DNA from: Verrucomicrobiota bacterium
Lineage (GTDB): Bacteria; Verrucomicrobiota; Verrucomicrobiia; Chthoniobacterales; UBA10450
NCBI GenBank assembly: GCA_003220005.1
Contig: QHRD01000003.1
Coordinates: 1 to 64,000, forward strand
Direction of reading: 5' to 3'
DNA: 64,000 bases
Position numbers and translations under genes: made by a program. Below are positions 1 to 64,000 of this stretch, piece after piece. Under the pieces are notes generated by a model. That model was not told the origin of the DNA and did no database searches. It saw only the letters and a program-made list of their open reading frames with translations. Numbering within the stretch: position 1 is the first letter of the stretch; the number at the start of each line of letters is the position of its first letter.

Positions 1-1
1 G

Positions 2-490
2 ATTACGTTCGATCATGAGGGCACGTTCGGGAACAACATGCTCGTGACGTGTAAAGCCAGCGGCGGCGTCTGGCAAGTTGACGGGACCGGAGCTGTCACC
101 AATATCGGGTTCGTTATCCATAACGGGCGGCCCCGCACCATTGAAAATGCAGCTGTAGTGCCGCGTACCTTCGGGCCCTTTGGCGGCCAGCTCTGGGTGA
201 CCGATGAGGACTATCCCGATACTGTTTCGACCGTCCCCGGTGCTATCCACGCAATCGACGGCGGCGGCAACGTTACTTTAGATGTCGTTGAGTGGCACGG
301 TGCCGAAGCCGTCCTTGTGATCCCACAGACTCCGTGCACCTTCTGCTCGGGCGGCGCCCTCTTCCAAGCGATCACTCTCAATGAGCAGGGGCCCTACGGG
401 ATCTACCAATATTTTCCTGCCTCCTTCGCAGGCTTGGGCGGTAATGTTCTGGTTCCGAGCGAGGCAGCCAATGGGACAGGTCTGGTGTAG
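2..490 (+). pseudogene. C-terminal part of a secreted beta-rich protein, cut by an in-frame amber codon; left end outside the window
   Basis: The reading frame is already open at base 2 and runs to a TAG at 488-490. The next codons in the same frame read FDGTNYVTSVFDMIPGA and join without any frame change to the coding sequence at 527. A CAG (Gln) in place of TAG would restore one continuous protein, so this looks like a single gene split by a nonsense mutation. The visible part is rich in Gly, Thr and Val and has a blade-like pattern (VWQVDGTGAV, LWVTDEDYPD), suggestive of a beta-propeller or similar extracellular fold. I do not recognise the family and the signal peptide lies outside the window. 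An amber readthrough or a consensus error are alternatives. Confidence 0.55.
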
Positions 491-526
491 TTCGATGGCA
501 CTAACTATGTTACCTCTGTCTTCGAT

Positions 527-1105
527 ATGATCCCCGGCGCCACCTTCGAGGGCGCCTCTTTCGCTGACTGCGACGTTCCCACGCCCACGCCTACATCTAC
601 ACCGGCGGCAACATCTACGCCGACCGCCACATTCACACCTACATTTACGCCGACAGCTACAGCTACTGCAACGGCAACGTTTACTCCAACCCCGACGGCG
701 AGAGCTACTGCCACGTTTACGCCAACCCCGACACCTACACCTACGCCACTAACGATCGGCGTCACTGCCAAGACGTTCAGCTCGAACAAAGTCACGATCA
801 CTTTCCAGAACAATACTGCTATCAACCAAGTTCTTACGGGATTGGCTATGACCTGGCCGCAGGCTACTAATGGCAACCTGACCAAGATCACGATGGGCTC
901 GGTCACCATCTATAACACGTCGACCGGTGGTGGCACGCTTAACACGAGCTCGCTGCTCGGTACGACGGCGCAGCGGACGATCGCCGCCAACGGTGGAACC
1001 GCAACCTTGACGTTTACGTTCCAGCACAACGTCAGCACGAACGCCAGCAACTATACTGGTACGGCCACGTTCAACCCGTTTGGCAGCGTTACGATGTTGC
1101 CATAG
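527..1105 (+). CDS. Pro-Thr linker followed by a C-terminal beta-sandwich-like domain (same gene as the upstream fragment)
   Basis: This 192-residue stretch starts at an internal ATG and continues the frame of the interrupted upstream fragment. After about 20 residues comes a roughly 55-residue linker of PT, AT and FTPT units. The last 115 residues form a Thr/Asn-rich domain with alternating hydrophobic strands (KVTITFQNNTAINQVLTGL, TATLTFTFQHNVS). PT linkers typically tether extracellular domains, and the terminal domain could be a surface-attachment or carbohydrate-contacting module; that is inference. No ribosome binding site is evident at 527, so independent translation is doubtful and the piece is better seen as the 3' part of the gene broken at 488. 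Confidence 0.55.
   Translation: MIPGATFEGASFADCDVPTPTPTSTPAATSTPTATFTPTFTPTATATATATFTPTPTARATATFTPTPTPTPTPLTIGVTAKTFSSNKVTITFQNNTAINQVLTGLAMTWPQATNGNLTKITMGSVTIYNTSTGGGTLNTSSLLGTTAQRTIAANGGTATLTFTFQHNVSTNASNYTGTATFNPFGSVTMLP
578..750 (+). repeat. Low-complexity Pro/Thr/Ala linker repeat
   Basis: The coding strand repeats ACxCC/ACG-type triplets that give PTPTPT, TATATAT and FTPT. It produces a spurious long Val/Gly-rich open frame on the other strand. Such tracts change length by slippage. Confidence 0.85.
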
Positions 1106-1159
1106 AGAGCACCGTATCCCAACTCCTCACCCTCCCCACTCTTTTCCGAGAAGAGAGGC

Positions 1160-1394
1160 GATGCCAATTCACCGGTGACGTCGACACCCACACCGAGGCT
1201 TGTTTTAACACCGAGGACACGTCCAACTCCATGGCAGCGGCCGCTCGCCCCCTCATTTCACACCGCTGCCTACCGCCTCGCCGAGTGGCACCGCAGCGCC
1301 GCGGCCCACTCCGTTGCCGCGTCTGAAGCCACCGCCGACGCCCACCGGTTCGCCGCGCCCTACTCCCGCACCGCGCCCGAGTGCGCAGCGCTAG
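1160..1394 (+). other. Degraded Pro/Thr-rich coding remnant
   Basis: After the stop at 1105 the DNA again encodes PT-like sequence, but split between two frames. Frame 2 reads VTSTPTPRLVLTPRTRPTPW. From about 1245 frame 3 reads a very proline-rich tail (TPLPTASPSG, then PRPTPAPRPS) that ends at TAG 1392-1394. The frame change lies near 1236-1250. This looks like the decayed tail of another linker-bearing protein, or an older duplicate of the linker upstream. It is not a convincing intact gene, and nothing else is recognisable between 1106 and 1451. Confidence 0.3.
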
Positions 1395-1451
1395 TTGGAA
1401 TTACTAAGGCAGGGATTCTGTAGCGGCAGGCGTACCGCTTGCGACGATAGC

Positions 1452-2333
1452 CTAGCAACTAAAGAACTCGTGCTTGCCTTCAAAGCCTTTGAGTTCGTGC
1501 GCGCCAGCTGGTTCGCTTTGAACTAACGAACCGAGTTTATCTTTGCCGGCTGCGCTGGTGAGCGCTGAAATGTTCAGGGCGCCGGCGAGTTTTTCCATCC
1601 GGAAAACAAAATTGACGTCTTTGCCCATCAAACTTTCCTCGCCCATTGATGGAACGCCGCCGATCGCGACTAAACCGAAGTGCAAGGCTAATCGAAAACG
1701 CGGTTCGGCCTTCGCTTGCGCCTGCTTCAATTGATCGAGCGCTGCCGCGACATCCTTCGCGGCGTTCTCGTCTTCGCGCCAGTAAGCTAAAAATCCGTCG
1801 CCGAGATACTTGTCGATCATCCCTGCGTGCGCCTCGATGATTTCTTTGCACGTGGCGACCCAACCACCGATGAGCGTAGCGAGCTTGTCACTCGTCAAGC
1901 TCCGACTGAGCGGTGTGAAGTTTTCGATGTCAGCCACCAACAGCCAACATGCAACGTTCTCGATCTCCCGGATCGTCCGCTCCATAAATGTGGATTGATA
2001 TTCGCCGGTTACTTCGATCGGCTGCCGAAACGTAAACACATAGTCGCCGATGATAATTTGATCGCGATCGCAAAGTCTGACCGGCTGGTGCACACGGCGC
2101 TTGTTCAAAAAACTTCCGTTGCTGCTGCCCAAGTCGATCAACCAAAATTCGCCAACGTTCTGCACATTAATAATCGCGTGCCTACGCGAAATCTTTGGCG
2201 AATCCAAAACCATCGTGTTCTTGGCGGATCGCCCGATGGACCAGTTGCCCTGAATCAGGACGGTGTCCCGACCAGGCGTCTCCAGCCAAGCGCTTTGCGC
2301 GTTGCTCGACTCAGCACTGTCGTCCGCAGCCAT
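1452..2333 (-). CDS. FHA domain-class III adenylate/guanylate cyclase fusion
   Basis: This is a 293-residue cytosolic protein with no signal peptide or membrane span. Residues about 30-105 are a forkhead-associated domain with the phosphothreonine-binding landmarks GR (34-35), SRRH (49-52) and SSNG (70-73). Residues about 128-290 are a class III nucleotidyl cyclase catalytic domain. Both metal-binding aspartates appear to be present: D135 in VADIENFT and D179 in YLGDGF. The layout suggests cyclic nucleotide synthesis steered by binding to a phosphorylated partner, a Ser/Thr-kinase-linked signal; the partner is unknown. Substrate choice (ATP or GTP) cannot be read safely. It lies about 185 bp downstream of mlaD on the same strand. 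Confidence 0.85.
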   Translation of the reverse strand: MAADDSAESSNAQSAWLETPGRDTVLIQGNWSIGRSAKNTMVLDSPKISRRHAIINVQNVGEFWLIDLGSSNGSFLNKRRVHQPVRLCDRDQIIIGDYVFTFRQPIEVTGEYQSTFMERTIREIENVACWLLVADIENFTPLSRSLTSDKLATLIGGWVATCKEIIEAHAGMIDKYLGDGFLAYWREDENAAKDVAAALDQLKQAQAKAEPRFRLALHFGLVAIGGVPSMGEESLMGKDVNFVFRMEKLAGALNISALTSAAGKDKLGSLVQSEPAGAHELKGFEGKHEFFSC

Positions 2334-2518
2334 CGCGCCAACTTATAAATCGGCGCACCGCAGATCGGCAAGGAAAACTCCGCTACGCCTCAGCCCAGTC
2401 ATCCAAACAGCGCCAAGAAAGTCGAGCGGACGCCTTTGCGCACGCGCCCGCGGCATTTCGCAATGCACGATGTCGATTTTTTCCGGGATTGTCGTATCAC
2501 TCGGCACGCCGCGCCACC

Positions 2519-3541
2519 CTAACGGCTGCTCGTTCGTGAGTTGGGAGTCGCGCTTGCACGTGATCTAGCTCTCGCGGTTTTGCGTACGGTGATCGTTCCG
2601 TGGCCGGGAGCAGGAGTTGGTGACACTTCGGCGTACTTTTTTGTCGATGGCCAGATCAGACGCCACGGTTGAGTTTTTATTGTCTCGCTAAATTGCTTGA
2701 TGTTTTGGCCGGCTGGCTCGAGCTCGGTCGTCGCCACTTTAAGTTTCTCTGACGAGCTGCGCAGGTTTCGCAGTGTGACCTCGATGTTGTCATTCTCCGT
2801 GAGGCCGGTGCTGATTTTCTCGATGTTGGTAAGCGAATGTGAGAGCGCGCTATCGGACGCAGTTAGATCGGACATATGTTCGCCGAAAGTTTTGAATTGG
2901 GTGAGAGCGAGGTTCAACTCGGAGTCTTTGTCGGTAAGACGATTGAGATTTTGCGCGGTCTGCTGAAGGTCTTTCATGGTGTTGGTGGCTTCGGCTGCGA
3001 CCGGTTTGATCACATCCAGCATCTTCGCTGCTGCTTCGCCAAGATCGGGGGTGCGTTCCCCAGCGAACATCTCGCCGTCTTTTGCGCGGCCGGAACTTTC
3101 GTTTCCTTGAGTGATGTCGATCGCCATGTCGCCGAGCAACCCAAGCTGCATTAGCCGCGTCTTAGCATCACGATAGACTCTGGCATGCTTGTCCACCTGC
3201 ACGTCCACGCGCACTTCAAATCTCGGTTTTCCCGGGCTCACGGTTGGACTTGGGCTCGCGTTCGCTTCTGGCGGATTAATCGCGGCTGCTGCTTGCTCTG
3301 CCTGTTTTTCTTCTTTGGGCGAGACCGGCGAATACAATTTTTGCACTTGACCAATCTTGCGTCCGGCCAACATCACCGGTGCGCCCTGTTTGATTCCGGC
3401 CGCGTTGTCGAAGTAAATCCTGTAGGTCACCAGCGGCCGGAACAATCCCGGCGCGCCGAGCAAAACCAAAAGAAAGGCGACCACGGCGATCGTGCCAATC
3501 ACCAGCAGGCCGGTCATGATTTCATTTCTTTGTAATTGCAT
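2519..3541 (-). CDS. mlaD: MlaD-like MCE-domain lipid-binding subunit
   Basis: This 340-residue protein has one N-terminal membrane anchor (residues about 9-32) and an MCE domain beginning at YRIYFDNAAGIKQGAPV. It would hold phospholipid on the periplasmic face of an MlaFE-type transporter. A segment of about 35 residues rich in Ala, Glu, Pro and Ser (near residues 74-108) interrupts the MCE domain between its early strands and RFEVRVDVQV. The C-terminal half is helical and Thr/Asn/Leu-rich, as in longer MCE proteins, and ends in a basic tail. The gene overlaps the end of mlaF by 20 bp, consistent with translational coupling in mlaE-mlaF-mlaD order. Confidence 0.85.
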   Translation of the reverse strand: MQLQRNEIMTGLLVIGTIAVVAFLLVLLGAPGLFRPLVTYRIYFDNAAGIKQGAPVMLAGRKIGQVQKLYSPVSPKEEKQAEQAAAAINPPEANASPSPTVSPGKPRFEVRVDVQVDKHARVYRDAKTRLMQLGLLGDMAIDITQGNESSGRAKDGEMFAGERTPDLGEAAAKMLDVIKPVAAEATNTMKDLQQTAQNLNRLTDKDSELNLALTQFKTFGEHMSDLTASDSALSHSLTNIEKISTGLTENDNIEVTLRNLRSSSEKLKVATTELEPAGQNIKQFSETIKTQPWRLIWPSTKKYAEVSPTPAPGHGTITVRKTARARSRASATPNSRTSSR

Positions 3542-4310
3542 CGAGGCTGCCTTCCAGAATGGGACCTTCAGTGCTGCCGCTCAAAAACTGAGCGACCACC
3601 GGATTTTCGGATTGTTTGAATTTCTCGGGTTCGGCTTCTTCAATGATTTTCCCCTGATACAACATAGCCATTCGCGTGCCGATGCGAAAGGCGCTGTCCA
3701 TTTCATGCGTGACGGTGATAGAGGTGACCTTCGCGGTGTCGCTGAGGCTGATAATTAATTCGTCGATCACCGAGGCAATGACCGGGTCGAGACCTGCCGA
3801 GGGCTCGTCAAGAAGGATCAACTCGGGCTCAAGCACCAGGGCGCGCGCAAGGGCGACACGTTTTTTCATGCCGCCGCTGAGTTCCTCCGGCAACAGCTCC
3901 TTGGAATCCTTCATGCCGACAAGATCCAGTTTTTCATCGACGATTTTGTCAATTTCATCAGGTGATTTGTCTGTGAGCTCTTCGAGGGGGAGGGCAACGT
4001 TGCTGCCCACGCTACGAGAACTGAGCAGCGCTGAATATTGATATACCATGCCCATGTACTGCCGGACCGCCTGAAGTTTTCGGCGCTGGAGCCGCGTGAT
4101 TTCAAATTGTTTAAAAAAAATGGAACCGGCACTGGGACGAAGCGTGCCGAGGATCAGGCGTAATATCGTACTCTTGCCGCTGCCGCTTTGGCCCATGACC
4201 ACCAGACGCTCCTGCGGCTCCACATGGAGCGAAAAGCCATCGAGCACTTTTTTCTCGTCAAATTGCATGCACACATCGCGTAACTCGACCATGTGCGTCG
4301 GCGTGGTCAT
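3522..4310 (-). CDS. mlaF: MlaF-like ABC transporter ATPase
   Basis: This 262-residue ATPase energises intermembrane phospholipid transport. It has Walker A (GQSGSGKST, near residue 40), the signature LSGGMKKR, Walker B (LILLDEPSAGLD) and a switch histidine in TVTHEMD, all in the expected order. The signature with GGMKKR is typical of the Mla/MCE-linked ATPases. It shares a 4-bp overlap with mlaE upstream and a 20-bp overlap with mlaD downstream, so the three subunits are almost surely co-translated. The length is normal for the family. Confidence 0.93.
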   Translation of the reverse strand: MTTPTHMVELRDVCMQFDEKKVLDGFSLHVEPQERLVVMGQSGSGKSTILRLILGTLRPSAGSIFFKQFEITRLQRRKLQAVRQYMGMVYQYSALLSSRSVGSNVALPLEELTDKSPDEIDKIVDEKLDLVGMKDSKELLPEELSGGMKKRVALARALVLEPELILLDEPSAGLDPVIASVIDELIISLSDTAKVTSITVTHEMDSAFRIGTRMAMLYQGKIIEEAEPEKFKQSENPVVAQFLSGSTEGPILEGSLDAITKK

Positions 4311-5128
4311 GTTGGGTAAAATGTGGTGTAAACGATGTTGTATAGGGTATCGAACCCGATCACGGCGGTGATCGCCGTCACGACGCTGGAAGTTGTCGAC
4401 GTGCCCACTCCCGCGGCGCCACCTTTCACATTCAGCCCCCGATAACAGGCGATCGCGCTAATGAGCAGACCAAATAGAAAGCTCTTCAAGATGCCGGTGA
4501 TGATGTCGCGAATCAGTAATGAATCTTTCACAAGATCGAGAAAGTAGGGAAAGGCGATGCTGAAATAGGCTTTGCAAACAAGGCTGCTGGCGAATATGGC
4601 CGCGATGTTCGAAACCGTGGACAGACACGGCATCAGGAGAACCAGCGCGAGCATCCGGGGTGCAACGAGAAACCGCAGAGGCCCGATGCCCATAGCCTCG
4701 ATCGCTTCGACTTCCTCGGACACTTGCATCGTACCGAGCTCGGCGGTGAAAGCCGCACCGATCCGCGCGGCCAGCATGATGCCGGTGAGAAGCGGCCCGA
4801 GTTCGCGAGTAAAACCGATCGCGACCAATCCAGGGATCAGCCGCTCTGTTCCAAAGCGTTGCAACTGATAGCCCGTGAGCAGCGCCATCGTTAGCCCGAG
4901 AAAAAACGAGACGAGTCCCACCAGCGGCACCGAGTCCACGCCGGCGCGTTCAGTGTGCCGGAAAAAACTGACAGCGCGAAACGGCACCCGGCCATATTGA
5001 ATGCGCTCGAACGTTTCCTCGAAGGTGTTGACGATGAACCAGAACACGCTGCCCACGTCGCGGAGAAAAGTGCGCGTAAGCTGGCCAATTCCCTGGGCAA
5101 CTAAAACTGGCGGATTAGCTTCTGCCAT
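4307..5128 (-). CDS. mlaE: MlaE-like ABC transporter permease
   Basis: This 273-residue integral inner-membrane protein belongs to the MlaE permease family. The conserved core is visible: FFLGLTMALLTGYQLQRFG, then FTRELGPLLTGIMLAARIGAAFTAELGTM and the VSEEVEAIEAMGI coupling region. About five hydrophobic spans follow the amphipathic N-terminus. It forms the membrane channel partner of MlaF and MlaD for phospholipid movement between the two membranes, maintaining outer-membrane asymmetry. It is the first gene of the minus-strand operon, with the divergent peptidase gene starting about 120 bp away. MlaB and MlaC homologues are not in the window. Confidence 0.92.
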   Translation of the reverse strand: MAEANPPVLVAQGIGQLTRTFLRDVGSVFWFIVNTFEETFERIQYGRVPFRAVSFFRHTERAGVDSVPLVGLVSFFLGLTMALLTGYQLQRFGTERLIPGLVAIGFTRELGPLLTGIMLAARIGAAFTAELGTMQVSEEVEAIEAMGIGPLRFLVAPRMLALVLLMPCLSTVSNIAAIFASSLVCKAYFSIAFPYFLDLVKDSLLIRDIITGILKSFLFGLLISAIACYRGLNVKGGAAGVGTSTTSSVVTAITAVIGFDTLYNIVYTTFYPT

Positions 5129-5248
5129 AGCGGGGAAACGTGGCCTTAGTTGCCCTTGGGGAAAAGAGCAAAGTTTGCGGTCGCAGAGGGCGTGAAAACG
5201 TTGAAACGCTTCGACATTATGGCGGGCAAGCCGTTACATTTGGATGCC

Positions 5249-6325
5249 ATGAACCTCGCCGGGGCTTTCGTAGCCAATTGCTTCTTTGCATTCATGCTCT
5301 TTAGTGCAGTCCCGAAAGCTTTCGGGACGCCCGCCCAAGAACCGGCTGCTGCGGAGACGCGCCCTGAAAATCAGCCAGACATGGAAACAAAAAAGATTGG
5401 ACTCGTTGTCCACGGCGGCGCCGGGACTATTGAGCGCAGCAAGATGACACCGGAAAAAGAGCGCGAATATCGCGCGGGACTCGAGCGCGCTCTGACAGCT
5501 GGTTACGAAACTTTAAAGCGCGGTGGTTCGAGCCTTGACGCTACGGAAGCGGCCGTGCGCGTGCTCGAAGACGATCCTCACTTCAATGCAGGACGTGGTT
5601 CCGTGTTCACAAGCGCCGGCACGAACGAGATGGACGCTTCAATTATGGACGGCAAAACGCTTAAAGCCGGAGCGGTCGCCAGTTTGAAACACGTGAAAAA
5701 TCCAATCGACCTGGCCCGACTGGTCATGGAGAAATCGCCGCACGTCATGCTCGATTGCGCGGGCGCAGAAGCTTTCGCGAAAGAAAATGGGATCGAGCTT
5801 GTCGATGAAAAATATTTTTTTACGCAGGAACGCTGGGACGCGTTGCAGAAAATCAAAGAAGCGGAAAAGCACGGTGGCGTCGGCGGCAAGCAGTTTTTCA
5901 TTTCGGAAGACGATCGCCACGGGACCGTCGGCGCTGTCGCATTGGATAGGAACGGAAATTTAGCCGCAGCAACTTCCACCGGCGGAATGGCAAACAAGTT
6001 ACCCGGGCGAATCGGCGACACGCCGGTCATCGGCGCCGGCACCTACGCGAACAATCAAACCTGCGCGGTGTCCTGCACCGGCGACGGCGAGTATTTTATT
6101 CGTGCCGGCGTGGCGCATGAGGTCTCGACGCTGATGGAATATCGCGGCATGAAATTGCAGGAAGCGGCGCAGACAGCTCTGGACGCGGTTAAGAAACTTG
6201 GTGGCAGCGGCGGTTTGATTGCCATCGACAAAAACGGCGCGGTAGCTTTGCCCTTTAACACAAACGGGATGTACCGCGGCTACGTCGATCCAAACGGCAA
6301 GTTTGTGATCCAGATCTACCGGTAG
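5249..6325 (+). CDS. Isoaspartyl peptidase / type III L-asparaginase, exported
   Basis: This Ntn-hydrolase removes beta-aspartyl dipeptides or asparagine. HGGAGTIE near the mature N-terminus and HGTVGAVALD around residue 226 are the family landmarks. The Thr of GTVGAV is where the precursor is expected to cleave itself and become the nucleophile. NAGRGSVF and GDGEYFIRAGVA are also typical. I chose the ATG at 5249 because it gives a clean signal peptide (AGAFVANCFFAFMLFSAVP) with an AFG-type cleavage region; a longer frame opens at 5150, overlapping the divergent promoter space. The product is probably periplasmic. A palindromic repeat follows the stop codon. Confidence 0.88.
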   Translation: MNLAGAFVANCFFAFMLFSAVPKAFGTPAQEPAAAETRPENQPDMETKKIGLVVHGGAGTIERSKMTPEKEREYRAGLERALTAGYETLKRGGSSLDATEAAVRVLEDDPHFNAGRGSVFTSAGTNEMDASIMDGKTLKAGAVASLKHVKNPIDLARLVMEKSPHVMLDCAGAEAFAKENGIELVDEKYFFTQERWDALQKIKEAEKHGGVGGKQFFISEDDRHGTVGAVALDRNGNLAAATSTGGMANKLPGRIGDTPVIGAGTYANNQTCAVSCTGDGEYFIRAGVAHEVSTLMEYRGMKLQEAAQTALDAVKKLGGSGGLIAIDKNGAVALPFNTNGMYRGYVDPNGKFVIQIYR

Positions 6326-6341
6326 AGAGTGTCATGTCGAG

Positions 6342-6425
6342 CCCTTCGACTTCGCTCGGGACAGGCTTCATCAAGATATCTCTTGCTGTTATAATTGGAG
6401 ATTCCTCGACTTCGCTCGGAATAAC
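6342..6425 (+). repeat. Two copies of a dispersed repeat with core CTCGACTTCGCTCGGA
   Basis: The intergenic gap holds CCTTCGACTTCGCTCGGGACAG (degenerate, 6344-6365) and a fuller copy at 6398-6425 reading GAGATTCCTCGACTTCGCTC and then GGAATAAC. The core GAGCGAAGTCGA/TCGACTTCGCTC is self-complementary and can form a hairpin. Related copies lie at 16151-16218 and 61094-61122. Confidence 0.7.
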
Positions 6426-6431
6426 AAAGTG

Positions 6432-7145
6432 ATGCTCCCGGCTTTTTCGATCGTTATTCCCTGTTTCAACGAAGAAGCGCGGATTAGCGAAACGCTCCGC
6501 GTTACGCTCGAGTACCTCGCCGCGAACGCGACGGAGAGTGAGTTGATCATGGTGAACGATGGATCAACGGATGGAACGGCCGGAATCGCGCGCAAAATTT
6601 TGTCAGAGACGAATATCGCGACCCGTTTGCTCGAAAACTTTCCGAATCGCGGAAAGGGCGCAGCGGTTCGCTCGGGCTTGCTTGCTGCTCGTAAACCGAT
6701 CGGGCTTTTTTCTGATGCGGATCTTTCCGCGCCGATCCAAGAGACGCCGAAACTCATCGCGCCGATTGCAAACGGCGAAGTCGATATTGCCTTTGGTTCG
6801 CGCGCGCTGGACCGGAGCTTGATCGGGGTTCATCAACCGTGGCGGCGGGAACAAGGTGGTCGGGTTTTCAATCTTCTAGTGCGCGTCGCCACCGGTCTTC
6901 CGTTTTGGGATACCCAATGTGGGTTCAAGGCTTTTCGTCTTGATGTGTGCCGGCCCATTCTGGAAGCGGCGCAGATCGACGGCTTTGCGTTCGACGTCGA
7001 ACTGCTTTTTCTCGCGCACCGCGCAGGATTGCGAATTCGGGAAATTCCAGTGCGGTGGAATCACGCTGAAGGAAGCAAGGTTAGCTTTTTCCGCGACAGC
7101 CTGCGGATGCTGCGGGAAGTAATCGTTCTCCGAGCGCGAGCGTAG
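6432..7145 (+). CDS. Family 2 glycosyltransferase, dolichyl-phosphate glucosyltransferase-like
   Basis: This soluble GT-A enzyme of about 237 residues begins FSIVIPCFNEEARI. The nucleotide-binding and metal motifs are clear: VNDGSTDGT, NRGKGAAVRSGLLAA and FSDADLSAP (a DxD-like motif). WDTQCGFKAFR and the late FDVELLFLAHRAG match polyprenyl/dolichyl-phosphate sugar transferases of the ALG5/DPM1 type. It probably loads glucose or mannose onto a lipid phosphate at the inner membrane. The likely start is the ATG at 6432; a GTG lies immediately before it. No strong Shine-Dalgarno is seen because the upstream DNA is a dispersed repeat. Confidence 0.88.
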   Translation: MLPAFSIVIPCFNEEARISETLRVTLEYLAANATESELIMVNDGSTDGTAGIARKILSETNIATRLLENFPNRGKGAAVRSGLLAARKPIGLFSDADLSAPIQETPKLIAPIANGEVDIAFGSRALDRSLIGVHQPWRREQGGRVFNLLVRVATGLPFWDTQCGFKAFRLDVCRPILEAAQIDGFAFDVELLFLAHRAGLRIREIPVRWNHAEGSKVSFFRDSLRMLREVIVLRARA

Positions 7146-7154
7146 CGAATCCAA

Positions 7155-7185
7155 GGTGGAACGCGTTGTCCTCAACGTGTTGGAC
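7155..7185. repeat. Short palindromic repeat (hairpin ACGCGTTG/CAACGTGT)
   Basis: Just after the glycosyltransferase stop, an 8-bp stem (ACGCGTTG at 7161-7168 with CAACGTGT at 7173-7180, one wobble) closes a 4-base loop. It belongs to the same style of intergenic palindromes seen at many gene ends here. The rest of 7146-7347 shows no gene. Confidence 0.45.
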
Positions 7186-7347
7186 GTCGTGGCTTTGCCG
7201 CCTGATTTTTGAAGTCCACACGCGGGGACCAGATTACTGCGCCTTCGGCGAATGGGCATCGTCTTCGGAGAAGCTGATCCATCTTGGAAACAGAAACGCG
7301 TGCACTGTGTTTGTTAGCGTCTAAATTAAAGCTGTCTTTTCGTTTTC

Positions 7348-10300
7348 ATGCAGTCGTTCCGATTTCATCCCGCAGTCGCCCGATGGTTCGAGCAAACCTT
7401 TGGATCACCGACGGAACCGCAAATGCGTGGCTGGCCGGCAATCCAATCCGGCCGGCACGTCCTGATCTCTGCGCCGACAGGTTCCGGCAAAACGCTGGCT
7501 GCCTTTCTTGCTTCGCTGGATGCGCTGTTCCGCGAAGGCGTTGACGCCGAATTGCCGGATGAAACGCAGGTCGTTTATGTCTCGCCGCTCAAAGCGTTGA
7601 CCAACGATATTCGCAAGAATTTGCAAGAACCGCTCGCTGGGATTCGCGCGTTGTTGGGCGAAAAAAATGGCCGTGAGATTGATGTGCGCGCGGAGGTTCG
7701 CACTGGCGATACGACTGCTGCCCAGCGGCAGGCACTGATCAAAAAACCTCCGCACATTCTCGTTACAACGCCAGAGTCGCTGTATCTACTGCTCACTTCC
7801 GAATCGGGCCGGAAGATGTTGAGCACGGCGCGAACGCTCATCCTTGATGAGATTCACGCGGTCGTTGACGATCGGCGCGGCGCGCATCTTGCATTGAGCG
7901 TCGAGCGTTTGGAGGGGCTAACAGAAAATCCGCTCCAGCGAATCGGTTTATCTGCGACACAGAAACCAACTGAAGAAGTCGCAACTGCGAAATCATCGAT
8001 ATCGGACATCGCCGCGAGATGGACCTGGCGATCGAACTCCCGAAGTCACCGCTAGAAGCGGTGATGTCGAACGAAGTGTGGGAAGAAATCTATCATCGGC
8101 TCGCTGAGTTAATTCAGGCGCATCGGACGACGCTTGTTTTCGTTAACACGCGCCGAATGGCAGAACGCGTGACGCATCATTTGAGCGAACTGCTCGGCGC
8201 GGACGCGGTGACTTCACATCACGGAAGTCTTTCCGCGAAACTGCGTCTCGACGCGGAAGATCGATTGAAGCGCGGCGAATTAAGCGCGCTGGTCGCCACC
8301 GCTTCGCTCGAGCTCGGCATAGATATTGGTTCAGTTGATCTTGTTTGCCAGCTTGGCACAACGCGCTCGATTGCCACGTTGCTTCAACGCGTCGGCCGCG
8401 CGGAACATAAGCGCGGCGGTTTGCCCAAGGGTCGCGTTTTCCCCTTGAGCCGTGATGAGCTGGTAGAATGCGCGGCGTTACTCCGTTGCGTGGGTCGAGG
8501 CGAGCTCGATCGCCTCGGCATTCCGGAAAAACCGCTGGACGTTCTGGCACAACAAATCGTCGCCGCGGCATCAGTTGAGGATTGGAACGAAAATGAATTT
8601 TTCGAACTAGTCCGTTCTGCATGGCCGTATCGAAATCTCACTCGCGAAGAGTTCGATTGTGTCGTCACGATGCTTGCTGAAGGCTTCAGCACGAAACGCG
8701 GCCGGCGTGCGGCGTTGATTCATTACGACGCGGTGAATCATCGAATTCGCGGTCGTCGCGGTGCGCGATTGACTGCACTCACTTCCGGCGGCGCGATTCC
8801 CGACAATGCCGATTATCGTGTGATCCTTGAGCCCTCGGAAACTTTCGTCGGCACGGTGAATGAAGATTTCGCCGTCGAAAGTTTGGCGGGTGACATTTTC
8901 CAACTCGGAAATGCCTCGTGGCGAATCTTGCGCATCAACTCCGGAGTCGTCCGTGTCGAAGACGCCAAAGGTCAGCCGCCGGGGATTCCATTTTGGCTCG
9001 GCGAAGCTCCAGCGCGCACGAACGAGCTATCCCAAGCTGTTTCGGATTTGCGGATGGAAATCGAAAAAGGATTGTCTGCAGGGGAAGCTGTCAGTTTCTC
9101 CTGCAAAATTAATGAATGGCTGGCTAACGAATTGCATTTGCCGCAAGGAGCCGCTGAACAGCTCGCCGACTATTTCGCGGACACGTATCGATCTCTGGGC
9201 GCAATTCCGTCGCAGCAAATTCTGGTAATGGAGCGTTTCTTCGATGAGTCGGGCGGAATGCAATTGGTTTTGCACGCGCCTTTCGGCAGCCGAATCAATC
9301 GCGCGTGGGGCTTGGCGCTGCGAAAACGTTTTTGTCGTTCGTTTAACTTTGAGCTGCAAGCAGCGGCGACTGATGACGCCATCGTGATTTCGCTCGGCAC
9401 GCAGCACTCGTTTCCACTGGAGGAGGTTTTTCGTTATCTCAATTCCACAACAGTTCGCGACCTGCTCGTACAAGCTTTACTCGATGCGCCGATGTTCACG
9501 ATTCGCTGGCGCTGGAACGCGACGCGGTCGCTCGCTGTGCCGCGGTTTCGTGGCGGCGCAAAACTCGCCGCGCCATTGCAACGCATGGAATCGGAAAATC
9601 TTTTGGCGGCAGTTTTCCCGGACCAACTCGCCTGCCTCGAGCATATCGTTGGCGACCGCGAAATTCCAGATCACCCGCTGGTGAAACAAACAATCGACGA
9701 TTGTCTGACGGAAGCGATGGACATCGACGGATTGGAAGCAGTATTGCGCAAGATCGAGCGGGGCGAGATCCGCTGCATCGCGCGGGATTTGCCCGGGCCC
9801 TCGCCGCTCGCCGCCGAGATCCTAAATGCGCGGCCGTATGCGTTTCTCGACAATGCACCTTTGGAGGAACGCCGCACACAGGCGGTTTACACTCGGCGCG
9901 CTTCCGAAAGAAACGGCAGCAATGACTTGGGAATTCTCGACGTAGCGGCGATCAAAAAGGTGAAGGATGAAGCATGGCCGAGCGCGACAAGCCCGGACGA
10001 ACTGCATGATGCGCTAATGCTTCTCACAGTCATGACGCGCGATGAAGTGCTGCGAACTGTTCATCACGAGGGCAACGGCGCTGGCGCAGAGCAGTTGCAG
10101 AACGAACTCGTTGCGGACAAACGCGCGGCGCAATTACGAGTCGACCACAACAAGTTTTGGATTTGTGCCGAGCGTTTGCCGATGTTGAAAACGATTTATC
10201 CAGGCGCCGATATCGATCCTCAACTGAGCGCACCTGAACCTGTCCGGAAGCAAAATTGGGAACGATCGAACGCGATCCGCGAAATGCTGCGTGGAAGAAT

Positions 10301-11681
10301 GGAAGTTTCGGGCCCAGTGACCGTCGCCCAGTTGCAAACTATTTTTAATCTTTCATCTTCGGAAATTGAAGCCGGGTTGCTCGGCCTCGAAAGCGAAGGC
10401 TTTGTTCTGCGCGGAAAATTTCAACCCGGCGCAGTCGAACAGGAATGGTGTGACCGTCGGTTGCTGGCACGAATTCACCGACTCACCATCGACCGGTTGC
10501 GCGCGGAAATTCAGCCGGTCTCGGCGCAGGATTTCTATCGATTCCTTTTCGCGTGGCAGCGCGTCGATTCCGAACGTCGCGTCGAGGGCGCCGAAGGCTT
10601 GCAATCGCTTCTGGAACAACTCGACGGCTGCGAGTTGCCCTTGGCGGCCTGGGAATCGGCGGTACTCGCTGCGCGCGTTGCTGACTACGATCCGGAATGG
10701 CTCGATCGTCTTTGTTTTTCCGGTCGCATCGGCTGGGGACGTTTGAGCGCCCCACAAAATCCGAGTGCGCGCACGATCGCTCCGTTGCGAAGCAGCCCAA
10801 TCGCACTTTATCAGCGCGAGAATCTTCAGAACTGGCTAATCCTGGCTGGGAAAAATTGTGCAGTCGAGCTTTCCGTCACGAGTCGGGCTGCCTTGGACGC
10901 GCTGCAAAGCAGTGGCGCGCTGTTTTTCAGCGAACTCGTTAGGCGGAGCGGTTTACTACCATCGCAAGTTGAAGAAGCGCTGTCGCAACTGGCTGCGCTC
11001 GGTTTGGTGACTTCAGACAGCTTCGATGGATTGCGCGCGCTTCTGGTTCCATCGAACAAGCGGCCGACGTTCGGCCGCAACATTAGCAAACGTCGACGCA
11101 AGACGAATCTTGCCAGCATAGAGTTTGCAGGGCGCTGGTCGTTGCTGAGAAGGCAGACCGCTTTGCAATCATCGGGGAATGGCGCGGAAGATTCTGAGCA
11201 CGATACGGCGGCCGCAAAATTTGCGCGAGCGTTGCTGCACCGCTATGGCGTTGTGTTTCGCCGTTTGCTCGAGCGCGAAAGTTTGTCAATTACGTGGTAC
11301 GAACTGGGGCGAATTTATCGCAGGTGGGAGGCGCGCGGCGAGATTCGCGGCGGCTATTTCGTGGGAGGAATCAGCGGCGAACAATTCGCGCTTCCTGAAG
11401 CGATTGGCTTGTTACGCTCCATTCGCAAGACGCCGCCAAACGGCGAACTGATCACGCTGAGCGCTGCGGATCCATTGAATTTGCAAGGTATACTGACACC
11501 CGGACCGCGGATTGCTGCGCTCACGGCCAATCGCATTTTGTTCCGTGACGGATTGCCAATCGCGGCGCTCGAGGCAGGCGAGGTTCGCAAATTATCCGGT
11601 GCGCCTGTGTCTGATTTGCAAATTGAAACCGCCCTTAGAGTCGGCAAGCTGTGCCCGTCTTTGCGGCCTTACTACAAATAG
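7348..11681 (+). pseudogene. lhr: Lhr-type large DEAD/DEAH helicase, frameshifted by a small deletion near 7984
   Basis: The first frame (7348-8055) carries the Q-like region, Walker A ([11 protein letters not shown]), [20 protein letters not shown], the DEIH box (LDEIHAVV) and motif III (GLSATQKP). It loses sense after EEVA. The second frame resumes at about 7986 with [19 protein letters not shown] and runs to 11681 through the second RecA domain ([24 protein letters not shown]) and the long Lhr-specific winged-helix and C-terminal regions. Homologues carry roughly 14-17 more residues between EEVA and CEI, so about 40-50 bp appear deleted out of frame. An internal ATG at 8019 could yield a C-terminal fragment without the ATPase motifs. 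Lhr proteins unwind RNA-DNA hybrids in repair. Confidence 0.85.
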
Positions 11682-11689
11682 GAAAGCTG

Positions 11690-11760
11690 CAAGCTTCGCT
11701 GAGCGAAGCGAGCCTCTGAGTTTTTCGTAATGCGAACGCGTCTCGCAGAGACGCGGCTAC
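11690..11760. repeat. BIME-like pair of hairpins ending in CTAC
   Basis: Hairpin 1 is GCTTCGC/GCGAAGC with a 3-base loop (11693-11709). Hairpin 2 is CGCGTCTC/GAGACGCG with loop GCA (11737-11755), followed by G and CTAC. Read from the other strand, hairpin 2 therefore has the GTAG head of a REP element. The pair sits between the convergent helicase and the small secreted protein gene. Confidence 0.6.
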
Positions 11761-11762
11761 AA

Positions 11763-12170
11763 CTATTTCTTAACTACCTCGGCGTTCTCGATCATCGCAA
11801 TGCCGCCGCGCTCGGCCAGCTTGCCTTTTACGGTGACGTTTTTCCCACACAAGTCGGCGAGCTGATCGTTAATTGGCTTGTGTTCGCCGACGACCAGATA
11901 CGCTTTGCCTTCACTAACGAGGCCGACCGGACCGCCGCTCTTTATGCACTTGGCCCCGCAGGATTGCCCATGTTTCTCACCCACGGCGTTGTGATCGACG
12001 TAGCACATCATGTCGACCACTTCACCTGTGACCTCCTTTGAAGCACCTGCTTCTGCACCGTGCTCGTGCTCCTGTGCGATCGCCAGCGGCGAGATCGCTA
12101 GCGCTGCGATGAACGTCGCTGTCACTACAACCTTCGAGACTGTAGGTCTATTGTTTGTTGAATTGAACAT
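11763..12170 (-). CDS. Small secreted Cys/His-motif protein, OB-fold-like
   Basis: This 135-residue protein has a signal peptide (VVVTATFIAALAISPLAIAQ) cleaved before a His/Glu-rich start (EHEHGAEAG). The body begins VTGEVVDMMCYVDH and continues through H-x3-CGAKC and GGPVGLV to YLVVGEHKPINDQLADLCG, ending with a strand pattern (VTVKGKLAERGGIAMIENAEVV) that resembles an OB-fold nucleic-acid- or ligand-binding barrel. The conserved Cys/His residues could bind metal or form disulfides. I know this arrangement only as a conserved periplasmic protein of unknown function. Copper or iron handling is a guess. It is downstream of carA on the same strand. Confidence 0.75.
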   Translation of the reverse strand: MFNSTNNRPTVSKVVVTATFIAALAISPLAIAQEHEHGAEAGASKEVTGEVVDMMCYVDHNAVGEKHGQSCGAKCIKSGGPVGLVSEGKAYLVVGEHKPINDQLADLCGKNVTVKGKLAERGGIAMIENAEVVKK

Positions 12171-12200
12171 GAAACAAATTTGGGCAGCTTGATGCGTTGG

Positions 12201-13400
12201 TCAATCTTGTGAAGCAGACAATCCTGTCTGCGAGTTTTTTGAACATCCAAGACGAGCAGACACGATTGTCCGCCTCACGCGCTCTTCTCGATCAGCTCGG
12301 CAAACTGATCGAAAAAATACGAGGCGTCGTGTGGGCCGGGTGCGGCTTTTTTTGTGCCGCATTCCCTCGACCGTGCCGTCATTCAAATTGATGTGCGTGA
12401 TTTGCACGTTTGACGGCAGCGACTCCGCATCGACGGCAAACCCGTGATTTTGTGCAGTGATGGCTACTTTGCCGGTGCGTAAATCTTTTACAGGTTGGTT
12501 GGCGCCGCGATGGCCGAATTTTAATTTGAATGTCGAGCCGCCGAACGCGAAGCCGAGAATTTGATGGCCGAGACAGATCCCGAAGATCGGTTTTTTCCCC
12601 ATCAAATCGTGCACGGTCTTGTGCGCGTAGGGAAGCGCCGCAGGATCGCCCGGACCGTTGGAGAGAAAAATTCCGTCTGGATTCAATGTCAGCGCCTCAT
12701 CGGCGGTTGTTGTCGCAGGGACAACAGTAACTCCAAAGCCTTTCTGGCGCAGCAGGCGCAGAATGTTCTCCTTCATCCCATAGTCATACGCAACAATTCG
12801 AAATCGGATCGGCGGGAGCGGCGGTTCGCCGCTTTTATTCTGCGGCTGACGGATCGACCATGGCGCGCTGAGCTTGTCTTCTGGATCCCACCGATAAATT
12901 TTCTTTGTTGAAACCTCGTGCACATAATCCATTCCGATCACGCCTTCGCCCTCGATCGCTCTCTGAGTTGCTTCTTTGGGAGAAATCTCCTCCGTCGTCA
13001 GACAGGCCTTCATTGCGCCGCGAGTGCGCAGGTGCCGCGTGAGCGCGCGGGTGTCGATCCCTTTTGCGCCAGAGATGTTCCATTTTCGCAAATACTCGTC
13101 GAGCGACATCTCCGAGCGCCAGTTACTCGGGACCTCGGTCAATTCTTCAATGACGAATCCACGCACATGTGGTGAGTGGCTTTCCTGGTCGAGCGAATTG
13201 ATCCCGTAATTTCCGATCAACGGATAGGTCATCGCTACTATCTGTCCCCGATACGAGGGATCCGTCAGCACTTCCTGGTAACCGGTCATGGCGGTGTTGA
13301 AACAAATTTCACCGACGCGCGTGCCGGTTGCGCCAAAAGAGTCGCCCTCGAAATATCGACCGTCTTCGAGGATTAGAAGTGTGCGCACGTCACTGCGCAC
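12201..13400 (-). pseudogene. carA: Carbamoyl-phosphate synthase small subunit with frameshifted C-terminus
   Basis: CarA supplies ammonia from glutamine for carbamoyl phosphate (pyrimidine and arginine synthesis). The N-terminal domain is intact, and the class I amidotransferase nucleophile is present (GICLGHQ, C276), as is AQNHGFAVD. After [11 protein letters not shown] (residue 351) the protein turns to basic nonsense. In another frame the true end is visible: [20 protein letters not shown], with its own TGA at 12275-12277. Missing between them is the about 11-residue LPVFSVQYHPE-type segment holding the catalytic His and Glu, so roughly 32 bp were lost at 12347 in a run of seven A. The start is a GTG at 13400. 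Glutamine-driven activity should be abolished unless this is a sequence error. Confidence 0.85.
12221..12275. repeat. Paired palindromes downstream of carA
   Basis: Two related hairpins flank a T-rich spacer. GCAGACA/TGTCTGC closes over four bases, and a second copy based on GCAGACA/TGTCCGC lies at about 12256-12273. The second abuts the position of the original carA stop codon (12275-12277). On the plus strand the first hairpin is followed by six T, so it might end transcription. Confidence 0.5.
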
Positions 13401-13467
13401 TATTGATCTCGCCGGCCGATTTTCAAATCCGTTGAAGGCTTTACTGCTTATATCACACTAAAGAAAA

Positions 13468-13497
13468 AAACCCGGACCGAAGTGTCGGTCCGGGTTT
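13468..13497 (-). terminator. Strong intrinsic terminator
   Basis: A perfect 13-bp stem (AAACCCGGACCGA with its complement) closes a 4-base loop. On the minus strand it is followed by a run of seven T. It ends the structured RNA region downstream of pheT, 68 bp before the carA start codon, so it may also act as an attenuator. Confidence 0.88.
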
Positions 13498-13499
13498 TG

Positions 13500-13790
13500 A
13501 ATTTTACCCCGCCGGTGCCGTTCAGGTGAATTCTCCCGTTCCCTTTTCAGAAAGGGTGGATGACCGTTGCTGCGGAATCTGACTTCCAATCAAGGCCTGT
13601 CATTTTCCGCACCAACCAAGCCTCCGTATTTCGTCAACTATCGGTTCGGGGACGCCACCTTAATCGCGAACATCGCAGGGCAAATGTTTACATCCCGAAA
13701 AACATTCGGGATTCGAAAGCCGCTGGCTGAGAGTTGAACGGAAAGCACTGGTTTCCTGCCCAACCCTCAACGAGCGGCTCTCAATTTCAA
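13500..13790 (-). ncRNA. Structured non-coding RNA; 6S RNA candidate, or a carA leader
   Basis: No gene fits here, but on the minus strand the DNA folds well. An 11-bp stem (GTTGAGGGTTG with CAACTCTCAGC) encloses a smaller GGAAA/TTTCC hairpin. ATCCCGAA/TTCGGGAT follows. Then comes a long hairpin built from GTTG, TGCGGAA and TGAC with their complements, then CCCTTT/AAAGGG, and finally the strong terminator. The segments GATGTTCGC, GGTTGGTG and ATTCACCTGAAC recall conserved parts of 6S RNA in proteobacteria, in the right order. That resemblance is by eye only. The 5' end is undefined, and part of the first stem may belong to the pheT 3' region. A carA attenuation leader is the main alternative. 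Confidence 0.45.
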
Positions 13791-13794
13791 AGAA

Positions 13795-16134
13795 CTACTC
13801 GCGCAATTCCGCGCCGAGGTCTCGCCGCAATCGCTCGCGAATTTTCGCGTGTGCCACGGTTACCTCCTCGTTTGTGAGTGTGCGACTTCGCTCTCTATAT
13901 GTCAATCGATATGCAAGCGACTTTCGCGCTGCGCCGATTTCGCCGCCGCTAAACAAATCGAACAGCTCGACGCCTTCCAAGAGCGGTTCGCGCGGTTCTT
14001 CGATGGCCCGCAAAATATTTTCGTGCGGAATTTCCTCGGGAACAATCATCGCAATATCGCGGGTGACAGCCGGAAATTTCTCGATCTCGCAAAACTTTGT
14101 CGCCAGTTCGTCGCGCATTAAAAGAAGGTCCGCGTGCACCTCCGCAACAAGCACCGTGCCAGGCGCATCAGATTTTGCGGCCGAGAGCTGTCCGCCAAAA
14201 CCGATCATTTGGTCGCCCGAGAAAACATCGACCGGTAGCGCGAGACCGGGAAATTTCCCGGGGCGAAATGAGAGACTCGGAACGACGCATTCCAACGCGC
14301 CCTTGAGATCGAATAGATCAAGACTGCGGCTTTGGGGGGATCGCCAATTTGGGGCGCTTGCAACATTTCCCCAGAGCAAAATTCCCAGATGCCGTTCTTC
14401 CTTACCGGATGGCGGAATAAAGGTGCGTCCGATTTCGAAAATGGCGACGCGTTCTGCGCTGGCGCGAATATTGCGATCGAGTACTTCTAACAATCCTACG
14501 AGAATGCTTGGGCGCAGCGCGACATGATCTTCGCTGAGCGGGTTCCGCAATTCGATAGCGCTTTCGCTGAACGCGAATCGTTCGCGTGCCAGTAGTTTTG
14601 AAGTCCGCACTTCATCGAGCCCGAGTGCTGCCAGGCGCTGACACCACGTCGATTCCAAATCATGCGCATGGTCGGCGATGCTCGCCGGCGTGAAACGGCT
14701 TCGATTTGTTCCCGCAATTTTGTCGGCTCCATAAGCGCGTACGACTTCTTCAACAAGATCGACATCGCGCTGCAGATCGCGGCGATAACTCGGAATCTTC
14801 CATTTTGCCGTTCTGGCCGCGCTCATTTTACGTAAACCAAATCCGCTCAGAACCTCGTCAACGGTTTTGGATTTGATCGTGACTCCGATTACGCGATCGC
14901 ATTTTTCGTAACTCAACGAAACGTCTGGAGGGTTCGCCGGAAGTTTGCCAGCGATGTTAATCTCCTTTGCCGGAGTTCCGCCTGCGATCTCGCGAATCAA
15001 TTCACTCGCGCGCGCTGATGCGCGTAACACCATTTCGGGATCTACTCCGCGTTCGAACCGATAACTCGCGTCGCTCGGCAGATTCAATTCGCGCGCAGTG
15101 CGCCGAATGCTCGCCGGCAAAAAGTAAGCGGCTTCCAGCAAAATGTTTTTCGTCGAGTCCGTTACCCCGGTTTCTTCGCCGCCCATCACGCCGCCGATCC
15201 CGACAGCGCATTCCTGATCGGCGACGACGCACATTTCCTTCTTTAGTGAGTAAGTTTTGCCATCGAGCGTTAGAAATTTTTCGCCGTCGCGTGCGAGCCT
15301 CACATTGATCGCGCCTTTCAGTTCGTCTGCATCGAACGCGTGCGTCGGCTGACCGAGCTCGAGCATCACGAAGTTTGAAATGTCCACGATATTGTTGATC
15401 GAACGAATACCGACATTCTCGATTTTCGCGCGCAACCACTGTGGACTTGGGGCGACTGTCACGTTGTCGATCCTGCGCGCGGAGAAAAATGGGCATTCAC
15501 GCGGCGCGGATATCGTCACACCCTTCTTTTGTAGGGCAGGCGCTCCGCCTGCCGGCAAGCGATGCGCTTGCCCTACATTTTTTTGATTCGTGAGCGCTGC
15601 AATCTCTCGCGCCAGCCCGAAATGACTCAGCAGATCACCGCGATTCGGCGTGATCTCGACATCGAGGATCGTGTCGCTTGGAAATAAATCTGAGATTGGC
15701 GTGCCGACTTTGGCATCTGGCGACAAAATCAACAGACCCGACGCATCTTCGCCGAGGCCGAGCTCGATTGGGCTGCAAAGCATTCCTTCCGATTCAATGC
15801 CGCGCAGTTTGCTTTTTCGAATTTCAGTTCCGTTTGGCAATTTTGCGCCCGGCAGCGCGAGCGGAACTTTGTCGCCGACTTTGTAATTGGTCGCACCGCA
15901 AACGATTTGCCGTTTTGTTCCACTGCCATCATCGGCTTCACAGACCGTCAGACGGTCCGCATTCGGATGACGCGATGACGCAGTGATCTGCGAAACGATC
16001 ACCCTCTCGAAGATCGCGCCGCGCGTCTCGATGTTCTCGGTCTCCACACCCGCGCGTGTCAGTAGCTCGGCGATCTCCTCCGGATTTTTTGGAAGCTCGA
16101 CGAACTCGCGCAGCCAGTTAACAGAGAATTTCAT
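13795..16134 (-). CDS. pheT: Phenylalanyl-tRNA synthetase beta subunit
   Basis: This 779-residue subunit charges tRNA-Phe together with PheS as a heterotetramer. The N-terminus (MKFSVNWLREFV) leads into the tRNA-binding OB domain (about 40-150), then the B3/B4 editing region, the B5 domain, the catalytic-like core (SDASYRFERGVDP) and the C-terminal anticodon-binding FDX-ACB domain (KFPAVTRDIAMIVPEEIPH). A palindromic repeat is inserted in frame near residues 188-202, adding a short VGQAHRLPAGG-type segment without disrupting the frame. The gene follows pheS after a gap of about 93 bp filled with dispersed repeats, and a structured RNA lies downstream. Confidence 0.95.
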   Translation of the reverse strand: MKFSVNWLREFVELPKNPEEIAELLTRAGVETENIETRGAIFERVIVSQITASSRHPNADRLTVCEADDGSGTKRQIVCGATNYKVGDKVPLALPGAKLPNGTEIRKSKLRGIESEGMLCSPIELGLGEDASGLLILSPDAKVGTPISDLFPSDTILDVEITPNRGDLLSHFGLAREIAALTNQKNVGQAHRLPAGGAPALQKKGVTISAPRECPFFSARRIDNVTVAPSPQWLRAKIENVGIRSINNIVDISNFVMLELGQPTHAFDADELKGAINVRLARDGEKFLTLDGKTYSLKKEMCVVADQECAVGIGGVMGGEETGVTDSTKNILLEAAYFLPASIRRTARELNLPSDASYRFERGVDPEMVLRASARASELIREIAGGTPAKEINIAGKLPANPPDVSLSYEKCDRVIGVTIKSKTVDEVLSGFGLRKMSAARTAKWKIPSYRRDLQRDVDLVEEVVRAYGADKIAGTNRSRFTPASIADHAHDLESTWCQRLAALGLDEVRTSKLLARERFAFSESAIELRNPLSEDHVALRPSILVGLLEVLDRNIRASAERVAIFEIGRTFIPPSGKEERHLGILLWGNVASAPNWRSPQSRSLDLFDLKGALECVVPSLSFRPGKFPGLALPVDVFSGDQMIGFGGQLSAAKSDAPGTVLVAEVHADLLLMRDELATKFCEIEKFPAVTRDIAMIVPEEIPHENILRAIEEPREPLLEGVELFDLFSGGEIGAARKSLAYRLTYRERSRTLTNEEVTVAHAKIRERLRRDLGAELRE
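15531..15576. repeat. BIME-like element (two REP hairpins, GTAG...CTAC) inside pheT
   Basis: The 46-bp element reads GTAG, stem GGCAGGCG/CGCCTGCC with loop CTC, stem GGCAAGCG/CGCTTGCC with loop ATG, then CTAC. It is therefore two GTAG-headed hairpins facing each other, the classic BIME layout. On the coding strand it is translated without a stop as VGQAHRLPAGGAPAL. Confidence 0.88.
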
Positions 16135-16150
16135 TTTCGCCTCAGTATCA

Positions 16151-16218
16151 TCTCGAGCGAAGTCGAGACACTTCTCGACAAAAGCATCCAGAGATTCCTC
16201 GAGTCGGGTCGGAATGAC
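16151..16218. repeat. Two copies of the CTCGACTTCGCTC dispersed repeat between pheS and pheT
   Basis: TCTCGAGCGAAGTCGAGACA (16151-16170) is a near-perfect palindrome. GAGATTCCTCGAGTCGGGTC followed by GGAATGAC (16191-16218) matches the copies at 6398 and 61094. They fill most of the gap within the operon. Confidence 0.7.
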
Positions 16219-16227
16219 AAAGTTGTT

Positions 16228-17244
16228 TCATGCGAACTGGCGGAGAAAGCGCAAATCGTTTTGCGCAAAAAGCCGAATATCAGGAATATCGAACAAGATC
16301 ATAGCCAGCCGATCCATGCCCAGACCGAACGCGTAACCGGTCCACTTTTCGGGATCGTAAGCGTTATCATCACGCGCCTTGTTGACCGCTTCAAAAACTG
16401 CGGGATGTACGATGCCTGAACCTGCGACTTCAATCCATCGTTCGCCGCCCCTGAGCGCTTTGGATTTCACATAGATTTCCAAACTCGGTTCGGTGAAGGG
16501 AAAGTAATGCGGCCGAAATTGAACTTCGGTTCCTGCGCCGATGAGTTCGCGCATGAAAAATTCCAGCGCGCCTTTCAGGTCGGCGACGCTGACGTTTTCG
16601 TCAACGTAGAGTCCTTCGATCTGGTGGAACTGTGGGCTGTGGGTGGCGTCGAGTTCATCGCGCCGATAGGCCGCGCCGGGAGCAATTACACGAATCGGCG
16701 GCGGCGCGGCCTGCATTGTTCGGATCTGCACAGTTGAAGTGTGCGTGCGCAGCAAACGACCGTCGGGCAAATAAAATGTGTCTTGCTCGTTGCGGGCCGG
16801 ATGTTCCGGCGGGGTGTTCAGCGCATCGAAACAATGCCATTCGTCTTCAATGTCCGGCCCATCTGCGAGCGCGAATCCCATTCGTCGAAAAATTTCGATA
16901 GAGCGTTGCCACATCTGTGTGAGTGGGTGCAGCGCGCCAATCTCATGCGGGACTCCTGGCAGTGAGACGTCGATCCTGGCGAGCGCCTCGGATTCCTTTT
17001 GCGAATGAAAACTTGCCGCGCGCGATTCGAGCGCCGCCGTCACAGCGTTGCGAACTTCATTGAGCAATTTTCCGACGATCGGCTTTTCATCTTTGTCGAG
17101 CGTTTTCATCTGCTCGCCCCATCGGGAGATGCTGCCGCTTTTGCCCAGATACTTGACGCGCGCGGCTTCGAGGGCCTGTTCGTCGGGTGCGGAATCGATT
17201 TCGCGCAGCGCATCGTCGCGCAGTTGTTCTAATGGATGAGTCAT
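16228..17244 (-). CDS. pheS: Phenylalanyl-tRNA synthetase alpha subunit
   Basis: This 338-residue catalytic subunit has an N-terminal coiled coil (residues about 1-85), then the class II aminoacylation core. Motif 2 is around GAAYRRDELDATHSPQFHQIEG, shown here only to name its key FHQIEG end. FTEPSLEI and motif 3 in GLGMDRLAMI are clear. The start is the ATG at 17242-17244. Only five bases upstream begins an array of 7-bp repeats, leaving no normal Shine-Dalgarno. It lies between rplT and pheT on the minus strand, as in many bacterial translation operons, here without infC and rpmI nearby. Confidence 0.95.
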   Translation of the reverse strand: MTHPLEQLRDDALREIDSAPDEQALEAARVKYLGKSGSISRWGEQMKTLDKDEKPIVGKLLNEVRNAVTAALESRAASFHSQKESEALARIDVSLPGVPHEIGALHPLTQMWQRSIEIFRRMGFALADGPDIEDEWHCFDALNTPPEHPARNEQDTFYLPDGRLLRTHTSTVQIRTMQAAPPPIRVIAPGAAYRRDELDATHSPQFHQIEGLYVDENVSVADLKGALEFFMRELIGAGTEVQFRPHYFPFTEPSLEIYVKSKALRGGERWIEVAGSGIVHPAVFEAVNKARDDNAYDPEKWTGYAFGLGMDRLAMILFDIPDIRLFAQNDLRFLRQFA

Positions 17245-17249
17245 TGAAA

Positions 17250-17281
17250 CGTTGAACGTTGAACGTTGAACGTTGAACGTT
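17250..17281. repeat. Heptanucleotide array (CGTTGAA x4) directly upstream of pheS
   Basis: Four head-to-tail copies of CGTTGAA (17250-17277) are followed by a partial unit. The array occupies the place of the pheS ribosome binding site. The unit resembles those at 48781-48867 in the nuo operon. Confidence 0.8.
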
Positions 17282-17299
17282 CAATTTAAAGTTGTCGCT

Positions 17300-17381
17300 G
17301 TAGCGGCGCTCTGTGAGCGCCGATGGCTAGATGGATGCTAGATGGATGCCAGCGGTTTCGGGGGTCACAGACCGCCGCTAC
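17300..17381. repeat. BIME-like element between rplT and pheS
   Basis: GTAG plus stem CGGCGCTC/GAGCGCCG with loop TGT lies at 17300-17322. The mirror copy, CGGGGGTC/GACCGCCG with loop ACA followed by CTAC, ends at 17381. The spacer holds an 11-bp direct repeat (CTAGATGGATG twice). Confidence 0.78.
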
Positions 17382-17389
17382 AGAAGAAG

Positions 17390-17767
17390 CTAGGCTGCCT
17401 TTTTGTTCTTCTTCTCCAGGGCGTGCTTCGCCTGATTGGCAATTGATTTGAATGTGGCTTCGTCTGTGACGGCTAGCTCAGCGAGAATTTTACGATCCAA
17501 GCCAATACCGGCAGCTTTAAGTCCTTCTGCAAAACGACTGTAGGTCATCCCATTCGCACGGGCAGCGGCATTGAGCCGCTGAATCCAGAGATAACGAAAC
17601 GTGCGTTTGCGCGTTTTGCGGTCGCGATAAGCCCAATACTGGGCTTTCATGATCGCGTCTTTCGCGTAGCGGAAAAGTTTTGAACGGCGTCCGCGGTAGC
17701 CTTTGGCTTTTTTTAAGATTCGTTTGCGGCGCGCCCGGCTTGCCGGGGCATTCGTGGCTCTTGGCAT
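17390..17767 (-). CDS. rplT: 50S ribosomal protein L20
   Basis: This 125-residue basic ribosomal protein is needed for early assembly of the large subunit. The N-terminal extension (MPRATNAPASRARRKRILKKA) and the conserved KGYRGRRSKLFRYAKDAIMKAQYWAYRDRK are diagnostic. The C-terminal globular part (LNAAARANGMTYSRFAEGLKAAGIGLDRKILAELA) is normal, with a Lys-rich tail. It is first in the rplT-pheS-pheT order. L20 often represses its own operon through its leader RNA, and the leader here is structured. Confidence 0.97.
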   Translation of the reverse strand: MPRATNAPASRARRKRILKKAKGYRGRRSKLFRYAKDAIMKAQYWAYRDRKTRKRTFRYLWIQRLNAAARANGMTYSRFAEGLKAAGIGLDRKILAELAVTDEATFKSIANQAKHALEKKNKKAA

Positions 17768-17776
17768 GATTATTCT

Positions 17777-17796
17777 GCCTCGAATCGCTTCGAGGC
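17777..17796 (-). promoter_or_regulatory. Hairpin that hides the rplT ribosome binding site
   Basis: An uninterrupted 8-bp stem GCCTCGAA/TTCGAGGC with loop GCGA ends nine bases before the rplT ATG. The only Shine-Dalgarno-like GAGG lies in the 3' arm, so pairing would block initiation. This fits translational control, possibly by L20 itself (inference). Confidence 0.55.
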
Positions 17797-17855
17797 CCCT
17801 CGTTCAGCGAGCTGTTGTTCCATTTGTCGATCTTCGCGACCTCACTCGCTGATTG

Positions 17856-17957
17856 GCCCAGCTACTTCGACCAACTCAGTGGCCTCTTCAAGTGATCACC
17901 GTTTTTAAACGTTCGCCTACCCCTGTCCTTTGATCGAATTAGTTGAAGTAGCTGGGC
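17856..17957 (-). promoter_or_regulatory. Large inverted repeat in the rplT leader
   Basis: GCCCAGCTACTTC (17856-17868) pairs with GAAGTAGCTGGGC (17945-17957), and an adjoining AACT/AGTT extends the stem after a 4-base bulge. The enclosed region holds a small CGTTT/AAACG hairpin. It lies 90-190 bp upstream of rplT with no ORF. A long leader fold or a transposon-derived palindrome are the options. The remainder of the rplT-cyclase gap (17958-18095) shows only TTTTAACG repeats near 18054. Confidence 0.5.
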
Positions 17958-18095
17958 AGGTGCGCAGATCGAGAGCGAGAAAAGTAGGCGCACCGGAATA
18001 AAAGACAAATGAAAATCCAAAGTATGATGTCGAAAATGCTATTTTATTCTTCAACTTTTTAACGTTTTAACGTTTTAGTGCTACATTCCGCGCAC

Positions 18096-20201
18096 ATGCC
18101 CTGGCTTGGTCGTCATCGGTTGTTGGTCCTCGGGATGATTTGTGTTTTTTGGACCGGATTGATTTTTCTCGGCCACTTTTTTCCGAGGACGCCGTTTCTT
18201 TCGGCGCCGTGGCGCGGCGAACAAGGCTTCGAGGATTTGCTGCGGCAGGAAGGGCGAAAAACGGCGCCGCCTCGAGATTTCGTGTTTCTGGGGCTTGATC
18301 AAAGCACATTGCAATTGCCGCCGCTGACGCCTGAAGAGATCGCCGGCAATCGAGCGTTCGAACTGATGACAGCGCGGTCATTTCCGTGGTCCCGCGAAGT
18401 CTGGGCCGTTTTGCTAGACCGGCTGTTTGCGGCGGGCGCGCGCCTGGTCGTCTTCGATTTGCTTTTTAATCCGCCGAACGATGGCGATCCGCAATTTCAC
18501 GCCGCGCTCGATCGTTACTACGACAAAGTCGTCCTCGGCGCGAATTTCGATATGGAACATGGCGCGCAGGAGGTTACGCCAAACGATGTGCTGATTCCGC
18601 CGCCGCAACTGCTCGATGACCGGGTCGGCTACGTGAATTTCTGGCCCGATACGATTGACGGAAAAACTCGCGCTGCGGTTTATCAGGTTACGGACCGCCA
18701 GCTCGCGGGTTTGCCGCCGCACCCAAGCGAAGAAGTTTATGAATCTCTTGCCTCGCGCGCTCTAGCCAAAATCGGCCACGGAAATGACGTGCCGCGTGAT
18801 TTTCGTGGTCACATGATCCGTTTCACCGATCCGGAAGCGTTCGAAGCGCATCCGCTGTATGAGGTTTTCGATCCCAAACTCTGGCATGCGAATTACGCCG
18901 ACGGCGCGTTTTTTAAGGACAAGATAGTCATGATGGGACCGTCTGCGCAGGTGATGCACGACGTAGTCGATACGCCGCTCAGCCCAGCTACCTTGGGCCC
19001 GGTGGTTCATTTACAGGCGATGGCTGCCGCATTGGGCCATGAATTTCTTCGTGCGACGCCGCCGAAAGTTGAGCTGGCACTCGTGGCGGCGGCGGGGCTC
19101 ATTGCGTGGTCGCTCGTCTCGTTTCTGCGCAAGCCGTTGCTTTGCGTTGGGGGGCTCATTGTAATCATAGCCGCATATCTTGGAACGGCCCGATTGTTTT
19201 ACGATACGACCGGGCTGCTGCTGCTCACGGTGCCCGTACTGGCCGCCCTCTCGCTGAGTGGATCGTTTTCGCTCGGTTTCGAATACGCCCTGGAGCGGCT
19301 GGAGAAAGTGCGCACCCGGCGCACATTGGAACGCTACGTCTCGAAAAACCTGGTCAAGGAAGTCTTGGACAATCCGGACAGCTACTACAGCACACTTCGC
19401 GGCGCGCGCGTGCCTGTCACGATTCTATTCTCGGACTTGATCGGGTTCACCACGTTGTCGGAGAAGGCCGATCCTGAAGCGTTAGTCGCGCAGCTCAATG
19501 AGCATCTCACGCAAATGACTTCCGTCGTTTTCAGCAACGGTGGTACGCTCGATAAATTCATTGGCGACGCGATCATGGCGGTATGGGGGAATGTGCGCAG
19601 TCTTGGCGTGGCGCAGGATGCGAAAAATTGTGCACGCGCGGCGCTGGGCATGCGGCGAGAACTGAGAGAGCTCAATCAACAATGGCGTGATCAAGGTCGC
19701 ATGGGACTGGGCATGGGGATCGGCATCAATCAAGGCGAAGTGATTGTTGGCAATATTGGTTCGCAGGAGCGAATGGACCCCACAGTTATTGGCGACTCGG
19801 TTAACCTGGCATCGCGGCTTGAAGGTCTCACGCGTATTTATGGCGTCGATATTTTGCTTGGCGCGAGCGCCGCCGAATTGGTGCGCGACGAATTTCATCT
19901 GCGCTCAATTGCCCGGGTGCAGGTGAAAGGCAAAAGCAAACCGGTGGACGTCTTCACGCTTATCGGGGCTCGAAATGAAGAGGTCGATCCGCAACTCCTG
20001 AAGTGGCTCGAGTCTTACGAAGAAGGGTTCGACAAATTCCGCACACGCGATTTTATCCAGGCAAAAATTCTGTTCTCGCGCTTTCTCGAATTCTATCCGG
20101 AGGATCTGTTGGCCAAGATGTATCTCGATCGCGCGCTCGAATATGAACAAGCTCCGCCCGACGAAGCGTGGGAAGCTGTGGAAGTCTTCAAGAAAAAATA
20201 A
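18096..20201 (+). CDS. CHASE2-sensor adenylate/guanylate cyclase
   Basis: This membrane signalling protein has about 700 residues. After an N-terminal span (LLVLGMICVFWTGLIFLGHF) comes a periplasmic CHASE2 domain (about 35-310), including ARLVVFDLLFNPP and FKDKIVMMGPSA. Three closely spaced membrane helices follow (about 325-400). The class III cyclase domain (about 430-610) keeps the metal-binding aspartates in ILFSDLIGFTTLS and KFIGDAIMAVWG, and also GINQGEVIVGNIGS. The C-terminus has a short TPR-like helical extension. It should convert an extracytoplasmic signal into cyclic nucleotide. The longest frame starts at 18078, but MPWLGRHR at 18096 begins closest to the membrane span. It is divergent from rplT. 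Confidence 0.9.
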   Translation: MPWLGRHRLLVLGMICVFWTGLIFLGHFFPRTPFLSAPWRGEQGFEDLLRQEGRKTAPPRDFVFLGLDQSTLQLPPLTPEEIAGNRAFELMTARSFPWSREVWAVLLDRLFAAGARLVVFDLLFNPPNDGDPQFHAALDRYYDKVVLGANFDMEHGAQEVTPNDVLIPPPQLLDDRVGYVNFWPDTIDGKTRAAVYQVTDRQLAGLPPHPSEEVYESLASRALAKIGHGNDVPRDFRGHMIRFTDPEAFEAHPLYEVFDPKLWHANYADGAFFKDKIVMMGPSAQVMHDVVDTPLSPATLGPVVHLQAMAAALGHEFLRATPPKVELALVAAAGLIAWSLVSFLRKPLLCVGGLIVIIAAYLGTARLFYDTTGLLLLTVPVLAALSLSGSFSLGFEYALERLEKVRTRRTLERYVSKNLVKEVLDNPDSYYSTLRGARVPVTILFSDLIGFTTLSEKADPEALVAQLNEHLTQMTSVVFSNGGTLDKFIGDAIMAVWGNVRSLGVAQDAKNCARAALGMRRELRELNQQWRDQGRMGLGMGIGINQGEVIVGNIGSQERMDPTVIGDSVNLASRLEGLTRIYGVDILLGASAAELVRDEFHLRSIARVQVKGKSKPVDVFTLIGARNEEVDPQLLKWLESYEEGFDKFRTRDFIQAKILFSRFLEFYPEDLLAKMYLDRALEYEQAPPDEAWEAVEVFKKK

Positions 20202-20370
20202 CGATTCATCTGCAGACGCGCCAATCGCAAAGGAGCTCACAATCTTGCGATGCGTTGCACCAGTTCATTGCGTGACTGTTACCCCGTCTGATCGTCTGCA
20301 TACGGTTAATGGATCTTCATTCGTAGTTCGTTAGGAAATCGGTTCAGTAAGGCCGCGTTTTCGCTGCTCA

Positions 20371-20430
20371 AAAAAATTCCAAAAAAATCTAAAAAAAAGC
20401 TTGCCACCATCCCTGCCCTTCGTTTAGACG
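20371..20430 (+). promoter_or_regulatory. Upstream promoter of the TonB receptor gene, with A-tracts
   Basis: Two A-tracts end in AAAAAAAAGC, followed by a -35-like TTGCCA (20401-20406), an 18-base gap and TAGACG (20425-20430). The layout is repeated almost exactly 87 bp downstream. The preceding part of the gap (20202-20370) shows no gene, only a GCAGACG/CGTCTGC long-range inverted pair. Confidence 0.45.
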
Positions 20431-20464
20431 AGAGGCTGGCGGACAAAAAGGCCTGTTTAAGCGT

Positions 20465-20516
20465 TCAAAAAAAATTGAAAAAAAAGCTTGTCAGGCTTTG
20501 GAAAGTTTAATAAACG
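20465..20516 (+). promoter_or_regulatory. Downstream promoter of the TonB receptor gene
   Basis: A-tracts flanking ATTG end in AAAAAAAAGC, then TTGTCA (20488-20493), a 17-base gap and TAAACG (20511-20516). Transcription would start near 20522, leaving a leader of about 30 bases. The start ATG at 20552 has GGAG six bases upstream. Confidence 0.55.
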
Positions 20517-20551
20517 CCACCTTAGACCTAACCAAACCAATGGAGAAACTA

Positions 20552-23500
20552 ATGATAAAGAACGTGCTAAATAAACTCGGATTCGTGCGCGTCGCACTCG
20601 TGGCGGGCGCCGGATTTCCATTCATTATAGCAACGAACGGATTTGCTCAGGCGCCACCACCGCCGCCACCAGCGGGCGGTGCTGCACCTGCTGCAGAGGT
20701 TGAGCGAGTAATCGTGACCGGATCGTTGATTCCGACTGCAGAAGAAGTTGGTCCAAATCCGGTGTTCAGCTTGAACCGCGACCTGATTAACAAATCAGGC
20801 ACCGGCACCACCACGGAACAGCTGCTCCAGAGGCAGCCGATCATGAATGGGTCCAATGTCCCGGTTAACAATAACGGAACAGGCCAGTCTGGTCCAACCG
20901 GTACTGCCGCGATCGCGCTGCACGGCTTGGATCCTGGCGCCACGCTGGTGCTACTCGACCGCCGCCGCGTTGCGCCGTTTCCGGGAGCGGCCAACTCCGG
21001 GTACGCTTTCGTTGATCTAACTTCGATCCCGATCACCGCGACACAGAGCATCGACATCCTGAAAGACGGCGCTTCGACCACCTACGGTGCGGACGCGGTT
21101 GCGGGCGTGGTGAACTTTAACCTGTACAAGGACTATCGTGGCGCGCAGGTGACCATCCAGTATGGCGACTCGGCCACCGGCAACGCAACAGGAAACGGAT
21201 CAGACGACGCCGAGTACAGAGGCGACCTTCTCTTTGGAGTGGGCAACGACACAACCAGTATCACTGGCGACATCTTCTATTACAAACATCACGACATGTT
21301 CAACCATGATCGGCAGAACTCGCTTAACCCGCCGTTCCTGAGTTCGAACTCGGTGCCGTGGAACCTTCAGTTGCAAACGGCGGCCATCGAAGCAACGGGC
21401 GTCGTTCTGCCGCCGAACCTGGCATCGAGAACGACAATTTACGGTACGCCTCCGGACTTTTCCAATGGATTGAGCCCGACGAGCGATTATATCTACTTCC
21501 AAAACCGTGTCAGATCGTCCACTGGCATTCTTCCTGGGTTTAACTTCAACCTGTATTCGAGCTCGTGGCCGCGACAGGAGCGCTGGGGTGGTTATGGGGC
21601 TTTCGAGCACAAAATCTGCGACGATCAGTTGCGGCTATTTGGCGATTTCTATTATGTAGAAGCCAAAACGCACGATGAACTTGCGCCAGACGCTACGGGC
21701 AGTTTCATCACGCCTGGTTCCCCGACGCGCTACATTCCGCCCAATCATCCGTTCCCGGATCCAAACAACCCGCCGTATGGCGGTTTCACCCCTGCGCAAG
21801 TTGGGATGCCTGCGGACGCGTTCAATCCGTTCAACCCGTTCGAGCAGATCATCACAGGCGGCACTCGGGCGCGCTTATTCGATTTTGGCAACCGCCAATT
21901 CGACAACGAAAATGTCGCCGAGCGTTTCACGGTCGGTGTAAAAGGCGACAAGCTGTTTAACGGAACATGGGGCTACGATGGTGCGTTCATGTACAGCCAG
22001 ATCACGCAGTATTCGCGGGCCATAGTTAGTGATGGTGGGCGGGTCAACCGGATTTTGAACGCGAACGACTCGCTGTTTGATCCCACATCGAGTGACTTTA
22101 TCGGGCAGACGATTCCGTACAATCCGTTTGGGGATACACAGCACGTGGTGGACCCGAACAATACTCCGCTGGTTGCCTTTGCGACGCAGAACAACAAGGG
22201 CTGGGCCACGTCCAAGCTTGCAACGCTGGACATGAACATTTACACTACCGACCTGTTCGATTTGCCGGCAGGCGGCGTGGGTCTGGCTTTTGGCGGCTCG
22301 TTTAACCGTGAAAGCTACAACGTCCAGGTGGACGACCAGACCCGCATCGAAAACGGTATACCGAATATTGCGGCCGGGCGCAAATCGTGGGGGATTTATG
22401 CGGAAACGCTCATTCCGATTTTCAGCCCGAAGTGGAACATACCAGGCTTTCACTCACTGGAATTGTCGGCCGGTGTCCGGTACGACGAGTGGCTGAACAA
22501 CGATACCAATGCGGCGGTGCCCAAGTTTGGGCTTCGCTGGCAGCCGTTCGACGAGAGCCTGACTATTCGCAGCACCTGGGGTGAAGGCTTCCTTGAGCCG
22601 TCGATGGTGCAGTTGTACGGGCCTAAACGATTCCTTCTGGCGCCAATTGGGGGTACTACATGTGCTCCTGTGGCGGTGTTTGGTCCTTGCGGGAGCCCTG
22701 GCAACCCAGTCGTGGACGTGACCAATCCGGAAGAAACCGTCGAGCAGCTTCCCAACAGAGACCTCCACCCGGAACATGATCGTACCTGGACTGCAGGCGT
22801 CGTTTATACGCCAAAGTGGATTCCTTCCAAGTTTGGGACATTGACGTTGACGGCGGATTTATGGGATGTCGAGCGCTCTGGGGTTGCGATGTTCTTCGCT
22901 CCTACCTCGATCCTTGACACATACAACGCCGCCGGTTTTCCGTTGAGCCTGGCAGTCATATCGCCCAACCAGCCGAGGATTGGGAATCCACCGCAGGTGC
23001 TGTTTGACCAACAAGGCAACCTCGCCGGGGTTTCAACCCCTTATACTAACGGCGGACGTGTCCGGGCGAACGGTGTTGACCTCGGTCTTCAGTGGCAAGG
23101 TCCAGATTGGCCGTTCGGTACATTGTCGCTCTTAGCCCGGTGGACTTATCTGAACGAGTTCGTGGTCAACTACCCGCAACAAAGGCCGTACCAAGTAGCC
23201 GGCAGATCCAGTTCCGAGTGGTATATTGGCAGCTTTTTCGGAGACGCAACTAATCCCCAAGCCTGGTTGAAATGGAGAGGGGACACCACGCTCGACTGGA
23301 CGTGGCACAACTGGGATATGAACTGGACTTGGCATTTCCTGGATGGATACAATGAGCAGCTCTTCGCCCTACGGTTGGATGGTTTCAATAAGGACCACTT
23401 TGTGCATCCTACTAACTTTATAGATGCGCAGCTCTCCTACACCCTGATCTTCACGCCTCCGGTAGAAGCAGCGCCGGTGCCTGGATATTCCAAGGGCGGC

Positions 23501-23728
23501 AAGGAAGTGGCAGGCAAGGAGAAGGAAACGCCACCGGTTCCTTACGTCATGCCTTGCTGGAAGAATATCCTTAACAACACCACGTTCACCGTTGGTGTGC
23601 AAAACATCTTCGATCAATCGCCCCCATACGCGCAGGGAATCGAGTTTAGTAACTCCATCGGCTACCCCGGTGGTCTCTATGACAACATCGGGCGGTTCTG
23701 GTACGTGAGGATGATCAAGAAGTTCTAA
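20552..23728 (+). CDS. TonB-dependent outer-membrane receptor
   Basis: This outer-membrane active transporter has about 1058 residues. A signal peptide (VALVAGAGFPFIIATNGFAQ) is followed by a proline run and the plug domain, which opens VERVIVTGSLIPTAEEV in the VTGS style common for saccharide or peptide receptors. The plug continues with DILKDGASTTYGADAVAGVVNF. The rest is a 22-strand-type barrel rich in aromatic residues. It ends in a strand with a terminal Phe (RFWYVRMIKKF), as BAM substrates require. I chose ATG 20552 for its GGAG site. The substrate is not predictable: there is no SusD or other partner gene beside it. It has its own promoters and terminator. Confidence 0.93.
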   Translation: MIKNVLNKLGFVRVALVAGAGFPFIIATNGFAQAPPPPPPAGGAAPAAEVERVIVTGSLIPTAEEVGPNPVFSLNRDLINKSGTGTTTEQLLQRQPIMNGSNVPVNNNGTGQSGPTGTAAIALHGLDPGATLVLLDRRRVAPFPGAANSGYAFVDLTSIPITATQSIDILKDGASTTYGADAVAGVVNFNLYKDYRGAQVTIQYGDSATGNATGNGSDDAEYRGDLLFGVGNDTTSITGDIFYYKHHDMFNHDRQNSLNPPFLSSNSVPWNLQLQTAAIEATGVVLPPNLASRTTIYGTPPDFSNGLSPTSDYIYFQNRVRSSTGILPGFNFNLYSSSWPRQERWGGYGAFEHKICDDQLRLFGDFYYVEAKTHDELAPDATGSFITPGSPTRYIPPNHPFPDPNNPPYGGFTPAQVGMPADAFNPFNPFEQIITGGTRARLFDFGNRQFDNENVAERFTVGVKGDKLFNGTWGYDGAFMYSQITQYSRAIVSDGGRVNRILNANDSLFDPTSSDFIGQTIPYNPFGDTQHVVDPNNTPLVAFATQNNKGWATSKLATLDMNIYTTDLFDLPAGGVGLAFGGSFNRESYNVQVDDQTRIENGIPNIAAGRKSWGIYAETLIPIFSPKWNIPGFHSLELSAGVRYDEWLNNDTNAAVPKFGLRWQPFDESLTIRSTWGEGFLEPSMVQLYGPKRFLLAPIGGTTCAPVAVFGPCGSPGNPVVDVTNPEETVEQLPNRDLHPEHDRTWTAGVVYTPKWIPSKFGTLTLTADLWDVERSGVAMFFAPTSILDTYNAAGFPLSLAVISPNQPRIGNPPQVLFDQQGNLAGVSTPYTNGGRVRANGVDLGLQWQGPDWPFGTLSLLARWTYLNEFVVNYPQQRPYQVAGRSSSEWYIGSFFGDATNPQAWLKWRGDTTLDWTWHNWDMNWTWHFLDGYNEQLFALRLDGFNKDHFVHPTNFIDAQLSYTLIFTPPVEAAPVPGYSKGGKEVAGKEKETPPVPYVMPCWKNILNNTTFTVGVQNIFDQSPPYAQGIEFSNSIGYPGGLYDNIGRFWYVRMIKKF

Positions 23729-23750
23729 GCATCGCAGAGCGCAGTTTTAC

Positions 23751-23783
23751 AAAGAGGCAGTCCCGTTCGGGGCTGCCTCTTTT
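23751..23783 (+). terminator. Intrinsic terminator of the TonB receptor gene
   Basis: The stem AGAGGCAG/CTGCCTCT, continued inward by CCCG/CGGG, is followed by TTTT. It lies 23 bp after the stop codon. Confidence 0.85.
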
Positions 23784-23891
23784 GCTGTACGCTGGTTCCC
23801 GCAATCACCGTTAACAGAAAGCGACGAAGACAACGGAAAAAACGTTCAGGCTTCGGAGGAAGCGATTTCGTGTTAGGCTGCGCCGGTCGAT

Positions 23892-25829
23892 TTAGCGCGC
23901 GGCACGCGCGCGAGCCGTGGCGAGGTTGGCGCGGATGCTTTCGCTGTCGGGCGCGAGGCCTTGCGCAATCTCTAATTCGCGAACCGCGTCGGCGTAGCGG
24001 CCGAGGTTGAACAGCGAGATGCCGAGGTTTTCGTGCGCTGAAACAAGCGCGGGTGCCAGCCGCAGCGCGGCTTCGTAGTGCGGCAGAGCATCAGCAAAAC
24101 GACCGACGTGGGCGAGAGCGTTGGCCCAGTTGTATTGGGCATCAGGAAGATTCGGGTCCGCGCGCACTGCCGCCGCGTATTGCGCCAGCGCCTCGTCGGT
24201 CTGACCGAAATTGGCGAGGATGTTAGCAGCGTTATTATGGGCGAGGGCGAAATCGGGGCGGAGCCGGATCGCAGCTTCGTAGCATGCGAGCGCCTCTGCA
24301 TTGCGGCCTTGCTCATGACGCACATTGCCGAGTTCATAATGCGCGTCGGCGAGTGTAGGCAATTGTGCAAGCGCGAGCTCGAATTGCGTAGCGGCTTCGT
24401 CGAGTCGGCCGGCAGCGTCGAGCGCAACGGCGTAGTTATAGTGCACCTTTGGGTAGTTCGGCAGGAAACGCACCGCAGTCTCGTAAGCAGCGAGGGCTTC
24501 GGGGGCGCGCCCCGCGTTAGAGAGCGCGCTGGCCAGCTCACCGTATGGGCGGGGGCTATCCGGTCGCTTCGCGATGTTGTCCTGCCAAATCGAAATGGCA
24601 GAGCGGTAGTCGATGTTGCGCCTCGCGGTGAGCGTGCCGAAGAGGATCGCGATTGCAATGAATACGGCCACGCTGCGACGGCCGAGGATACGCCACACGC
24701 CAGCCACGATGGCGGCGATGATCGCGGCCAGCGGCAAATACATGCGGTGCTCCGCGATGGTTTGTGTCGCAAGTGGCAACACGCTCGAAGTCGGCGCGAG
24801 CAGGAGAAATAACCACGCGCCCAGAAAACCCCACGTCGGGCGCCAGGCGAGCGCAATGAGCGTGGCGCCTAGGAGCGCCAGCAGCAGCGCGGCTTGTGGC
24901 CAGACTTCAGTGAGGGAGTTGTTTGTTACTATGCCGTAGTCGAGCACCAGCGGGGTGGGCCAGAATGCGAGTCGCAGGTAATGTATGAGCGCGCCGCATT
25001 GGGTGAGCAGATAATGCCACGGCGTAATGCCGAGGCCGAAGCCGGCTGTCGCACCGCGATTGCCTGCTTGCGTGACGAGCCAACCGAGTAACAGCCATGT
25101 CGCCGCGAGTCCGCTGTAAAACCATGGCCGCCGACGCAGCGCTTCCCGAAACGTACGGGCGAAAAAAATGCGGTCGTACAGCAGCACGAGCAACGGCGCG
25201 GCATACATCACTTCCTTCGTTGCCATACCGAGCAGGCACGTGATAACGGCAAGCGCGTGCCAGCGCGCGGGTGTACGCGAGTCCACCCCTCGAATCGACG
25301 CGTATAACGTCAATAACAGGAACAATCCCGCAAGCGACTCGGCGCGTTGTGAAATGTAAGTTACCGATTCGGTCTGGAGAGGGTGTAGCGTCCACAGCGC
25401 GGCCACGGCGAACGCGAGCGGGGTCGCGTCGGCCGCGAATTTCGCAGCGAGCGGTCGGGACCGCAACGTCCGGCGCACGACGCCGAACAGTGTTAGCGCG
25501 GCCAACACATGGATTGCAAGATTGAGCGCATGATAGCCGCGGACGTCGGTGCCTCCGAGGGCCCAATTGAGCGCGAAGGAAAAATTGACAAGCGGTCGTC
25601 CCCCTGCTGGCTGACCGCTGTGTGGCGGCGCGAGTGCGATCGGGAGCGCAAGCGTGCGGATCGTCGCGTTTTCTACGATGGCGGGGAGATCATCAAAAAT
25701 AAACGGCCCGCGAAAACTATTGGCCCATGCCACTAGTGCGGCGGCGGTAAGTAGCGCAGCGGCGACGAAGATTCCGGCGCGGCTAGAATCCGGGGGCGAA
25801 CGCAAAATTTTGCCCTTGGCGCGCACCAT
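23892..25829 (-). CDS. TMTC-like membrane protein with C-terminal TPR array
   Basis: This protein has 645 residues. The N-terminal about 400 residues hold around ten membrane helices and motifs of the TMTC/DUF1736 type, including FDDLPAIVENATI, the RPLVNFSFALNWALGG loop and HPLQTESVTYISQRAE. The C-terminal about 230 residues are six to seven TPR units (for example DEAATQFELALAQLPTLADAHYELG). Eukaryotic TMTC proteins are O-mannosyltransferases, and bacterial relatives are thought to be multipass glycosyltransferases. The donor and target here are unknown. It is the most downstream of three such genes on this strand but is separated by gaps, so it is probably transcribed alone. Its GC-rich, Ala-rich composition is somewhat higher than that of its relative at 25961. 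Confidence 0.82.
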   Translation of the reverse strand: MVRAKGKILRSPPDSSRAGIFVAAALLTAAALVAWANSFRGPFIFDDLPAIVENATIRTLALPIALAPPHSGQPAGGRPLVNFSFALNWALGGTDVRGYHALNLAIHVLAALTLFGVVRRTLRSRPLAAKFAADATPLAFAVAALWTLHPLQTESVTYISQRAESLAGLFLLLTLYASIRGVDSRTPARWHALAVITCLLGMATKEVMYAAPLLVLLYDRIFFARTFREALRRRPWFYSGLAATWLLLGWLVTQAGNRGATAGFGLGITPWHYLLTQCGALIHYLRLAFWPTPLVLDYGIVTNNSLTEVWPQAALLLALLGATLIALAWRPTWGFLGAWLFLLLAPTSSVLPLATQTIAEHRMYLPLAAIIAAIVAGVWRILGRRSVAVFIAIAILFGTLTARRNIDYRSAISIWQDNIAKRPDSPRPYGELASALSNAGRAPEALAAYETAVRFLPNYPKVHYNYAVALDAAGRLDEAATQFELALAQLPTLADAHYELGNVRHEQGRNAEALACYEAAIRLRPDFALAHNNAANILANFGQTDEALAQYAAAVRADPNLPDAQYNWANALAHVGRFADALPHYEAALRLAPALVSAHENLGISLFNLGRYADAVRELEIAQGLAPDSESIRANLATARARAAR

Positions 25830-25960
25830 GAACGACCTTCATTATCTCTCGGCTCTTCAGGAAATCACCCTTAAATTTGATAAACAGAATTTGGTTATAA
25901 GTCATACCGATGGCCACGACGCCCCAGGATACAGGCTAGACTGCACAGCGTTTTTGGCGC

Positions 25961-28228
25961 TCAACGAGAGGCGGCAGCAGCACTTGGTTCCGTGGCAGTG
26001 CGAAGGGGCGTGTTGATCCGATAGCGAGCGATATCGCCTTCAAGAATATTGGCCAACGCCGAGTTCTGCCAGGCGTTCGCTAATTGAAGTCCTCTTTCGG
26101 CGGTTACTCTCGCCTCGGTGAATCGACCGTTCTCGGCATAGGCAGCGCCCAAAGTTCGTAAGATTGCTGGGTTCTTGTCGCCGGATAATTGATTCGCCCG
26201 TTTTGCCAATGACAGCGCCTGGTTTCCGTTTCGAATCCAAGTTTCTGGAAAAGTTGCCAGCACCCAGGCAAGATTATTCAAAGAATCAACCGAATCTGGC
26301 TCGGCGGCGAGCGCATTTTGCCAATGTGCAATTCCCTCGCTCGGGCGACCTTTTTGGAAAAGAGCAAGACCAATGTTGTTTTCTGCCGCCGGATACGCGG
26401 GCTGGCTTTTTAGCGCGTGTTCGTAGGCCGCGATCGCGTCGTCAACGCGGCCTTTTTGCAGCAAGTCATTCCCCAACAGGTAGTATGCCTCTGGATAGTT
26501 GGGCTGCTCTTGTACAGCTTCTCGATAATGGGTGATGGCTTCGTCTATTTGGCCATTCTGATCGAGCGCGATTCCCAAGTTGTAATGCGCAGCGGGATAA
26601 CGAGCCTGGATCGATAATGTTTTCTCGTACGCGGCGATTGCGTCCTGCGAGTCTCCTTTTTTCCATAGCGCGTTTCCCAGGTTGAACTGCGCCTGCGCGT
26701 CATTGGGATATTCCTTAAGATACGCTTGTAAATGGGTGATCACCTCGTCCGTGCGTCCTTTTTTTCTCAAAGCAAGAATGAGGTTGGTCTGTATGTCGGG
26801 ATAACCGGGAGCTATGTTGAGCGCCTTCTCAAATTGCTCGATCGCTTCGTCCAGGTGGCCGTGGTTAGCCAGGTAATCCCCGAGCCCGTCATGGGCCATA
26901 AAATTCCCCGAGGTCACGGCAAGGGCATGGCCCCAGAGCGACTCGCCGTTGCGCCAGTAGGAAGCCTGGATGTGAGCGCACCAAGCCAAAAGAATAATGG
27001 CAAGGCCTCCCGACAGGGCCAGAATCCCTTGGTAGGGACGGCGCGTTGCGCTCTCCGGACTCACCAGCGGAGCGTCCTTACCATGATGCGCCTTGCCGTC
27101 ACGACGTTTTGCCAACATCAACAAGGCGTCTGAGACGCCCCAGACAATCAGAATGCAAAAGCCGATCTGGGGCAAATAAGTGTATCGATCGGCATGCGCT
27201 TGTGATCCCACCTGAATCAATCCAATTACCGGAAGGAGCATGACCAGGTACCAAAACCAACCTGTGATTAGGTACGGCGATTTGTGCCGCACCGCGATTG
27301 CACCTGCGCTCACCAAGCCGAGCAGCACAATAGCCACACCAATTTCCCAAACCCGCAGTTGATCTCCTGGATGGGGATAAAAAACTGCCAGGTCCATCGG
27401 CCAAATCATTTGCTTCACGTAAATCACGCATGAGACGAGCCCGTTACCGATTCGCGAGACCAGAGGCAGTTGTTCGCCGCGGGCCAGACTTGAATGTTGT
27501 GCCCAGAGAGTAGCCAGTCCGTCGGCAACGGAGAGCGCTAACAGTGGAACTTTTTCAAGGACCAGTTGCCTGATTGATGATCGGCCGGTGAAACGGTTGA
27601 GTGGCCAATAGTCGAGCAGTAACAGGACGAAAGGCATGGTCACCAGCATTGATTTGGACAAGAGGCCGAGCGCGAACACGATCGACATCGTTAAGTAGCG
27701 GCCAATCGAGGGAGATTTGGCATAGCGGGCGTAAGCGGCGAGCGTGAGCATGAAGAATACGGCGCTCAGAACATCTTTGCGCTCGGAAATCCAGGCGACA
27801 GATTCGACCCGCAGTGGGTGGATCGCGAAAACCGCCGCCACGAAGGCGCTCCGCCAAACCGCGCCTGTCATTTGTTGTAATACGAGAAACAACAAGACGA
27901 CTGCGATGGTGTGGAGGACAACATTTGTAAAGTGATGACCGCCGGCGCGGACTCCCCACAGCTGGCAGTCGAGCATATGCGACAGAGTCGTCAGTGGATG
28001 CCAATTGGCCGATTGCGTGCCGGTGAATGCATGGGCGACACCGCTAATGGTTAATCCATGGGCGACGTTTGGATTCGCATAAACATACTCGTTGTCATCG
28101 TAGTTAACGAAGTCGTAGCGGGTGGTCTGGCCAAACGCCAGCCAGGTAATGACGACTAGGAAAAAACAGACGCCCAAAACCTGGCGGCGTGCGGATGACT
28201 TAGCCTGTGGTGAACCTACGGAAGCCAT
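25961..28228 (-). CDS. TMTC-like membrane protein with long TPR array
   Basis: This is a close analogue of the preceding gene, with about 755 residues. A short cytosolic N-terminus leads to membrane helices with the luminal-type motif YDFVNYDDNEYVYANPNV and with HPLRVESVAWISERKDVLSA, hallmarks of the TMTC-like family. About ten TPR repeats follow from residue 430 (NIAPGYPDIQTNLILALRKKG and on). The longest frame begins at 28312, but the ATG at 28228 (MASVGSPQAKS) gives the expected short N-terminus. Glycosyl transfer to an exported protein is the most likely role, by family analogy only. No catalytic residue can be assigned with confidence. Confidence 0.82.
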   Translation of the reverse strand: MASVGSPQAKSSARRQVLGVCFFLVVITWLAFGQTTRYDFVNYDDNEYVYANPNVAHGLTISGVAHAFTGTQSANWHPLTTLSHMLDCQLWGVRAGGHHFTNVVLHTIAVVLLFLVLQQMTGAVWRSAFVAAVFAIHPLRVESVAWISERKDVLSAVFFMLTLAAYARYAKSPSIGRYLTMSIVFALGLLSKSMLVTMPFVLLLLDYWPLNRFTGRSSIRQLVLEKVPLLALSVADGLATLWAQHSSLARGEQLPLVSRIGNGLVSCVIYVKQMIWPMDLAVFYPHPGDQLRVWEIGVAIVLLGLVSAGAIAVRHKSPYLITGWFWYLVMLLPVIGLIQVGSQAHADRYTYLPQIGFCILIVWGVSDALLMLAKRRDGKAHHGKDAPLVSPESATRRPYQGILALSGGLAIILLAWCAHIQASYWRNGESLWGHALAVTSGNFMAHDGLGDYLANHGHLDEAIEQFEKALNIAPGYPDIQTNLILALRKKGRTDEVITHLQAYLKEYPNDAQAQFNLGNALWKKGDSQDAIAAYEKTLSIQARYPAAHYNLGIALDQNGQIDEAITHYREAVQEQPNYPEAYYLLGNDLLQKGRVDDAIAAYEHALKSQPAYPAAENNIGLALFQKGRPSEGIAHWQNALAAEPDSVDSLNNLAWVLATFPETWIRNGNQALSLAKRANQLSGDKNPAILRTLGAAYAENGRFTEARVTAERGLQLANAWQNSALANILEGDIARYRINTPLRTATEPSAAAASR

Positions 28229-28429
28229 AATTCGCAGTCCGATAACCGAGCCGAAGCGCTTGGGCAAGGATTTGCCTGTCGAGGACAAAATCGTTGGTAG
28301 GCCAGCAGCCACATCGCAGATTCTCGGCGTAACAGCCGTCGGCTACAACACATGCCCCGAAGAGCCTCCTGGGTGCCTACGTGCCGAGTCCCAAGGAGCC
28401 AAATAGGTTTGTAATCGATCGCGACGCAG

Positions 28430-29110
28430 TCATTTTTTCTCCGATGTCGAAGTTTTCGTTTTTATCGCTTCATCGATCAATCTGTGCAATTCCTCAGGGG
28501 TGGCCTCATTCGTTCCCATTTGATGTTTATCGATAAAGAGTGTCGGCGCGACTTTGACCCCCAGCGACTTGGCGCGATCTTGATCAGAATCGAGGCGCTC
28601 CCTGACTTTATCACTCTTCAAGTCATTTCTAAACTGATGCATATCCAGTCCCAGCGTTTCCGCATAGGAATCAAACAGCATTGACGGGTAGTCAGAGCTG
28701 CTCCAAACAGGCTGGTCCCGAAACAACATGTCGTGCATTTCCCAGAAGCGGCCTTGCAGGCCTGCTGCTTCGGCAGCCAGGGCGGCATCGTGCGAGTGCT
28801 GGTGCATCGCGAGCGGAAAATTGCGAAAGATTACCCGCACGCTCGGGTGATACTCTTTTGTCACCTGATCGAGAAACGTGGCGAGATTCTTACAGGACGG
28901 ACACTCGAAGTCTCCGAATTCTTCCAACGTAACCGGAGCGTTCGTGTTCCCGCGGATGTGAACGGATTTCACAACGCCTCTTGCAGAGATTCTTTTCTCC
29001 GAGGAGACATCGAGGCGAGGCGGCTGCATTGTTTGAGAGAGCAGCGCGCCGCCAACGAGCACGGCCGATGCGTTCGCACCAACAACGATGAAAGGCAAAC
29101 CCCGCTTCAT
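28430..29110 (-). CDS. DsbA-like thiol-disulfide oxidoreductase
   Basis: This 226-residue membrane-anchored protein acts in the periplasm. An N-terminal hydrophobic span (FIVVGANASAVLVGGALL) is followed by a thioredoxin_4/DsbA fold. The active site is CPSC (C70, C73) in EEFGDFECPSCKN. The inserted helical domain contains FPLAMHQHSHDAALAAEAA, and the cis-Pro loop is KVAPTLFIDK. Such proteins oxidise or isomerise cysteines of exported proteins. There is no DsbB/VKOR partner nearby. Its position between TPR membrane proteins hints that it serves their substrates, which is unproven. Confidence 0.9.
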   Translation of the reverse strand: MKRGLPFIVVGANASAVLVGGALLSQTMQPPRLDVSSEKRISARGVVKSVHIRGNTNAPVTLEEFGDFECPSCKNLATFLDQVTKEYHPSVRVIFRNFPLAMHQHSHDAALAAEAAGLQGRFWEMHDMLFRDQPVWSSSDYPSMLFDSYAETLGLDMHQFRNDLKSDKVRERLDSDQDRAKSLGVKVAPTLFIDKHQMGTNEATPEELHRLIDEAIKTKTSTSEKK

Positions 29111-29401
29111 AAAAATGACTCCCGCGATCGCGGGACAGAAGCTTCAGCGTACAGTCGAGTTCGTCAAACTTATTAAAATCGCAAACGGCCTGGGCATCCG
29201 ACAATCAGGTTGATTGAAAGCAGAATTGAGGCTGTTGGTCTACGCCCAATTTCGCGTGATGCTCCCTTGTAGTTTGTTAGCCGTCCGAAGTGACGAGGTA
29301 AGACTTTTACGAAACACATTGCGGCTTGCCGAAACTTCCCGCGAAACTCGCCCTTGTGTTACGAGTTAAATAGAATGAAATTTAGCTGGAGGTTTCGAAA
29401 T

Positions 29402-29704
29402 ATGAAAATGTCCAACATAATCAAAACGATGGTCGCGCTGTCGATTCTCTCGGGGGTGGCCACAATTGCACTCGCGGGTACGCAGAGAGTGGAGAAAGTA
29501 GTCCCCATAAAAGGCCAGCCAGGGTATGCATACGTGTGGCTCACGGGGTCCCGGATCCCGCAGAAGGTGAAGATTAGCCCGGTCGGGACGCTCACCCAAA
29601 GTCCGTTGTCCGAATACGATCGACGTCAGATCAACCAGACGCGCGGTGGAACGGTGCGGCAGGCCTTGGGGAACGAACCGTCGCTTAGCTTCATGGGCCG
29701 CTGA
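29402..29704 (+). CDS. Small exported protein resembling the start of a TonB plug
   Basis: This is a 100-residue protein. The ATG at 29402 has GGAGG nine bases upstream and is preferred over the earlier in-frame starts at 29354 and 29375. A signal peptide (IIKTMVALSILSGVATIALA) precedes a short mature part. That part contains VWLTGSRIPQKVKISPVG and TVRQALGNEPSLSFMGR. These segments mirror the opening of TonB-dependent receptor plugs (VTGSRIP..., SP, then TVxxALxxxPS) but no plug core or barrel follows. It could be a truncated receptor, a decoy or partner for plug-binding proteins, or a small family of its own. It lies divergent from the DsbA-like gene. Confidence 0.65.
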   Translation: MKMSNIIKTMVALSILSGVATIALAGTQRVEKVVPIKGQPGYAYVWLTGSRIPQKVKISPVGTLTQSPLSEYDRRQINQTRGGTVRQALGNEPSLSFMGR

Positions 29705-29806
29705 TTCCAAGCGCGGCGAATTGTCGGCCCGCCTGTGTGGCATGTGGGGGCGCCATTGAATTGCGCCTACACTTTGATTACGCTGTTCTGGCTAAGACAT
29801 GTTCCA

Positions 29807-31753
29807 TCAGTGTCGACCTGAGGCGTCGCCTGCTTGAATCCCCTCCGCGAAACGAAGATTTTCTGCTGCTTCTGCGTCATCTCGATTTAGACGCAGCGCT
29901 TCCTTGAACTGAGCGATCGCCTGTGAAGTTTGTCCCAGCCGGAAGTAAACGGCTCCGAGACCATTGTGGACTAGGGACTTCGGATCGAGTCGCGCTGTCT
30001 CCTCATAGTGCCGTTTCGCGCCTTCGTAGTCCCCTTTGACATAAAGCGCTCTGCCGAGGTGATAATGCGCTTCGGGGTGATTGGGGTTGTACTTTAGTGC
30101 CGCCTCAAACTCGGGGATGGCCTCGTCGAGGTTCTGTTGTCGGAAAAGGAACATCGCGTACTCGTAATGGTTCCGGCCAGATTTCGGCGCCAGGCGGAGA
30201 GCGATTGCATGTTCGGCGCGGGCTTGTTCCTTCAAGCCAAGCTGCTCCAGAACTCGCCCATATTCGGAGTGATATTCGCCGTTGCCCGGCTGGCTTCGCA
30301 AAGCTGTCTCCAGTTCGCTGCGGGCTTCATTGAAGTTGGATTGCCCAAACAGAAGCTGCCCCAGATGGTAATGGACCTCCTGCTCCTTGGGATTGAGACG
30401 CAGCGCCACGCCGTACTGTTCTGCTGCTTCGTCAAGTCGGTCCGCTTTATGCAAAGCAAAGCCATACTTCCAATGGGCGCGAGCGCTGTTAGGTAAATCT
30501 GCGGCGATCCACGCTGTTTGTTCTACCTCGGGTGTCCTGCTCAACGCTTGCCCGATCCAGAGCGCGCCGAGCGGGACCACAAAAACTCCAATCCATTTTA
30601 GTCCGTGAAGCGCCCAACTGGGCAGCAGTTCGCGTGACTGGACAGATATGTTTCCGCCCGCGAGACCAAGGTTTTCGCGCATTGAGCGGTCACGCACTTT
30701 CCAGATGAATCCATCGTAATAAAAATGAAGAAGACCCGATGCAGCCACCACACCAGTGAGCACGCGCTTCATGGTTTCGATCTCAAGATGGGAAGTAAAA
30801 AAGGCGAGTGACCCGTAGGCAAAAATCAGCCCGATGTAGAGACCGACGAGCGAACCGCTTCTTCGAAAAACAAAGCGCATAAAACCGCCGATGGAACTGT
30901 CCTTTTCCACGCGGCTGCGATTGTAAATCCAGACCAGCGAGAGGTACTGCACATCATGATAGACTTCGAACAGAGCGATTCCTGCTAAAATGTTCGTCAC
31001 GCCGTTATTGCAGTACCACCAGAAAGCAATGGTCGTGGCCAACAACGCCATCTTCACCGGATTGGGACGTTTCCCTTCCGCCCACATCCGGGAAAAATTG
31101 AAGAGGAACAAGACGCCGACGGCAATGGCGATGGCCAGGATGACTTGCTGCGAGTTGTGCAGAAGCCACGGCGGAATAAAAGGTCCGCCGCTGGCGTAAT
31201 ACATTTCCAGTGTGTCTGCCATGCGTTGCGGTGAAAGGAGCACTGCTGCGGCAAACCAGATGGCACAGGCCGCAAAGTCGAGTCGGCGCGTCAGAGCAGC
31301 GAAGGAGCCTGTCTTCGCATCGTAGATTCGACAGAAACCGTAGGTCTGCATCAACCCGTGCCAGACGCCCCAGAAGAAAACGATCAGAATGATCCCCTTG
31401 AGGTCCCACCAATAAAAAGCGACGCAAACCGAGAGCAGAAAAATTGGTGCGAAGATAAAGCGCCAGCGAAAACGTCTGAACAAAGCTCGATCGCCGTACG
31501 CGCGGATCATTCCCGGCAGATGGTGCCCCATTGCGCCAAAGGCAGCGACGAAGATGTAAATGTCTTGTGCGCTCCAGCGCGCCTGCGCTAACAGAAACAT
31601 TGGCAGCAGAAAAAGCGGCGTCCCGACGTAAAGAATCAGGTCGCGCCAACTACTGAGAATCCAAAGCGCTTTTTTCGGCGCCGCGACCTGCACGGCGGGA
31701 ACAGTCTGCGGACGTGAGAATGCGCTGAGGAGCTGCATTAGTTTGAACGCCAA
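29807..31753 (-). CDS. Multipass membrane protein with eight C-terminal TPRs
   Basis: This protein has 648 residues. Residues about 25-400 carry roughly ten membrane helices with conserved-looking polar motifs: FGAMGHHLPGMIRAYGD, WHGLMQTYGFCRIYDAK, FEVYHDVQYLSLVWIYNRSR and LLHFYYDGFIWKVRD. Regular His and Asp residues in helices suggest an enzymatic or metal-binding membrane core; it is not the TMTC motif set of its neighbours and I do not recognise the family with confidence. Residues about 415-640 are TPR units (AEQYGVALRLNPKEQEVHYHLG and so on). The shared plan of membrane core plus TPR tail links it to the two genes at 23892 and 25961. Confidence 0.75.
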   Translation of the reverse strand: MAFKLMQLLSAFSRPQTVPAVQVAAPKKALWILSSWRDLILYVGTPLFLLPMFLLAQARWSAQDIYIFVAAFGAMGHHLPGMIRAYGDRALFRRFRWRFIFAPIFLLSVCVAFYWWDLKGIILIVFFWGVWHGLMQTYGFCRIYDAKTGSFAALTRRLDFAACAIWFAAAVLLSPQRMADTLEMYYASGGPFIPPWLLHNSQQVILAIAIAVGVLFLFNFSRMWAEGKRPNPVKMALLATTIAFWWYCNNGVTNILAGIALFEVYHDVQYLSLVWIYNRSRVEKDSSIGGFMRFVFRRSGSLVGLYIGLIFAYGSLAFFTSHLEIETMKRVLTGVVAASGLLHFYYDGFIWKVRDRSMRENLGLAGGNISVQSRELLPSWALHGLKWIGVFVVPLGALWIGQALSRTPEVEQTAWIAADLPNSARAHWKYGFALHKADRLDEAAEQYGVALRLNPKEQEVHYHLGQLLFGQSNFNEARSELETALRSQPGNGEYHSEYGRVLEQLGLKEQARAEHAIALRLAPKSGRNHYEYAMFLFRQQNLDEAIPEFEAALKYNPNHPEAHYHLGRALYVKGDYEGAKRHYEETARLDPKSLVHNGLGAVYFRLGQTSQAIAQFKEALRLNRDDAEAAENLRFAEGIQAGDASGRH

Positions 31754-31799
31754 GTGTGTCTTAATTCGGCAAGAAAATCAATATTGAATACGCTGTGCT

Positions 31800-31849
31800 G
31801 TGGCATCGGCTTCCAGCCGATTGGATTGGCAGGGATGCCAATGCCACTA
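31800..31849. repeat. BIME-like element that overlaps the stop of the phosphatase-like gene
   Basis: Stem ATCGGCT/AGCCGAT with loop TCC and stem ATTGGCA/TGCCAAT with loop GGGA stand back to back, flanked by GTGGC and GCCAC. On the minus strand the head GTAG supplies the TAG stop of the phosphatase-like gene (31847-31849). Confidence 0.7.
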
Positions 31850-33139
31850 CAGCTCACTGCGGAGTACGTTAAAAACTACTGTGCTATCGACTACCCCTTG
31901 CAGAACGTCCGTCCCGGGGCCACTGCCGAATACAACGACGTCGTCCACGGTGGGCAGCGCCGATTTTGTGTACAGTGCGGCCGGCTCCAAATTTTCTGCC
32001 GGTTGTTCATTCTGTCCGCCAAAGGACGGAGCCGCCGTGGCGGACGTGTTATTCGGAACGTTCGCTGCTCCATAAGACCTTGTGCCGTGCGGCCCGGTCG
32101 CCCAGGTAATCCAGGGTTGGCCCGCAGAATTCAGCCCAAGCAACGCGATGCCGCTGTCCTGTCGAAATGGGAAACCATTCAAATTCATGCCACCAATTGC
32201 GACATCGCCGCAGACAATGATTGTCGATTTTTGTCCCGCGTAGCGTCGGGCAAGGGCGACGGCGCGATCTAATTCAAGCGTTTGCACGAGTGTCCTCTCT
32301 CCGTTGTTTTCCCGGGCCGCTTTCCGCATCAGACCAGCATCAACCACGAGCAGGTATCCGCCTGCGTTATATTGCAGCAGTTGGATCGCTCGCCGCACCA
32401 TGTCTGAAAGATTCGGTTGCTGACCGCGCTCTTCGAGCTGATTTGCGAACGCCAGCTCCGCATTGTTAAAAGAGCCAAAAAGCTTCGGCCGCCGCCACGC
32501 CGGGATCGCCTCTAGCTCGGCTCGGGTACGAACGATATCAAAACCGTTACCGCGGAGCTCGAGCAAAAGATCGCGTCTATCCTGTCTCTCGCCACCCTTT
32601 GCAGCGGGAAGGAATTGCGACGTGCCACCGCCCATCGCGATGTCGATCTTTCCTCCATCGACAAACTCGGCGGCGATCTTCTCGATATCGTTCGGATCGG
32701 CCGGATGGGCATAAAAAGCGGCGCTTGTAGGATCGGTCAATTTTGTGTCGGTCACGAGGCCAGTCGCGCGTCCATAGTAGCGAGCTAACTCAATAATGCT
32801 CGGTATGGGTTTCTTATCGCCATTAATCGCGATCGCGCCGTTGGGCACCCTCGTGCCTGTGGCAATTGCTGTGGCGGCAGCAGCCTCATCTGGAGCCGCG
32901 AAATCTTTCGAGTAATTCGTCACCAAAGCCATACGAGGCATCGAATCCAAGCTCAGGCGCGTGCCTGCGCCTCCCGCGTAAGCGCGCGTCGTGGCCAGTC
33001 GATCCGGCGCGAGCCCTTCGCCGATAAACAAGATAATTCCGAACGGCTTCCGAACGACCCAATGTCGAAAATAAAGAACGCCCAGCCCGGCAAAAACAAG
33101 GAGACAAAAAAGCGCCAGCAACTGGTTGCGCCATTTCAC
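31847..33139 (-). CDS. Alkaline-phosphatase-fold protein lacking the catalytic residues
   Basis: This 430-residue protein is anchored by an N-terminal span (LLALFCLLVFAGLGVLYF), so it faces the periplasm. The fold is that of alkaline phosphatase: GIILFIGEGLAP aligns with the usual FIGDGM. PDEAAAATAIATG aligns with TDSAAxATAxATG, so the phosphate-accepting Ser is Glu (E85). The metal site that usually reads VEGGRID...H is VVDAGLMRKAARENNG here. The TADHG motif has become VCGDVAIGG, and the last metal His before the VxVFxxGPG segment is missing. Hydrolysis is therefore unlikely, and a binding or scaffold role is more plausible. The reading frame is intact and full length, arguing against simple decay. 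It is divergent from gpmI. Confidence 0.82.
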   Translation of the reverse strand: MKWRNQLLALFCLLVFAGLGVLYFRHWVVRKPFGIILFIGEGLAPDRLATTRAYAGGAGTRLSLDSMPRMALVTNYSKDFAAPDEAAAATAIATGTRVPNGAIAINGDKKPIPSIIELARYYGRATGLVTDTKLTDPTSAAFYAHPADPNDIEKIAAEFVDGGKIDIAMGGGTSQFLPAAKGGERQDRRDLLLELRGNGFDIVRTRAELEAIPAWRRPKLFGSFNNAELAFANQLEERGQQPNLSDMVRRAIQLLQYNAGGYLLVVDAGLMRKAARENNGERTLVQTLELDRAVALARRYAGQKSTIIVCGDVAIGGMNLNGFPFRQDSGIALLGLNSAGQPWITWATGPHGTRSYGAANVPNNTSATAAPSFGGQNEQPAENLEPAALYTKSALPTVDDVVVFGSGPGTDVLQGVVDSTVVFNVLRSEL

Positions 33140-33234
33140 GAAGCCGATCTAGGCGCGCGTGCTTAGGGTTGTCAATCCGCATCCACGTGAAACCGCTTGT
33201 CGATCTTCTCATTCATCGGCAAAGTGCGCGATAT

Positions 33235-34767
33235 ATGGCTGGTCCGGTGATGCTCATCATTCGCGACGGCTGGGGCATCAATCCGGGCGGCCGGGACAAG
33301 AGCAACGAGAATGGAGACGCCACGCTCCTCGCGTCCACTCCCTTTCACGACAAGCTCTATCGGGATTATCCACGCTCCAGATTAAGCGCCAGCGGCGTTG
33401 ACGTCGGGCTGCCCAAGGGACAAATGGGCAACTCGGAAGTTGGCCACCTAAACTTGGGAGCGGGTAGAATCGTCGACCAAGACTTGACGCGAATTAACAA
33501 AGCGATCGAGGAGGGTGAACTAACGCGTAACCAGGTATTACACGAAACCTTTGCAGCTGAGCGGAGTCATCGACTTCATTTGTTAGGGCTGGTTTCCGAC
33601 GGCGGTGTGCACAGCCATTATTCGCACATGATCGCGCTGGCGAACGCAGCGCGTGACGCAGGCGTTGGAGAAATCTTTATCCATGCTTTCACGGACGGGC
33701 GAGACACTTCTCCCACCGGCGGGGCCGGTTTTTTGAAAACGTGCGAAAAGGAACTTGAGAAGAGTGGCGCCAAGATCGTTACGGTGGTTGGCCGCTATTT
33801 CGCGATGGATCGCGACCGGCGGTGGGATCGCACGAAAAAAGCGTGGGACGCAATCGTTCTTGGACGCGGTGAAATCTGCAATTCATTGCCCTCGGCCGCA
33901 GTAGATCGACGATACTCACTTGGCAAGACAGATGAGTTCATGCCGCCGCTGATTTTCTCCCATGCCAACGAGCAGCGCGTGTGCGATGGCGACGCAGTTT
34001 TGTTTTTCAACTTCCGCGCCGATCGCGCGAGGCAATTGTCGCAAGCGTTTTTGCTGAAAGATTTCGACGGCTTCGATCGCGAAGTTTGGCCGCAGGTTCA
34101 TTTCGTTTCGCTCACGCAATACGACGTACGCTATTCATCGCCCTTCATTTTCGCGCCGGAAGAGCTGAAAAACATTTTGGGCGAAGTCGTGAGCGCAGCC
34201 GGCAAAAAGCAATTGCGCATCGCCGAGACGGAGAAATATGCGCATGTCACTTATTTTTTTAATGGCGGAATTGAGAAACCATTTCCCGGAGAAGACCGGA
34301 AACTGATTCCCTCGCCAAAGGTCGCTACCTACGACCTCAAACCGGAGATGAGCGCCTTCGAAGTGACCGATGAACTGCTCGCGCGGATGGCGAACTACGA
34401 TTTGATCATCCTGAATTTCGCCAATCCCGACATGGTGGGCCACACCGGCGTCGTCGAAGCCGGTATCAAAGCGGTAGAGACGGTGGATGCATGCTGCGCG
34501 CGAATCATTTCAAAACTTCTCGAACTGGACGGCAAGGCGTTGGTCACCGCGGATCACGGAAATTGCGAGCAGATGCTCAACCCTGACGGTTCGCCGAACA
34601 CCGCGCACACGAAGTATCTCGTCCACTTCATTTATGTCGCAGAAGATGCGGCAAAATTCCGCTGCGAAGATGCAATCCTGGCCGATGTCGCGCCGACTCT
34701 TCTCTTTCTGCTCGGGCTCCCGCAGCCGAAAGAAATGACCGGTCGCAATTTGCTTGTGCCAGCTTAG
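33235..34767 (+). CDS. gpmI: 2,3-bisphosphoglycerate-independent phosphoglycerate mutase
   Basis: This cytosolic glycolytic enzyme of 510 residues interconverts 3- and 2-phosphoglycerate using two Mn ions. The start ATG 33235 gives MAGPVMLIIRDGWG with the first metal Asp (D11). The catalytic Ser is S67 in GQMGNSEVGHLNLGAG. FTDGRDTSP, GRYFAMDRDRRWDR, FFNFRADRARQLSQ, NFANPDMVGHTG and TADHGNCEQM are all present in order. Arg in IIRDGWG replaces the more usual Leu but lies outside the metal site. A longer frame begins with TTG at 33169 and is less likely. The 3' end overlaps the convergent nuclease remnant. Confidence 0.95.
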   Translation: MAGPVMLIIRDGWGINPGGRDKSNENGDATLLASTPFHDKLYRDYPRSRLSASGVDVGLPKGQMGNSEVGHLNLGAGRIVDQDLTRINKAIEEGELTRNQVLHETFAAERSHRLHLLGLVSDGGVHSHYSHMIALANAARDAGVGEIFIHAFTDGRDTSPTGGAGFLKTCEKELEKSGAKIVTVVGRYFAMDRDRRWDRTKKAWDAIVLGRGEICNSLPSAAVDRRYSLGKTDEFMPPLIFSHANEQRVCDGDAVLFFNFRADRARQLSQAFLLKDFDGFDREVWPQVHFVSLTQYDVRYSSPFIFAPEELKNILGEVVSAAGKKQLRIAETEKYAHVTYFFNGGIEKPFPGEDRKLIPSPKVATYDLKPEMSAFEVTDELLARMANYDLIILNFANPDMVGHTGVVEAGIKAVETVDACCARIISKLLELDGKALVTADHGNCEQMLNPDGSPNTAHTKYLVHFIYVAEDAAKFRCEDAILADVAPTLLFLLGLPQPKEMTGRNLLVPA

Positions 34768-35497
34768 GGCAGCTGCAGGAAGACGTCGGGATCATGCAGG
34801 TTTCGATTCAGGGCTCGCGTTCCCGCCACGGCGATTCGGTGCAAAAGGCGGATCTGATTCTCTTCTGTAGTTTCATACCAGACTGATTTTCGGGCGAGCG
34901 TGAGCGCGTCGTTTGATTCCACGAGTGCGCCCCAGCCAACTGGGATTTCCGGGTCACGGAATAACTCCTCAGGCAGAACAAGAAAAACAAATTCGCACAG
35001 CGGTAGCGAATTAATTTGTCGAACTTGGCGCAATCGTAGAGACGATTTTGAAGTGCGCGCAGCTCGCGCTACAGGCGCGAGTATCCGTGATGGCCGATCG
35101 CGGTGAAGTTCTCCGAATCGAACTCGGGAAAGAGCGAGTCACCGTTCCTCGGGTTTGGATAATGCGCGCGCAGACGTGCCTCCAAAAGTTGGCGGCGCTT
35201 GCAGATCGCTTCGAGACACCGGCGTGCGGACTCGCTCTGGCAATTGTCTCGTCGCAAATCGCAAAGCGCTTGTTTGCACTCAAAGATCGCCGTCGATTGA
35301 ATCTGTTTCGGCTGCGCGCGGTACGCGGCAACGTCGGCCCGATACCGGCACTTTGGCAAACTCACTTCCATTGCGCATGCGGAAAATCCCTGAGCCTGCG
35401 CCCATAGGAACGCGAGTCGCTTCAGGCGGGCGTGCTGCGCGGTTTCACCATTGGCGTTTGTTACTCCCGCAGCCATTTGGCGAGTTCGCGTGCCCAA
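34764..35497 (-). pseudogene. PD-(D/E)XK nuclease-like gene (MmcB-like) with a nonsense codon and a frameshift
   Basis: The first 142 codons (from 35497) show GETAQHARLKRLAFLWAQAQGF, RADVAAY and AIFECKQALCDL. This gives the E...D...ExK pattern of a restriction-endonuclease-like fold, as in MmcB-type proteins. A TAG at 35069-35071 stops it. The same frame then continues sensibly (RELRALQNRLYDCAKFDKLI) to a run of five T on the coding strand at 34983-34987. A missing T there shifts the frame, and the tail FLVLPEELFRDPEIPVGWG runs to 34764 in the new frame. Two independent lesions make a pseudogene the best reading. Its start overlaps the 3' end of hemB by 37 bp. Confidence 0.7.
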
Positions 35498-36447
35498 TAA
35501 GTGACAATGATGTCCGCGCCAGCGCGCTTCAGCGCTGTCATGATCTCAAGCACGGCGGCGCGCTCGTCCAAGAGCCCTTTCTCGGCAGCACCTTTGACCA
35601 TCGCATACTCGCCACTGACATTGTAAACCGCAGTGGGCTTTCCAAAGCGCTCGTGAACGCGCCATAAGATATCGAGGTAGGGCAGCGCAGGTTTAACCAT
35701 CACGATGTCTGCACCTTCATCGATATCCAGTGCCACCTCGCGCAGCGCTTCATTCGCGTTGGCGATATCCATCTGGTAAGAACGACGATCGCCAAACTGC
35801 GGCGGGCTTTCGGCTGCGTCGCGGAATGGCCCGTAAAACACAGACGCAAATTTGGCGGCGTAACTGATGATACCAGTTTGATCGAACCCTGAGGAATCGA
35901 GCGCCTCGCGAATAGCGCCAATGCGTCCGTCCATCATGTCGCTCGGCGCAACCATGTCTGCGCCTGCTGCTGCGTGAGAAAGCGACGTCTTCACCAACAG
36001 TTCAACACTTTCGTCATTGAGGACGTGGAAATGATCTCCGTCAATCCGAGTGACGCCGCAGTGGCCATGGCTCATGTATTCGCACAGGCAGACATCGGTG
36101 ATCGTGACCAGATCCGGACATTTTGATTTGATCGCCCGCAGCGCCTTTTGAATAACTCCATTTTCTGCGTAAGCGCCCGTCGCCTGTTCGTCTTTCTGCT
36201 CCGGAATGCCGAAAAGCAGGACAGCTTGCAGCCCGAGGTCCTGAGCGGCACGCGCTTCATCGGCAATCTCTTTCACAGACAACTGAAAAACCCCGGGCAT
36301 GCTGGCAATCGGCCGGCGGTGATCCAATTTTTCACTGACAAACAGCGGGAGAATGAAATCGTGGACGCTCAATTGTGTCTCGCGGACGAGATTTCGCAGC
36401 GCGGGAGAGCGCCGCAAGCGGCGCGGGCGATGGACCAACCTTCTCAC
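35461..36447 (-). CDS. hemB: Delta-aminolevulinic acid dehydratase (porphobilinogen synthase)
   Basis: This 328-residue enzyme joins two 5-aminolevulinate molecules into porphobilinogen, the second common step of haem synthesis. The zinc-type metal loop is visible in DVCLCEYMSHGHCGV (Cys 120, 122 and 130). The two Schiff-base lysines are K199 in ISYAAKFASVFYGPFRDA and K252 in MVKPALPYLDI. MMDGRIGAIREALD is also conserved. The length is normal. The start region overlaps the longest open frame of the divergent pantothenate kinase gene, but the true start of that gene is further away. Confidence 0.96.
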   Translation of the reverse strand: MRRLVHRPRRLRRSPALRNLVRETQLSVHDFILPLFVSEKLDHRRPIASMPGVFQLSVKEIADEARAAQDLGLQAVLLFGIPEQKDEQATGAYAENGVIQKALRAIKSKCPDLVTITDVCLCEYMSHGHCGVTRIDGDHFHVLNDESVELLVKTSLSHAAAGADMVAPSDMMDGRIGAIREALDSSGFDQTGIISYAAKFASVFYGPFRDAAESPPQFGDRRSYQMDIANANEALREVALDIDEGADIVMVKPALPYLDILWRVHERFGKPTAVYNVSGEYAMVKGAAEKGLLDERAAVLEIMTALKRAGADIIVTYWARELAKWLRE

Positions 36448-36571
36448 GAATCGAGGCTACGCGCTGACGGGAGCGTCGCAAGCGCGTATGCGACGAGCGA
36501 ATCGTAGGGGACGGATGCTCGCCACGCGACCGAGCTTGACGCGGGTAACGGTTCTGTGTCTGCATCTTAGC

Positions 36572-37321
36572 GTGGCGCATAGCCGCGATTATTTGTTGAT
36601 CGATGTCAGTAATTCGTACGCAAAGTTTGCGTTTGCGTCGAAGAGACGAGTCTCGGCTCCTGCCCGAATCGCTACCAATAAACTTTCAAGCAGCGTGGTC
36701 GCTGGATTTCTTGCGCAACGAAATGTGCGGAAGGTGGTCGTCTCATCGGTGGTGCCGGCAAAAAACTCTGCGATATCAAGGGCAGTAGGGAAAAAAGCGA
36801 AGGTGATCTGGCTGGATTGGAAGCTGAAGCTGGGCGTGGGAATCGATTATCCCAAGCCGCGAACGATCGGCGCGGATCGGTTGGCGAATGCTGTGGCAGT
36901 CGCTGAGCTTTATGGATTCCCCGCAATAGTTGTGGATTTCGGCACCGCGGTAACTTTCGATATCGTTTCGGAGCGCCGCACGTACGCCGGCGGCGTGATT
37001 GCGCCAGGACTCGAAGCAATGACTAACTTTCTTTATCAACGAACCGCGCTCTTGCCTAGGCTGTCGTCGAAAGAGCCGCGACGCGCAGTGGGTAAATCGA
37101 CGATCGAGGCAATACGGGTCGGCGCCGTGTTTGGCTATCGTGGGTTGGTTCGTGAAATCCTGGGACGGATCAGGGCCGAGCAGTTTCCCCGCAAAAAGGT
37201 CTACGTCGTGGCGACGGGCGGCTACGCGGGCCTGATCGCCGGACGCTTGCCAGAGATTGGCGTGATTCGTCCTCACCTGACTTTGGAAGGTTTGCGGATC
37301 GTGGCCAATCTCAACGATTGA
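36572..37321 (+). CDS. coaX: Type III pantothenate kinase
   Basis: This enzyme phosphorylates pantothenate, the first step of coenzyme A synthesis. The ASKHA-fold motifs are LLIDVSNSYAKFAF (phosphate-1 loop, usually DIGNT), GADRLANAVAVAE, VVDFGTAVTFDIV and GGVIAPGLEAM, with ATGGYAGLI near the end. I prefer the GTG at 36572, nine codons before the DVSNS loop. The upstream extension to 36353 is Arg-rich, overlaps hemB and does not look coding. The DVSNS variant of DIGNT is unusual, but Asp and the Ser/Asn pair are kept. About 250 residues is normal for CoaX. Confidence 0.85.
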   Translation: MAHSRDYLLIDVSNSYAKFAFASKRRVSAPARIATNKLSSSVVAGFLAQRNVRKVVVSSVVPAKNSAISRAVGKKAKVIWLDWKLKLGVGIDYPKPRTIGADRLANAVAVAELYGFPAIVVDFGTAVTFDIVSERRTYAGGVIAPGLEAMTNFLYQRTALLPRLSSKEPRRAVGKSTIEAIRVGAVFGYRGLVREILGRIRAEQFPRKKVYVVATGGYAGLIAGRLPEIGVIRPHLTLEGLRIVANLND

Positions 37322-37437
37322 ACCAGATGAGACGAGCAAAGCGGTTGGCGCTTTTTCCGAAGGCGGCTGAAAAATCGATTCGCAAGAGCAACTTTCCACT
37401 TGTCAGACGCCCCGAATAGGGCTTCAATCGCTACCGC

Positions 37438-40400
37438 ATGAGACTCTGGGGGATGGCGGCGGTGGCCGCGCTGGTGCTTGCTTCACTCGCAGCAATCGGA
37501 TTTGCAGCGGACAATGTTGCGCCGACGAAAGCGGAGCTGGAAGAGATGTACAACGCCGCTTACCGCGCGTTCGACGCAAAGAAGTTTTCAGAGGCGCTAA
37601 AGCAACTCGACGCCATCGATGCTCGGCAGCCTGATCTTGCCGCGTCCAAAAATCTGCGCGGCGTCGTCCTGATGCGACAGGGCAAATACGATGAAGCGGA
37701 AACTGCATTGCAGGAAGCGTCCCGGATCGATCCGAAGTTTTGGAATGCGCGCTTCAACCTGGCGGAGGTTCCTTTTCTTAAAAAAGATTGGGCGGAGGCG
37801 AGGAAACGCTTTGAGCAACTGCTCGCCAGTGGTGGATCCGATCTGGCAAAAGAAGCTTCGCAGCTGATTCAATACAAAATTCTTCTGACGTACCTGCAAG
37901 AGGGTAACGGAAACATGGTGGATTCCATGTTGGCTAAGCTGGAGCTTTCGCCAGATACGCCAGCCGTTGATTATGTGAAGGCAGCCGTCGCGCTCCAAGC
38001 GAAAAATCAAAGCGAAGCCAAGGATTGGATCAGTGTAGCCGAGAAGAATTATTCACCGCAGCTGAATAAACTTTTCGCAGAATCACTTTATGAAGCCGGG
38101 TGGCTGGAAAAACCGGTCGGCGAAGGGCGGCCATCGCTGCCGCTCATGACGGCCGCCGAGCGCTCGGAAAAGACCAAAGCCGCTGCACGTTCAAAGTTCG
38201 AGCAATCGCAACAGGCCCTTCGCCAGGGTGATCTAGCGACAGCCCTTAAATCAATTGATGAAGCCGACAAGGCGGATCCGAATAAGCCGGCTATTCTGAA
38301 TTTACGCGGCGAGACTCTGATGCAGCAGCAGCAATTTGACCAAGCCGAAGCTGCATTTAAGAAGGCAGCCCGGTTGGATCCCAAACTCCGCGAAGCGCAA
38401 TACAACCTCGCGCAAATCCCTTTTAAGAAGAAGGATTACGCAAAGGCGCAGGAACGTTTTGAGGCGCTTTATAATCGAATCCCGGGCGGCGATAAGAATC
38501 AGGCGGCAGAGCTTATTAAATTCAAGATTTACATGACGCTTTTGCTTCAGGGAAAAGAGAGCCGTGCGCACGGTGTGATGGAGGAGTTTCAATTTACGGG
38601 AGATACGCCGGCGCTTTATTATGCTCAAGCAGCATGGGAGTACAAGCATAACAACGCGGAGAAAGCGCAGGATTGGACGAGCTCGGCCAACAAAATCTAT
38701 TCGCCAGCGCTTAACAGCGTTTTCGCTGATGCTTTTTACGACGTTGCTTGGATACAAAGGCCTGAGGGTTCGTCCGCACCGGCACTGGCGTTCGACTCGA
38801 CAAATGTTGTTGCGCCTCAAACGGAGGGGGGGCCGGCAGTTGAGCCGAGTCCTATTGCTGCAAACAAACAAGGCGAAGCACCAAAGGAAGAAACGCTTGC
38901 CCTGGCGCCCTCGAGGAAGGAGCCAAATGCCGGAACCGAAATTGCCAGTGCTGAGGCAACCGCAGGGCAACCGACTTCGGCTTCGAGCGAATCAAATACG
39001 GAAATTAGCCCTCCGCCACAAACATCCGAATCGCTCCCAGTTAGCGGCGAATCGGCAACAACTGCAACGCAAGCCGCCGGCGAATCAACGACTGCTGCGC
39101 AAGCCGTCGCAGCGGAGACACCGCAGGCTGCGTCTGCATCATCTAACGAACAGAACAATCAGCCCGCGCCTGTCCAAACAAGTCCGCCGCAGAAATCCAC
39201 TGTGGCGCCAGCTCCCGCAAACGTCTTGGCAACCGCCACTGCGGGCCTAGCGAGCCGAAGATTGGCGATTGTCGGTGGCCTACTGTTGGCGGCCATAATC
39301 ATACTGGCTTGGGTGATCGTGCCGGTAATTCGCCGGCACGCCTTCAACATCCCGCGTCACATGCGGCTTGAACCCCCGGCGCAGGCTACCGCTCACAGTG
39401 AGACGGCCGTCTTCAAGCCGAAAGCCATTCCGGCGCAGACGGGTAGCGACAACGGCTTTGTTGGGGGGCCTCGTCAGGTTTCGGTAGAGTTAAAGCCGTG
39501 GCAAGCTCCCTTGCGACACAGTGCCGTACCTGGACGCAAGCCGAGCGGCGCTTTTAACCGATTGAAAGAACGAAGAACAAAGACTTCACGTCCGCCGGAG
39601 CGTCGCGAGCCTGGCCGCGAATTCGCGCCGATTGCTGAGCCAGACTTCGAATCATCTGTGGGAAAAGTAGTCGAACAAACCCCAGACATCCCGCAACCAA
39701 CTGTCCCGCAGCCCGTTGAATTGGCCGCGGCTTCTGCAACGACTGAGTTTGCAGAAGCTGCGATCATTCCGCAGCCGAATGAGGTCTTGGGAGACGGAGC
39801 CGGAGATGGAGTCACATTCTACACGCACGAACCGAGCGAATTTTTCGGAGATGTGAAAGAAGCGATATTACCCGCCGAGGAGGAGCCCAGTCAGGAGGCG
39901 TTTGGGGGCGCACAATTTGCATGGCCCACCGCAGAACCCTCAGAGTTTGCAGTTGAACCGATCGCGCAAGAGCAACCTCAGCAGATCCCCCCCTCGAGTC
40001 AATTTCCTACTGCCGAAGCGAACCCCGGGTCCGTGTATGATTTTCCAAGCGCTATTTCTACCGAACCTGTATTTACGCAAACAACCACACCCGCAACCAT
40101 GCCAGAAACAACCCAAACTCCAATCGCTCCAATACACAAAGCCCCGGCCCCGCCCGTGGCCAAGCCGCAACCACCTACCGCGACGATGCAAACATCCGTG
40201 CAGCTTACTTTCTTGTTCGAGATCGCTGCGATGCAGTTGACACCGAGCTTTAAGATGGGCGTCTTAAAAGTGCGCCCCATATCGAAGCTTGTCACGATGC
40301 GTTTGCCTTCGCCTCAGCGCGCCCAGTCTGCGTTGAATTTGCAGGTCGCCTTCGAGATCGTAAAGATTCAGCCCGTAGCCGGCGCGATAGGCACCATTCG

Positions 40401-40767
40401 CGTAGTTCCGTCCCAGCAACAGAGACCGACTCTGGCTGGTACGCCCTCAATCGCGGTGTCCGGATTGCAAATAGTCCCTAATTCTGAGACTGCCCCGGTC
40501 CAACTTACCCCGTCACCACAGGGGCGTGCCTCTGTGTTCGTCACAATTCCGTTCCAGATCAGCACTCTTGAGTTTTCGCCGTCACTTGAGATTGCATCGG
40601 TCATCCTAAATTCCAACTCCAAGCAAGTCATTGTTCAGTTGCCTGGCGCTGGCGCGAGTCCCGCCGAAGGCGCGCCCATGTTTGAAATCGCAAATCTTGA
40701 GCTCAACGAGAATGGCGAAATCGCCATGGTGCAACTAAACCTCCTTGGCGGCCCGAAGCGAGCATAG
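37438..40767 (+). CDS. Large membrane-anchored TPR protein with Pro/Ala-rich middle and repetitive C-terminus
   Basis: This protein has 1109 residues. A signal peptide (AAVAALVLASLAAIGFAA) precedes two tandem copies of a TPR module of about 190 residues (about 30-240 and 250-450). They can be aligned throughout: LRGVVLMRQGKYDEAETAL with LRGETLMQQQQFDQAEAAF, and SPDTPAVDYVKAA with TGDTPALYYAQAA. Then comes about 170 residues of Ala/Ser/Thr/Pro/Glu-rich linker and one membrane helix (LAIVGGLLLAAIIILAWVIVPVI). A cytosolic Pro/Glu-rich stretch follows. The last 190 residues repeat a FEIAxxQLTPSF / VxVxPS beta-strand motif about six times. The TPRs would be periplasmic. Function is unknown; a cell-envelope scaffold is the natural guess. 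It abuts the convergent M29 gene with no gap. Confidence 0.8.
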   Translation: MRLWGMAAVAALVLASLAAIGFAADNVAPTKAELEEMYNAAYRAFDAKKFSEALKQLDAIDARQPDLAASKNLRGVVLMRQGKYDEAETALQEASRIDPKFWNARFNLAEVPFLKKDWAEARKRFEQLLASGGSDLAKEASQLIQYKILLTYLQEGNGNMVDSMLAKLELSPDTPAVDYVKAAVALQAKNQSEAKDWISVAEKNYSPQLNKLFAESLYEAGWLEKPVGEGRPSLPLMTAAERSEKTKAAARSKFEQSQQALRQGDLATALKSIDEADKADPNKPAILNLRGETLMQQQQFDQAEAAFKKAARLDPKLREAQYNLAQIPFKKKDYAKAQERFEALYNRIPGGDKNQAAELIKFKIYMTLLLQGKESRAHGVMEEFQFTGDTPALYYAQAAWEYKHNNAEKAQDWTSSANKIYSPALNSVFADAFYDVAWIQRPEGSSAPALAFDSTNVVAPQTEGGPAVEPSPIAANKQGEAPKEETLALAPSRKEPNAGTEIASAEATAGQPTSASSESNTEISPPPQTSESLPVSGESATTATQAAGESTTAAQAVAAETPQAASASSNEQNNQPAPVQTSPPQKSTVAPAPANVLATATAGLASRRLAIVGGLLLAAIIILAWVIVPVIRRHAFNIPRHMRLEPPAQATAHSETAVFKPKAIPAQTGSDNGFVGGPRQVSVELKPWQAPLRHSAVPGRKPSGAFNRLKERRTKTSRPPERREPGREFAPIAEPDFESSVGKVVEQTPDIPQPTVPQPVELAAASATTEFAEAAIIPQPNEVLGDGAGDGVTFYTHEPSEFFGDVKEAILPAEEEPSQEAFGGAQFAWPTAEPSEFAVEPIAQEQPQQIPPSSQFPTAEANPGSVYDFPSAISTEPVFTQTTTPATMPETTQTPIAPIHKAPAPPVAKPQPPTATMQTSVQLTFLFEIAAMQLTPSFKMGVLKVRPISKLVTMRLPSPQRAQSALNLQVAFEIVKIQPVAGAIGTIRVVPSQQQRPTLAGTPSIAVSGLQIVPNSETAPVQLTPSPQGRASVFVTIPFQISTLEFSPSLEIASVILNSNSKQVIVQLPGAGASPAEGAPMFEIANLELNENGEIAMVQLNLLGGPKRA

Positions 40768-41868
40768 TCAATTCCTGTTTAGCGAACGCAGCTGCTTTGC
40801 CAGAAATTCGCCATCTTTTCGGATCAGTTTGCCATCGAAGTAGATTTCGCCGCCGCCGTAATCGGGACGCTGGATGCTGACCATGTCCCAATGAACCTGG
40901 CTCCGGTTTCCGTTGTCCGCTTCCTCGTAAGCTTGTCCCGGGGTGAAATGAAAAGAGCCGGCGATTTTCTCGTCGAACAAAATATCGCGCATCGGTTGTA
41001 GCACCCGCGGATTAAATCCGAGCGAGAATTCACCTATGTAACGCGCGCCCGGGTCTGAGTCGAGAATCTTGTTCAGCTTCCTCGTCTCGTTGCTCGTCGC
41101 ATCGATAATCTTGCCGCTTTTGAATTCGAGACGGATGCCATCGAAAGCGATCCCCTGATAAATGCTTGGCGCATTAAACGTGACGTGACCCTCCACGGAA
41201 TCTTTCACCGGGCAGCTGAAAACTTCGCCATCGGGAATATTGCGATCTCCACCGCAGATCACAGCCGGAATTCCCTTGATACTGAAACGCAGGTCAGTGC
41301 CGGCAGCTTTGATTTGAACGCGGTCGGTTTTTTCCATCAAGTGCTTTAGCGCCTTCATCCCGGGCAGCAGTTTGCGATAGTCCAGTGTGCAGACATCAAA
41401 GTAAAAATCTTCAAACGCCTCGGTGCTCATCCCGGCAAGCTGTGCCATGGATGGCGTCGGCCAGCGTAACACGACCCACTTTGTCTTCTTAACCCGTTGG
41501 TCTTGCACTGGCCGCATTTTTTTGCCGATCAACTTCATTTTCTCCGGCGGCACATCGGCTAGTTCGGTGATGTTGTGGCTTCCGCGCATGGCGATGTATG
41601 CATTCATTCTTTTCATGCGCGCCAACTCGTGGTTTGCCATCAGGTTGAGTTGTCGATCCGAGGCTTCAAGCGCGAGCGCACGGTTGACGCGAGTTTGATA
41701 AGTCTGTGCAAAGGGGACCCCGCCTGCTTTTCGCGCCGCGCGTATCAGCGCGACGGTCATTTCGGCCGGAATATCGAATGCTTCAATCAGAACCGTCTGA
41801 TTGCGCTTGAGACGGACGGAGTATTCGACCAGGAGTTTTGCGAGTTTGTCGAACCGTGCGTCGTGCAT
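40768..41868 (-). CDS. M29-family leucyl aminopeptidase-like metallopeptidase
   Basis: This cytosolic protein of 366 residues begins [27 protein letters not shown], typical of the thermophilic aminopeptidase T/PepS family. Candidate metal ligands occur in the expected order: Glu in [10 protein letters not shown], Glu in [10 protein letters not shown], His in [12 protein letters not shown] and His and Asp in QVHWDMV. The family removes N-terminal residues from peptides using cobalt or zinc. The classical HIALG motif is altered to FHFTPG, seen also in a divergent branch, so activity is probable but not certain. Its stop codon touches the end of the convergent TPR gene. Confidence 0.85.
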
Positions 41869-41957
41869 AGGCGTCTATCATTCCACCAGCAGGGCCGGAT
41901 GCAACTGTACGGCCCCAACGTTTGAAGTTCCTTCTTTGCACGGCTCTCAGGAAAAAC

Positions 41958-41988
41958 CGCCTAAAGACAGAACTCCAAACTTTAGGCG
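41958..41988 (-). terminator. Terminator after rsmB
   Basis: A perfect 9-bp stem CGCCTAAAG/CTTTAGGCG with a 13-base loop is followed on the minus strand by GGTTTTT. It begins within the last codons of rsmB and would end the ugd-rsmB transcript. Confidence 0.65.
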
Positions 41989-43286
41989 CTCCGACTAAGT
42001 TTCGCGGCGTAGGCACCATCGAGACCCTCGCGAAAAGGCAGCGAATTTCTTTCTGCTTCCAAGCGCAAGTCCGGAGTCTCCGCTAGAATGCGACGCACGA
42101 CCTCTTCATTTTCTTCCGGTTCAAGACTGCACGTGCTGTAAACAAGGGTCCCCTTCGGTTTTAGCAATGGGATAAGCCCACGAATAATCTCGAGCTGCCG
42201 TTGTTGCATGTGATCGAAATTGGTTCGTCGTAATCGCCACTTGAGATCCACCCGCCGGCGCATCACCCCGGTGTTGGTGCACGGCGCGTCAAGCAGGATA
42301 TGATCAAATGGCGCGCTCGCTGTGATCGCAGAGGCAACGTCACCGCGTGACCAATCGTGCTGCGCAATTTGCGCAATGCTCACTCCAAGCCGCGTCATGT
42401 TCTCCTTCAGAACTTGCAGCCGTTCGTGATCGCGGTCGCATGCCACGATTGTTCCCAGGTTTTCCATGAGTTGCGCCACGTAACCGGTTTTGCCGCCAGG
42501 CGCTGCGCATGCATCGAGGATCTTTTGTCCTGGTTTTGGATCCAGAACATGACACGCAACCGTAGTGCTGGGATCCTGAATGTAACAATGACCCCGTTTT
42601 AAAGCGTCGGAAGGTAGCGAACCGGCTTCGACGAACGTTGGGTTGTCAGGGACAGGGCGCGATTTGGGATAAATCCGGAGGAATTCTGTTCTCTCGATTC
42701 TCAACAAATTGATGCGCGCATAAACTGGTGCAGCAAGATTATTCCATTCACATAGCTTTTCCGCGTGTTCGGCGCCGAAGTGTTGCTGCCAGCGTTCGAT
42801 AAGAAATTGCGGGTGCGACGTTCGAACGAACGAGGGCTGCGCCTCGGCTCGTGCGAGCAAGTCGCTTCGCTGCCGCGTCGCAGCGCGCAGCATTGCATTG
42901 ATGACGGGTTGCTGCCTTTTCGGCGCGAGCGACACGGTTTCATAGACTGCTGCGTGTTCGGCCGTTTTGAGAAGGAAGAGTTGATATAAACCGAGTCGCA
43001 GAATATCGCGGAGACCGTTCTCAACCCGCGAGGCGCGCAGGCAACCAATCCAAAAATCCAGCAATGTTAAATTGCGCAGGACGCCGTAAAACAACTCGAG
43101 TGCAAACGCGCGGTCGGACGAAGTGAAATTGGTGTTCGCAAAAAGCCCCGAGATGACGGAATCGGCGAAGCGCTTTTGTTTTCGCCACAGCCGCAAGGCC
43201 GTCAGCGCAATTTGGCGAGCCCCGTGAGATAGAACCGCTTTGCCCGATTTATGACCCCAAGGCGACCTTATTTCACGGGGCGCCAT
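41982..43286 (-). CDS. rsmB: 16S rRNA (cytosine-5) methyltransferase RsmB-like
   Basis: This 434-residue protein has an N-terminal NusB-like helical domain (residues about 20-150, ARQIALTALRLW...RAFALELFYGVLRN). A Rossmann methyltransferase follows, with SAM motif LDACAAPGGKTGYVAQLM. The two catalytic cysteines of m5C enzymes are present: LLDAPCTNTGVMRR and VYSTCSLEPEENEE. It modifies C967 of 16S rRNA in E. coli; the site here is inferred. It lies 11 bp after ugd on the same strand, so the two are probably cotranscribed. The first 17 residues may be an over-extended start. Confidence 0.93.
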   Translation of the reverse strand: MAPREIRSPWGHKSGKAVLSHGARQIALTALRLWRKQKRFADSVISGLFANTNFTSSDRAFALELFYGVLRNLTLLDFWIGCLRASRVENGLRDILRLGLYQLFLLKTAEHAAVYETVSLAPKRQQPVINAMLRAATRQRSDLLARAEAQPSFVRTSHPQFLIERWQQHFGAEHAEKLCEWNNLAAPVYARINLLRIERTEFLRIYPKSRPVPDNPTFVEAGSLPSDALKRGHCYIQDPSTTVACHVLDPKPGQKILDACAAPGGKTGYVAQLMENLGTIVACDRDHERLQVLKENMTRLGVSIAQIAQHDWSRGDVASAITASAPFDHILLDAPCTNTGVMRRRVDLKWRLRRTNFDHMQQRQLEIIRGLIPLLKPKGTLVYSTCSLEPEENEEVVRRILAETPDLRLEAERNSLPFREGLDGAYAAKLSRSA

Positions 43287-43297
43287 ATTTTCAGTTG

Positions 43298-44611
43298 TTA
43301 CTGTGGCTTCGCGCCGGCGCGTCCGATCGAATGATAATGAAACCCCAGCCGCTTCATCGTTTCCGGGTTAAGGAGATTTCGCCCGTCGAACACGATCGGT
43401 GTCCTCATTTTCTCTTTCACCACAGTAAGATCCACGTTGGCGAATTCACTCCATTCGGTGGCGATGACTAGCGCTTCGGCGTTGCTCACTGCCTCGAGAG
43501 CCGACGAAGCGAATTCTGCATCGGCGATCGCTTTTATAGCGCGTGCCTTTTGCATTCCTTTCGGATCGTAGGCAACCACATGCGCGCCTTCGCGCAGGAG
43601 CGTTATCACAAGCTCGATTGCGATGGACGAGCGGACGTCGTCCGTATCTGGCTTGAATGTGAGACCCCAGACCGCAATCCGCTTTTCTCGTAACACCCAC
43701 AGTATTTCCCGGATTGTCTTCAGAAAACGCTCTTTTTGAGCATTGTTTATGCGTTGCACTTCCTTAAGCAAATTGAACGGAGTGCCAAGCCTCTCGCTGA
43801 TCGTAATGAACGCAGCAATGTCCTTCGGGAAGCAGGATCCGCCGTATCCGATTCCGGCGTTCAGGAAATCACGGCCAATCCGATGATCCATTCCAATTCC
43901 GTCGGCGACCCTTTCGACGTCGGCGCCGCTCGCCTCGCAGATCGCCGAGACCGCGTTCATATATGAAATTTTCAGCGCGAGGAATGAGTTCGCGCAATGT
44001 TTGATGAGCTCGGCGCTGTTGATATCAGTCACGAGTATCGGCGCCATGAAGGGCTCATAAACCTTTTTCATGAGATCGATAGCGTGTTCGCTTTGCGCTC
44101 CAATCACAATCCGATCCGGATGCATCAGATCGTGGACGGCACAGCCTTCACGCAAGAATTCAGGATTGCTGACCACATCAAACTTCGCGCCATGGCGGTT
44201 ATATCTTTTGATTGATTCCGCCACCTTTTCGCCTGTTTTCACCGGCACCGTGCTCTTATCAACGATCACTCGATAATCGGTCAACACGCCTGCGATTTCC
44301 CGCGCAACTTTCTCCAGAAAACTAAGATCGACGTCGCCATCCGGCTGCTGCGGGGTAGGAACGGCGATGAAGATTATTTGTGAGTGGTCCACTCCCTCCT
44401 GAATGCTGCCGGTGAAGCGCAGCCGGCGCGCCGAGACATTTCGATGAATTATTTCTTCAAGCCCGGGTTCATAAATCGGCACCTCGCCGGCCTGCAGTTG
44501 TTTGATCTTTTGTGCGTCGTTATCGACGCAAATAACGTTATGGCCAACGTCTGCGAAACAGGCGCCGGTAACAAGGCCAACGTAACCGGAACCGATGATC
44601 GCGAGATCCAT
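43298..44611 (-). CDS. ugd: UDP-glucose 6-dehydrogenase
   Basis: This enzyme oxidises UDP-glucose to UDP-glucuronate with two NAD+, feeding capsule, LPS or other glycans. The start at 44611 (MDLAIIGSGYVGLVTGACFA) places the NAD-binding glycine motif at the very N-terminus, as in the family. The 37 extra upstream codons do not look coding. The active-site Cys is in GYGGSCFPKDIAAF. VDKSTVPVKTGEK, NPEFLREGCAVHD and the C-terminal GLTFKPDTDDVRSS complete the signature set. The length of about 437 residues is standard. It is followed closely by rsmB. Confidence 0.96.
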   Translation of the reverse strand: MDLAIIGSGYVGLVTGACFADVGHNVICVDNDAQKIKQLQAGEVPIYEPGLEEIIHRNVSARRLRFTGSIQEGVDHSQIIFIAVPTPQQPDGDVDLSFLEKVAREIAGVLTDYRVIVDKSTVPVKTGEKVAESIKRYNRHGAKFDVVSNPEFLREGCAVHDLMHPDRIVIGAQSEHAIDLMKKVYEPFMAPILVTDINSAELIKHCANSFLALKISYMNAVSAICEASGADVERVADGIGMDHRIGRDFLNAGIGYGGSCFPKDIAAFITISERLGTPFNLLKEVQRINNAQKERFLKTIREILWVLREKRIAVWGLTFKPDTDDVRSSIAIELVITLLREGAHVVAYDPKGMQKARAIKAIADAEFASSALEAVSNAEALVIATEWSEFANVDLTVVKEKMRTPIVFDGRNLLNPETMKRLGFHYHSIGRAGAKPQ

Positions 44612-44696
44612 AATTGGACAATGCTGCGGGCGAACTAGCCGCAGCACAAGTGGGCCAGAACACGCTGTGGCCCCGAGACTATTCGCGCATGTTCGT

Positions 44697-46937
44697 TCAT
44701 TGCCCTGAAGAGGCAGGATCAAAGTTCAAATCGAATCCAAACTTCGGGAATGCCTTCAGCGTTATGGTAAACAGGACGCCGTACTCCTTTACCCCGTTAT
44801 TGTCGCGTATGACGCCGCCGAAGGAGGCCACCCAGCTCGAGAGGTCTCTATAGACGGAATAGCGTTGCTCCTCCAGGGTGCTTGTTGTGGCTTCATATTG
44901 CTCCTGCGCTCCAATGCCCCAGTTATCGTTGATTCGATAATATCCGCCAACAAGAAACAGGCTGCTGTTTACAAAGAACGGATTGTCATTCAAATAGCGG
45001 TGCCCGAAGTTTAGTTGCAGATTGGCTAGCGGTTGCACGCTTGCGATCGTATCTACTTCGGTAAAGCCTTTGGAGAAAGCCGGTACCTGTGAGTTGACCG
45101 AAAGCGAGACCCACGGGAGTGGCGTAAACCGAATGTTGTTAAATAAATTTGAGTAGTCGGTACGATCGTAGGGGTTGTCGAAGTTCACGTCAAAGAAGGT
45201 ATCGAGTTCAAACCACGTGATCGTTGCATCGTCGCGGCGCGTTTCCAGGCGGTTGCGAACGCCCACCCGCCACACTGTCCAATCATCGATTGAGTCGATG
45301 CTTGTAAACTGCGGGAAATCCATCGCCCGAAGCTGGGTCGAGGGTTGATAGCGATCGAACCCCAAAATTGCCGTCGGATTAGCTCCGTTCACGTCAACAT
45401 ACGAAAAATTCGTGAACGGTTGAATAACGTGCATGAGCCCATCCAACCCAAAAGCGCGGCTCTGCACATTCTCCCATGTCCGCGAGATCTTAAACGAAGC
45501 TTCCACGCCGGTGTTGAAGACCGTGCGAAATGTGTCTCCGTCAAATTGGACCGGGTTGGCCGAAGTTGGCGGCGGGAGAATAAAGTCTGGCACCAGCGGA
45601 TTTGATGGCGGCACAAAGGTTGTCGATCCCAAATCCCATGTTTTGCCATAATAAGTGCCGCGAAAGCCAACCCGCGGCACGATGGAAAGCCATCCGAAGT
45701 ATGTGTTGGGATAAGTTAGTTGATGGAATGTATCAAAACGATAAGTGCCATAGTTCTCGAACCCCGAGTTCTCAGGGAACTGGAGCCGCAAATTTGCAAA
45801 GCCGGTTTCTCCTTCGTAAAAAATCGGTCCGCCAAAAAGGGCGTGGCGCTTGATGTCCAGCACCACTTCCGGTGAACGTTCTGTGGTAGAGAAAAATTCG
45901 TTCGCTTGGAAACGCTCGATGCCCGTGATTGTGAAAAAAGGGTCCGTTTTCGTCAATGCGATCACATTGTCTGGAACAGGATCGATCCGGAACTCGCCCT
46001 GATAAAAGTCCTCCATCACATACGGATCGCTCAGCTTGGTGAGGTTGGCGATGCCATAGATGTCATCAGTAAAGTTCGTCCGATCTTCCATGCTAAGGCG
46101 GTATCGACTGGCAGGAACGTTCTGTCGGACCTCGGCCGTCTGATTTATGTCCGGGTTTTGATCATCGATGTAAAAGGTTTTTAGCCTCGCCTGACTGTTC
46201 TGGTCCTTCCCATAATCAATAATGGGATCGAAGCCGATGGCCGGTCCGCGACGGCCAAAGTAATCGAGCCGGAGGTGTCCCCTGATATTATCCGTAATCG
46301 GGAACGTCACCTGAGTCAGAAGCGTTGGTCCCCAAGAGCTTAAGTACGCCGGCGAAATCGTAAAACTGAACGACTCGCTGAGGGATTCGTACAGATAAGG
46401 CCACCAAAAAACCGGCACGTTCCCGACATATGCCGTCACATACTGCATGATCACGCGGTCTTTCTCGTAAACGCGGATCTTTCGCGCGTGAAGACGAAAA
46501 TCTGGCCTCGCGGTATCGTCCGTCGTAAAGGTACCGTTTCGGATAAGATAAGCATTGTCGGAAATTGAACTCACATCTCGGCCGCTGACAAAATAAGGTG
46601 GCGACTCAGTACGCCCGTTGGCCGCCCGGATCTTTTTTGTTTCGGTGTTGTAAAAACCGTGTTCGGTGACGTAAAGGCTGATATCACGATAGATTCTCAC
46701 GTGGCCTTTCAACTCCACCTCGTGCGTGGCGGAATTGTATTGTGCGTAATCAGCGTAAATGTCTGTATTGCCAATGTGAATCGCCACATTATCGCGCGCT
46801 GTTGCCAGCCCATTTTCATACGTCGTCTCCCCGGTGGAAGTGATCTCAATGGGCGCATTCTCCGGAGTCTTGATTTCTCCGCAGATCAAACCGGCGCTCG
46901 TAACAAGAGCGGCGAGCAACAAGAGCGGTGTTCGCAT
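44697..46937 (-). CDS. lptD: LPS-assembly protein LptD
   Basis: This outer-membrane protein inserts lipopolysaccharide into the outer leaflet. From the ATG at 46937 it has a signal peptide (LLLLAALVTSAGLICG), an OstA/LptA-like jellyroll N-domain (about 25-190; ENGLATARDNVAIHIGNTDIYAD) and the large LptD barrel. The barrel includes VPVFWWPYLYESL, RGHLRLDYFGRRG and many aromatic strands. The total of about 746 residues is within family range. The conserved inter-domain Cys pairs of E. coli LptD are not obvious: only a Cys at the signal cleavage region is seen, which would be unusual but is known in some phyla. A longer frame to 47093 is probably untranslated leader. It is divergent from the nuo operon. 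Confidence 0.9.
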   Translation of the reverse strand: MRTPLLLLAALVTSAGLICGEIKTPENAPIEITSTGETTYENGLATARDNVAIHIGNTDIYADYAQYNSATHEVELKGHVRIYRDISLYVTEHGFYNTETKKIRAANGRTESPPYFVSGRDVSSISDNAYLIRNGTFTTDDTARPDFRLHARKIRVYEKDRVIMQYVTAYVGNVPVFWWPYLYESLSESFSFTISPAYLSSWGPTLLTQVTFPITDNIRGHLRLDYFGRRGPAIGFDPIIDYGKDQNSQARLKTFYIDDQNPDINQTAEVRQNVPASRYRLSMEDRTNFTDDIYGIANLTKLSDPYVMEDFYQGEFRIDPVPDNVIALTKTDPFFTITGIERFQANEFFSTTERSPEVVLDIKRHALFGGPIFYEGETGFANLRLQFPENSGFENYGTYRFDTFHQLTYPNTYFGWLSIVPRVGFRGTYYGKTWDLGSTTFVPPSNPLVPDFILPPPTSANPVQFDGDTFRTVFNTGVEASFKISRTWENVQSRAFGLDGLMHVIQPFTNFSYVDVNGANPTAILGFDRYQPSTQLRAMDFPQFTSIDSIDDWTVWRVGVRNRLETRRDDATITWFELDTFFDVNFDNPYDRTDYSNLFNNIRFTPLPWVSLSVNSQVPAFSKGFTEVDTIASVQPLANLQLNFGHRYLNDNPFFVNSSLFLVGGYYRINDNWGIGAQEQYEATTSTLEEQRYSVYRDLSSWVASFGGVIRDNNGVKEYGVLFTITLKAFPKFGFDLNFDPASSGQ

Positions 46938-47098
46938 GGCCGACGCCGAAGGTACTGCACCAAAAGCTCCCTGCAAAGCCAAAACCACTCGATACCAAAG
47001 GTAAACATTGCAGCACGACCCCGTTACGGGCTGCTTCGTGCAAAGCCACAGTGTTCTATCTTGATTAACCTCCCAATTAACGGTTTTCTTCATCCGGG

Positions 47099-48286
47099 AT
47101 GAGCAAATCTATCGACCAAGTCTTCGTTAACGCCAAGCAATGGCTGCTCTCGTGGCTGGCGGGGTCGCCGACCTGGCTGATCCAGGTGGCGTCTATTTTG
47201 ATCAATATTTTCATGCTACTCGCTGTGTTCCTCACACTTTTTGCGCTGATCTCGGTACTGGAGCGGAAAATTCTTGCGCGGATGCAAAATCGCTACGGGC
47301 CGAATCGGGTCGGGCCGTTCGGCCTTTTCCAGCCAATCGCCGACGGCATTAAAATGTTGATCAAGGAAGACATCGTGCCCGAGCGAGCGGATAAGATCGT
47401 CCATTTTCTCGCGCCAGTCCTGCTCGCCGCCGTGGCGATCCTCACCCTGGGCGTAATTCCGTATGGGCGAAACATGGCGTCGTTCACAATTGATGGCGGC
47501 ATACTCTTTTTCTTCGCCGTGGGATCGGCAACGGAACTCGCAGTCTTCATGGCCGGCTGGGCCAGTAACAACAAATTTTCCATGCTCGGCGCGATGCGGG
47601 CGATTGCGCAAATGTTCAGCTACGAGTTGCCGCTCATTATCACGGTGCTCCCGGTGGTGATGGTCGTGGGCTCGCTCATGCCGGACAGGATTGTTGCCGC
47701 GCAAGCGGAATACACTTTTGGTGTTGTGCCACGCTGGTTTGTCTTCACCCCGTGGGGGGCCGCGGCATTCATTCTGTTTTTCGTTTCCGGTCTCGTGGAA
47801 TCGAACCGCACTCCGTTCGATGTACCCGAAGGCGAGTCCGAAATCGTCGCCGGTCACATGACCGAGTATTCCGGCTTCAAGTACGCCACCTTTTTCATGG
47901 CCGAATACCTTGGGATGTTCGCGGTCAGCGGTCTTGCAGCGACCTTGTTCCTCGGCGGCTGGCATGCGCCTGCGCGCGTGCTCGAAATTGTTCCCTCTTA
48001 TATCTGGTTTTTCCTGAAGCTGAGCGTGCTGCTTTTCGTATACATATGGCTCCGTGGGACGCTGCCGCGCACGCGCATCGATCAAATGATGAACATCGCC
48101 TGGAAATTCATGTTGCCGATGGCTTTCACGTGCGTCATCGCGGCGGCCGTCTGGCATTATGCCGGTCGCGGCCTGCGCGGGTGGCTGTGGTCCCTGTTTG
48201 TAATTGCGATTGTTTACAGCGCTCTATCGATCGTGCTCGACATACGAAGAAAATTTGCACCGCGCGTTTATCGTTTCGCCGAATGA
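47099..48286 (+). CDS. nuoH: NADH-quinone oxidoreductase subunit H
   Basis: This membrane subunit of complex I forms much of the quinone chamber and links the hydrophilic arm to the pump modules. It has 395 residues and about eight to nine helices. Diagnostic segments are RKILARMQNRYGPNRVGPFG, the LQPIADGIKMLIKED-type loop (here FQPIADGIKMLIKEDIVP) and ESNRTPFDVPEGESEIVAG. LRGTLPRTRIDQMM is also kept. It starts the operon and overlaps nuoJ by 4 bp. nuoI, normally the next gene, is absent. Confidence 0.96.
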   Translation: MSKSIDQVFVNAKQWLLSWLAGSPTWLIQVASILINIFMLLAVFLTLFALISVLERKILARMQNRYGPNRVGPFGLFQPIADGIKMLIKEDIVPERADKIVHFLAPVLLAAVAILTLGVIPYGRNMASFTIDGGILFFFAVGSATELAVFMAGWASNNKFSMLGAMRAIAQMFSYELPLIITVLPVVMVVGSLMPDRIVAAQAEYTFGVVPRWFVFTPWGAAAFILFFVSGLVESNRTPFDVPEGESEIVAGHMTEYSGFKYATFFMAEYLGMFAVSGLAATLFLGGWHAPARVLEIVPSYIWFFLKLSVLLFVYIWLRGTLPRTRIDQMMNIAWKFMLPMAFTCVIAAAVWHYAGRGLRGWLWSLFVIAIVYSALSIVLDIRRKFAPRVYRFAE

Positions 48287-48765
48287 GCAGCGCCGCATTT
48301 GTTATCATCGCGATTTTCACGCTCGCAGCGGCGCTGGCGGCTGCGACGTTGCGCAAGCTGATGCATGCTGCGCTGAGTTTCGCAGCGGCCCTAGTCGGCC
48401 TCGCGGCATTTTTCTTTTTGCTCGGCGCCGAGTTCGTCGGCCTCGCGCTGGTGTTCATTTATATCGGCGCGGTCGCAGTGTTGATCGTTTTCACGATTCT
48501 CCTGACGCGGCGCGATGTGGGAGAAGACCGCGGCTTTAACTGGGCCGGTGTAATCATTGCTCTCGCCGTGTTCTGTGGTTTGACGTGGTCGATTCTAGCG
48601 ACGCAATCAATCTCCATCGTCGCGCCGCACATTCGCGCGCTCACCGTCAAAAGAATCGGCGAAGCGTTAATGACCGGTTACGTGTGGCCGTTGCAATGCG
48701 TCGGCGTGCTGCTGACCGCTGCTCTCATAGGCGCGCTCATTCTCGTGATGGAGGAAAAACGATGA
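48283..48765 (+). CDS. nuoJ: NADH-quinone oxidoreductase subunit J
   Basis: This 160-residue membrane subunit has five helices. MHAALSFAAALVGLAAFFFLLGAEFVGLALVFIYIGAVAVLIVFTI is the conserved core (helix 3 with the pi-bulge region GAVAVL). The ATG overlaps the nuoH stop (ATGA). A longer same-frame extension upstream lies inside nuoH and is a shadow. The spacer to nuoK holds inverted heptanucleotide arrays. Confidence 0.94.
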   Translation: MSSAAFVIIAIFTLAAALAAATLRKLMHAALSFAAALVGLAAFFFLLGAEFVGLALVFIYIGAVAVLIVFTILLTRRDVGEDRGFNWAGVIIALAVFCGLTWSILATQSISIVAPHIRALTVKRIGEALMTGYVWPLQCVGVLLTAALIGALILVMEEKR

Positions 48766-48780
48766 GATTGGTGAATCAAA

Positions 48781-48867
48781 CGCTCAACGCTCAACGCTCA
48801 ACACCGAACGCCGAATCCAGAATGGACTCTGGGTTGGACGTTGGGCGTTGGACGTTGGGCGTTGGAC
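48781..48867. repeat. Inverted heptanucleotide arrays between nuoJ and nuoK
   Basis: Three units of CGCTCAA (48781-48801) face five units alternating GTTGGAC and GTTGGGC (48833-48867). The two arms can pair (GTTGAGC-like against GTTGGRC with wobbles) into a hairpin. The array ends 19 bp before the nuoK start. Confidence 0.8.
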
Positions 48868-48886
48868 GTTTTCTGCTTGCACCGCG

Positions 48887-49201
48887 ATGACGCCGACTCT
48901 CCAGATATTTCTTATCGTTTCCGCCGCATTGTTTTCCATCGGTCTCCTCGCGGCATTAAGTCGGCGTCACGCCATTTTCATTCTCATTGGTATCGAATTA
49001 ATGTTGGCCGCGGCGAATTTGAATTTCATCGCCTTCTGGCGTTTCGCTCCGCAACCGCACCAGCCAACCGGCGTGATGTTTGCAATCTTCTCCATCGCGA
49101 TCTCAGCGGCCGAAGCCGCGGTTGGTCTGGCGATGGTTATCGCCGTTTATCGCCATTACCACACCACCAATGTCGATCAACTCAATCAGCTCAAAGGATG
49201 A
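48887..49201 (+). CDS. nuoK: NADH-quinone oxidoreductase subunit K
   Basis: This 104-residue three-helix subunit is homologous to MrpC. The membrane glutamates essential for coupling are visible: Glu in LIGIELMLAAANLNFIAF and Glu in ISAAEAAVGLAMVIAVYRH. The start is ATG 48887; an in-frame extension to 48848 covers only the heptad repeat. Confidence 0.95.
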   Translation: MTPTLQIFLIVSAALFSIGLLAALSRRHAIFILIGIELMLAAANLNFIAFWRFAPQPHQPTGVMFAIFSIAISAAEAAVGLAMVIAVYRHYHTTNVDQLNQLKG

Positions 49202-49235
49202 ATTGTGAACTCGTGCTCTTGCTCGTAATCGTTTC

Positions 49236-51230
49236 ATGAGCTTGATCATCCATTATCTCTGGCTCATCCCTGCCGTGCCGCTCGTTGCGTCGCTGGCGAT
49301 TTTGAGCTTGGCAAACGCATGGCGCAGAAGCGCGGCAGCGCTGGCAGTCGCTGGCCAAACCGCCGCGCTCGCATTGTCGGCTGTGGCGTTCCTGCCGACG
49401 CTGCAAACACACGGCTTCCGCGCGGTTCAAAATTTCACCTGGTTCACTTTCGGCGATAACGCGCTCCGGCTCGGATTTGTTCTCGACCCGCTAGCCGCCG
49501 CGATGCTGCTGATGATCTCGCTGGTCGGGCTTTGCATTTTTGTCTTCAGCATTGGCTACATGGCCGAGGACAAAAACTTCGTCCGCTTTTTCGCGTATTT
49601 ATCTTTCTTCTCCGGCGCGATGCTCGGTGTAGTTGTCGCGAACAGTTTGCTTCTGCTCTTCATTTTTTGGGAACTGGTCGGACTCGCCTCGTATCTGCTC
49701 ATCGGTTTATGGATCGAGCGACCGAGCGCGGCTGCTGCTGCAAAGAAGGCGTTCATCACCACGCGCATCGGCGACATGGGATTTTTTGTCGGCATGCTCT
49801 GGCTTTACAATCGCAGCGGCACACTTCTTTTTTACGATGACGGCAAAGGTTGTCTTGAAAGCGCTGGCCTGGCGATGCTCGGCGCCAGCGCCACATTCAT
49901 CGCGCTGCTGATCTTCTTCGGCGCAGTCGGCAAGTCGGGGCAATTCCCGCTGCACGTGTGGCTGCCGGATGCGATGGAAGGCCCGACTCCAGTGAGCGCA
50001 TTGATTCACGCTGCAACGATGGTTGCCGCCGGAGTTTTTTTGGTCGCCCGTGTGTATCCGCTTTTCTCGTTAGGCGCGATCAACGGCGTGACGTCCTCGC
50101 TCACTGTCGTTGTCTGGATTGGTGTAACTACGGCGCTCATGGCTGCGCTCATCGCGATCGCACAAGCCGACATCAAACGCATCCTCGCCTATTCAACGGT
50201 GTCGCAACTTGGTTTGATGATGGTCTCGTTAGGCGTTGGCGGCATGGCAGCCGGCATCATGCACTTGCTCGCGCATGGATTTTTCAAAGCGCTTTTATTC
50301 CTCGGCTCCGGCTCGGTCATTCATGGATGTCACAGCGAACAGGACATTCGCAAAATGGGCGGCCTGCGGCGCTTCATGCCGGTCACGTTTGTGACGTACG
50401 CCATCGGGATGATGGCGCTCAGCGGGGTCCCGTTTTTTTTCTCCGGCGGCTGGACGAAAGAGGAAATTCTTCACGCTGTAGGCCATTGGCCGCCGTCGCG
50501 TGCACCGTATTACTTGATGTTTGCTGGCGTCGTTCTCACGGCCTTCTACATGACGCGGCAAATCATCTACGTCTTTTTCGGAAACTCGCGCACTGCCGCA
50601 AAGCAAGCGCACGAAAGCCCGCCCGTGATGACGATCCCGCTGATCGTACTCGCGCTGGGCGCAATTTTATTGAGCATCGTGCTCACGCCTGCATGGCCAT
50701 GGCTGCATGACTATTTGACCGGCGAATCCGTACACTTTGAGATCGGTCGTTTGATTCAGCCGATGCTCTTTGTTTCACTCGCGCTCGTCAGTGCAGGTAT
50801 TGGCATCGCTGTGTGGATGTATCGCAAGGCGGGCGTGCAAGATGGAGATCGCCCGGCTGACATCGATCCACTCGAACACGCGCAGCCCGCGTTGTTTCGC
50901 TTTCTCGCCAATAAAATGTGGATCGACGAACTTTATGCTCGTACGGTCATCGCGTTCAGTTGGATAGCTGCGCTTCTGTCCGACTGGATGGATCGCTATT
51001 TTTGGGATGGACTGGTGCGTGGCTTCGGCGCAATCGGGCAAGTGTTTGCAATGTTCACCGCCGGCGTGGATGAGCGCGGCATCAATACCGGAGTCGATGA
51101 AACCACCGTTGGCGCCCGCGGTCTCGGCCGGCTGATGTCCGCCGCGCACTCGGGGCAAATTCAAATTTACCTTGGCATCGTTGCCATCGGCATGCTGGCA
51201 CTGCTCCTTCTGTACGCATGGTTGGCGTAA
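49236..51230 (+). CDS. nuoL: NADH-quinone oxidoreductase subunit L
   Basis: This is the distal antiporter-like pump of complex I, 664 residues with about 16 helices, ending in the long amphipathic lateral helix and a final anchor (LGIVAIGMLALLLLYAWLA). Key charged residues sit in LLFIFWELVGLASYLLIGLW (Glu), the AAKKAFITTRIGDMGF segment (Lys), HAATMVAAGVFLVARVYPLF and LAYSTVSQLGLMMVSLG. The last 13 bases overlap nuoM. The insertion between helices near residues 190-210 is slightly longer than usual. Confidence 0.96.
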   Translation: MSLIIHYLWLIPAVPLVASLAILSLANAWRRSAAALAVAGQTAALALSAVAFLPTLQTHGFRAVQNFTWFTFGDNALRLGFVLDPLAAAMLLMISLVGLCIFVFSIGYMAEDKNFVRFFAYLSFFSGAMLGVVVANSLLLLFIFWELVGLASYLLIGLWIERPSAAAAAKKAFITTRIGDMGFFVGMLWLYNRSGTLLFYDDGKGCLESAGLAMLGASATFIALLIFFGAVGKSGQFPLHVWLPDAMEGPTPVSALIHAATMVAAGVFLVARVYPLFSLGAINGVTSSLTVVVWIGVTTALMAALIAIAQADIKRILAYSTVSQLGLMMVSLGVGGMAAGIMHLLAHGFFKALLFLGSGSVIHGCHSEQDIRKMGGLRRFMPVTFVTYAIGMMALSGVPFFFSGGWTKEEILHAVGHWPPSRAPYYLMFAGVVLTAFYMTRQIIYVFFGNSRTAAKQAHESPPVMTIPLIVLALGAILLSIVLTPAWPWLHDYLTGESVHFEIGRLIQPMLFVSLALVSAGIGIAVWMYRKAGVQDGDRPADIDPLEHAQPALFRFLANKMWIDELYARTVIAFSWIAALLSDWMDRYFWDGLVRGFGAIGQVFAMFTAGVDERGINTGVDETTVGARGLGRLMSAAHSGQIQIYLGIVAIGMLALLLLYAWLA

Positions 51231-52702
51231 TTACAGCAATCATTTTCATTCCGCTGCTTGGCGCACTTGCAGTCTTCGTCTGGCCGCAAAGAAATTGCCG
51301 CGTCATTGCTCTGATTTTTAACGCCATCTCCGCGGCATGCGCGGTCGGATTATGGCGAAAGTTCGATGCTACTGCAACGGGACTTCAGTTCGTAGAGCGC
51401 CATGCGTGGATGCCGGCGATCAACGCTGAATATCTGGTTGGCGTTGATGGATTAAGTTTGCTGCTTGTCCTGCTCACGTCGCTCATCATTCCATTCGCAT
51501 TTCTAGCCCGACCCGTTCCAGATGGTGGCCGCGGGTTCTATGCGACCATGCTCGTAATGCAGTTCGCACTCTATGGTACGTTCACGGCACAAAATTTCGT
51601 TCTCTGGTTTTTGTTCTACGAAATGAGTCTGATCCCGGCGTTTCTGCTGATCAAAATCTGGGGCGGCGAAAATCGGGACCGCGCCGCGACCAAGTTTTTC
51701 CTGTACACATTCCTCGGCAGCGTGGCGATGTTGCTTTCTTTCCTGGGGATCTATTTCGTGAATGGCACATTCGACTTTGCGGCTCTAGCGGATCTCGGAA
51801 AATACGGCCTGCTCAGCGGGAAGGTCGCGTGGCTTGCTTTTGCCGGAATCTTCATCGGACTCGCTGTGAAGGTGCCGCTGTTTCCGTTTCACACCTGGCT
51901 ACCCGACGCCTATCAAACTGCGCCGACCGGCGTGTCGATGGTGCTCACCGGAGTGCTCTCCAAAATGGGCGTTTACGGTTTCGTGCGTTTGCTGCTTCCG
52001 CTTTTCCCGAACGAAATCAAAATCATCGGCCCATGGCTGCTTGCGTTGGCCGTTTGCTCGATCGTGTTCGCTCCGCTGGCAGCATGGGCACAGCGCGATC
52101 TGAAACGAATGGTTGCTTACCTGTCGATCAACCATCTCGGTTACTGCATGCTCGCTCTCTTTGCGCTAGCCGCTTCGCCAGCCGCGGCTGCAAATATCGA
52201 CACGCATGCAGCGTTGAGCGGTGTGTTCATGCAGATTTTTAACCACGGGATCACTGCCGCTGCGCTGTTCTACTTCGTCGGATTACTCGAACAACGTCGT
52301 GGTGCGCGGGGCATCGGCGATTTTGGTGGGCTAATGCAACAGACACCGCTGCTTTGCGGCTGGATGAGCGTCGCCATGTTTTCCTCGCTCGGTCTGCCGG
52401 GCCTGAACGGAGTCATTGGAGAATTCCTGATTTTCAAAGGTGCATTCGCGATCACCGCTTGGTTTACCGCCATCGCTGTGCTTGGACTTCTGGTGACTGC
52501 AATCGTCTTTGTGCGCGTCATGCAATCGTTGTTCAGTGGGCCGCTCGCAGAAAGTTGCGGCGCGTTTCCCGATCTTCTACAGGGCGAAAAATTCGTCGTG
52601 GTACCTGTAATACTGCTCATGTTCGCGATTGGCATCGCGCCGCAATTCATGTTCAACATCTTCAACACAACGGTCGTCCACATGGCACGGCTGTTCGGTT
52701 GA
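51218..52702 (+). CDS. nuoM: NADH-quinone oxidoreductase subunit M, first copy
   Basis: This is an antiporter-like proton pump subunit of 494 residues. Conserved points are YLVGVDGLSLLLVLLTSL, the helix-5 Glu in LFYEMSLIPAFLLIKIWG, VKVPLFPFHTWLPDAYQTAPTG, and RDLKRMVAYLSINHLGYCML. It overlaps nuoL, so it is coupled. It is followed after 27 bp by a second, different NuoM. Sequence identity between the two is limited to the family core, so this is an old duplication, not a recent one. Confidence 0.94.
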   Translation: MVGVITAIIFIPLLGALAVFVWPQRNCRVIALIFNAISAACAVGLWRKFDATATGLQFVERHAWMPAINAEYLVGVDGLSLLLVLLTSLIIPFAFLARPVPDGGRGFYATMLVMQFALYGTFTAQNFVLWFLFYEMSLIPAFLLIKIWGGENRDRAATKFFLYTFLGSVAMLLSFLGIYFVNGTFDFAALADLGKYGLLSGKVAWLAFAGIFIGLAVKVPLFPFHTWLPDAYQTAPTGVSMVLTGVLSKMGVYGFVRLLLPLFPNEIKIIGPWLLALAVCSIVFAPLAAWAQRDLKRMVAYLSINHLGYCMLALFALAASPAAAANIDTHAALSGVFMQIFNHGITAAALFYFVGLLEQRRGARGIGDFGGLMQQTPLLCGWMSVAMFSSLGLPGLNGVIGEFLIFKGAFAITAWFTAIAVLGLLVTAIVFVRVMQSLFSGPLAESCGAFPDLLQGEKFVVVPVILLMFAIGIAPQFMFNIFNTTVVHMARLFG

Positions 52703-52729
52703 GATTTCCTGAATGATCTATTCCCCTGC

Positions 52730-54223
52730 ATGATCGCCTGGACGATTTACATCACATTTGGCGGGGCGCTTCTGCTCCTGTTTTTGCCCCGCGTTTTCGC
52801 GCGTTGGCTCGCGCTGCTTACTACCATCGCAGGCTTGGCTTTGGGACTCGCGGCGTTCATTCACACGCCCGTAGTCGATCTTGCGCATTTCACAACGATC
52901 GTGCGCGTTCCATGGATCTCCGTCCTCGGGATGGAATACCATCTGGCGCTGGACGGCATCAGCCTAACGATGGTTATGGTTACTGGGATCTCCGCGGTGA
53001 GCACGGTGCTGTTTTCATGGGACCTCGAACATCGGCAGAACGAGTTTTTCTTCTGGCTTTTGCTGGTGGTGGCTGGTTGCTACGGCGTTTTCCTTAGCGT
53101 CAATCTGTTTTTGTTTTTCGTTTTCTACGAGCTGGTGATCGTGCCGAAGTATTTTCTCATCGCCATCTTCGGATCGACGAACAAGGAATACGGCGCGATG
53201 AAGCTGACGTTGTATTCTTTCTTCGGCGGCATGTTTGTGTTCATCGGGATTCTCGTCGCTTACGTGACCGCCGGCTCGTTGGATTTGAATCAGCTGGCGC
53301 AATTCCAATTTCCACCGCAACTGCAATGGTGGGCGTTTCCGGTGATGTTTCTCGGCTTTGCAGTGCTCGCCGGCATCTGGCCATTGCACACCTGGGCCCC
53401 GACGGGCCATGTCGCTGCGCCCACCGCGGGCTCGATGTTGCTCGCAGGGATCGTGATGAAACTCGGTTCTTACGCAGCTCTCCGCGTGGCGATGAATCTT
53501 TTCCCGCAGGGGTTTCAACTGTGGAGCAAATGGATCGCTGTCCTTGCGGTTATCGGAATTGTTTATGCTGCAGCGGTGGCGCTTCGCCAAAGTGATCTGA
53601 AATTTGTAATCGGGTATTCCAGCGTGAGCCACATGGGTTTCGTGCTGCTTGGTTTGGCTACTGCGAATGTGCTCGGCGTTTCCGGCGCGGTGCTGCAAAT
53701 GTTTTCGCATGGCGTGATCGCCGCCCTGCTCTTTGCCGTTGCCGGCCGTATGATCTATCGCCGCACACACACTCGCGATCTCGACGCGCTGGCTGGAATG
53801 AATCTGAGCCACGCGCTGCCCTTTGCGGCGTTTACGTTTGTTATCGCTTCGGCCGCGTCGATTGGCATCCCCGGTTTCAGTGGGTTTGCGGCCGAAATCA
53901 TAATTCTCATCGGTGCGTGGAAGACTTATCCGGTGGCGGTCTGGATCACTGGAGCGGGTATGGTGCTTGTGGCGGCGTTCACCTTGCGCGCATTAAAGCA
54001 ATCGTTCTTCGGCGAGGCAGGTTCAAGCGTCGTCCGCATGCAGGAGGGGCGGGTGGCGCTCGACCCGGATTGGAACGAGCAACAGAGCATTACGGCCGCG
54101 GAAAAAATCGGCGCGTGCCTGCTGATGTTCGCAACGTTGGCGGTCGGAGTTTATCCGAAACTGTTGCTCGATCGGATCATGCCGGCCGTCGAGGCGATGA
54201 GGTTTTTAAAATCCGGAGGTTAA
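52730..54223 (+). CDS. nuoM: NADH-quinone oxidoreductase subunit M, second copy
   Basis: This second NuoM-type subunit has 497 residues. It keeps YHLALDGISLTMVMVTGI, the helix-5 Glu in FVFYELVIVPKYFLIAIFGS, GFAVLAGIWPLHTWAPTGHVAAPTAGSML, and SDLKFVIGYSSVSHMGFVL. The FYELVIVPKYF motif is closer to the canonical single-copy NuoM than the first copy is. Two NuoM genes in one operon are the hallmark of the so-called 2M complex I, which is proposed to carry an extra proton pump. Confidence 0.93.
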   Translation: MIAWTIYITFGGALLLLFLPRVFARWLALLTTIAGLALGLAAFIHTPVVDLAHFTTIVRVPWISVLGMEYHLALDGISLTMVMVTGISAVSTVLFSWDLEHRQNEFFFWLLLVVAGCYGVFLSVNLFLFFVFYELVIVPKYFLIAIFGSTNKEYGAMKLTLYSFFGGMFVFIGILVAYVTAGSLDLNQLAQFQFPPQLQWWAFPVMFLGFAVLAGIWPLHTWAPTGHVAAPTAGSMLLAGIVMKLGSYAALRVAMNLFPQGFQLWSKWIAVLAVIGIVYAAAVALRQSDLKFVIGYSSVSHMGFVLLGLATANVLGVSGAVLQMFSHGVIAALLFAVAGRMIYRRTHTRDLDALAGMNLSHALPFAAFTFVIASAASIGIPGFSGFAAEIIILIGAWKTYPVAVWITGAGMVLVAAFTLRALKQSFFGEAGSSVVRMQEGRVALDPDWNEQQSITAAEKIGACLLMFATLAVGVYPKLLLDRIMPAVEAMRFLKSGG

Positions 54224-54233
54224 CGTCGTAACG

Positions 54234-55769
54234 ATGTCTTATCTCGAGCTTCTCAAACTTGCATCGCCGGAAGCAATAGTCGTTATCACAGTGCTGGGGG
54301 TCCTCACGATTGGGCTGACGACCGGACGCGAGGCCGCGGGCGCAACGGTATCAACAGCGCAACCGACTCGAAATGCCAGTCGCAGGTCCAGCACTCGAAG
54401 TGCCGCGCTCTGCTCGTTTGTCGCCGTGCTCGGCCTCGCAGTCGCAATCGGTGCTGTGCTGATGTTGCCGCGTAACGCAACGCTCTTTGGCGGAATGCTG
54501 GTGATCACACCGCTGACGTCGCTGTTCAAAATCATCTGCATCGCGCTCGCGGTTTTCACGGTCCTCTTGACGACATCAGAAAAGTCTCTGCGTCATCCGG
54601 GCGAATTCCTGGCGATTGTCCTGCTGGCAACGGTCGGCCTCATGCTGCTCGTGGGCAGTGAAGAGTTGCTAATGATTTTCATTGGGCTGGAGCTGCTCGG
54701 TCTGTCGCTTTACGTAATGGCTGCTTTTGACAAGAGCGATCTCCGCTCGGCCGAGGCGGGCCTGAAATATTTCCTGTTCGGCAGCACCTCGAGCGCGTTC
54801 ACACTTTTCGGGATCAGCTTGATTTACGGCATGTCGGGAACAACCGGTCTCGCCGCGATCTCAGCGAAATTGGCGACTACAACGGTGCAGCCGTTGCTTG
54901 CAGTTGGCGTTGTCATGACGCTCGTCGGTTTTGCGTTTAAGATTGCCGCCGCGCCGTTTCATCTATGGGCGCCGGACGCCTACCAGGGCGCGCCTGTTCC
55001 GAGCGCTGCGTTCATTGCTTCGGGGTCAAAGGTCGCGTCGTTCGTGGTGCTGGGAAAAATCGTGTTGTTGGGGTTCGCACCCGTGCACGGCAGCGCCGCA
55101 TGGCACGGCATGGTGGCCGGCTGGTCGCCCGTGCTCGCGGTGTTGGCAGCCTTCTCGATCCTGCTCGGCAATCTGGTTGCGCTGGCCCAATCGAACGTGC
55201 GCAGGTTGCTCGCCTATTCTGCGGTTGCACACGGTGGCTACACGTTGCTCGGACTGGTGGCGGGCGGGCGCGACGGATTTTCAGCAGCGTTGTTTTACAC
55301 CACCACTTACGCCATCACACTCGTCGGCGCATTCGGCGTAGTGGGTTTCGTACGTCGCGAAACCGGTGGCGACGATTTATCGAACTTTTCCGGATTGTGT
55401 TCACGTTCGCCGCTCATGGCCGGATGCATGGCGATCTTCATGCTTTCTCTGGCGGGCATCCCGCCGCTCGCCGGATTTTTTGGAAAGTTCTATCTGTTCA
55501 GCGCCGCGTTACGCGCCGTTCCAAACTACGGTTTGCTCTGGCTAGTGGCGCTCGCGCTGTTTGGCAGTTTCATCTCGCTTTACTATTACTTGATGGTCCT
55601 CAAGTTCATCTTTGTGGACAAATGGGCCGAGGCTGGCGCTGATCACCGATCACTGGTCACTGATCACGTTCTCCAAAAATCCGCAATCTGCTTGCTCGCC
55701 GCGGCAGTTCTTCTGCTCGGTGTGATGCCGGAAATCCTGGCCGCGCAGATCCTGGCCGCGATCCAGTAA
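54234..55769 (+). CDS. nuoN: NADH-quinone oxidoreductase subunit N
   Basis: This antiporter-like subunit has 511 residues and about 14 helices. IGLELLGLSLYVMAAF (Glu), SAEAGLKYFLFGSTSSAFTLFG (Lys), AAAPFHLWAPDAYQGAPVP and SNVRRLLAYSAVAHGGYTLLG are diagnostic. Near the C-terminus (about residues 469-479) an array of four 7-bp repeats is read in frame as DHRSLVTDH, in a cytosolic loop before the last helix. It is the last gene of the operon. No terminator is evident, and the next gene starts 97 bp later. Confidence 0.95.
   Translation: MSYLELLKLASPEAIVVITVLGVLTIGLTTGREAAGATVSTAQPTRNASRRSSTRSAALCSFVAVLGLAVAIGAVLMLPRNATLFGGMLVITPLTSLFKIICIALAVFTVLLTTSEKSLRHPGEFLAIVLLATVGLMLLVGSEELLMIFIGLELLGLSLYVMAAFDKSDLRSAEAGLKYFLFGSTSSAFTLFGISLIYGMSGTTGLAAISAKLATTTVQPLLAVGVVMTLVGFAFKIAAAPFHLWAPDAYQGAPVPSAAFIASGSKVASFVVLGKIVLLGFAPVHGSAAWHGMVAGWSPVLAVLAAFSILLGNLVALAQSNVRRLLAYSAVAHGGYTLLGLVAGGRDGFSAALFYTTTYAITLVGAFGVVGFVRRETGGDDLSNFSGLCSRSPLMAGCMAIFMLSLAGIPPLAGFFGKFYLFSAALRAVPNYGLLWLVALALFGSFISLYYYLMVLKFIFVDKWAEAGADHRSLVTDHVLQKSAICLLAAAVLLLGVMPEILAAQILAAIQ
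55639..55666. repeat. Heptanucleotide array inside nuoN
   Basis: Four units of consensus CTGATCA (CTGATCA, CCGATCA, CTGGTCA, CTGATCA) lie head to tail, are near-palindromic, and are translated within nuoN. Confidence 0.8.
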
Positions 55770-55866
55770 GAAATTTTGGCGAAAAACGCGATTAAGGCTT
55801 GACTGCCATGCTAGAAGTTTTGCATCAAATCGAGTAGCACTGATTGCAAAAGTTGGTGAAGCGAAG

Positions 55867-56854
55867 ATGGGCAGCATCAGCCAGTTCATTGATCGCCATT
55901 TCCGGCATTTCAACGCCGCAGCCTTGAAGGATGCTGCCGACGCGTACGTCGCGCATCTGGATCGCGGCGGAAAAATGATGATCACGCTCGCGGGCGCTAT
56001 GAGTACCGCGGAACTCGGCGTTTCTCTGGCGGAAATGATTCGCCGGGACAAAGTCCACGCCATCACCTGCACCGGAGCGAATTTGGAGGAAGACCTGTTC
56101 AATCTCGTAGCGCGCAGCCAGTACGTGCGCCTTCCGAATTATCGCGAACTCAGTCCGCAACAGGAGGAAGAACTTCTCAAGCGTCATCTAAATCGGGTCA
56201 CCGACACCTGTATCCCGGAAGAGGAGGCCATTCGCCGCATCGAGCGAGTGGTCATCGATGAGTGGGTCACCGCGGCAAAGAAAAAGGAGCGCGGTTTTCC
56301 GCACGAATTCCTTTACACGATCCTCAAAGAATGCCGGCTCAAGAAATTTTATGAGATCGACCCAGGCGACAGTTGGATGATCGCCGCCGCGCACAAGGAA
56401 CTTCCAATGTTTGTTCCTGGCTGGGAAGATTCGACCCTGGGAAATATTTACTCTTGGAAATATTTACGCCGCGCGCTGCATCACCGGAGCGATAACCGAT
56501 GTGCACACGGTGCGCTCCGGCATCGAATACATGATCGCGCTGGCAGAGTGGTATCGGCGCGTCTCGCAGGAGTCCTCCATTGGCTTTTTCCAAATCGGCG
56601 GCGGCATCGCAGGCGATTTCCCCATTTGCGTCGTGCCAATGCTAAATCAGGATGTGGTCCGCGAGCCTGTGCCAGAATGGGATTATTTTTGCCAGATCAG
56701 CGATTCCACGACGAGCTTCGGATCATATTCTGGCGCAGTGCCCAATGAAAAGATCACTTGGGGAAAACTCAACGTCGATACGCCGCGCTTCGTTATCGAG
56801 TCTGATGCTACAATCGTTGCGCCATTGATGTTCGCGAAGGTTCTGGGCTGGTGA
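55867..56854 (+). pseudogene. Deoxyhypusine synthase-like gene, frameshifted by a 16-bp duplication
   Basis: This family uses NAD and spermidine; bacterial members act in polyamine metabolism or are uncharacterised. The first frame runs MGSISQFIDRHFRHFNAAAL through MMITLAGAMSTAELGVSLAEMI and ITCTGANLEEDLFNL to WEDSTLGNIY. The expected continuation AARCITGAITDVHTVRSGIEY is in another frame, as is the rest: GFFQIGGGIAGDFPICVVPML and the active-site Lys of ITWGKL. Between them GGAAATATTTACTCTT (56440-56455) is followed by a second copy of GGAAATATTTAC. Removing 16 bp restores the protein exactly. The wrong-frame continuation ends at 56748. The intact product would have about 324 residues. Confidence 0.85.
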
Positions 56855-56900
56855 GATACCCTGACGACCTTCTAATCACTGGTAACGATCTGCCCGTTGT

Positions 56901-57251
56901 TTATCGCCAGTGGCCTGGAACATATGTCCAGCCGCCAGGGCGACGCACCCAATGGCCTTCCACCCACACGGCGGCTGCTCTTGGGCGGACTACCCAAGTC
57001 CCCGGCACCCAAACGTAGGTGGTTCCGGTCCACCGCCAATAACCGCTCGTCCAGACGTATCCGGGTCCGGGCGCGACGGTCTGAGTTTCAACGCGAACCG
57101 GTGGCGGCGGTTGGGTTACCAGAACTTCTCGGGCTGGGCCCGTTGTCGTGACTTGCTGTGTGGTTGTGGTGGTTGTCACCGTTGTTGGCTCCTCCGCACA
57201 ACCGACCAAAGCCAATACCGTCAGGATCGATAAATAAGAACTTATTCTCAT
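56901..57251 (-). CDS. WXXGXW-repeat lipoprotein (BcpO-related type)
   Basis: This small lipoprotein of 116 residues has a lipobox at LALVGC (Cys 18). After a Thr-rich spacer the mature part repeats aromatic-Gly motifs: GYVWTSGYWRWTG, YVWVPGTWVV, AVWVEGHWVRRPGGWTYVPGHWR. These WxxGxW units are typical of the YXWQ/BcpO-related envelope proteins, whose role is unclear, perhaps surface or outer-membrane association. It is convergent with the deoxyhypusine-synthase-like gene and divergent from rsmI. Confidence 0.85.
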   Translation of the reverse strand: MRISSYLSILTVLALVGCAEEPTTVTTTTTTQQVTTTGPAREVLVTQPPPPVRVETQTVAPGPGYVWTSGYWRWTGTTYVWVPGTWVVRPRAAAVWVEGHWVRRPGGWTYVPGHWR

Positions 57252-57362
57252 GTTGCGCCTCCGCTAGGGATTCGTTTTGCGACAACGCATCGGCTCTGTC
57301 AGAAATTGAAGGCTCGCCTGCGCTCGAATAGCGGAAGAGCGATTTTGAACCGATGATACCGA

Positions 57363-58025
57363 ATGCTTTACATCGTCGCTACACCGATTGGCAATCTGGG
57401 CGATATCACCTTGCGTGCGCTAGACGTACTGAAATCGGTCGATCTCATCGCTGCCGAAGATACGCGGCACTCAGGGATGTTACTCAAGCATTTCGGAATC
57501 AAAAAGCCTTTCATCAATTATCACGAGCATAATGAAGCAGCGCGCGCGGCGGAACTAGTGGAACGCCTCGCACGCGGCGAGAACGTCGCGCTGATTACAG
57601 ACGCCGGAACGCCGGGACTGTCCGACCCGGGGCTGCGCCTCATCCACGAATGCATTCAACGCGAAGTCCCGTTTACGATCATCCCCGGGCCATCGTCAAT
57701 CCTGACCGCGCTTATCGGTTCCGGATTTTCAACTGAGAAATTTTCCTTTCGGGGATTTCTTCCGGTCAAAAGCGGACAGCGCGAGCGCGAGTTGCGAGTA
57801 GCGGCTGATCGCGAGGAGACCGTAATCTTTTTCGAGTCGCCTTACCGACTAACTAAGACACTCGCCGCTTGCATTAATGTGATGCCGGACCGACAACTTT
57901 GCGTCGCGCGAGAGCTTACAAAAAAATTCGAGGAGTTCCGCCGCGGCACTGCCAGCGAGCTCCTCACGCATTACGAAGCCCATCCGCCGAAAGGCGAGAT
58001 CGTGCTCGTGATCTCGGAAAGGTAG
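57363..58025 (+). CDS. rsmI: 16S rRNA (cytidine-2'-O)-methyltransferase RsmI
   Basis: This 220-residue SAM enzyme 2'-O-methylates C1402 in the decoding centre. The family signature is complete: YIVATPIGNLGDITLRALDVLKSVDLIAAEDTRH is the N-terminal core, then SDAGTPGLSDPG-type ALITDAGTPGLSDPGLRL, and IPGPSSILTALIGSG. EETVIFFESPYRL follows. The C-terminal helical tail is shorter than in E. coli RsmI, ending GEIVLVISER. The TAG stop at 58023-58025 lies inside the GTAG head of a palindromic element, so the element may have set the present C-terminus. Confidence 0.95.
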   Translation: MLYIVATPIGNLGDITLRALDVLKSVDLIAAEDTRHSGMLLKHFGIKKPFINYHEHNEAARAAELVERLARGENVALITDAGTPGLSDPGLRLIHECIQREVPFTIIPGPSSILTALIGSGFSTEKFSFRGFLPVKSGQRERELRVAADREETVIFFESPYRLTKTLAACINVMPDRQLCVARELTKKFEEFRRGTASELLTHYEAHPPKGEIVLVISER

Positions 58026-58071
58026 GGACGCCGCGCTGCGGCGTCCGGTCGGCGCAGCGCGCCGACCCTAC
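58022..58071. repeat. BIME-like element that supplies the rsmI stop codon
   Basis: GTAG, stem GGACGCCGC/GCGGCGTCC with loop GCT, stem GGTCGGCGC/GCGCCGACC with loop AGC, then CTAC: 50 bp, both stems perfect. It has the same plan as the element in pheT but different stems. It may also act as an RNA end-stabilising hairpin. The rest of 58072-58311 shows nothing clear. Confidence 0.88.
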
Positions 58072-58311
58072 CAGCTTTCGCCTTTCTTATCTGCAGCGAG
58101 GGTTGCCGAGGTTTGCTCCCTGCGTAACGAAGCGCGGCGCGCGACAAATCTTCGCGAATAAACGAAGCACAATCGCCGTCAAACAATGCCACCCGAATCA
58201 GGGTATTAAGAGTTTTAAACAATGCGATCCGAGATTGCCTCTGCCGAAAGTATCAGTTCTTGCAATCTCGAGAGCTTTCTTGTCTCCTCGGCCTTTCCTG
58301 CCCATGACGTC

Positions 58312-59538
58312 ATGACTCGCTCGCGGTCGTTCTTCTGGCCTTTGGCCGCCGGACTAGTTCTGACCGCCGTGCAACTTTCGATGGTGGTCTGTCTGCTGGC
58401 GCCGGAAGGGCCACTCTCGGACCGCTACTCGAGTCTGATCCAGCACGACAGCTATTGGTTTATGAACATCGTCGATCGTGGCTATCAAACCATTGTTCCG
58501 CCGATCGATCACAAGGTGATAGAAGTGTCGAATGTTGCATTTTTCCCAGCATATCCCGCGATTGCTGCCTTATTTCGCTACGGGCTCAACATTGACACCG
58601 GCACGGCACTGCTGATCACCGCCCAGCTCGCTGCCTGGGGTTTCTGGAGTTATTTCTTCCTGTTTTGCAAGCGCTGGAACATTTCGCCCGCGCTTCAGAT
58701 TTGCGCCGCATTATTAGTCCTTGCCCATCCGGCAGCATTTTTTCTGGTCGCGGGCTACTCGGAGTCGCTGTTTTTGATGGCGCTGCTTGGCTTCATCTAC
58801 TGGAGCACGGCGAACGGGCGGTCTGCCAAAATCTGGGCCGCGGCGCACGGCATCGTCATGTCCGCGACGCGGATCGTCGGAATCGTGTGTGCGGCTTTTC
58901 CTATGGTGCGGTGGCTTTTTTTGAAAGGATGGAAAGGCTTGCGCGAGCCGCGCGCGTGGTTTCGTCAGTACGCGGCTGCAGTCGCGCTAATGGCTGTGGC
59001 GATGCTAGGAGCGCTCTTTTTCTTTATCTACTGCCAGGTCCGCTGGGGCAATTGGAATATGTACATGCTCACGCAGGCGGCTGGTTGGGGGATCATTCCC
59101 GATTATTTAGCGGTGCTTAAGCCTTCAAGTTATCGCTGGCTGGTTCCGGCATTGAATAATCCGACTGAAGCGAGCCAACTATCGATGACGCTCGGCGCCG
59201 TACTTCTGGTCGGTATCGCGCTTTGCGAACTGCTTCCAGCAGTTCGGCGGCGGGCCGGCCTGCCCATACGTGCAGGCATTTATTTCTGTGCGGCCGCGAT
59301 CTATTATCTCTCAGTCAGCGGAGTGGCCTGCGTCAGTATGGAAAGCATGCTCCGCTATGAATTTTGCGTACACGTTTTGATCGTGCTAGCGTTTTTGAAT
59401 TTTCTGCGTCAATTTCGTACGCTGCCGATGCTCGTTAGGGCATTCGGCATCGCGGCGGTAGCGCTGTTCAGCGCTGCTGGGTTATGCGTACAGGGCTGGT
59501 ACGTCTGGAATTTCACCCGGGGCAACTGGGTCGCATAG
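58312..59538 (+). CDS. PIG-V-like integral membrane glycosyltransferase
   Basis: This multipass protein has about 408 residues and ten or so helices. QHDSYWFMNIVDRGY near residue 43 (Asp in the first loop, as in GT-C enzymes), NVAFFPAYPAIAALFRYG and LVAGYSESLFLMALLGFIYW followed by SATRIVG match the bacterial relatives of GPI mannosyltransferase 2 (PIG-V). Such proteins use lipid-linked sugars on the outer face of the inner membrane. I prefer ATG 58312 (MTRSRSFFWPLAAG) over 58222, because the extra 30 residues are polar and unlike the family. It sits 6 bp before a FAD oxidoreductase gene, suggesting one glycan pathway. Confidence 0.83.
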   Translation: MTRSRSFFWPLAAGLVLTAVQLSMVVCLLAPEGPLSDRYSSLIQHDSYWFMNIVDRGYQTIVPPIDHKVIEVSNVAFFPAYPAIAALFRYGLNIDTGTALLITAQLAAWGFWSYFFLFCKRWNISPALQICAALLVLAHPAAFFLVAGYSESLFLMALLGFIYWSTANGRSAKIWAAAHGIVMSATRIVGIVCAAFPMVRWLFLKGWKGLREPRAWFRQYAAAVALMAVAMLGALFFFIYCQVRWGNWNMYMLTQAAGWGIIPDYLAVLKPSSYRWLVPALNNPTEASQLSMTLGAVLLVGIALCELLPAVRRRAGLPIRAGIYFCAAAIYYLSVSGVACVSMESMLRYEFCVHVLIVLAFLNFLRQFRTLPMLVRAFGIAAVALFSAAGLCVQGWYVWNFTRGNWVA

Positions 59539-59544
59539 CAGAAG

Positions 59545-61065
59545 ATGAAAACAAAAGTCGCCATTATCGGAGCTGGTCCAGCGGGTTTGACGGCGGGCTA
59601 TCTTCTTTCGAAGGAAGACGTGGATGTCGTCGTTCTCGAAGCCGATCCGATTTATGTCGGCGGTATTTCCCGAACCGTTACTTACAACGGTTTCCATTTC
59701 GATATCGGCGGGCACCGTTTCTTTTCCAAATCCAAAGCAGTGGAAGATCTTTGGACCGAGATTTTGCCTAACGACATGATGGTACGGGCACGTTCGTCGC
59801 GGATTTTTTACGGCGGCAAATTTTTCTCCTATCCGCTGAAGCCGTTTGAAGCACTACTGAAGCTTGGCGTTATCAGGTCGACCTTTTGTGTTCTCTCGTG
59901 GTTAAAAGCGCGTCTCTTTCCGGTGCGAAATCCGCGCAATTTCGAAGAGTGGGTAAGCAATCAGTTCGGCAAACGGCTCTTCAACACGTTCTTCAAGAGT
60001 TATACCGAAAAGGTCTGGGGGATGAGCTGCAAGGAAATTTCCGCGGACTGGGCCGCGCAGCGCATCAAAGGGCTTTCGCTAGGCAGCGCGATCAAGAACG
60101 CGCTGATTCCGCAGCGCTACAACGGCGACCGCAGCAAAGTCATCAAGACGCTCATCCATTCCTTCCGCTATCCGCGGCGGGGCCCAGGCATGATGTGGGA
60201 AATGTGCGCCGATAAAATGAAAGCGCTGGGCGGCAAGCTTGAGATGGGCTGCAGAGTAACGCGCTGTTTGTATGACGAAGTCTTGGGCAATTGGACGGTC
60301 GAATACAAAGATCGCCAAGGCGATCTGCAAACAATCGAAGCCGAGCACATCATTTCATCCGCGCCGATGCGGGAACTGGTTTGCGGTTTATCGCCAGATG
60401 TGAGTGAGCGAACGAAACTCGCGGCCGAAAACCTCAAGTATCGCGATTTCATCACCGTGATGTTGATCTTGAAAGATCGGCAGATGTTCGATGACAACTG
60501 GATCTACATTCACGATCCCAGCGTGAAGGTAGGACGTGTTCAGAATTTCCGTTCCTGGTCGCCCGAGATGGTGCCAGAGCCTGACAAGGCTTGTTATGGC
60601 CTCGAGTATTTTTGTTTCGCAGGCGATGGACTGTGGGAATCGAGCGACAGCAGGTTGATTGAACTCGCCCGCAGCGAATTGATTCAGATCGGTCTGGCCA
60701 AAGAAGGCGATTTCATCGATGGCTGCGTCGTTCGTCAGAAGAAAGCGTATCCAGTTTACGACGACGATTACGCGCGGCATGTCGCCACGATCCGCGAGGA
60801 ATTGGAGACACGTTATCCGAACCTGCATCTCGTCGGTCGCAACGGCATGCATAAATACAATAATCAGGACCACGCCATGATGACGGCGATGTTGTGCGTG
60901 GAAAACATTCTCGCCGACGCGAAGCTCTGCGATCTCTGGCAAGTCAACAGCGACGCCGAGTACCACGAACAAGGTCCCAGCGCGGCCGAGGAACCCAATG
61001 GCACCGCGCTACGCCTCATTCCCACTCGCGTCGTCGCTGCGACCGAGCTCGCGCCGGAAGGCTAG
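59545..61065 (+). CDS. FAD-dependent oxidoreductase, UDP-galactopyranose mutase/protoporphyrinogen oxidase-like
   Basis: This 506-residue flavoprotein opens with [19 protein letters not shown] (dinucleotide glycine motif). [29 protein letters not shown] and, near the end, [21 protein letters not shown] (FAD contact) follow. [31 protein letters not shown] is the substrate-domain signature seen in UDP-galactopyranose mutase-like enzymes of polysaccharide clusters. The exact substrate is not readable. A likely role is sugar-nucleotide or lipid-sugar modification together with the adjacent PIG-V-like transferase, six bases upstream. The tail after DPxxx is polar and probably disordered. Confidence 0.87.
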
Positions 61066-61093
61066 CATCTCCACGCGCGCCTGCTACTTTGTT

Positions 61094-61122
61094 GTCATTC
61101 CGAGCGAAGTCGCGGAATCTCT
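61094..61122. repeat. Dispersed repeat (GTCATTCCGAGCGAAGTCG type) at the gcvP 3' end
   Basis: This is the reverse orientation of the repeat at 6398 and 16191 with one substitution (CGCGG for CGAGG). It directly adjoins the TAG stop of gcvP (61121-61123). Confidence 0.75.
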
Positions 61123-64000
61123 AGGTATTTCCCTCTAATGCTTCCACTAGCGGGCAGGAGCAGAAGAGGTTTCGGTCGCCATGGACGTTGTCGATACGCG
61201 CCACGGCGGGCCAGAATTTGTGTTCGCGCGTCCAGGGTGCGGGGAAGGCTGCTTGTTCGCGCGTGTAGGGCCGCCCCCATTTGTCGGATGCGATTTGCCG
61301 CGCGGTGTGCGGCGCGTTTTTGAGCAAATTATTTTGTCGATCTTGTTTTCCGTCGACGATTGCTTCGATTTCGGCGCGGATTGCGATCATTGCGTCGCAA
61401 AAACGATCAAGTTCGTGTTTCGGTTCGCTCTCGGTCGGCTCAATCATCATCGTCCCCGCCACCGGCCAGGAGACCGTCGGCGCATGAAAGCCGTAATCCA
61501 TCAAACGCTTCGCTATGTCCTCGACTTCGATGCTCGCACCTTTCCACTGGCGCAGATCGATAATGCATTCGTGTGCCACGAGGCCGTGTTTGCCTTTGAA
61601 AAGAACTGGAAAGTACGGGTCGAGCCGTTTGGCGATGTAATTGGCGTTTAGAATTGCAACCTCGCTTGCTCGTTTCAATCCCTCCGCGCCCATCATTCGG
61701 ATGTACATCCAGGTGATGGTCAGGATGCTGGCACTGCCCCTGGGCGCAGCTGCGACATTGCCGCCTTTCCCCCCGCCATGACGATAATTTGACTCATTGC
61801 CATCTGGTGGAGACTTCCCGCGTTCGCCTTTGCCAAAGAGGATTCGGCCGGTCTCGGGATCGAGAATGAATTCGCGTGGAAGATATGGCGCCAGATGTTT
61901 CGCTACGCCGATTGGCCCCACGCCTGGCCCGCCGCCGCCGTGGGGAATGCAAAATGTTTTATGCAAATTCAAATGGCAAACGTCGGCGCCGTAATCGCCC
62001 GGACGACACAGACCGCATTGGGCGTTCATATTCGCGCCGTCCATGAAGACCTGGCCGTCATGCGCATGCACGATGTTACAGATTTCGCGGATCGTCGGTT
62101 CGAACACGCCATGTGTAGAAGGATAAGTCACCATCAACGCAGCTAGATCGCGCGCGTGTTCATCTGCTTTTGCACGCAGATCGGCAAGGTCGATGTCGCC
62201 ATCTTTCAAACACGCGACTGATACAACTTTGAATCCGGCCATGACCGCGCTGGCCGGATTGGTTCCGTGCGCCGAGGTGGGGATGAGGCACACGTTGCGA
62301 TGCACCTCACCGCGCGAAGCGTGATATTCGCGAACGGCGAGCAGACCCGCGAATTCACCCTGTGATCCAGCATTGGGCTGCAATGAGATTGCCGCGAATC
62401 CGGTGATTTCGGCCAGCCAGTCCTCAAGTTGCTGGCAAATTTCCATGTAGCCTGTCGTCTGTTCGCTGCGCGCGAACGGATGCAGTTTGGAAATCTCGGG
62501 CCACGAGATGGGAAACATTTCCGCAGTGGCATTGAGTTTCATTGTGCACGATCCCAGTGGGATCATCGAAGTCGTCAGCGAGAGATCCCGCGATTCGAGT
62601 TTCTTCAGATATCGCAGCATTTCTGTCTCGGTGTCGTGCGTGTTGAAAATCGGATGAGTCAGAAAGTCCGAAGTGCGGATTGCAAATGGTGGAACGCGTA
62701 GCGGTGGCTCGCCGAGATCGTCATCAGCGAAATCGCGCACCGCCGTGCCGCGAAAGACAGACATCAACAACTCGATGTCCCGGGGGGTTGTCGTTTCGTC
62801 GAATGAAATGCCGACTGCGCGCGGGCCAAGCGCGCGCAGATTGCAGTCCGCTTTCGCTGCGTGCTCCAGAATGACTTCGCTGGATTCAACTTCGACCCGC
62901 ACCGTGTCGAAAAAATTGTCGTGCGTGATCGTGCAGCCAAGCGCGCGCAGACCATCTGCAAGCTGGCTCGTTAGCCGGTGAACGCGCTCGGCGATGGCGC
63001 GCAATCCCTTCGGGCCGTGAAAAACCGCATACATCGACGCAATGACCGCGAGAAGAACCTGCGCCGTGCAAATGTTGCTGGTCGCTTTGTCGCGACGGAT
63101 GTGTTGCTCTCGCGTTTGTAATGCGAGGCGATACGCCGGATGTCCTTCAGCATCGTGTGACACGCCAACGAGCCGCCCTGGCATGTGACGCTTGAATTGG
63201 TCGCGCGTGGCGAAGTACGCAGCGTGCGGACCGCCGAACCCGAGCGGAACGCCAAAGCGTTGCGTGTTTCCAACTGCAACATCTGCGCCGAATTCTCGTG
63301 GCGGTTTCAATAAGGTCAGCGCCAGAATATCTGCTGCGACGACAACGAGCGCACCGGCATCGTGCGCTTGTTTAACGAAATCGGCGTAATCGTAAATTGC
63401 GCCATCGGTGGCCGGATACTGGACGAGTGCGCCAAAAACCGTTCTGTCGAATTTGAAACCCGAATAATCGCCGATTTTGATCTCAATACCGAGCGGCTTC
63501 GCGCGTGTTTGAACCACGGCAATTGTTTGTGGGTGACAATTATCGGCGACGAAAAAGGTTTTGCGATTTGGAACGACGGCGTGACAAAGCGTCATCGCTT
63601 CGGCGGCGGCCGTGGCTTCGTCCAGGAGTGAGGCGTTTGCGATGTCGAGCGCGGTCAGATCCACGATCATCTGCTGGAAATTGAGCAACGCTTCAAGACG
63701 GCCCTGCGCGATTTCGGCCTGGTAAGGCGTGTAGGCTGTGTACCAACCGGGATTTTCCAGAATATTTCGCTGGATGACCGGCGGCGTAATGCAGTCGAAG
63801 TAGCCGGCGCCAATGAATGAGCGCGCGATCTTATTTTTGCTTGCGATCGTTCGCAGTTCCGCGATCGCTTCGGTTTCCGATTTCGCCTCCGGCAATTTCA
63901 GTTGCCGACTAAGCCTGATATTTTTCGGAACGGTGGCGTCGATCAACGCCTCAAGATTTTCGAATCCTACCTCGCGCAACATTGCGCGAACTTCTTCTTC
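61121..64000 (-). CDS. gcvP: Glycine dehydrogenase (decarboxylating), P protein; start beyond the window
   Basis: The P protein of the glycine cleavage system decarboxylates glycine on pyridoxal phosphate and passes the aminomethyl group to GcvH. An internal ATG at 63982 would give 953 residues, but the frame stays open to base 64000 ([13 protein letters not shown]), as expected for the family N-terminus, so the true start lies outside. Both halves are present. Landmarks are [37 protein letters not shown] and [14 protein letters not shown]. The PLP-binding Lys is in [37 protein letters not shown] lies near the end. The C-terminus (EALEGNT) departs from the usual ending and its stop abuts a dispersed repeat. 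gcvT and gcvH are presumably upstream, outside the window. Confidence 0.96.

Follow-up and report, generated by a model that had tools for sequence, protein, structure and literature searches.

The palindromic elements known as GTAG REPs have been described by Di Nocera, De Gregorio and Rocco (2013), who state that the termini of these elements often supply the TAG stop codon of flanking ORFs (PMC3733652). In the same text, the verrucomicrobium Opitutus terrae is listed as GTAG-rich, with intragenic copies (PMC3733652). For E. coli, a study cited in PMC12306157 reported that REPs located within 15 nt of stop codons stall ribosomes. In those REP transposases that have been studied, cleavage takes place at CT or CA, and GTAG acts as a guide inside the element (PMC8266576).

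The window analyzed here, a stretch of 64,000 nt, belongs to contig C49 of a soil verrucomicrobium (assembly size 2.53 Mb, about 82% complete). It contains rsmI, which encodes the 16S rRNA (cytidine-1402-2'-O)-methyltransferase (57363-58025, plus strand, 220 aa; TIGR00096, 1.2e-73). The closest named relatives of this rsmI are from uncultured Verrucomicrobia MAGs, and Chthoniobacter and Terrimicrobiaceae are more distant. A search of the literature on Udaeobacter palindromic repeats found nothing.

At its 3' end rsmI overlaps with a 50-nt element on the plus strand (58022-58071), which consists, in this order, of GTAG, GGACGCCGC-GCT-GCGGCGTCC, GGTCGGCGC-AGC-GCGCCGACC, and CTAC. As the preliminary description had stated, the TAG of the GTAG head (58022-58025) is the termination codon of rsmI (58023-58025). 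The head is located directly 5' of the first of two short hairpins (58026-58046 and 58047-58067), each with a perfect stem of 9 bp and a loop of 3 nt, and the terminal CTAC (58068-58071) is the GTAG head, on the minus strand, of a second, inverted REP. Two inverted GTAG palindromes are thus joined in a single unit with their heads pointing outward, an architecture known as a REPIN or GTAG REP dimer. The element is of the GGTAG family and not of the YTGTAG family, and an Rfam search with it returned no match. We consider it probable that this is a non-autonomous, REPIN-like dimer of the GTAG type, which was inserted with its head on the rsmI stop codon, preserved the end of the protein, and probably stabilises the 3' end.

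The strong fold of this region immediately 3' of the stop codon (-44.5 kcal/mol, z = -4.4) would also fit a native intrinsic terminator of rsmI that is not a mobile element. Such an origin is highly improbable: the hairpin is missing at most orthologous rsmI ends, it was not picked by a terminator scan, and exact copies occur elsewhere in the genome. The 25-mer that forms the first half of the element, GTAGGGACGCCGCGCTGCGGCGTCC, has five exact copies in the 2.53 Mb assembly, and its reversed control has none. As a T-run is absent downstream, the combination of a G+C-rich stem with a T-run was not found and an intrinsic terminator was rejected.

A second GTAG element in the window (31798-31850, minus strand), whose hairpins have longer loops, also lies on a stop codon (TAG 31847-31849). 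It terminates an alkaline-phosphatase-like gene (31847-33139, minus strand, 430 aa) with the C-terminus LRSEL, and the gene end reads GAGCTG-TAG-TGGCATTGGCA with the TAG inside the GTAG head, in agreement with the preliminary description. Two further gene ends had been listed there as similar cases, and for these the agreement was partial. The isoaspartyl peptidase gene does end in CGG-TAG (6323-6325) followed by a repeat tract, but this tract is a TGTCATGTCGAGC repeat; the stop of gcvP (CC-TAG) does lie within a repeat, TGTCATTCCGAGCGAAGTCG, but a GTAG head is absent. The space that separates gcvP from its convergently oriented neighbour (59545-61065 downstream, 61121 downstream) contains repeats of a second family, represented by TGTCATTCCGAGCGAAGTCGCGGAATCTCTAGG and its variants, with the gcvP TAG inside them; another variant extends from 6326 onward, after the isoaspartyl peptidase stop. 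The window also contains a GTAG REP dimer inside a gene: the copy at 15531-15576 is in frame within pheT (13795-16134, minus strand) and encodes VGQAHRLPAGGAPALQ, and the resulting PheT retains end-to-end alignment to solved PheT chains.

Beyond the window, GTAG preceded a hairpin more frequently than any other 4-mer did in a sample of 0.8 Mb (68 of 2761 occurrences, or 2.5%, compared to a background of 0.29%). As in described GTAG REPs, the copies are dispersed and mainly intergenic, with 65 of 84 GTAG heads at stops or in intergenic regions, and heads on the same strand as the gene cluster at or just 3' of stop codons.

The placement of heads relative to stops was quantified on 746 gene ends in 1.01 Mb, called by our own codon-usage ORF caller and not by an annotation pipeline, on contigs that represent ~40% of the assembly (about 1.0 of 2.53 Mb). 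A hairpin directly follows the stop codon at 10 of the 82 GTAG stops, compared to five of the 662 other stops. Relative to same-strand stops, 10 heads were found at offset 0 and 17 across all offsets from 1 to 60 (Poisson, 7e-13); the spike persisted when the denser local background of offsets 1-21 was used as reference (Poisson, 6e-10). Based on this hairpin enrichment and the offset-0 spike, a mere chance overlap of heads and stops was rejected: the excess of heads on stop codons, which a genome-wide count had been proposed to reveal, is real. Guanine also precedes TAG stops more frequently than TAA or TGA stops (83/208 versus 121/538, p = 4e-6), an excess that was absent from the small samples of outgroup loci in which it was sought.

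The preliminary description had suggested that elements inserted at 3' gene ends reset C-termini, in effect as a portable cassette of stop codon plus hairpin. If so, orthologues lacking the element should differ in C-terminal length. For rsmI, they mostly end at the same residue: of 21 orthologues from the same genus, 14 have their C-terminus at residue 220, and none of these 14 carries an intact element (the counts for the genus, here and below, are not phylogenetically independent). One of them (L102) has a degenerate element whose GTAA head still serves as the stop codon, and nine of the other 13 stop at TAG. Since relatives without the element stop at the same residue, it appears from these alignments that the rsmI element kept the protein end rather than changed it. 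For the phosphatase-like gene, 21 orthologues from the same genus have an unbroken 3' end, and all of them encode the same last residue, mostly followed by TGA. Among the genes of the orthologue test, which were hand-picked from the head-on-stop list and not drawn at random, kdsD and opcA also share their terminal residue across the genus with or without an element, and the last residue of two further genes near rsmI is equally unaffected. No heads, out-of-frame ones included, occurred within the final 60 nt of genes (offsets -60 to -1), a further point against C-terminal resetting.

Some loci did conform to the cassette proposal. A holin-like protein terminates at a head, 7 aa beyond the C-terminus of its closest orthologues. 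A threonine-dehydratase-like protein and LspA have short tails that vary, with elements that differ between orthologues and are read in different frames; for the dehydratase, the ends range from -3 to +2. Seven of the 21 rsmI orthologues are longer, and two of these end in RGD or GSGD through a TGA within a hairpin loop, which looks like part of another element family. At three loci, L094 and L107 (both rsmI) and L221 (lspA), members of the GTAGNGGCGATTGACC family carry two stops in different frames, a TAG and a TGA in the loop, the latter yielding RGD or GSGD ends; in three rsmI orthologues of the same genus (L095, L099, L108), the C-terminus is 9-25 aa longer. Judging from the compared sequences, preservation of the C-terminus is the rule, and shifts by a few residues are the exception at a minority of loci. 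The cassette reading, refuted for rsmI and the phosphatase, is therefore an unlikely general account that stands for this minority only, and the rsmI element does not act as a C-terminus-resetting device, occasional small shifts aside.

Another explanation reverses the roles of gene and element: a pre-existing (YT)GTAG stop could have been the target on which the element docked, so that it became the head and the element acquired its stop from the gene. Hairpins are carried by 12.2% of the GTAGs at stops and by 5.5% of other intergenic GTAGs (p = 0.026). Against this intergenic yardstick the spike is weaker, at about the level expected from the abundance of GTAG sites, and is compatible with docking on GTAG stops that were already there. 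The TAG stops of most element-free rsmI orthologues and the prevalence of TAG among those of opcA point in the same direction, as does the opcA stop itself, where different elements in several relatives all begin at the same nucleotide. However, the phosphatase gene of the nearest relative (G010, 93-95% identical) ends in CTC-TGA, most empty phosphatase and kdsD orthologues have no TAG, and in the REP transposases studied so far GTAG is a guide inside the element, with cleavage at CT or CA. Overall, rsmI and opcA lean towards docking and the phosphatase towards a head that replaced the old stop. When intergenic empty sites were aligned, these regions, at this evolutionary distance, often proved to contain different elements in different relatives. 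We regard docking as a reasonable possibility, albeit not the favoured one.

The nucleotides in front of the heads bear on both options. CT or TT precedes GTAG in 39 of 58 intergenic heads, compared to 165 of 916 background GTAGs, and the commonest head is thus YTGTAG, which reads as Leu-stop when in frame. Consistently, YTG is found before 20 of 208 TAG stops and before 15 of 538 other stops (p = 3e-4), and the kdsD, opcA and phosphatase products terminate in Leu in same-genus relatives irrespective of the presence of an element. Tentatively, insertion next to the YT with which a terminal Leu codon (CTN or TTR) begins might regenerate the final residue together with a stop, regardless of the stop codon used before, and thereby permit scarless entry and repeated occupation of one stop by different family members, as at opcA. 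Docking on an existing YTGTAG would equally restore Leu and stop. This Leu-stop detail, on genes that already end in Leu, was not found in the literature searched.

In the explanation that we prefer, end-preserving insertion, a RAYT-like single-strand transposase would have moved the rsmI element. We infer the insertion itself from comparison with relatives of which the closest share 80-95% protein identity. Insertions in which the head supplied an in-frame stop just where the protein naturally ends would have been retained because they left the protein unchanged. The result would be a strong hairpin immediately adjacent to the stop codon. Its probable effect is to stabilise the 3' end of the mRNA or to slow the ribosome during termination, as was reported for E. 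coli REPs. Two observations count against this explanation. Heads lie exactly on stops at a higher density than expected under a model of neutral insertion, as selection can only remove insertions. Furthermore, the Y1 transposase that was found is flanked by a hairpin family other than that of rsmI. This IS200/IS605-type gene (150 aa, C123:156-497; L006 141-593; G000 contig C123) lies between GGTAGCCTGGGGC... and an inverted copy, whose stem sequence differs from that of the rsmI element, in an assembly that is about 82% complete. In L006 (1-700), the 150-aa transposase is flanked by inverted GTAGCCTGGGGCAACGCCCCAGGC hairpins, and from its sequence the locus is likely a REP-transposase unit.

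That GTAG REPs supply stop codons has already been published; a quantitative and comparative test is added here, which attaches numbers and orthologues to a passing remark of 2013. GTAG REPs are far commoner on stops than at neighbouring positions, yet protein ends are usually unchanged, and this combination argues for tolerated or stop-directed insertion and not for C-terminal remodelling. Annotators should be aware that an element may be the source of a TAG stop or a short tail at such a site, and the Leu-stop heads, be they target or cargo, offer a concrete test of site choice by REP transposases.

Among known systems, palindromic QMITE1 and QMITE2 elements of Coxiella similarly overlap gene 3' ends and sometimes change the C-terminus, but they are longer MITEs of another type without a GTAG head (PMC5896051). 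With the E. coli REPs of the study cited in PMC12306157, the rsmI element shares a hairpin that adjoins the stop codon; in E. coli, however, the stop codon precedes the REP, whereas here the head is the stop. REPINs and REP pairs mobilised by RAYTs likewise consist of two inverted REPs as a unit (PMC3116915, PMC2817692), and the Y1 transposase resembles REP-associated transposase genes in lying between inverted GTAG hairpins, with flanking stems that are not those of the rsmI family. The GTAG REP superfamily, as covered by the available text of PMC3733652, likewise has GTAG-tagged palindromes, frequent dimers and locations mostly 3' of genes; compared to that text, the elements described here belong to another genus and have other stems, and the counts of stop use and the orthologue test are new.
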